From Dissophora ornata (taxonomy: Eukaryota > Mortierellomycota > Mortierellomycetes > Mortierellales > Mortierellaceae), in assembly GCA_025201705.1 (NCBI GenBank), contig MU617002.1, forward strand, positions 1 through 27,528: a stretch of 27,528 nucleotides of DNA, read 5' to 3'. Positions within the stretch are counted from its first letter, which is position 1. Each line of letters starts with the position of its first letter. The notes under the pieces were generated by a model, which was not told the origin of the DNA, did not search any database, and worked only from the letters and a program-made list of their open reading frames with translations. Shown piece after piece: positions 1 through 27,528 of the stretch. A program made the position numbers and the translations under genes.

Positions 1-171
1 GGGTTTTTTTTGGGATCAACTTTTTACCTGGACACAGCAATCGCCACAAATCGCAGATGACCGCCGCTCTACGGAAAACGTAAAAAAAAATTGAGCGTGG
101 CGCAAAAAAAAAAAAAAGCTTACACTACCTACTAGTCCAAAAAGAGACGCCCGCTCCGCCCGAAATGTCAT
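1..171 (-). CDS. Possible 5' end of an unidentified gene running off the left edge
   Basis: This is a tentative model. An ATG at 171 opens a 13-codon exon (171-133). A plausible intron follows (GTAGGT donor at 132, CCGTAG acceptor ending at 69), then a 41-nt exon (68-28) reading SGGHLRFVAIAVS that ends at a strong CAG/GTAAAA donor. The reading frame is kept across the junction. The product is too short to identify and continues outside the window. It starts only 46 bp beyond the stop codon of CSTF2 on the same strand, which is tight, so the splice-like signals could be chance. Confidence 0.25.
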
Positions 172-201
172 AAAGATCATTTGCAGAAACACAATAAAAG
201 T

Positions 202-214
202 TTTATTTTATTTT
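202..214 (-). terminator. Candidate poly(A) signal of the CSTF2 gene
   Basis: Just past the CSTF2 stop the minus strand reads AATAAAATAAAAC, which contains a canonical AATAAA. It lies a few bases after the stop codon, so the 3' UTR would be very short. Confidence 0.4.
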
Positions 215-216
215 TT

Positions 217-1776
217 TCATACATTTCCTAACAGAGTGGCCCTCAGCTTGATAATGTTGGCTCGCTGTTCCTCAGGAAGAGAGGCAATGTCGGCTGGCGA
301 CAACGCCATGACTTGAGCCAATAACTGTTGTTGTTGCTCTATGTACATTTTGAAAAAAATAAAATAAAAAATAAACAGTGTCAGTCCATGATTCCAGTTT
401 ACACCCCCATAAGCTGACTAGAGAATCTGCTAGTAGAGGGGGGGTTAACCTTACCGAACGAGGGCTGCGGAACAGGAGGCGGCGCTTGAAGTGGAGCATT
501 AGGCTGTTGTGGTAGTTGCTGAATTCCTGGGAAGACTGGTGGAGGAAACGGTAAAGGGGGTGTCATATGAGGAGGTGTTGGTACATGTGGGGGCAATTGC
601 GAGGATGGTTGCATGACTGGATTTAATCCGCCGCTTGTTGGTGCTGCCTTTGGGAACATTCGCTATTGTTATATTACAAAAAAGCACATATGCATGTTAA
701 AAACAGCATTGTAAGCGACCAAACTTTTTTTTTTTTCGTCGCGTTGCCACAAATATCTTTGTGCACACACAGGAGAGAGAGAGAGGGGGGGTTTTTTTTT
801 TCTTTTCTTTTGTCGTTTTACCTGAAGTGCATTCTGGTCAATCAAATTCATCATGATTAAAGCCTGAAAAATGGCATATGAAAGCTGCGGGTTCGCGCCA
901 AGCAATGCAGTGGCTTTCTCGGGTTCGTTCACAGCCAGTACTTTCATCGAGGCAATAATGTCATAGACGTTCTGTGGTGTCATCGTTGCCAGCACACCAG
1001 AAATAGCATCCGCAGAACTCAGTTGGCCAACGATCGGGCCTGCTGGAGTAGGCGAGAGTGGAAGAGGCAGACCAGGCATACCTGGCAGACCCATCACATG
1101 TGGGGGGATCGCAGCTCCTGCAGCAGAAGGATTGATCGCCAATCGTGGATCGATTCTAACTGGTGGTGGCTTTTGCATGAAGGGCATCTGCTGTGGTGGC
1201 ATTGGAGGCGGTTGCTGATGCGGTGCCACTCTCTGCCCGCCAGAAGCTCCTCCCCCTCCTCCTCCTCCTGGTCCAATGTTCATGATATACGAGCCTTCTT
1301 CCAGATCCCGGCCATCACCCCGTGCGGGATCCGCATCCGCGAAATCCACTTTGAGAAGTCTGTTGCCAATATCTCTACCGTTGAGGTTCCTGACTGCTGA
1401 GGCTGCTGTTCTCTCATCCTGAAACTCGCAAAAGCCATATCCTCTTGGCTTGCCAGTATCCCTTTCAAATACTAGTCTGATGAAAAGGGGTGTTGTGTGT
1501 TAGGAAGATTAGATAAGGCTTCGATGCATGGTATTTTTCGAAGCGACTGGGGAATGAAGGGTATCGTTTACCTGAAGGATACCACTGGCCCAACTTCGCT
1601 AAAGATATCGATCAGTTGCTCCTCTGTCTGCTCATAGGGAATATTACCCACTATTTGTTCCAGAGAGAATAGAATGTCAGCGTGTATTCTTTGCCTTGAA
1701 TGCCTGAGAGGTGTCAAGACTGGCTGAAATTCAAATTCAGATGACAATTACCAAACACGACCTTTGATCCGGCCAT
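217..1776 (-). CDS. CSTF2: Cleavage stimulation factor 64 kDa subunit (CstF-64 / Rna15)
   Basis: This nuclear RNA-binding subunit of the pre-mRNA 3'-end cleavage machinery recognises U/GU-rich sequence downstream of poly(A) sites. Five exons (1776-1752, 1650-1572, 1476-822, 662-455, 338-217) join in frame to 362 residues, and every intron is GT-AG. An N-terminal RRM shows RNP2 VFVGNI (residues 7-12) and RNP1 RGYGFCEF (46-53). A Gly/Pro/Gln-rich stretch follows, then the hinge (about 197-253, containing [14 protein letters not shown]), which in the family binds CstF-77/Rna14. A Pro-rich linker leads to the C-terminal helical domain (about 323-362, [20 protein letters not shown]), which in the family contacts Pcf11. 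It lacks the long MEARA-type repeats of vertebrates. It is transcribed divergently from eIF1, with 317 bp between the two ATGs. The start was chosen because the RRM begins immediately after it. Confidence 0.97.
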
Positions 1777-2093
1777 GTGATTAGTGTTTAGGAGCTGTTG
1801 GGTTGGGTTGGGGGGAGAGTGGGCGAGTGAAAGTCAGGCTGAGTCGAAAATTGTGCGTACGTGCAACACAGCAGTTCGCAGATTTGATTTAAGGGCCGTT
1901 TTTGTGATCTGTGACAAAACACAAAGGGCGATTTTTATTTGTTCTGCATCCTTCATCTTTTTCATCCCTCGCATCATACACACGCACACATCACTTTCAT
2001 CACTTCCATCCTCGCACCCAACTCTCAACCAGGAGCTTCTTCTTATTCTTTTTTAATCCAGTCTTTGGGGTTATTCTACACACTACACGCCGC
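1777..2093. promoter_or_regulatory. Shared divergent promoter region between CSTF2 and eIF1
   Basis: A 317-bp interval separates the two start codons of opposite strands and must hold both promoters and 5' leaders. The eIF1 side is C/T-rich on its coding strand (about 1940-2060), as is common for fungal translation genes. I see no convincing TATA box. Confidence 0.5.
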
Positions 2094-2908
2094 ATGTCCG
2101 ATATTCAAAATTTGCAGGCCTACGGTATGTGTCCAAGGCTGAGGGATATTTTTACATCAACCTGACCCACACCAATAAAGCGAGAGATGACTCACACCTT
2201 CTTGCATTCGTTTACTTGCATGACATTAGATCCTTTTGCCGATCTTGGTGATTCTGGCGATACTGTCGAACAAAAGGACTACATCCGTACGTGGTTTGTC
2301 AGCTCTTTCAAGCCCTCCCTATTCCCGTTTGCATATCTTTCACATCTTTTCACATCTCGGATACGACAAAAAAAGTGATGATAGCTTTTACTTGAACCGT
2401 AGCAGGACCATGGCAGACCGTTTTGGTCTGCTACCTGCCCTGTCGGTAGTATATTATATATACGCCTATGTCATAGTTACACTGATCCTTTGTCCCTCAC
2501 CGACCGTGCCTCCCCCCCTCCCCCCCCCCCACCCCCTCCTATCAACCTGCTCCAGACCAGTCCAGACCGATGTGTTGGACAAAAAAAGTGTTTGGTGGTC
2601 TCATGACTAACAGTCTTTTTTTGTCCTACTTTTTGCAATTTCGAATATGTGTGTGTACAGATATTCGTATCCAACAGCGTAACGGACGCAAGACCCTGAC
2701 GACCATCCAGGGACTGCCCAAGACCTTTGACCAGAAGCGTATGCTCAAGATCTTCAAGAAGGACTTTGCTTGCAACGGTACCCTTGTGGACGATGAAGAG
2801 TTGGGTTCTGTCATTCAGCTCCAAGGTGATCAGCGTACCAAGGTCTTGACTCTTTTGACAGTTGAGGGTGGTATTGACAAGAAGCAGATCAAGATCCACG
2901 GTTTCTAA
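2094..2908 (+). CDS. SUI1: Translation initiation factor eIF1 (Sui1)
   Basis: eIF1 binds the 40S subunit near the P site and enforces accurate AUG selection in the scanning pre-initiation complex. Three exons (2094-2124, 2230-2286, 2661-2908) join in frame to 111 residues, the usual length for the family (about 108-113). The N-terminal tail contains DPFADLGD. The SUI1 fold covers about residue 27 onward: HIRIQQRNGRKTLTTIQGL, then the conserved KKDFACNGT segment and the closing VEGGIDKKQIKIHGF. Exon 1 has only 31 nt. Intron 2 is 374 nt, much longer than the neighbours' introns, and hosts a box C/D snoRNA candidate. There is no plausible alternative assignment. Confidence 0.98.
2365..2494 (+). 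ncRNA. Intronic box C/D snoRNA candidate, predicted snR63-type guide for LSU rRNA helix 69
   Basis: Inside eIF1 intron 2 there is a perfect C box GTGATGA (2375-2381) and a D box CTGA (2482-2485). They are bracketed by a 6-bp terminal stem, GACAAA (2365-2370) with TTTGTC (2489-2494). The 11 nt GTCATAGTTAC (2470-2480), one base before the D box, are perfectly complementary to GUAACUAUGAC, a near-universal segment of helix 69 of large-subunit rRNA. By the D+5 rule the methylated base is the second A of GUAAC. From memory this equals yeast Am2256, guided by snR63. An internal hairpin, GCAGACC-GTTTT-GGTCTGC (2413-2431), lies between the boxes. At about 130 nt it is long for the class, and I see no clear C'/D' pair. 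Host intron processing would release it from a highly expressed translation gene, a common arrangement. Confidence 0.75.
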
Positions 2909-3402
2909 AAGAAAAAAAACCAGACGGATGTTGTTTTTCTCAGACTTTTCATTCGGTCATTGTTCTCCCCCCTTCCTTTCCAACCTTTTAGTCCTTTCTC
3001 TTTTTTAAACCCCTTCTTTTTTTTCCAGTATAAGTTTCTTAGTGCCATAGCTCTTTTTTTTTTTTTTGCTTTTGACTAGCGCCATGGAAAGTGTTTGTTC
3101 ATTAAAGCAGCCGCGACTGTCAACCAGCAAAAAATCACGTTCTGACCACAGTATGTGGTCCGTTCATAGAACAGTGTTCAAAAAAAGAAGCTCTTGTTGC
3201 TGTGTTTGGGGTCTTGTGTGCCATTTACGAACGGGCCACATTGACGAGTAGGACACAACAATAATTGGTTCATGAACAAGCAACACAATTTACAACACAT
3301 TCTTTATTGGTGGCCAGCTCGGACCAAGGGTCATCCAACTGTCCCTGTACATGAACAACAGAAGGGGGGGAGGAGAAAAACAGAGAGAGAGAGATGACCT
3401 CT
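2909..3402. other. Convergent 3' region between eIF1 and the next gene
   Basis: This interval lies between the stop codons of two convergent genes. It is rich in T runs on the eIF1 strand (2990-3068) and probably holds both 3' UTRs and poly(A) sites. A 61-codon plus-strand frame at 3066 has no support. A GA-rich tract lies at 3362-3392. Confidence 0.5.
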
Positions 3403-4834
3403 TTAGTGCGATCCCCAGGACTCGTCCGACTCGTGTGATCCGACACTGCCAATCTCTGCCTCGGTCCAGTCCAAATCCTCATCGTCGTGGCCCACTGTCA
3501 CCGATCTGTCTTCTGCATCTGCAAACGCATCCACGTCATCATCACCACGGACAGAAGACCTGGCGGACGATGACGATGCATTATCGAAGAGCGAGGCTGG
3601 GTCTTCAAACGGGTTGACATTCTCCTGATGGTTACCGCTGAGGTTGTGGCGAAGGATTGCATCGGCGGTGCGGGGGTTGACCTCGAGTGCGCTTGTGTTG
3701 CGGCCGGGCTGTGCATCATCGTTGTTGCTGTAGTTGGAGATCAAGGGTTCGTTGGTGGCAAAAGGGTTTTGATAGATTTCTGAGGACTGCGGCATCTGCA
3801 GCTGCTGTTGGTGTCGGATGGAGGCCAACTCTTGCTCACGTCGCTGAAGGTTCTCCTCGCGCTGTTGCATAGCACGCTCCATTTCGGCAAGACGGGCCTC
3901 GTTGGCGGCAATGGCATGTTCGGTCTCGTTGATCTTGCGGAGTCGTTCCATTAGGAGATCGTGCTAGTTAGGAGGACATGGCGAGAGTGTTATTACGATG
4001 GGGCGACCCTTTTTTTTTTTTTTTCCTTGCCAGAGGTCGTACAGAAATCGGCTCTTTGCATTCGCATCACATAATCGCCCAACCAAATGCGTGTGCTCAT
4101 TATTTGCGCAGGCGCAAGAGACGATCAAAATAGAGCCAAGCCCAATAATAAAAACAGTGAACGTGACACGTCCAAAACATATGTATCGCGGTGTGTGTCT
4201 CTCTGCCAACATGGAGTGTGCATGGACTACTCGGGCACCTCTGCCCCACCTGGGCCAAATGAAACAGAGCCCCGTTTCTGCTCCCTCCCTCTGACTGTCA
4301 TGCAGTCTCTCCCCCCCTGCGCTGTCTGCTTCTGCCTCTACTGCATTCCTTAATGTGTGTTATGCAGAATGACCTCAGCATGGAGCGACTGTCAATGCAT
4401 ACGAGTGCGTATGCATCCATTGGAAGATTGGAAGGGAAAGAAAAAAAACAAAGGGTCAAGTGAAATGGGGGAAACATAACAAACCAGAAACTTACGTCAG
4501 GTTCCTTCTCCTCATTCTCATTCTCATTCTCGTCTTCATTCAGTTTCCGGGAGGATCGACGTTGTCGCAGTTCATAGTCAGCCTGGTACATGGTCGAGGA
4601 CTGACCCCGTCCTTGGTCAAAGTCGTAGTTGTCGTCGTCTTGTCCAGACCCGCGCTGTCCTCGTTGCTGTTGCTGTTGCTGGTCTCGTGGCTGTTCGTAT
4701 CCATATCCGGCAGGGCTTGGCTTCTCGAACGACTCAAAAAAGTCTTGGAACTCCTCCCTGAGGATGGTGTAGAGAACTACTCCGGTGACCACCACGCCAA
4801 AGACACTGGCAACGACGATTCCAGGGTGCACCAT
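3403..4834 (-). CDS. Membrane-anchored coiled-coil protein with two NPF motifs, function unknown
   Basis: Two exons (4834-4496 and 3963-3403) join in phase 0 to 299 residues. One hydrophobic segment sits at about 6-25 (start MVHPGIVVASVFGV), followed by a short basic/acidic stretch. A Gln/Asp/Asn-rich region (about 45-80) and an acidic ENENEEKEP repeat end exon 1. A charged coiled coil covers about 116-165. The C-terminal half is disordered and acidic, with NPF at 179-181 and NPFEDP at 230-235. In fungi and animals NPF tripeptides are bound by EH domains of endocytic adaptors; an endocytic or trafficking role here is inference only. The single intron is 532 nt and contains a 22-bp imperfect palindrome. 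A (CA)13 tract lies just upstream of the ATG. I do not recognise a named family. Confidence 0.8.
4395..4416. repeat. Hairpin-forming palindrome inside an intron
   Basis: ATGCATACG-AGTG-CGTATGCAT is a perfect 9-bp inverted repeat around a 4-nt loop, located in the 532-nt intron of the NPF-motif gene. Its role is unknown. It could be chance, or part of a structured intronic RNA. Confidence 0.6.
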
Positions 4835-4847
4835 GGCTTCAGAACTC

Positions 4848-4873
4848 TGTGTGTGTGTGTGTGTGTGTGTGTG
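4848..4873. repeat. (TG)13 microsatellite
   Basis: Thirteen TG dinucleotides begin 14 bp upstream of the minus-strand ATG at 4834, so they read as (CA)13 in the probable 5' leader of that gene. Confidence 0.9.
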
Positions 4874-5249
4874 CGGGTTCTTTTGGAGAATAAATAGGGA
4901 TTTTCGTCTACTGTATCAGGTGGGGGGGTGACGGAGACTTGGGTGATTGTAGTACTTTCAACCGATGGATGAGAGGCAACAAGGAGAGGGGATTGATGTC
5001 CGGGAGGAAGCGGTGAGTATGTGAGCGAGGCGAAGAGAAAAGAAGAGACGGGAGGAGGTAAAAACGTCTTGGCAAGTCGGGCGACAGGCAGCGCCAGACC
5101 GAACTCTAATACGAACGAGTGACTGCCTGCGCTCCAACTTTCACGAAGCACACAGCACTCAGCACAGAGCACAGAGCACAGACAGAAGGGAATCAGGAAA
5201 CAGGAACCTGGCGCGTGACGGAGAACGCCAACCTAGGTAGTAGTCCTTG
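4874..5249. other. Promoter-side intergenic region
   Basis: This region lies upstream of the minus-strand gene starting at 4834 and reaches to the edge of the tandem repeat array. It is purine-rich on the plus strand (about 4980-5060) and has a short CACAGA-like repetitive patch (5151-5185). I see no supported gene. Confidence 0.4.
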
Positions 5250-5679
5250 ATGCTCCCATCCCCTCTCCCCTTTCCACCTCTGGATCTTCATGGGTTCTTC
5301 TTGCTCCTACCCCTAATTCTTCTCGTTGTACAGCAACCTCATCCACTCCTTGCGACCCTTTCCGCCCCACAACAGATTCTAAACGACGCTGGGAGCAGTA
5401 AAACACGTCGATCGCGTCTGTTGTGCCATTCTCCTAAAACTGCTTTTAATAGGACATGCCTCGTTTCCCGTTTACTCTCTAGTCAATTCAAGAAGTCCTT
5501 TTCTGTAGCTTACAACTAGCACATATATTAAATTATTTATCCACGATTCCTTTGACAGAGAAAGTCAGAGGCTGTAGGCGGCTACAGGGCACTCGTAGCC
5601 TCGGTAGAGACGACTTATTTACATCTGGGGCGTGGCATCATCGGCTATGACTTCAATCGAATCAGACCTCCTGCCATTA

Positions 5680-6526
5680 TCATCCGCTCCTTCTATCGCA
5701 TGCGGGCCTAGATGGGGGTCCCTCCAAGAGAAGCAACGGTGCTGCAGCGACACCTCGGTGAGATTGCATTTGGGACATGAGCGCATTGATCTGGTGTTGT
5801 TGCAGCGCAATAATTTCCCGACCTCTCTCCATGGCAACATTCATGTCTGCCACAAGCTCTTCATGCTGCCGTTTCTGTTGCGCCATGTCTTCTTCGTGTC
5901 ACCGTTGCAGCCTTTCTAGGTTGTCTTTCTGTTCCTGGTCAGGATCCTCCTTTTCTTTCTCACAGCTTTTCTGTTGCGCCATGTCGTCTTCGTGTTGCCG
6001 TTGCAGCTTTTCCAGCTTGTCTTTCTGTTCCTGCTCACGAACCTCCTTTTCCTTCTCGCGGCTTTTCTTTTTTTCATTCTCATGATCTTTCTCAAGCTTC
6101 TTCTGTCTCTGTGGAATCCCCAAGAGAGATACAGGAGGAGGATGTTAGAACCAATATTGGTATCGTTTGCGGTTCCACGACTCTTAGAACTTCCACGAGA
6201 TTTACCTCATTGGTCTTGTAATTGTTAACCTCGACAGCCTCAACGACTTTAGCCGCCACAAGTCCAATCGCAACGAATCCAACTGCTATCCGGATAATTG
6301 CTAGGCTCGGTGTGGCTGCCAGATCTCAAAGGGTTGCCTCCATGACAATTAGAGCCCCAAAAATTACAGAAAGAAGCAAAATGACTACAGAAAGAAGCGA
6401 AATGACTATAAGTAGAGCCAAAATGATTACAAACCGTGCCACAAATGAAATCCCAACGACTACAATTAGAACCCCAACAGCTACGGACAATGTTTCGATA
6501 CGTCTGAATAACAACGAAGAGTCCAT
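5680..6526 (-). pseudogene. Type 2 membrane-anchored coiled-coil gene, unit A (broken)
   Basis: This is the homologue of the intact gene at 10550-11344. Exon 1 (6526-6206) starts MDSSLLFRR and encodes a long hydrophobic Val/Ile/Leu stretch. It is interrupted by an in-frame TGA at 6328-6326, after which the paralogous frame resumes (ATPSLAIIRIAVGFVAIG). The shared GTAAAT donor and the CCACAG acceptor are present. Exon 2 (from 6108) encodes a Lys/Glu-rich coiled coil that meets a second TGA at 5901-5899, where the sister copy has CAA (Gln). Beyond it the frame continues to RSG and a stop at 5680. The old C-terminal reading frame ending VIADDATPQM persists out of frame to 5619. A 50-nt intron could hide the first stop, but the second has no credible bypass. 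Confidence 0.65.
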
Positions 6527-6926
6527 CCTGCAAAAAGCTGTATTTCTCCTAACGCTGTGAATTGTGAATGGGTAAGAGATACGTGGGTAGGGAGTGACTG
6601 ATATTCTACCCAGGGATGTAGAGAAAAGCACAAGCAAAAAGCAAAAAGCAAAACTGGGCTTACAACCAAAAATACAAGGAGCGACCGTAAAAAGGCGAAG
6701 TGCCATCTGTCAATAGCGCTCGGGCTACCTTGCATGAATCTGCCTGATTCGCATAATAGAAAACATGTATCTCAGCAATGTGACCCTGAAAACGGTGGTG
6801 ACTAATGAATAGGACCTGGATCCCTTTGTCATGCATCGCCAGTATGACTCATTCAGGGCTCGCGGCTTTATTTCAATCTTCCCGCCTGTCCCTCAAGTTC
6901 TGTCCTCTACTTCTTTGACTCTCATT

Positions 6927-7541
6927 CTACTCGTCGGGAGATATGTGACCAAGAATACTATCGGTTGACCCGGCATCAAGGACAGCTCTGCAAATTAGGA
7001 GCTGACGCCTCAAAGGAAAGGACCGAATTTGGCCCTGCCATCTGTGCCAAATGCATATCAGTCTCATTACGTAGAAGCTTCGAATCCATTTCCCGCTTGT
7101 TCCATGAGCTCCTTCCGTGCAAAGTTGCATCTCCCTCCGATGCTCATCGCGCCGCTGCTTTGCTTCTTGCAGCTCCTGCTCAGCGCGATTTCTTCGTTCA
7201 AGTCGTTCCTTCTATAGACGCTCTTCATGTTTTTCAAGCTGAACCAGTCGACCAATCGCAAACGTTTCATTTGTTCATGTTCCTTGCGTTGCAACTGCTC
7301 AATCCTCTTTTGTCGCTCTTGGTAATTCCATTGAATTATTGGACTACAGATGTTCAAGCCATAAAAAGGGGTGTACCATAAAGCGGATTGCGAATTAAAG
7401 ATTTCGTTCACCGCTGCCGAAGAGCGTGGCATTCATCTTCACGCGACATGAAATGAAAGTATTACACAGATGTTGTAGACGACAATTTGCCACCACCAAT
7501 GCGAAACCCAATACATGTACGAGGTGTTCTGAGAATGACAT
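6927..7541 (-). pseudogene. Type 1 membrane-anchored coiled-coil gene, unit A (broken)
   Basis: This is the homologue of the intact gene at 11775-12410. Exon 1 (ATG at 7541) encodes a short hydrophobic N-terminus beginning MSFSEHLVHVLGFAL and is identical to that of unit B. The coiled-coil exon is ruined: a short insertion near 7250 shifts the frame (the motif CGATTGGT is partly duplicated), a TAG replaces CAG soon after, and a further shift occurs near 7120. The expected acceptor CAG at the exon 2 border is missing. The C-terminal signature DSILGHISPDE is still readable up to the stop at 6927. It has decayed beyond expression as a family-like protein. Confidence 0.65.
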
Positions 7542-8071
7542 GGCGAAATGAATATTCCTGGGTTCGAATATTGGAAGAGAGTCGTTGCAGGCGGAAGCGT
7601 ATTTATTATGGCAAAAAAAAAATTGGGCTACTCAACGGAAGAAATAAAAAAAATTGCATAGCATTGACAAATCTCGAAAGTGGAAATAGGAAAGATCCCA
7701 TCCTCTCTCCCTTTTCCACCTCTGGATCTTCAAGGACTCTCTCGCTTCTGCTCCAACCCAACCATCTTCTCGTTGAACAGCAACCTCACCCACTCCTTGT
7801 GACCATTTCCACCAAAGGACAGATTCTAAACGGCGCTGGGAGCAGTAAAACACGTCGATCGCGTCCACTGTGCCATTCTCGTAAACCTGCTTTTAATACG
7901 ACACGCCTCGTTTCCCGTTCATTTTCTAGTCAATTCAAGAAGTCTATTTTTGTAGCTTACAACAAGCACATTTATTTATTTATTGATCCACGATTCCTTT
8001 GAAACGGGAAGTCAGAGGCTGCTGGCGGCTACAGGGCACTCGTAGCCTCGGTAGAGACGACTTAGTTACAT

Positions 8072-8862
8072 CTAGGGCGTGGCATCATCGGCTATGACGT
8101 TAATTGAACCAGACTTCTTGCCATTATCATGCGCTCCTTCTACTGTATGCGTGCTCGGATGGGGTCCCTCCAAGAGAGAGCTTTCCGGCAGCGGCGCTGC
8201 AGCGATACCTTGGTGAGATTGCATTTGGTGCATGAGTGCATTAATCTGGCGTTGTTGCAGCGCAATAGTTTCACGAAAGTCCAAAAATTCTCGAGCTGCT
8301 TCTTGAAGATGCTCCATATTCTCCTGCCTCATTTGTTCCTGGCCTCTCTCGATGGCAGCATTCGTCTCATTCACAAGCTCTTCATGCTGCCATTTCCGTC
8401 GCTCCGTGTCTTCTTCGTGTTGCCGTTGCAGCCTTTCCATGTTGTCTTTCTGTTCACGCTCACGAAACCTCCCTTTCCGTCTTAAAAACTTGTACAAGCT
8501 TCTCGCGGCGTTTCCTTTCATTCTCAAAGTCTTCCTCAAGCATCGCGCTGCGTTTCCTTTCATTCTCATAGTCTTCCTCAAGCATCGCGCTGCGTTCCCT
8601 TTCATTCTTATAATCTTTCTCAAGATTATTTTTCTGTGGAATCCCCGAGAGAGATATAGGATTTTAGAACCAATATTGGTATCGTTTGCGGTTCCACGGC
8701 TCTTCGAACTTCCACGACATTTACCTCATTGATAAACTCGACAGCCGCAACGATAACCGCAACGATTACAATCGTACCGATTCCAACCGCAACGAGTCCA
8801 ACTACTACCGGGATAATTGATGGGGGTGGTGTGACAACCTGAGCCCTAAATGGAGATCGCAT
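8072..8862 (-). pseudogene. Type 2 membrane-anchored coiled-coil gene, unit B (frameshifted)
   Basis: Exon 1 (8862-8725, 46 codons) encodes MRSPFRAQ and then a Val/Ile/Gly-rich transmembrane stretch ending EFINE at the conserved GTAAAT donor. Exon 2 starts at 8633 and reads a natural coiled coil containing three copies of a 14-residue unit of the type EDYENERKRSAMLE (42-bp tandem repeats, about 8525-8612). Near 8463-8470 an extra base (T on the coding strand, compared with unit A) shifts the frame. The downstream coiled coil (REREQKDNMERLQRQHEED) therefore continues in another frame to ADDATP and the stop at 8072. A 183-codon open frame does span the exon, but its first third is the wrong frame of the repeats. 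A sequencing error is the main alternative. Confidence 0.6.
8525..8612 (-). repeat. 42-bp tandem repeat (two-heptad coiled-coil unit)
   Basis: Two near-perfect 42-bp copies plus a diverged third encode 14-residue units, exactly two heptads. The periodicity matches coiled-coil growth by in-frame slippage. It is found only in the unit B type 2 gene. Confidence 0.8.
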
Positions 8863-9303
8863 CCAGCACGTCTGTGTTTCTCCTAACGCTGTGAATTGTG
8901 AATGGGCAAGAGATACGTGGGTAGGGAGTGACAAATATTTTACTCAGGGATGCGGAGAAAAGCACAAACGAAGCAAAGCCGGGCATATAACCGAAAACAC
9001 AAGGACCGACCGTAAAAAGGCGAAGTGCCATCTGTCAACAGAGCTCGAGTCACCTCGCCTATTCTTGCATGAATTAATCTGCATGGGTCGCATAATATGT
9101 TTGAACACGTTTATTTTGGTAGCTTGGTGGAGGCCTGTCGGCTTATTTTTTCATCAAGAAAAACATGTATCTCAGTAATGCGACCCTAGAAACGATGGTG
9201 ATAATGAGTAAGACCGATTCCTCTGTCATCCATCGCCAGTATGACTCATCCAGGGCTCGCGGATGTATTTCGCTCGTCCCGTCTGTCCCTCAAGCTCTGT
9301 CCT

Positions 9304-9962
9304 CTACTTCTTGACTCTCACTACGTCGGCAGATATGTGACCAAGGATACTATCAGTTGACCCGGCATCGAGAACAGCTCTGCAATTAAGAGTTGACGCC
9401 TCAAGGAAAGGACCGAGTTTGACCCTGCAATGCGACCATCTGCTCGAGAGCTTCTGTCATCTGTGCCAAATGCACATCAGTCTCATTACGTAGAAGCTTC
9501 GAAGTCATTTCCCGCTTTTCCGCCGCTTGTTCCATGAACTCCTTCCATGCAAGCTGCATTTCCCTCAGATGCTCGTCGTGCCGCTGCTTTGCTTCTTGTA
9601 GCTCCAGCTCAGCGCGATTTTTGCGTTCAAGTCATTCCTCCTGTAGACGCTTTTCATATTTCTCAAGTTGAACCAGTCGCAAGCGTTTCATTTGTTCATG
9701 TTCCTTGCGTTGCAACTGCTCAATCCTCTTTTGTCGCTCTTGTTAATTCCATTGAATTATTGGACTACAGATGTTCAAGCCATAAAAAGGGGTGTACCAT
9801 AAAGCGGATTGCGAATTAAAGATTTCGTTCACCGCTGCCGAAGAGCGTGGCATTCATCTTCACGCGACATGAAATGAAAGTATTACACAGATGTTGTAGA
9901 CGACAATTTGCCACCACCAATGCGAAACCCAATACATGTACGAGGTGTTCTGAGAATGACAT
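9304..9962 (-). pseudogene. Type 1 membrane-anchored coiled-coil gene, unit B (broken)
   Basis: Exon 1 (from ATG 9962) encodes the short hydrophobic MSFSEHLVHVLGFALVVA segment. The exon 2 acceptor seen in unit C (GAACAG) reads GAACAT here. The coiled coil (KRIEQLQRKEHEQMKRLRL) is interrupted by TGA where unit A has CGA and unit C has CAA. It then continues (LERKNRAELELQEAKQRHDEH) to another stop near 9400, and the conserved tail is altered to GHISADVV. Several independent lesions make expression as a full protein unlikely. Confidence 0.65.
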
Positions 9963-10549
9963 GGCGAAATGAATATTCCTGGGTTCGAATATTGGAAGAG
10001 AGTTGTTGCAGGCGGAAGCGTATTTATTATGGCAAAAAAAAAAAATTGGGCTACTCAACGGAAGAAATAAAAAAAATTGCATAGCATTGACAAATCTCGA
10101 AAGTGGAAATAGGAAAGATCCCATCCTCTCTCCCTTTTCCACCTCTGGATCTTCAAGGACTCTCTCGCTTCTGCTCCGACCCCACCTTCTTCTCGTTGAA
10201 CAGCAACCTCACCCACTCCTTGTGACCCTTTCCACCCAAGGACAGATTCTAAACGGCGCTGGGAGCAGTAAAACACGTCGATCGCGTCCACTGTGCCATT
10301 CTCGTAAACCTGCTTTTAATAGGACACGCCTCGTTTCCCGTTCATTTTCTAGTCAATTCAAGAAGTCCATTTCTGTAGCTTACAACAAGCACATTTATTT
10401 ATTTATTTATCCACGATTCCTTTGAAACGGGAAGTCAGAGGCTGCTGGCGGCTACAGGGCACTCGTAGCCTCGGTAGAGACGACTTATTTACATCTGAGG
10501 CGTGGCATCATCGGCTATGACTTCAATCGAATCAGACCTCCTGCCATTA

Positions 10550-11344
10550 TCATCCGCTCCTTCTATCGTATGCGGGCCTAGATGGAGGTCCCTCCAAGAG
10601 AGAGCTTTCCAGCAGCGGCGCTGCAGCGATACCTTGGTGAGATTGCATTTGGTACATGAGTGTATTAATCTGGTGCTGAAGGCCCAAGAATTCTTGAGCT
10701 GCTCTTTGAAGATGCCCCCTATTCTCCAGCCTCATTTGTTCCTGGGCGCTCTCGAAGGCAATGTTCATTTCAGTTACAAACGTTTCATGCTCCCATTTCT
10801 GTCGCTCAATGTCCTTTTCATATTGCAGTTGCATCATTCCCAGATGGCTTTGCTGTTCCTGCTTATGAACTCGCAGCTTTTCCTCAAGGTCTTTTCGCTC
10901 CTTCTCATGGTCTTGTCGCTCCTTCTCACGGCTTTGAACTTCCTTCTTAAGATCTTGCTCAATGTTCTTGCGGATTTTCTTTACCTCTTCAAGATCTTGC
11001 GCAACCTTCTTCTGCCTCTGTAAGAAAGATACAGGATGTTAAGATGTTTGGATTTCTTATAGAATCAATATTGGTGCCGTTTGCGGTTCCACGACTCTTC
11101 GAACTTCCACGAGATTTACCTCATTGATTTTGGCAACAACAACGGCTCCAACCACAACGACCCCAACCGCAACGACTGCAACCGTAGCTACTCCAGCTAC
11201 TACCGGGGTAATTGTTAGGGCCGGTGTGGCAACTAGAGCTCTAGCGGCTATTTGCCTGCTACAGTGATTGGCTACAATTATAACCCCAGCAGCTGCAACC
11301 AATTTTTCAGGTTTGATAAGTTCGGGTGAAGACAAAGAGTCCAT
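10550..11344 (-). CDS. Type 2 membrane-anchored coiled-coil protein, unit C (intact)
   Basis: The family is not recognised. Two exons (11344-11120, 11017-10550) join in phase 0 to 230 residues. Exon 1 begins MDSLSSPELIKPEK and holds one moderately hydrophobic stretch (about 17-25) and a strong Val/Ala/Gly-rich transmembrane segment (about 45-71), ending AKINE. Exon 2 starts RQKKVAQDLEEVKKIRKN and is a continuous charged coiled coil to about residue 195. Gln-rich heptads follow (HQINTLMYQMQSHQG) and a short tail ending DRRSG. In unit B the tail is in another frame and ends VIADDATP; that frame also survives here, out of frame, down to about 10493. The type 1 gene lies 430 bp upstream. A Lys/Glu coiled coil on a membrane anchor suggests a scaffold or tether, but no function can be assigned. 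Confidence 0.75.
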
Positions 11345-11774
11345 CCTGCAAAGCTGTGTTTCTCCTAACGTTGTGAATTGTGAATAGGTAAGAGATATGT
11401 GGGTAGGGAGTGACAAATATTCTACTCTGGGATGCGGAGAAAAGCACAAACAAAAGCAAAACTGGGATTATAACCGAATACACGAGGAGCGACCGTAAAA
11501 AGGCGAAGTGCCATCTGTTAATAGCCCTCGACTATTCTTGCATCGAATTTTGAGCATGAATTTGCATGAATCTGCAGGAGTTGAAACACTTGATCATAAT
11601 AATTGTTTGCACATTTAAATGCCGTTTGGTATCTTGGCGGAGACTTGTCTTATTTTTTTGTGAGGAAAATATGTATCTCAGCAATGCGACGAAGATGATG
11701 ATTGAGTATCGATCCCTGTGTCATGCATCGCTAGTGTGACTCCTTCAGGGTTCGCGGTTGTATTTTCCTGACAA

Positions 11775-12410
11775 TTACTCGTCAGGAGAGACGTGACCTT
11801 GGATGCTGTCACTTGATCCGGCGATGGAACCAACAGCAGCTAATGTTTGGATGTTGGACCGAGTTTGACCCAGAGCCTCTGCCATCTGTGCCAAATGAAT
11901 ATCAGCCTCATTACGCAGAAACTTAGAAGCCATTTCCCGCTTTTCCACCGCTTGTTCGATAAACTCCTTCCGCTCAAGCTGCATTTTCCTCCGATGCTCA
12001 TCGTGCCGCTGCTTTGCTTCTTGCAGCTCCTGCTCAGCACGATTTTTGCGTTCAAGTTGTTCCTCCTGTAGACGCTTTTCATGTTTTTCAAGTTTTTCAA
12101 GTTGAACCAGTCGCAAACGTTCTATTTCTTCATGTTCCTTGCGTTCCAACTGCTCAATCCGCTTTTGTTGCTCTTGGTCTTCCTTTGGTAATTCCGTAGA
12201 ATTATTGGACTTTTGCCGTACAAGCTGTTCATGTCATTAAAAAGGGGGTACCATAAAGCGGATTGCGATTTTAGCGATTTAGTTCATTGCAAATATTCGC
12301 TGCCGAAGAGCTTAGCATTCATCATCACGCGACATGAATGAAAGCATTACCCAAATATTGTAAATGACAAATGCCACCAATACGAAACATATGCGTTTTG
12401 AGTAGGGCAT
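11775..12410 (-). CDS. Type 1 membrane-anchored coiled-coil protein, unit C (intact)
   Basis: Two exons (12410-12351, 12224-11775) join in phase 0 to 169 residues. Exon 1 is only 20 codons: MPYSKR, then a hydrophobic run (about 7-20) that could be a signal anchor or the core of a short signal peptide. The intron has a GTAATG donor, a TAATGAC branch-like motif and a GAACAG acceptor. Exon 2 starts LVRQKSNNSTELPKEDQ and is then a long Glu/Arg/Lys coiled coil (about 37-125). A helix with AEALGQTRSNIQ and a polar tail SSDSIQGHVSPDE follow. The start was chosen because it yields the hydrophobic exon found in all three units. The protein is unrelated in sequence to type 2 but has the same exon plan. 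The family and role are unknown. Confidence 0.72.
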
Positions 12411-12480
12411 GGCGAAATGAATATGGATTCGATTCTGGGACAGCAGTAGGTTAAGTGAGTTGTTGCAGGCGAAAGCGTAT

Positions 12481-12770
12481 TTATTGTGGCAATGGAAAAA
12501 TTGCGATATTTGCATGGTTGCGTCTACTATTCATGCACATGACTCCTCTATGCTGCAGTCATGTTGTCAACAAATTATCCATCTTCTCGTGTCAAAGGCG
12601 TCCACCAAGAGATAATAGTCTATTGGTGCAAGGTACTCCATGTCTGTCCAGTTCCACCTTGCGACATAATCTATATGGCTACTTGCTACAGTTCTAAGGC
12701 GTGCCCATTGGATTTCAGAAAACCGTTCTCCACAACCACATCCACATCCTCAGCTGGGCCAGCGACTCTT
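12481..12770 (-). other. Possible gene or transposon fragment beside the assembly gap
   Basis: On the minus strand one frame is open for about 55 codons (near 12730-12570, including SHIDYVARWNWTDMEYLAP). A second frame from the gap edge reads RVAGPAEDVDVVVENGF and stops near 12695. Either could be the 3' part of a gene lost in the gap. I cannot identify it. Confidence 0.25.
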
Positions 12771-12780
12771 NNNNNNNNNN
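12771..12780. other. Assembly gap (10 N)
   Basis: Ten N bases are placed next to an A run (12784-12793). The true gap size is unknown, so the spacing between the tandem array and the rest of the cluster may be wrong. Confidence 0.95.
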
Positions 12781-13007
12781 CCCAAAAAAAAAAGGAAATT
12801 TGGCTGGTAACCCCTTAAGAACTTTCCTTTCCAGAGGGCCATTGTGAAAATAAGGTCGAGCTCGCTTGCATGTTTTGTTGTCGAACGGTGGACATGGCTA
12901 TTCACCGAGGTTAACTTTGAGGCCACATCTCCTGGACACCGTGATAACAACAGCTAAAAATGAAGGTTGTCGCTTGTCTCCCTATTTCTGGTACTTTGTG
13001 CTTTTGT
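12781..13007. other. Short intergenic segment after the gap
   Basis: No supported gene. It starts with a poly(A) run and leads into the 3' end of the coiled-coil gene at 13008. Confidence 0.4.
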
Positions 13008-13503
13008 TTATTTTGCTCGGAGTTTCTGGTTTTCTTGCCATATCTTCGCATACTCGCATAATCGTTTCTGATACTCGTCTTGCTCATGCTTCTCCGGTGC
13101 GTATTGCAACTCTCCGTCTGCGCTGCTCCATCCAAAGTTCTAGTGACTTTCGTAGCCCCGTCAGCTCTATATCCAAAAGGCGAATTAACTCGAGATGCTC
13201 GCCCCACTCCTTCTTCTCACAATCCAAATGTTCAAGACAACCCTTCTGCCTCCCTTCCAAAAAGCTGAACTGCTCCTTCTGTTCCCTTCCCAAATGGTCC
13301 TGTATCTCCTTCCTTGTCATTTCTAAACGGGCAATCTGGTCTTCCTGTTTCCTTTCCGAAAGGACATCAAAATCCTCTCTAATGCGTTCGACTTCCTCCG
13401 TTAGCTCATTCAGCAGCTTAAGGTAACGGTTACGTGTCTCGCTCCGCGTGTGTACTAGACGATTGCGTTCACTATTCAGCCACAGAGTAAACGACAGGAC
13501 CAT
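13008..13503 (-). pseudogene. Coiled-coil gene, cluster member, probably frameshifted near its 3' end
   Basis: One frame (13503-13084) reads MVLSFTLWLNSERNRL and then a strong charged coiled coil (NELTEEVERIREDFDVLSERKQEDQ and onward, about 115 residues), stopping after IRTGEA. In the adjacent frame the coiled coil goes on (YAPEKHEQDEYQKRLCEYAKIW to QENQKLRAK) and stops at 13008, so a frameshift near 13120 or a missed intron is likely. The true start is uncertain. A short hydrophobic frame, MSSIVLLSTAILYT, begins at 13626 and could be the usual first exon, spliced to an acceptor near 13460-13505. Same strand and style as its neighbours; function unknown. Confidence 0.45.
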
Positions 13504-13836
13504 CTATGTCGGCTCTAGAATATTCAAAACACCGTTTTCGTGCTAACTAATACTATGTAACTGTCCCCCCTCATAGCCACCATTCGTGTACAGTATTGCC
13601 GTAGAAAGCAATACAATAGATGACATTCTTGGTGATCACGTCTGAAGATCGGCTATGTCAAGTCTTCAATCGTTGCTATAATCAGGTTTTTTTGAGTTAC
13701 GAAGAGTCGAGTGAGCGATAGAGCAATCGAAGAATGGAAGGAATACAGGGTTATGAGAGGAGGAAACAAACAAACTGCAACTACAACTACATCTGCATCT
13801 GCATTATTACACGCTCAGGCCTTTTGAATTGTTTCT

Positions 13837-14118
13837 CTACTTTTTCAAAATGGGCGCAAGACGCTTTTTTAGTGCTCGGGTTAATCGCCCCTCCATCGTT
13901 TGCGCCCATCGCCCTCCGTCCCGCTTCTGCTCAGGCCTCGCCAACCGCTCTTCATCCCGCTTCTGTTCCTCGTTCTCGCGTTCCTGTTGCTTGGAGCTTC
14001 TATGCCAGACATTGTGCTACTCTTCCTCGAAACGATGGCGCAGCACAGTTTTGGAGTGTGGTTTTGAGTGACGGTGGTACATTTCAGGGGCTTGCAGGGA
14101 AGCAGCGTTGCGTTTCTA
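13837..14118 (-). pseudogene. Relic of a coiled-coil cluster gene
   Basis: After a CATTAG acceptor-like site at about 14119, one minus-strand frame reads KRNAASLQAPEMYHRH to RHRFEEE, meets a TAG, then continues in the same frame with a typical charged helix (SSKQQERENEEQKRDEERLA) to LAPILKK and a stop at 13837. The stop could derive from CAG. Another coiled-coil-like piece (LELELKSTPETRRASS) lies upstream near 14330. The charge pattern and strand match the cluster. A long plus-strand frame over the same bases looks like a shadow. Confidence 0.35.
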
Positions 14119-15085
14119 ATGCGCCATACACGCCCCTGCTGTCGGGAAAAAGCGATAACGAAAATCTTGTCTCTTTGTCGGTATGTATTCTTTGGTCCCA
14201 CACGTCCCTGCTTGCCTATCAAAATCACACAATGACTGGGCTGTCTAGAACCCCGGACTTATTCTTCGCATCCAAATGCTCTATCATTAAGACTGCTGGC
14301 ACGCCGAGTCTCGGGAGTTGATTTCAATTCAAGTTCAAGAGCTGGAATCCCTCATAGCCACATATCTATCCTTGTTATTCACCATCGCCATGAGGAAAAT
14401 TTCTCTCATCATCCTCGCCATTAGTAATGCTAGACGTCAAGATATGACTGTAGTAGGAGACGATTACTTCTCATTAGAGCCGTAATTCCCCTTACCTACT
14501 GAGAAGTATTGCAACCGATCCTCGCATGCATTTCATTTTCGCTTTCCTTAGGTCACATTGTATAATCGTGGAAGGAATTGTGAGGGTGACTTAGGCTCTG
14601 ATTATAAACGTGTCTTACGTTTCTTGGTCGGGACTGAGGTTCGAGTTTATGACGCCCAACTTCAAAAGCCGTTAGTAGAGCCAAAACCAGTTAAGTGTAT
14701 TGAAGTGCCTATCGCACTGACAACCGCAAAAGAAATTTCAATGCTATGGAGTGATATCATGGCTGCTACGATAAGTGCAGTGAGGCATGGAAGTCCAGCT
14801 AAGTGAAGAATGTGAAGAGAAGTGTTGGAAAATCGATCGTTATTTACGCCGTCAATAGCTATGGATGGGTTTGAAGGGGAAGCACTTGCTTTTTTAATCT
14901 CGATTTCATGCCGAGTCTTGGTATTCAACTTCGTACTCAACTTCGAGTCCACTTTGTTGATATTTTTGCGCTTTCCACGGCCTGTCACATACTCGTTTCA
15001 CCGACTTCTTTCTTTGTGCGTGTTGAGATTCCAATTTCCACTGACGGATGGGCATAATTTATTTGAGCTTTTACCCAGGAGTGTG
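14119..15085. other. Degenerate intergenic region
   Basis: No gene can be supported. A minus-strand frame at 14662-14988 contains a hydrophobic stretch (TALIVAAMISLHSIEISFAV, about 14700-14760) resembling the transmembrane exons of the cluster, but no downstream partner exon is convincing. Confidence 0.35.
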
Positions 15086-16182
15086 TTAAAATGAATATAG
15101 TGTTCCAGAGTCCACTGAAACATACTCTTCCTTTGCTTCCTCGTCTACGTCCGCATCGTCTGCACTCGCCTTGGCGACCGTGTCATCCGCACCGTCCTTT
15201 GGGCTCGCGTCGTTCGTATCTTCCCTTGGGCTCGCTGTCCAGGCCTTTGCCGGGAATTCAATCGCTCGAACAAAGCCGAGGTCTCGACGGTCGACAGGAA
15301 CCTGTGGAGCAGGCAATGCGGGTGCGCTGCTCGGTTGGCACTTAAGCTGCCCCTGTAGGAATAAAGCCAAGTACTTCTCCACCATGACCATACGTTCCTC
15401 ACGTTTTTCGACAACCACCGTTAGATGCTCAACCTGCTCATGCAGCTGTTGTATCGTTCTCTGATCGTCCTCACGCTGCATGCGTTCCTTCGCTGCCTCT
15501 TCAGACAATTCGTTCTGACATTGCGCTAATCTTTGCACCTCCTCACCTCGCTCCTGCGCTATTCTCTCGAGTTCCTTACGCTTCATGCGTTCATTCTCCA
15601 TACCGTTGAACAATTCTTGATGGCCTTGCGTTAATCTATGCAGCTCCTCATCTCGCTCCTGGTGGCCTTGCCTTAATCTCTGCAACTCCTCATCCTGCTC
15701 CTGTATCATTCTCACAGATTCCTCGCGTAGAATTTGCTCGTACCATAGTTTTTCGTTCATTTCCTCACGGATAATTCTCATTGACTGGGCCCTATTATGT
15801 TCCTCATCCAGTTTCGTGGCTTTTGCCTCGTCCAAGAGTCCCGTCATTCTCCTGAGAATTCCATTGTTCTTTTTTAAATTTTGTTTTAGGGCACCCACGG
15901 CTTCATCCAGTTCTGCAATCCTCTCATCTTTTTTTCCGATCTATTCAATCCAACAAAATGAAAGTTGAATGCCAATTCCAGGTACCCAAAGACGACAACA
16001 ATTTGCAACTGTGCGGGAAGGAGGAACACGATCAAGTTTAAAAATAATGATTGACCTCATATTTTTAAGAAAGTGAGATTGTGGCGCTATACCTTCTTAA
16101 TGTCTATGCTCTTCATAACGCCTGCTCCAGTCACTACTGCGGCGACGGCGAGACCAATTTCAATGACTTCGGCGCCGACCAT
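15086..16182 (-). CDS. Membrane-anchored coiled-coil protein with acidic tail (cluster member)
   Basis: Two exons (16182-16093, 15940-15086) join in phase 0 to 314 residues. Exon 1 (30 codons) reads MVGAEVIEIGLAVAAVVTGA and ends SIDIKK at a GTATAG donor. Its Ala/Val-rich anchor and the intron position parallel the type 2 genes. Exon 2 starts IGKKDERIAELDEAV and is a nearly unbroken coiled coil to about residue 215. It contains an internal repeat of the type RLRQGHQERDEELHRLTQGH and glutamate-rich heptads. The tail is Pro-rich (SSAPALPAPQVPVDRRD) and then very acidic (DDADVDEEAKEEYVSVDSG). A GGATATAAC box about 110 bp upstream of the ATG may be the promoter. The function is unknown. The architecture suggests a cytoplasm-facing tether or scaffold, which is inference. 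Confidence 0.8.
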
Positions 16183-16826
16183 AATTTTAGTGTCTGACTT
16201 GGTAAAGTATCGGTGTGCTGTGAAGCAATAGAGTGCGACGTGGTGGCGATTGAAGAACAGAGAAAATCGAAGAGTATGGCCGCATTGTTATATCCATAGC
16301 ACATTTTTTGTTTTGGTGTGGAAAGATAAGGGGAATACATAGCAACTCTTCATGCATGCAATCAGTACAGTAGTGGGCCCAAGCATGGTCAAAACACACA
16401 CGCACACGCCATAGCTTCCCGAAAGACGCGTGTAATGGTCTGTCCCCTCTTCCCGCTCTAGAGTGAGCATGACTTCACATTCGCCGCAGTTATTTTGGAG
16501 CGGGTGAGACCTCGCTCCCCATCGTTCGACTTCAGAGTTTGCATGACTCTATGCTCGTCAATGCATGACAAAAAGCGAGTACATTCGTTCTCCTAACCTG
16601 TCCTTTCGCTTTACAATCTGAACGTGGCCTTGGCAAGCGGCATATGTACGCAGATTGAGATTTTGTTTGTTTGCGAGTCATTAGTTCCGTGTTCAAAAAA
16701 GAGTGATTTCAATCAGCACGTAAATAAAATATTAACCATAAATGGCTGCCAAGCGACCATAAACATGTAATGAGGAAAGGAAAAAGGTTTATTGACGACT
16801 GAGATATCCTTCCGCCCACCATGTGT
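16183..16826. other. Intergenic region between two coiled-coil genes
   Basis: It holds the promoter of the gene starting at 16182 (TATA-like GGATATAAC on the minus strand near 16290) and the 3' flank of the gene ending at 16827. I see no other coding frame with support. Confidence 0.4.
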
Positions 16827-17464
16827 TCAATCCGATTCCTCATCGGAAAGACACAGTTCCGCATATAATTCCGCCGCGTCCATCGCCGAATATGGGTCCT
16901 CCAGATCTGTCAATGAATCTGTGTCGCCCAAAACGTCGCCTTCATCGCCCAAGTTGTCAGCCAACTGGCCGTCTTGAGTTCGACCAGCACTCTCTTGGCA
17001 ATTGAGGTCCGAGTTAGCATCGGGGAAAGCAAAGGCTGTGGCCGCTGCAGCAAAGAGCTCCGGAAAGATGACAGCTGCCACTAACATCATTTGTTCTTGC
17101 GAATAACGGGATGGGACTTCGCAATCGTACTGCAGCATATGAAGATACTTTTCATGTTGCTGCTCCATATTCAGTCTATTGGCCTTCAATTGACTCTGTC
17201 GGTCACCTTCCTTCAAATACATGCGATGCACTCTGGCAGTGTTCTAATTTTACCATATGGAAGAAGAGGAAGTGTCGTTTGATTTTTTAAACGGAGGTAT
17301 TTTGTAGGGAGTAACTGCTTCCTCCAACTTCATGGTCAACGTCGCCAGTAGTAATCAGTTAAAAGAAGCTCTTTTCTGACCTGTTGCAGCGACTTTGCTT
17401 GGCGTTTGATCGCACTAAGGGCGATCCTCGAAATGAAAGTGGCTATGATAAATGGAGGAGACAT
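16827..17464 (-). CDS. Small membrane-anchored protein with helical region and acidic tail (cluster member)
   Basis: Two exons (17464-17381, 17243-16827) join in phase 0 to 166 residues. Exon 1 (28 codons) reads MSPPFIIATFISRIALSAI and then basic RQAKSLQQ, ending at CAG/GTCAGA; the acceptor is AAATTAG. Exon 2 begins NTARVHRMYLKEGDRQSQL, with a helical charged stretch to about residue 65. A hydrophobic patch follows (MLVAAVIFPELFAAAATAFAF, about 79-99), then an acidic tail ending LCLSDEESD. The start could also be an ATG at 17575, which adds a very Phe-rich hydrophobic stretch; I prefer the shorter one by analogy with sister genes. This is the most diverged member, assigned to the cluster by plan and strand rather than by sequence. 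Confidence 0.7.
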
Positions 17465-17690
17465 CTCTGGGGTATTTTTTATGAGGTTCACGAAAATGTA
17501 GGTAAAAAAAAAAAAAAGGTCGAGACATGCAAAAATCAAGAGAAAGAAAGGATTCCCCTGAGCCAAGTCGCACATGTTGTTGAAAGCAATTTCATTGATG
17601 ATAGCTTACCCTTTCTTGCGTTAGCTCCACTCGCAGAGGTGGAATGGTTCATGAACGCAAGGGTACTACTCTATCAAGCGGTATTTTGCT

Positions 17691-17851
17691 TCAAGGAATA
17701 TCATGCCTTTGCGCTTGGGTCTGCATTGCCATCAACAAACACAATTCCGCTCGACGCCTCAGCTCCTCTGATTCCTCTGCATCCAACATCCGTTTTAGCC
17801 CCAAAAACTACACTTGCCATTTGCGACTGCTACAAAAGCGGCGATAGGCAT
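17691..17851 (-). pseudogene. Short relic resembling a coiled-coil cluster gene
   Basis: An ATG at 17851 opens MPIAAFVAVANGK, a short hydrophobic start. A neighbouring frame just downstream reads LKRMLDAEESEELRRRAEL and goes on to a stop at 17691. The order hydrophobic start then charged helix, and the strand, match the cluster, but no good intron joins the two. It is probably a decayed fragment, possibly chance. Confidence 0.25.
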
Positions 17852-18611
17852 ATCGAGACGACACTTATTGCCAAATGACTGTGTAATTATGGTGAAAAGC
17901 TTTATTTTTAAATATACGATTCCGACGGTTACGGCAGCGTTTGCGGGAAAGGGACTGTGCCAAGAGCTAGCGACTGCCCTTGTTTTCTTCACATCTAAGG
18001 CTATGACGAAACTCGTGTAGGTGTACAGAGGAGGTTGGTCGAACCAAGAGACTTGGAAATAGCGATAAGAGTGGATGCGGAAAGACTCTCGGTATTTTCC
18101 GTGTCTATTCAGCTATAGTACAAAGCACAGAGTAGTGAAGGTCCAAGCGTATAAGCTGCGGAAAAAAAACTCAAACAACGTGAACGACTCAAAACATTCA
18201 TACTCCTTATTCAAGGCGATTGTGCTAGATTCTTTGAGGCGATTCTTCGTTGGGATTCGAAAATCAAAAACCAGAATTGCTTCTCACTAGCCCCCCCTTT
18301 TTCTTAAAAAATTGCGCATAAAGCTACACAAGAGAGTACAAAAAGCGTAGAGGGCCAATCAACTACAAGAATCGCCTTCAAGAATCGAAGTCGATCCTCA
18401 GCTAGAACAAGACTTGAATTTTTTTATTTTTTCCACTGCCTTTATTTTTGCTGTGGAGCAGGTCAAGAATAATGTTATCGTTCTAGGATGGCTAAAAGTG
18501 GTTCGAGGGGGGTTGGAGAAGAGGGATGATCGATTATAGGGCAGAAATGTATTTAGAACGAAAAGAAACAAAAAAATTACACTTGTCTGACTGTAATAGT
18601 CTAAAGTGCCC
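17852..18611. other. Intergenic region without supported genes
   Basis: AT-rich sequence with several A and T runs. All open frames are short and show no domain-like character on either strand. Confidence 0.4.
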
Positions 18612-18933
18612 GAGCTGAGCCGCCCTCTACTCAATCTTGAGTGTGTTCCTATGCCAATGAGGGACACGCCCATATATTTTTTGTGTTTGAAATAATGAGG
18701 GTGATACATTTTTGGATATATCTATTTACATGGGAATGGTGTAAGACCGAAAATATATTATTTTGCCAGCGTGTTTTGGGAAAAAAAATAAGTGGGCCTC
18801 CCTCCCTCCTGATTTCAAACAGAAACTCCACGCAAAAAGTATATGTGCGTGTCCCTCATTGGCAAGGGAACACACTCATATAGGTTTTACCTTCAAAAGA
18901 GTTGACTTGATTGAGTAGAGGGCGGCTCAACTC
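18612..18933. mobile_element. Fold-back / MITE-like element with long inverted repeats
   Basis: The outer arms 18612-18636 and 18909-18933 are complementary at 24 of 25 positions (core GAGCCGCCCTCTACTCAATC). Inner arms 18639-18675 and 18841-18879 are also near-perfect complements (core GCCAATGAGGGACACGC). The right arm carries about 29 extra bases between its two blocks. The loop of about 165 bp is AT-rich and non-coding. I could not find a clear target-site duplication. A non-autonomous fold-back element is the simplest reading, but a transcribed hairpin is also possible. Confidence 0.7.
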
Positions 18934-19289
18934 AGTAAAAGAGGAACTGGAAATTTCACGGCCCTCGCACAGAAAAATTTTAATTTTAATTTTTTGATCC
19001 TTTGGGCAGTGTACAATGACACGCGCGTTTGTTGCACAGCTTGAAATACGCGCGTGGCACAGCCACACACATACACGTCAAGGCAAGTCACGTTGAATTT
19101 CAGTCACGTGAGAAACTTATTCAGAATCTTGCTGTTGCAACAATGATGTTGTCGAGATTGACCAGCAAATTGCCACGCAAACTCGAATCGGCTACAACTC
19201 TAGCAGGAGCAAGGAGAACGGGAAAAGAAAGAACGAAAGGAAGAATTTGACAAGCGAGAAGGACGCGACCGTAGTTTCTACAGCGCAAA
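18934..19289. promoter_or_regulatory. Upstream region of the PCID2 gene
   Basis: It contains an A/T run (18974-18994), a 9-bp inverted repeat CACGCGCGT (19020-19056 with spacer) and a CACGTG palindrome near 19104. These lie where the promoter of the gene starting at 19290 is expected; no TATA box is evident. Confidence 0.35.
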
Positions 19290-21185
19290 ATGAAACTCAC
19301 AATGTATATAGGGCAGGTCAACCATGCCGTCATTCAGGAACAGGATCAGAAGCTGGCGCTATACATGCAAGTCTACAGCAAGCATTCAGAAAAACTTCTC
19401 AACGAGACAACAGAGTCTGTAAGGATTAATCGGAAAGAGGAGATGGCTTTATTTTCATGCGAGGAATGGAAGGACAAAACAAGATGAGCTGTCCACTAAT
19501 GAAGGAAACTGGATTCGCTACGCGTACGTTTTGTCTTTTCGTAGGTCTGGGAGATCGAACAGATCTGCGCAGATAGACTTCGAGCACCATGGAATGAGTT
19601 TGTGTTCCACCATATCTTGGCGTGCATGGCTGTTCGGGACGAAGACTATGTCACTGCGTACACGGAACAATCACTTGTCGTCTCGTAAGGCTAAGGACAA
19701 CCGTGAGCAGATGAATTTCAGTATCATCAGGGAAGGTGGCAATTGACAATACGCAAAACCTACTCCACGTCAATAGCACCTTCTTAAAAGAGTTTCAAAC
19801 CCTCACGAACTGGCCATTGGAGACTCTTTACATAGTCAACGGGGATCTGAGGAGAATTGCTGTCCAGGTATTATCCAGGATCTAGGATATCAGTTGAGAC
19901 TTTTGAGGAACAGGAAATTGACCCAGCGCTGCTTCATGAACTGATATTAGGCTGACAACCAGTTGCAGTCAAGAGGAGAGAAGCCTTCCAAACTGGAGGA
20001 CTGTGCTCGATCGATCAACAAGTCCTTCACAGTGTGCATCACGGACAGGTAAAAACGGATCACAACCTATGAGCTTCGAGGGTCCGATATCGGGGAACCA
20101 TTGACTGATCATGGCTGTCATGAATGTAGATCATCATTGTCACTATCCAGGAAATGGGGGACATACAACATCATTGGCATTCTCTTCCGGACATATTTCA
20201 AGGTATGAACCCTTTGTAGCGGACGCAAGGCCTTCTCTCTGTCGCAAGTGCGATCAACGTCCTATTAATAATGTTAATCTTTCGCTCGTACCAATACAAT
20301 AGTTGAGATCACATAACCTGTGCAAGAATATTCTCCGCGCCATCAAGGCAGCCGATCTCCCCGAGCTAGATCAATACCCGATGGCGCACCAAGTTACCAT
20401 GCGCTATTATTCCGGAGTCCTGTCATTCTTCAATGAGGACTACAAGAAGGTAATTGTCGCAAGCATAATTATGTTGGTTTATAGTATTATGGCCGATGGT
20501 CTTACATCTCCTTCTCATACTATTCTTTTCGTCTGTGAATGTTCACATAAATCTAGGCGGAGCTGGATTTACAGTTTGCGTTCGATCACACACCGCCCCG
20601 ATTCCACAAAAACCGGCGCTTGATTCTGCACTATCTGATCCCGACGCGATTGCTACATGGATCTCTTCCATCCACTCACCTTCTCCAAGAGTTCCCTGAG
20701 CTCTCGACATTGTACCAGCCCTTGGCGACGGCAATCAAGACTGGCAACGTGCAGCTGTTTGACGAAGCGCTGATGAATGGTGGAGCTCGTCTCATTAGCC
20801 TAGGCACATATTTGACAGTAGAGCAATCTCGAGGTGTGGCTGTCCGGACACTGTTCAAGAAGATGTAAGTGATATTTCTTTTTTCATGCTTATCCAAAGC
20901 ACATGTTGCGGTGTTGGTAGAGTCCATTTACTAAAATTCGAGGGGTGCATGTTTGCCGGAACTGTTTTTAGATACACAACGATGGATCGCACCAACAAGC
21001 TGAGCATATCGCTCTTTCAAACTGCACTGGCGTTCGTAGGCGTAGCAGCGGACGAGGACGAGGTCGAGTGCATGCTTGCGAACATGATTTACAAGGGCTA
21101 CATCCGTGGATACATCTCACACGAAAAGAGAGTGCTGGTGCTCAGTCAAAAAGACCCGTTCCCGGGCCTGGAGTCGCAACAGTAG
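19290..21185 (+). CDS. PCID2: PCI-domain protein PCID2 / Thp1 (TREX-2 mRNA export complex)
   Basis: Eight exons (19290-19418, 19545-19684, 19777-19867, 19963-20048, 20130-20202, 20303-20449, 20557-20864, 20972-21185) join in frame to 395 residues, close to the 399 or so of animal PCID2. All introns are GT-AG and 81-126 nt. The N-terminus (MKLTMYIGQVNHAVIQEQD) aligns with the family start, and the helical repeats include LACMAVRDEDYVTAYTEQ and KWGTYNIIGILFRTYFK. The C-terminal PCI and winged-helix part shows KNRRLILHYLIPTRLLHG, LFKKIYTTMDRTNKLS, DEDEVECMLANMIYKGYIRGY and the terminal VLSQKDPFP. In the family this subunit pairs with Sac3/GANP and Sem1/DSS1 at the nuclear pore to couple transcription to mRNA export. 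The COP9-associated Csn12 is the nearest alternative. The start fits the homologues. Confidence 0.96.
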
Positions 21186-21338
21186 GCTCTGTAACCTTCC
21201 ATCGCCTTGAATACTGTGGTTAAATAACAGACGTGACGAATAGAACTTGCTCGTGAATCTCTGCAGCAGTAATAAAAATCCAAAATCCAAAAAAAAAAGG
21301 AAATTGCAAGGATTTGCACTTTTTTATTGAACGTCTTG

Positions 21339-21554
21339 TTAATGCGCCCCATTATCTCGAGCCTTCCGCTCGGCCAATTTTCTTCTAACCATGTCCTGGT
21401 TGCCCTTCAAGATTCTGGCCATATCAGCCATCTCGTGCATGGCCATGGTGACAGGTACGGTTCCTGGAGCAGGGCCGACCTTTGGGTCGTTATGAGAGGC
21501 TGTCACGTTGGTTGGACGTTGCGATGCGCTTGTTGGGGGTGTATGCTTGACCAT
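21339..21554 (-). CDS. Small Pro/Ser/Thr-rich protein with C-terminal MARIL motif
   Basis: An intronless frame of 71 codons. The N-terminal half is disordered (TPPTSASQRPTNVTAS, then PKVGPAPGTVP). The C-terminal half is a charged helix, EMADMARILKGNQDMVRRKL to DNGAH. The motif MARIL-basic-x-N recurs in the next small gene (22257-22520), and the TPPTS start resembles the one at 23762-24094. There is no signal peptide or transmembrane segment. A TATAAAAAG box lies about 220 bp upstream. I do not recognise the family. Confidence 0.65.
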   Translation of the reverse strand: MVKHTPPTSASQRPTNVTASHNDPKVGPAPGTVPVTMAMHEMADMARILKGNQDMVRRKLAERKARDNGAH

Positions 21555-22256
21555 TGCGGGTTGGGAGAGATGCGTCGGTTGACGGAGATACGAGGGCGCT
21601 TGATTAATTGCTTGTTTGCTGAACAGATGGAGCCAAGGTATCTTGAGTCGACGACTGCGTGTTGTGTGTGGTCTAGCGGTTTCGGCGTCTTTTGAGGATG
21701 GACGAAGGATTACGAATGTTTTTTCAAAAGAAAAAAAAGGTGGAATGTCTTCATGTGGAGGGCGGAGGGAGGCTCTTTTTATACGTTTGCAGGCATAGTT
21801 TACGAAGACTTTTCGAAGGTGTCATATCAAGCTTAGTGATGGGTTGATATCTCTACATCATGCAGCTCTTTTCTTTCCTTTAGGGAAAAAATATCCGCTT
21901 TCCGAGATTAATTTATCATTTCAGAGACATGCATCCGCGTTCACAATTTTTATGAGAGTTGGAGGAGTCATTGGTTGATTGGACAAAGCGATGGTTCGCA
22001 TTTTTAAGACGGCGATGTCGCTTTCGGGAGTAAGAGTCAACGCGTATGAGAGACGGTTGTATCCTCATCACCACAGCGGATTGCGATCGATAATAAGTTT
22101 CGCGTTCATCATTCTGACGCTCGGATGCAAACGACAAGCCATTGTTTGTATGCAACTCCTGGAATGTCACTGGTGCTCAGCTACGATTTATTTCTTCTCT
22201 ACTTTCGTAATTCGTTGCATACGGAGGACTCATGAATTGATCGCAGTAACTGCAGC
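21555..22256. other. Intergenic region between two small genes
   Basis: It contains the TATA-like box of the small gene at 21339-21554 and the 3' flank of the next small gene. No other coding frame is convincing. Confidence 0.4.
21775..21783 (-). promoter_or_regulatory. TATA box candidate of the small gene at 21339-21554
   Basis: The minus strand reads TATAAAAAG about 220 bp upstream of the ATG, implying a longish leader. Other genes of this small-protein series also have TATA-like boxes. Confidence 0.45.
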
Positions 22257-22520
22257 CTAGTGGTCGAAATTCTGCACCTGACGAAGCTTGGACTCTTTGG
22301 TCCTGTTCTGAAAGACCTCCTTGTTCCTCTGCAAAATCCTGGCCATCTCGAATATGTCCGGGTAGATCTTTCTATGCGTACCCAGAGTCGCGGGTGGGAC
22401 TAGAGGGGAGGTCGCTTGCTTCTCATTCGCAGATGATGGCGATGCCAAAGCCATCGCTGACGGAGGTTGAGATGAACTCAAGGATCTCGAAGTGGGGTTG
22501 GAAGTCGAATTCAGAGACAT
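22257..22520 (-). CDS. Small Ser/Pro-rich protein with C-terminal MARIL motif
   Basis: Intronless, 87 residues. Residues 1-45 are Ser/Pro/Ala-rich and disordered (SRSLSSSQPPSAM). Residues 54-87 form a helix, DIFEMARILQRNKEVFQNR, then TKESKLRQVQNFDH. The EMARIL(Q/K)xN element matches the gene at 21339-21554, so the two are paralogues. ESKL also occurs in the small gene at 23762. A TTATATCCC element about 125 bp upstream is a weak TATA candidate. Role unknown; no membrane or secretion signal. Confidence 0.65.
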   Translation of the reverse strand: MSLNSTSNPTSRSLSSSQPPSAMALASPSSANEKQATSPLVPPATLGTHRKIYPDIFEMARILQRNKEVFQNRTKESKLRQVQNFDH

Positions 22521-23761
22521 AATGTGTCTAAACGGATTCGTAGATTTGGAGGGCTGACTTGGCTCGGATGGCTACCTGGATTTGGGATTGTCAATTGGTC
22601 GAAAAGAGGGGCTTTACGTGTCGGTTGCCTGAAGTTAGGTGGGATATAATTGTCCGTCAGAATGTAAAGGGCGCAACTGTTGATGAAGAACAAGAACAAG
22701 AAAAGAAGATAGGGAGTTCAGGAAAGTTGATACTAAAATGTGGGACGCAGCGGTGCTCCATATGAAAAGTCGGCAAGGCTTCCAGGCCTCGGTTCATAGC
22801 ACTCTATGCCATCAGCTATACAGTAATTGCAAAGTCATATCGCTCGCGAAACATGCGCGTTTGCGCGTTACAATATTTATAGAAATGATTCATTTTTTAC
22901 CCATTCCCTTCCAGAAAGCATTGGGCCTTCGCGATCTCTCTTCAAGGGATGTTGATCTTGAGCAAACTCTAGAATTAAACATGGCCGAGAAGAACGAAAT
23001 TCAAGCTTAAAATGGCGGAACAAAAGTAATAGTCCTTTAGCGAGTATTTATTTCGGATCTTAAACGTCAGACTGGGGAATTCAAGCCGGTTTATTAAGGC
23101 TACTTGTGCTTTAGAGTTACGATCAACAGCTAACGGTTCATATGCATGCTGTTCTCCTTTGTGAACTTTCACGACGTGCCCATGAAATACCTCCGCACCA
23201 AGGTCCTCTCACATGTTAGCATTTTTGTGTAATCCAGAGCTGGATATGAGGTTTAGTTTGCAGGTGCCGCCACAAATGAGGCAATCGCAGTCTTTATTGG
23301 AGCAGCGGGTGAATTGCTGGCAATGGCTATCGGCGGTCTATTAGGAGCCAATCCCTCGAGTTCGCTTATTGGTAACGTCGGAGCATCACGATAGATATAA
23401 AGTGTCAAGTGCAAAGGCTAGGCGGGCTTGATACCTTAGCGGCAAAATCGTCGAACTTCTCACTTTATAGAGATAGGAAATTCGATAACTGAAGGGGTTG
23501 CATGTCTTATATACTAGAAACCAGCAGAACATGGTGTAGAGGGAGTCGAAAAGCTCCCGTATTATGATCATTGATTGTTATACTTGTCATTGCGCAGAAT
23601 CCGATGAGTAACGATCAGTAAATGGATAGCAATATCGGATTTAGTTTTTGCATTCATGCACTATGTTTGATCCACATCCGTGCGTGAATTTTATACGCCT
23701 TCGTTTTCGCAGAACAGAAGCATAATCTTTATTGCGTCCGATTAAGGTTGACAATTAAAAT
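22521..23761. other. Intergenic region with one orphan plus-strand exon-like frame
   Basis: It is mostly non-coding. At about 23255-23392 (plus strand) a frame after a TTTGCAG acceptor-like site reads GAATNEAIAVFIGAAGELLA, then MAIGGLLGANPSSS, and stops. It is hydrophobic and Gly/Ala-rich and could be the last exon of a small unrecognised gene or a relic. No upstream exon could be assigned. Confidence 0.3.
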
Positions 23762-24094
23762 TTAAGGCTTCTTCCCTCCATTTCCCTCGACGACTGCAGG
23801 CACAAACTCATAATCCACCGAGATCTCGCTACTTCTCACCATGGCATCATCCAAGAGATGTTGAAGCTTCGACTCATTTGGTTCCTTTCTCCAGGCGTCA
23901 TGACTGTCTTTCAACATCTTGGCCGTTGCCTCGGTCGATCCCTTGCCCATCAGCAATGATGGGGGAATTTGACAAGGGTTGTTTGATGCCTCAGTCTGGA
24001 CTGATTTCTGCATGCCATCGTCTTTCATAGGAAGCGAAGGATCCGATGTACTCGATCGCCGGGATGTCGACGTGGGAGGCGTTTGTTGAGACAT
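23762..24094 (-). CDS. Small Ser/Thr/Pro-rich protein, likely relative of the MARIL-motif proteins
   Basis: Intronless, 110 residues. The N-terminus MSQQTPPTSTSRRSSTSD resembles that of the gene at 21339-21554. A middle helix, STEATAKMLKDSHDAW, and then NESKLQHLLDDAM correspond loosely to the MARIL/ESKLR region of its neighbours. A unique tail, SVDYEFVPAVVEGNGGKKP, ends the protein. An ATATTTAAAG element about 160 bp upstream may serve as TATA box. Relationship by weak similarity, strand and size; function unknown. Confidence 0.6.
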   Translation of the reverse strand: MSQQTPPTSTSRRSSTSDPSLPMKDDGMQKSVQTEASNNPCQIPPSLLMGKGSTEATAKMLKDSHDAWRKEPNESKLQHLLDDAMVRSSEISVDYEFVPAVVEGNGGKKP

Positions 24095-24692
24095 GGCTGA
24101 AAAACGAAGGATATTTGACCTGAACTCCGGGAGTGGCCTTGAATCGGTTGTTCGTAACTGCCAGGCGCCTGAGGGGAGTGTGAAGACGGGAGGATCCGAA
24201 TAGTCGATGACTTGTGGAGAAACAGAATATGAGGTTAATGAGAAAAGCTTCCTTTAAATATTTGAAAATTAAAGATGTGGTTCAAAATGAAGCTCATTTG
24301 GTGGTGTCCATGTTAGTGATGTTAGGGTCATATTTGATCAAAAAAACGTGGGGCTGGTTATCAAAGTAGAAGCATTTTTTTTTTTTTTTGGCTGTGGTCG
24401 CCAATTAATACGTCCTATATATAGCTTGATGTGGTGGATGGTTGTGGATGTTATTTTACTGGAATATTGAAAATGTGGATATACTGGGATAGAGTTGAGT
24501 GCATTCACGTTGAAAACATGAATTATTAAGAGTACATCTTAGGTAACTAGCTAACTAGCCTAACCACACAAAAGGCTGGGCTGTTTCAAGGTCGAGAGAA
24601 ATCGCCAATGTGGTTGTTCATTCCACACCAGTCAGCTCCTACATACATCCCACAGTGGGATTAAGACAAATGACAAAGTCGACATAGAAATG
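24095..24692. other. AT-rich intergenic region
   Basis: Upstream of the small gene at 23762-24094, with a T run (24377-24389) and TATATATAG near 24416. No coding frame is supported on either strand. Confidence 0.4.
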
Positions 24693-24892
24693 ATTTATTG
24701 ATTCACGTTGTTCTGGTGTTGCGGAACAAATGGCGTTTCATGGAATTTATTGCTGGCATATGCGTATGTGTGTGTATGTATGAACCAACTACAGATGAGA
24801 ATGCTTGGATGTATGCCGTCGATATAGGGTGCAGGTCCTGGTCTCAATGTTCTCTTTCAAGAACAGAGTCCTTCTAGCCATTTCCCATTTCC

Positions 24893-25168
24893 TCACTGAG
24901 GGTTCTTCTTGTCGTTAATACTCATGTAAGAGTAATTGACTTTGCTCATATCCACGTTGTTGGGCCCAGGAGGCTGGCCTTCCTGCAAAAGTCCACGCTG
25001 TTTAAGATCCTCCTGACCCTGATCCAGCGCATCCTTGAACGGTCCTGTCGAACCTCCAGCCATGAGAGACGGGCTCATACCGGACTGAGGATCATACTTG
25101 ATTTTCTCTCCGCCAGGAGGGTAGGGCAAGTTCTTTGCGGTATTTTTGTCTTGAGCGTTGTCAGCCAT
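24893..25168 (-). CDS. Small hydrophilic 91-residue protein, duplicate 1
   Basis: Intronless. It begins MADNAQDKNTAKNLPYPPGG, continues with KIKYDPQSGMSPSLMAGGST, and ends with a short helix (PFKDALDQGQEDLKQRGLL) and a polar tail with VNYSYMSINDKKNPQ. It has no cysteine, signal peptide or transmembrane segment, and is rich in Gly, Pro, Asp and Gln, so probably largely disordered. The copy at 26192-26467 differs at two residues (A5T, N71D by my reading). Such conservation between duplicates with drifting flanks implies selection on the protein or conversion. A TATATAAA box lies about 100 bp upstream. The family is not recognised. Confidence 0.8.
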   Translation of the reverse strand: MADNAQDKNTAKNLPYPPGGEKIKYDPQSGMSPSLMAGGSTGPFKDALDQGQEDLKQRGLLQEGQPPGPNNVDMSKVNYSYMSINDKKNPQ

Positions 25169-25263
25169 GATTGATGAAGATTGGTGGTGGTTGTATTGAG
25201 ATCGGTAAGATGTGTTTGAGGTAGAGTGTAGAAGAAGAAGAGAAAAAGGACGAAGAGTCGCTG

Positions 25264-25271
25264 TTTATATA
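25264..25271 (-). promoter_or_regulatory. TATA box of the 91-residue gene, duplicate 1
   Basis: TATATAAA on the minus strand, about 100 bp upstream of the ATG at 25168. The same box is kept in the duplicate at 26594-26602. Confidence 0.65.
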
Positions 25272-25365
25272 CCTTACAACTCGGTCTTTGAAGATCAAGA
25301 GCGAGATACTCAAGCGATTGATGAAAGGGTCAATGGTGGCCCTACTTCGTATTGTACAAGATAAC

Positions 25366-25999
25366 AGAGGAATGCTTGCGATTTTGATATATCATAAAGG
25401 GATACCGTTTTCGGATTCCCAGGCGTTTGCCGCGAGAAAGGCGGAGGATGTCAATCTTACTGAAAGGATTTACGTCCCTTGCGAGAAATCCTGAGCACAG
25501 CCATTAAAGAAAGGGAAAACGTCTACTAACGAGGAGAAGGCGGCGAATGCGTCGCGATTGTTCTCAAGTCTTGAAAGTCAGCGTCCAATGTTCAACCATT
25601 TCAAGGTTCGATAAAATCGTACTGATTGTCGATTCCGGACCCCCCGTGAAAGAATAAAACGGAGTGACCTAGTTGAATCCCTGTCCCAGGCTAAATAACA
25701 TGACAACATGACCTTCTGCCAAACTTAAGACGCGTCATTTTCTTGGACTACTTTTTAGTATGACAGCTGTGCATGCGATGCATGCATGAGTGATACAAGA
25801 CAAATTGCGCGAATGCTAGCTACAAGTGAATATCTCTGCTAAGCATCTTGCGTTATTGTGAGCATACATGCTTCGTAGAAGGAGACCGTGCGCAAGGCTG
25901 TCATGTCAAGTTCGTAAATGTTACTGAAGTGGAAGTGAAACAATCTCCAGTAATGTATAGTCATACAGAGGAATACGGAAAAGAAATGGTGCATGTTTG
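25366..25999. other. Spacer between the two duplicated genes
   Basis: It lies upstream of duplicate 1 and downstream of duplicate 2. No coding frame is supported. A GCATGCGATGCATGCATGA run of overlapping palindromes sits near 25771-25790. Confidence 0.4.
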
Positions 26000-26191
26000 T
26001 TTTATTGATTCATGTTGTTCTGGGGTTGCGGAGGAAATGGTGTTTTGTAGAATGTGTTGCCGGCGAGTGTGTATTTGTATTGACTAACAGCGTGTGTAAA
26101 TGTTTAGATGAGCGCTGTCGATATAGGGTACAGATCCTGGTCTCAATGTTCTCTTTCAAGAACAGAGTCCTTCTGGCCATTTCCCGTTTCC

Positions 26192-26467
26192 TCACTGAGG
26201 GTTCTTCTTGTCGTTGATACTCATGTAAGAGTAATTGACTTTGCTCATATCCACGTCGTTGGGCCCAGGAGGTTGGCCTTCCTGCAAAAGTCCACGCTGT
26301 TTGAGATCCTCCTGACCCTGATCCAGCGCATCCTTGAACGGTCCTGTCGAACCTCCAGCCATGAGAGACGGGCTCATACCGGACTGAGGATCATACTTGA
26401 TTTTCTCTCCGCCAGGAGGGTAGGGCAAGTTCTTTGCGGTATTCTTGTCTTGAGTGTTGTCAGCCAT
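26192..26467 (-). CDS. Small hydrophilic 91-residue protein, duplicate 2
   Basis: Near-identical to the protein at 24893-25168, with two differences (T5 and D71 here). The ATG at 26467 was chosen because it matches duplicate 1. A longer open frame upstream (to 26731) runs through the leader and TATA box and is not conserved as protein in the other copy. Same composition: Pro/Gly-rich N-terminus, one amphipathic helix, polar C-terminus. Role unknown; the clean duplication suggests dosage or divergent regulation as possible themes. Confidence 0.8.
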   Translation of the reverse strand: MADNTQDKNTAKNLPYPPGGEKIKYDPQSGMSPSLMAGGSTGPFKDALDQGQEDLKQRGLLQEGQPPGPNDVDMSKVNYSYMSINDKKNPQ

Positions 26468-27058
26468 GATGGATGAAGATTGGTAGTGTTGGGTTGTAGA
26501 GGAAGACTGTTGGTATTTGTTTTGAGATTGGAAAGATGTGTTTGAGGTAGAGTGAGGAAGAAGAAGAGGAGAGGAGGGGGGCAAAGAGTCGCTATTTATA
26601 TACTTTACAGCTCGGTCTCTGAAGATCAAGAGCGAGATGCCCAAATGTTTGACGAAAGGGTCAATGATGGTTCTACCTTTGCATTGTACAAGACGATTGG
26701 AATGATGGAAAAAAAAAGCCTTTTCTAGCAATAGGGCGAAGTAAGCATATCACCAGATGCCACCGTGTCTTTGCTTTTTTTAGTCGCAAAAGGATTTATG
26801 GTACTCATAGGAAGAGCCACCATAGAAAAATAAAAATAAAAATAAACGGAAGAAATCTCTAGTGATCCACGCTTTCATAGAATTCTCGTAGAAAATTTGA
26901 ATTTCAACTCGCAATGCAGCAAACCAAGCCTTGAAAACAGAAAGCAGATAGAAAGGTGTGTATTGCTTTATTGTAGTCCTATTGATGTTGGCGTCGGTGC
27001 CTTGTTGCCCCTGAAAAAATACTGTCATTGTTACTTGTCGCGAAATGGGAGCCAGTGG
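26468..27058. other. Promoter of duplicate 2 and 3' flank of the last gene
   Basis: Beyond the duplicated promoter (to about 26692) the sequence is AT-rich with an AAATAAAAATAAAAATAAA stretch near 26827-26845. No supported coding frame. Confidence 0.4.
26594..26602 (-). promoter_or_regulatory. TATA box of the 91-residue gene, duplicate 2
   Basis: TATATAAAT on the minus strand about 130 bp upstream of the ATG at 26467, matching the box of duplicate 1. Confidence 0.65.
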
Positions 27059-27528
27059 TCATAAGTTCATTGCCTCCAGATTCTTTGTCACGCTCTCATA
27101 CGCAACCTTGTCTCTTTCCTTATCCCCGCCTTTCTCCCGGCACCCAACCTTGTTAAAGCGGTATGGGACTTTAGCTCTCTGCTGTCGTTGGTCGCTCTTT
27201 TTCCATTCCAGTTCTTTCTGGACCCTGTCTAGTTTGGCAAATTCTGCCACGGCAAGTTCGTAACCATTTCGCAGGGCGATCTCAAGATCGCCTGTCGCTG
27301 CAAGACCCGAAATCGAGGGAGGGAAATTGCTTGTAGGATCGAACTTTTTTTTCGGTCCGCGCTTTGAATGCGGCAACAGTGGCCGGCGTTCCTTTCGGAC
27401 AAGTGGGAGCAGGGCAACAGTGCGATCGACACACGTAGGTCTTGGACCTGCGGATAAATTCCTTGGTGAAGCCGCGGAATCTTGATTTGTACTGTCGACT
27501 ACTTTATCGTTTTTTTTTTTTTTTTTTT
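27059..27528 (-). CDS. Basic small protein, 5' end beyond the window
   Basis: The frame is open from the stop at 27059 to the right edge with no in-frame ATG, so the start lies outside or in a spliced upstream exon (acceptor-like CAG sites occur near 27450 and 27490). Visible parts: CVDRTVALLPLVRKERRPLL, a basic HSKRGPKKKFDPTSNFPP segment, then helices DLEIALRNGYELAVAEFAKL and DRVQKELEWKKSDQRQQRAK, ending ESVTKNLEAMNL. The PKKK/KRGPKKK cluster could be a nuclear localisation signal (inference). The right edge is a T run, so the window probably ends at a contig break or low-complexity tract. Family not recognised. Confidence 0.5.
   Translation of the reverse strand, partial: KKKKKNDKVVDSTNQDSAASPRNLSAGPRPTCVDRTVALLPLVRKERRPLLPHSKRGPKKKFDPTSNFPPSISGLAATGDLEIALRNGYELAVAEFAKLDRVQKELEWKKSDQRQQRAKVPYRFNKVGCREKGGDKERDKVAYESVTKNLEAMNL

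Follow-up and report, generated by a model that had tools for sequence, protein, structure and literature searches.

We found that the second intron of an eIF1 gene very probably encodes a functional counterpart of yeast snR63 and human SNORD46/U46, namely a box C/D small nucleolar RNA (snoRNA) predicted to direct methylation in helix 69 (H69) of the large subunit (LSU) rRNA. The gene lies in a stretch of DNA of 27,528 bp, hereafter the window, which is contig C441 of a fragmented assembly (31.4 Mb, 968 contigs). An initial annotation had proposed an snR63-type guide in this intron for the equivalent of yeast Am2256, and this proposal is the best reading of the present data, on the basis of the boxes, the guide, the target, and conservation between paralogs. 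We observed the boxes and the guide, their position, and the sequence of the target, and we saw that the element is selectively conserved between two eIF1 genes that diverged long ago. This kind of RNA is ordinary, known, and widespread; what is noteworthy is the eIF1 host and the retention of a second copy.

Host gene and predicted snoRNA

The features of the host gene and of the predicted snoRNA, in window coordinates, are as follows.

2094-2908, + strand: host gene eIF1 (SUI1), exons 2094-2124, 2230-2286 and 2661-2908
2125-2229, + strand: eIF1 intron 1, 105 nt
2287-2660, + strand: eIF1 intron 2, the predicted snoRNA carrier, GTACGT...ACAG, 374 nt
2365-2370, + strand: terminal stem, 5' strand, GACAAA; base-paired to 2489-2494 when either the element or the whole intron is folded at minimum energy
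2375-2381, + strand: C box, GTGATGA; same bases in the paralog
2402-2438, + strand: internal hairpin, GCAGG...GTTTT...CCTGC; part of a 23-pair, four-helix structure
2449-2463, + strand: second, small hairpin, GTATAT/ATATAC; six of six pairs form in both paralogs
2470-2480, + strand: guide element with the sequence GTCATAGTTAC, antisense to GUAACUAUGAC of LSU H69
2482-2485, + strand: D box, CTGA, one spacer base after the guide; T at 2477 lies 5 nt upstream
2489-2494, + strand: terminal stem, 3' strand, TTTGTC; partner of 2365-2370

Translation of the three exons of the spliced eIF1 model gave a protein of 111 amino acids, which matched Pfam SUI1 in a profile search (E 1.6e-25); its best protein matches were eIF-1 of Mortierellaceae, with that of Mortierella sp. 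AD094 at the top (97% identity), which most likely places the organism in or close to this family. Intron 2 had been described as unusually long, as expected of a snoRNA carrier, and it is long beside intron 1 of the same gene (374 nt vs 105 nt). The distance from the D box to the 3' splice site is 175 nt in the window eIF1 and 124 nt in a paralog described below. A branch-like CTAAC lies 50 nt upstream of the 3' splice site in the window copy, and the paralog intron has several branch candidates, among them CTAAT 33 nt upstream of its 3' splice site. In the window copy, the likely branch site GACTAAC (2605-2611) is flanked by a perfect 12-bp inverted repeat, GGACAAAAAAAG/CTTTTTTTGTCC (2577-2588 and 2615-2626). 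The 5' arm of this repeat resembles 2365-2377, the bases just upstream of the C box, so the 5' stem strand of the snoRNA could pair with the 3' arm of the repeat instead; this alternative pairing was absent from the minimum-energy fold of the whole intron.

Elsewhere in the window, at 5302-12176, a unit of approximately 2.42 kb occurs two to three times in tandem (7251-7550 and 9672-9971 are 99% identical, 7613-7912 and 10036-10335 are 98% identical, and the other listed copies are 63-95% identical). The one open reading frame tested in this stretch, 8075-8623 on the minus strand, matched nothing in Pfam at E 0.01.

The C box, the D box, the 6-bp terminal stem, and the 11-nt guide one base before the D box, all of which had been claimed for 2365-2494, are present there. 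The element has the sequence features of a box C/D RNA, namely an RUGAUGA C box followed by a CUGA D box with a terminal stem joining both, and its 11-nt antisense stretch agrees with the length (approximately 10 nt or more) and the place (next to D or D') of box C/D guides. The C box and the D box span 111 nt in the window copy. The element revealed neither a C'/D' pair nor a second guide, and downstream of the C box, up to the guide, no 8-, 9- or 10-nt stretch was antisense to the 350-nt LSU fragment used as the target sequence.

The predicted fold was more stable than those of shuffled sequences in both the window copy (z −3.69) and the paralog copy (z −4.07), and a strong inner hairpin and a smaller hairpin form in both. 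Across the two paralog sequences, 97.8% of the cells of the 23-pair, four-helix structure were paired and no pair was changed on both sides; covariation support for the fold was absent from this comparison of two sequences. No pair of the 2449-2463 hairpin varies between the two copies. An alternative hairpin has one pair changed on both sides (U-A to A-U), to which we give no weight because 253 of 500 shuffles reach the same. The minimum-energy folds also pair much of the guide internally.

Stable hairpins conserved between paralogs, together with the inverted repeat around the likely branch site of the window copy, would also suit a structured element of the intron with a controlling role in the splicing or expression of eIF1, its likeness to boxes and guide being secondary. 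We regard this as highly improbable, because it leaves unexplained an unchanged 17-nt module equal to that of SNORD46 (see below), the correct register relative to the D box, and the perfect C box; moreover, the inverted repeat was not found in the paralog eIF1 sequence. A role in cis in addition to the guide role is possible.

Guide, rRNA target and predicted pathway

The initial annotation had also claimed complementarity of the guide to H69 and selection of the second A of GUAAC by the D+5 rule, and both claims hold in the assembly's own sequence. The target was read from a 350-nt LSU piece, not from intact rDNA (C549:15885-16234; Rfam LSU_rRNA_eukarya, 279.6 bits, model positions 1920-2341 of 3401). 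This fragment contains the H69 sequence GTAACTATGAC exactly, and the 11 nt of the guide are complementary to its H69 segment. T2477, the fifth base upstream of the D box, faces the second A of GUAAC, which is the pairing that marks the snR63/U46 group. In yeast numbering, we take this A to be A2256.

The LSU fragment (5686-6035 of stretch L013) was the only gathering-level Rfam match in the surrounding 9.9 kb. A second H69-like site, with one mismatch to the 21-base H69 pattern, was found at G000:C189:27368-27388. The fragment and this site are either dispersed rDNA pieces or assembly fragments.

Box C/D snoRNAs are stable small RNAs to which Nop1/fibrillarin, Nop56, Nop58, and Snu13 bind. Intronic snoRNAs are generally transcribed with their host, spliced out, debranched, and trimmed to the snoRNP. 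We infer transcription, processing, and target methylation along the same lines for the present element: it would be transcribed together with eIF1, after which intron 2 would be spliced out and debranched, and the debranched intron would be trimmed to a snoRNP. The 11-nt element of this snoRNP may then pair with H69 of the LSU rRNA, which would position fibrillarin for 2'-O-methylation of the second A of GUAAC, the equivalent of yeast A2256, in bridge B2a.

In yeast, Am2256 has been assigned to snR63, and deletion of snR63 cut the Am peak of the fragment by one third, which the authors presented as validation of the site (PMC5199042, in excerpt). A2256 belongs to the intersubunit bridge B2a and makes contact with the decoding adenines (excerpt of PMC8674143), and an excerpt of PMC9418376, citing earlier work, relates the lack of its methylation to lower stop-codon readthrough.

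Chance tests and genome-wide searches

The guide 11-mer occurs once in the window, compared with a mean of 0.01 in 100 shuffles. We defined a C-D pair as RTGATGA with CTGA 40-260 nt downstream and searched both strands of the window; in one of the six pairs found, an 11-nt stretch antisense to the LSU fragment lay 0-2 nt ahead of the D box. The exact guide and D-box pattern was present at two places in the assembly, namely intron 2 of the window eIF1 and the corresponding intron of another eIF1 gene. Given that there is no third exact site, eIF1 appears to be the sole host in the assembly, within the limits of its fragmentation. When up to two mismatches were allowed, three further matches appeared, vs seven for the reversed control pattern.

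In outside sequence collections, the 17-nt module occurred at three loci in genome contigs and three in viral contigs, and none of these six loci had a C box within 260 nt upstream. When the eIF1 protein was compared with the viral contigs, 17 stretches matched a pattern, none of them coding for a relative. Short motifs do arise randomly, as these six loci without a nearby upstream C box illustrate, and the boxes and the 11-mer of the window could in principle have come together by chance. However, a C-D pair with guide was reproduced in none of 300 dinucleotide-shuffled windows, despite a mean of 11.5 C-D pairs per shuffle, and conservation in the paralog would go unexplained. A chance arrangement is barely conceivable, and the comparison of paralogs refutes it for practical purposes.

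Comparison of the two eIF1 genes

The whole assembly contained one other copy of the snoRNA element (contig C786, 87% identity, E 6.6e-33), and this copy occupies the second intron, which has the same position, of the other eIF1 gene. The proteins encoded by the two genes are identical at 94 of 111 residues, and silent sites are far diverged, with an identity of 55% at third codon positions and of 45% (17/38) at fourfold-degenerate sites. By comparison, the C-to-D segment is 88% identical (96/109), with the C box, guide, spacer, and D box unchanged. The terminal stem differs, being GACAAA/TTTGTC in the window copy and an A-run/T-run in the paralog.

Intron 2 outside the element showed identities of 0.636 before and 0.573 after it, both inside the spread of 100 shuffles (mean 0.615 and maximum 0.714 for the part before, 0.563 and 0.681 for the part after), and the 400-nt flanks of the genes were also within the shuffle range (upstream 0.520, downstream 0.626). 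The identity of intron 1 (59/85, 0.694) was slightly above the maximum of 100 shuffles (0.688), indicating that noncoding divergence between the paralogs is incomplete in places. When the two copies of intron 2 were compared by BLASTN, the C-D block gave E 3e-37 and the next match 0.20. With the C-to-D segment kept and the rest of intron 2 diverged, the conserved block is the snoRNA and essentially nothing else. Loss of the boxes and guide while the intron still aligns had been named beforehand as the outcome that would speak against the guide; the reverse was seen in this one paralog pair, and the evidence for conservation is a single comparison of paralogs within one genome.

A minus-strand gene for CSTF2-hinge (cleavage stimulation factor subunit 2) lies upstream of each eIF1, head to head (672-1349 in the window and 1344-1871 in L003). 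Its presence beside both copies indicates that a segment was duplicated. In addition, a protein search listed two eIF1 proteins in several species of Mortierellaceae, so an early origin of the duplication within the family is possible.

The element could instead be a decayed snR63-type copy that is no longer made, with the working gene elsewhere. The Rfam scores, which fall under the cut-off (see below), would fit such decay, and in a fragmented assembly of 968 contigs a working copy could be missing. Nevertheless, boxes and guide are perfect in both eIF1 copies despite the divergence of silent sites and of the remaining intron 2 sequence, and the 31.4 Mb held no further exact guide and D-box match, with three approximate matches vs seven for the reversed control. 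A decayed copy is accordingly very unlikely. Under the preferred reading, an intron-embedded guide snoRNA, the element is an island that has outlasted a gene duplication while the intron around it evolved freely.

Rfam matches and class assignment

No Rfam match in the window reached the gathering cut-off, the score threshold set by the curators. SNORD46 matched the window element at 15 bits (gathering score 40). snR63 matched the paralog intron with the full model aligned (E 0.081), also at 15 bits (gathering score 50); the snR63 model was absent among the matches listed for the window copy and among those listed for the paralog in a shorter search, whose listing omitted one lower-scoring match from a shared clan. 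As both scores are under the gathering cut-offs of RF01259 and RF00218, we assign the element by its guide, boxes, and position, and file it in neither Rfam family. The 17-nt guide and D-box module (2469-2485, TGTCATAGTTACACTGA) equals the SNORD46 consensus at model positions 82-98 in 17 of 17 bases.

Families of the C/D-box type made up five of the seven weak Rfam matches of the window element, 10 of the 12 of the paralog element, and five of the six of the whole paralog intron. Boxes alone can yield weak matches to C/D families, and it is the guide module that carries the weight. We judged the weak matches to mir-1270, ZEB2_AS1_3, mir-15_2 and PYLIS_3 in the window, and to DnaX, mir-2755 and HOXB13-AS1_1 in the paralog, to be due to chance. 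The same judgment was made for weak matches to the C/D families snoR29, SNORD41, sR17, SNORD79, SNORD73, snoU31b, snoR101 and SNORD49, which are without the guide module. The predicted snoRNA would extend an ancient rRNA methylation guide, missed by Rfam gathering thresholds, to a Mortierellaceae-like genome.

Choice of host gene

Departure of eIF1 from the 40S P site precedes the joining of the 60S subunit with H69, and pseudouridines 2258 and 2260 are located in H69. On start-codon recognition, eIF1 must leave the P site (PMC4425011, in excerpt), and NOG2 introns in fungi carry snR191, which is responsible for pseudouridines 2258 and 2260 (excerpt of PMC8476143). It could be proposed that guides aimed at H69 are selectively housed in genes whose products act at the H69 interface, which would tie methylation capacity to the output of an initiation factor; eIF1 would then be a non-arbitrary host, with an H69/B2a guide retained in both of its duplicates. 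We consider this proposal unlikely. A NOG2-like gene is present in the assembly (Pfam NGP1NT), and no RNA, including snR191, was detected in the 5-kb stretch around it (Rfam, E up to 2), which argues against a link to the H69 interface unless the models miss snR191. A paper on eIF1 (PMC3434475) mentions neither H69 nor bridge B2a. Mobility of snoRNAs, or their constrained drift among broadly expressed genes, has been described (excerpt of PMC3511168), and such drift explains the eIF1 host without any role of the H69 interface. The relocation into this intron that the initial annotation proposed would imply a direction of movement, and the family is intronic in other organisms as well (see below).

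Among the literature matches listed, in titles and the first parts of abstracts, there was no eIF1-hosted snR63; the fungal snoRNAome of Canzler et al. 2018, which could already include this family for Mortierella, is outside this scope. If confirmed, eIF1 would be a further host for a snoRNA family that is hosted by RPS8 in vertebrates, and would add one more case to the movement of snoRNAs between genes of broad expression (PMC3511168, in excerpt). The snoRNA in the eIF1 intron alone opens no long-standing question.

Comparison with known systems

Yeast snR63 (RF01259), which shares clan CL00061 with SNORD46, selects the same target A by the D+5 rule, but its Rfam model has 255 positions compared with a C-to-D length of 111 nt in the window snoRNA. 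The yeast snR63 gene is independently transcribed. Similarities to DdR4 of Dictyostelium, to snoR442, and to GlsR7 of Giardia, all far under the gathering scores, may be a sign of a widespread guide module: the models of DdR4 and snoR442, which align weakly to the paralog, end in UCAUAGUUAC-U-CUGA, with U for A as the spacer, and GlsR7 (Rfam) matches 2471-2485 of the window.

Vertebrate SNORD46/U46 (RF00218) has an identical 17-nt module of guide, spacer, and D box, although the Rfam alignment spans just 17 of 104 positions. It likewise lies within an intron of a gene belonging to the translation machinery, the host being RPS8 instead of the eIF1 of the window. Excerpts of the respective papers place human SNORD46 in RPS8 (PMC5025248) and chicken U40/U46, with an 11-nt guide, in introns 2 and 3 of RPS8 (PMC2653536). 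Among fungi, CD33 of Neurospora crassa is an intronic snoRNA of 102 nt with a D-box guide for 26S-Am2218, and appears in a table next to snR63 and U46 (PMC2780460, in excerpt). Its guide is 13 bp long compared with 11 in the window snoRNA, and both are intronic fungal RNAs. Thus, as far as these excerpts go, the snR63/U46 family is intronic in Neurospora and vertebrates as well.
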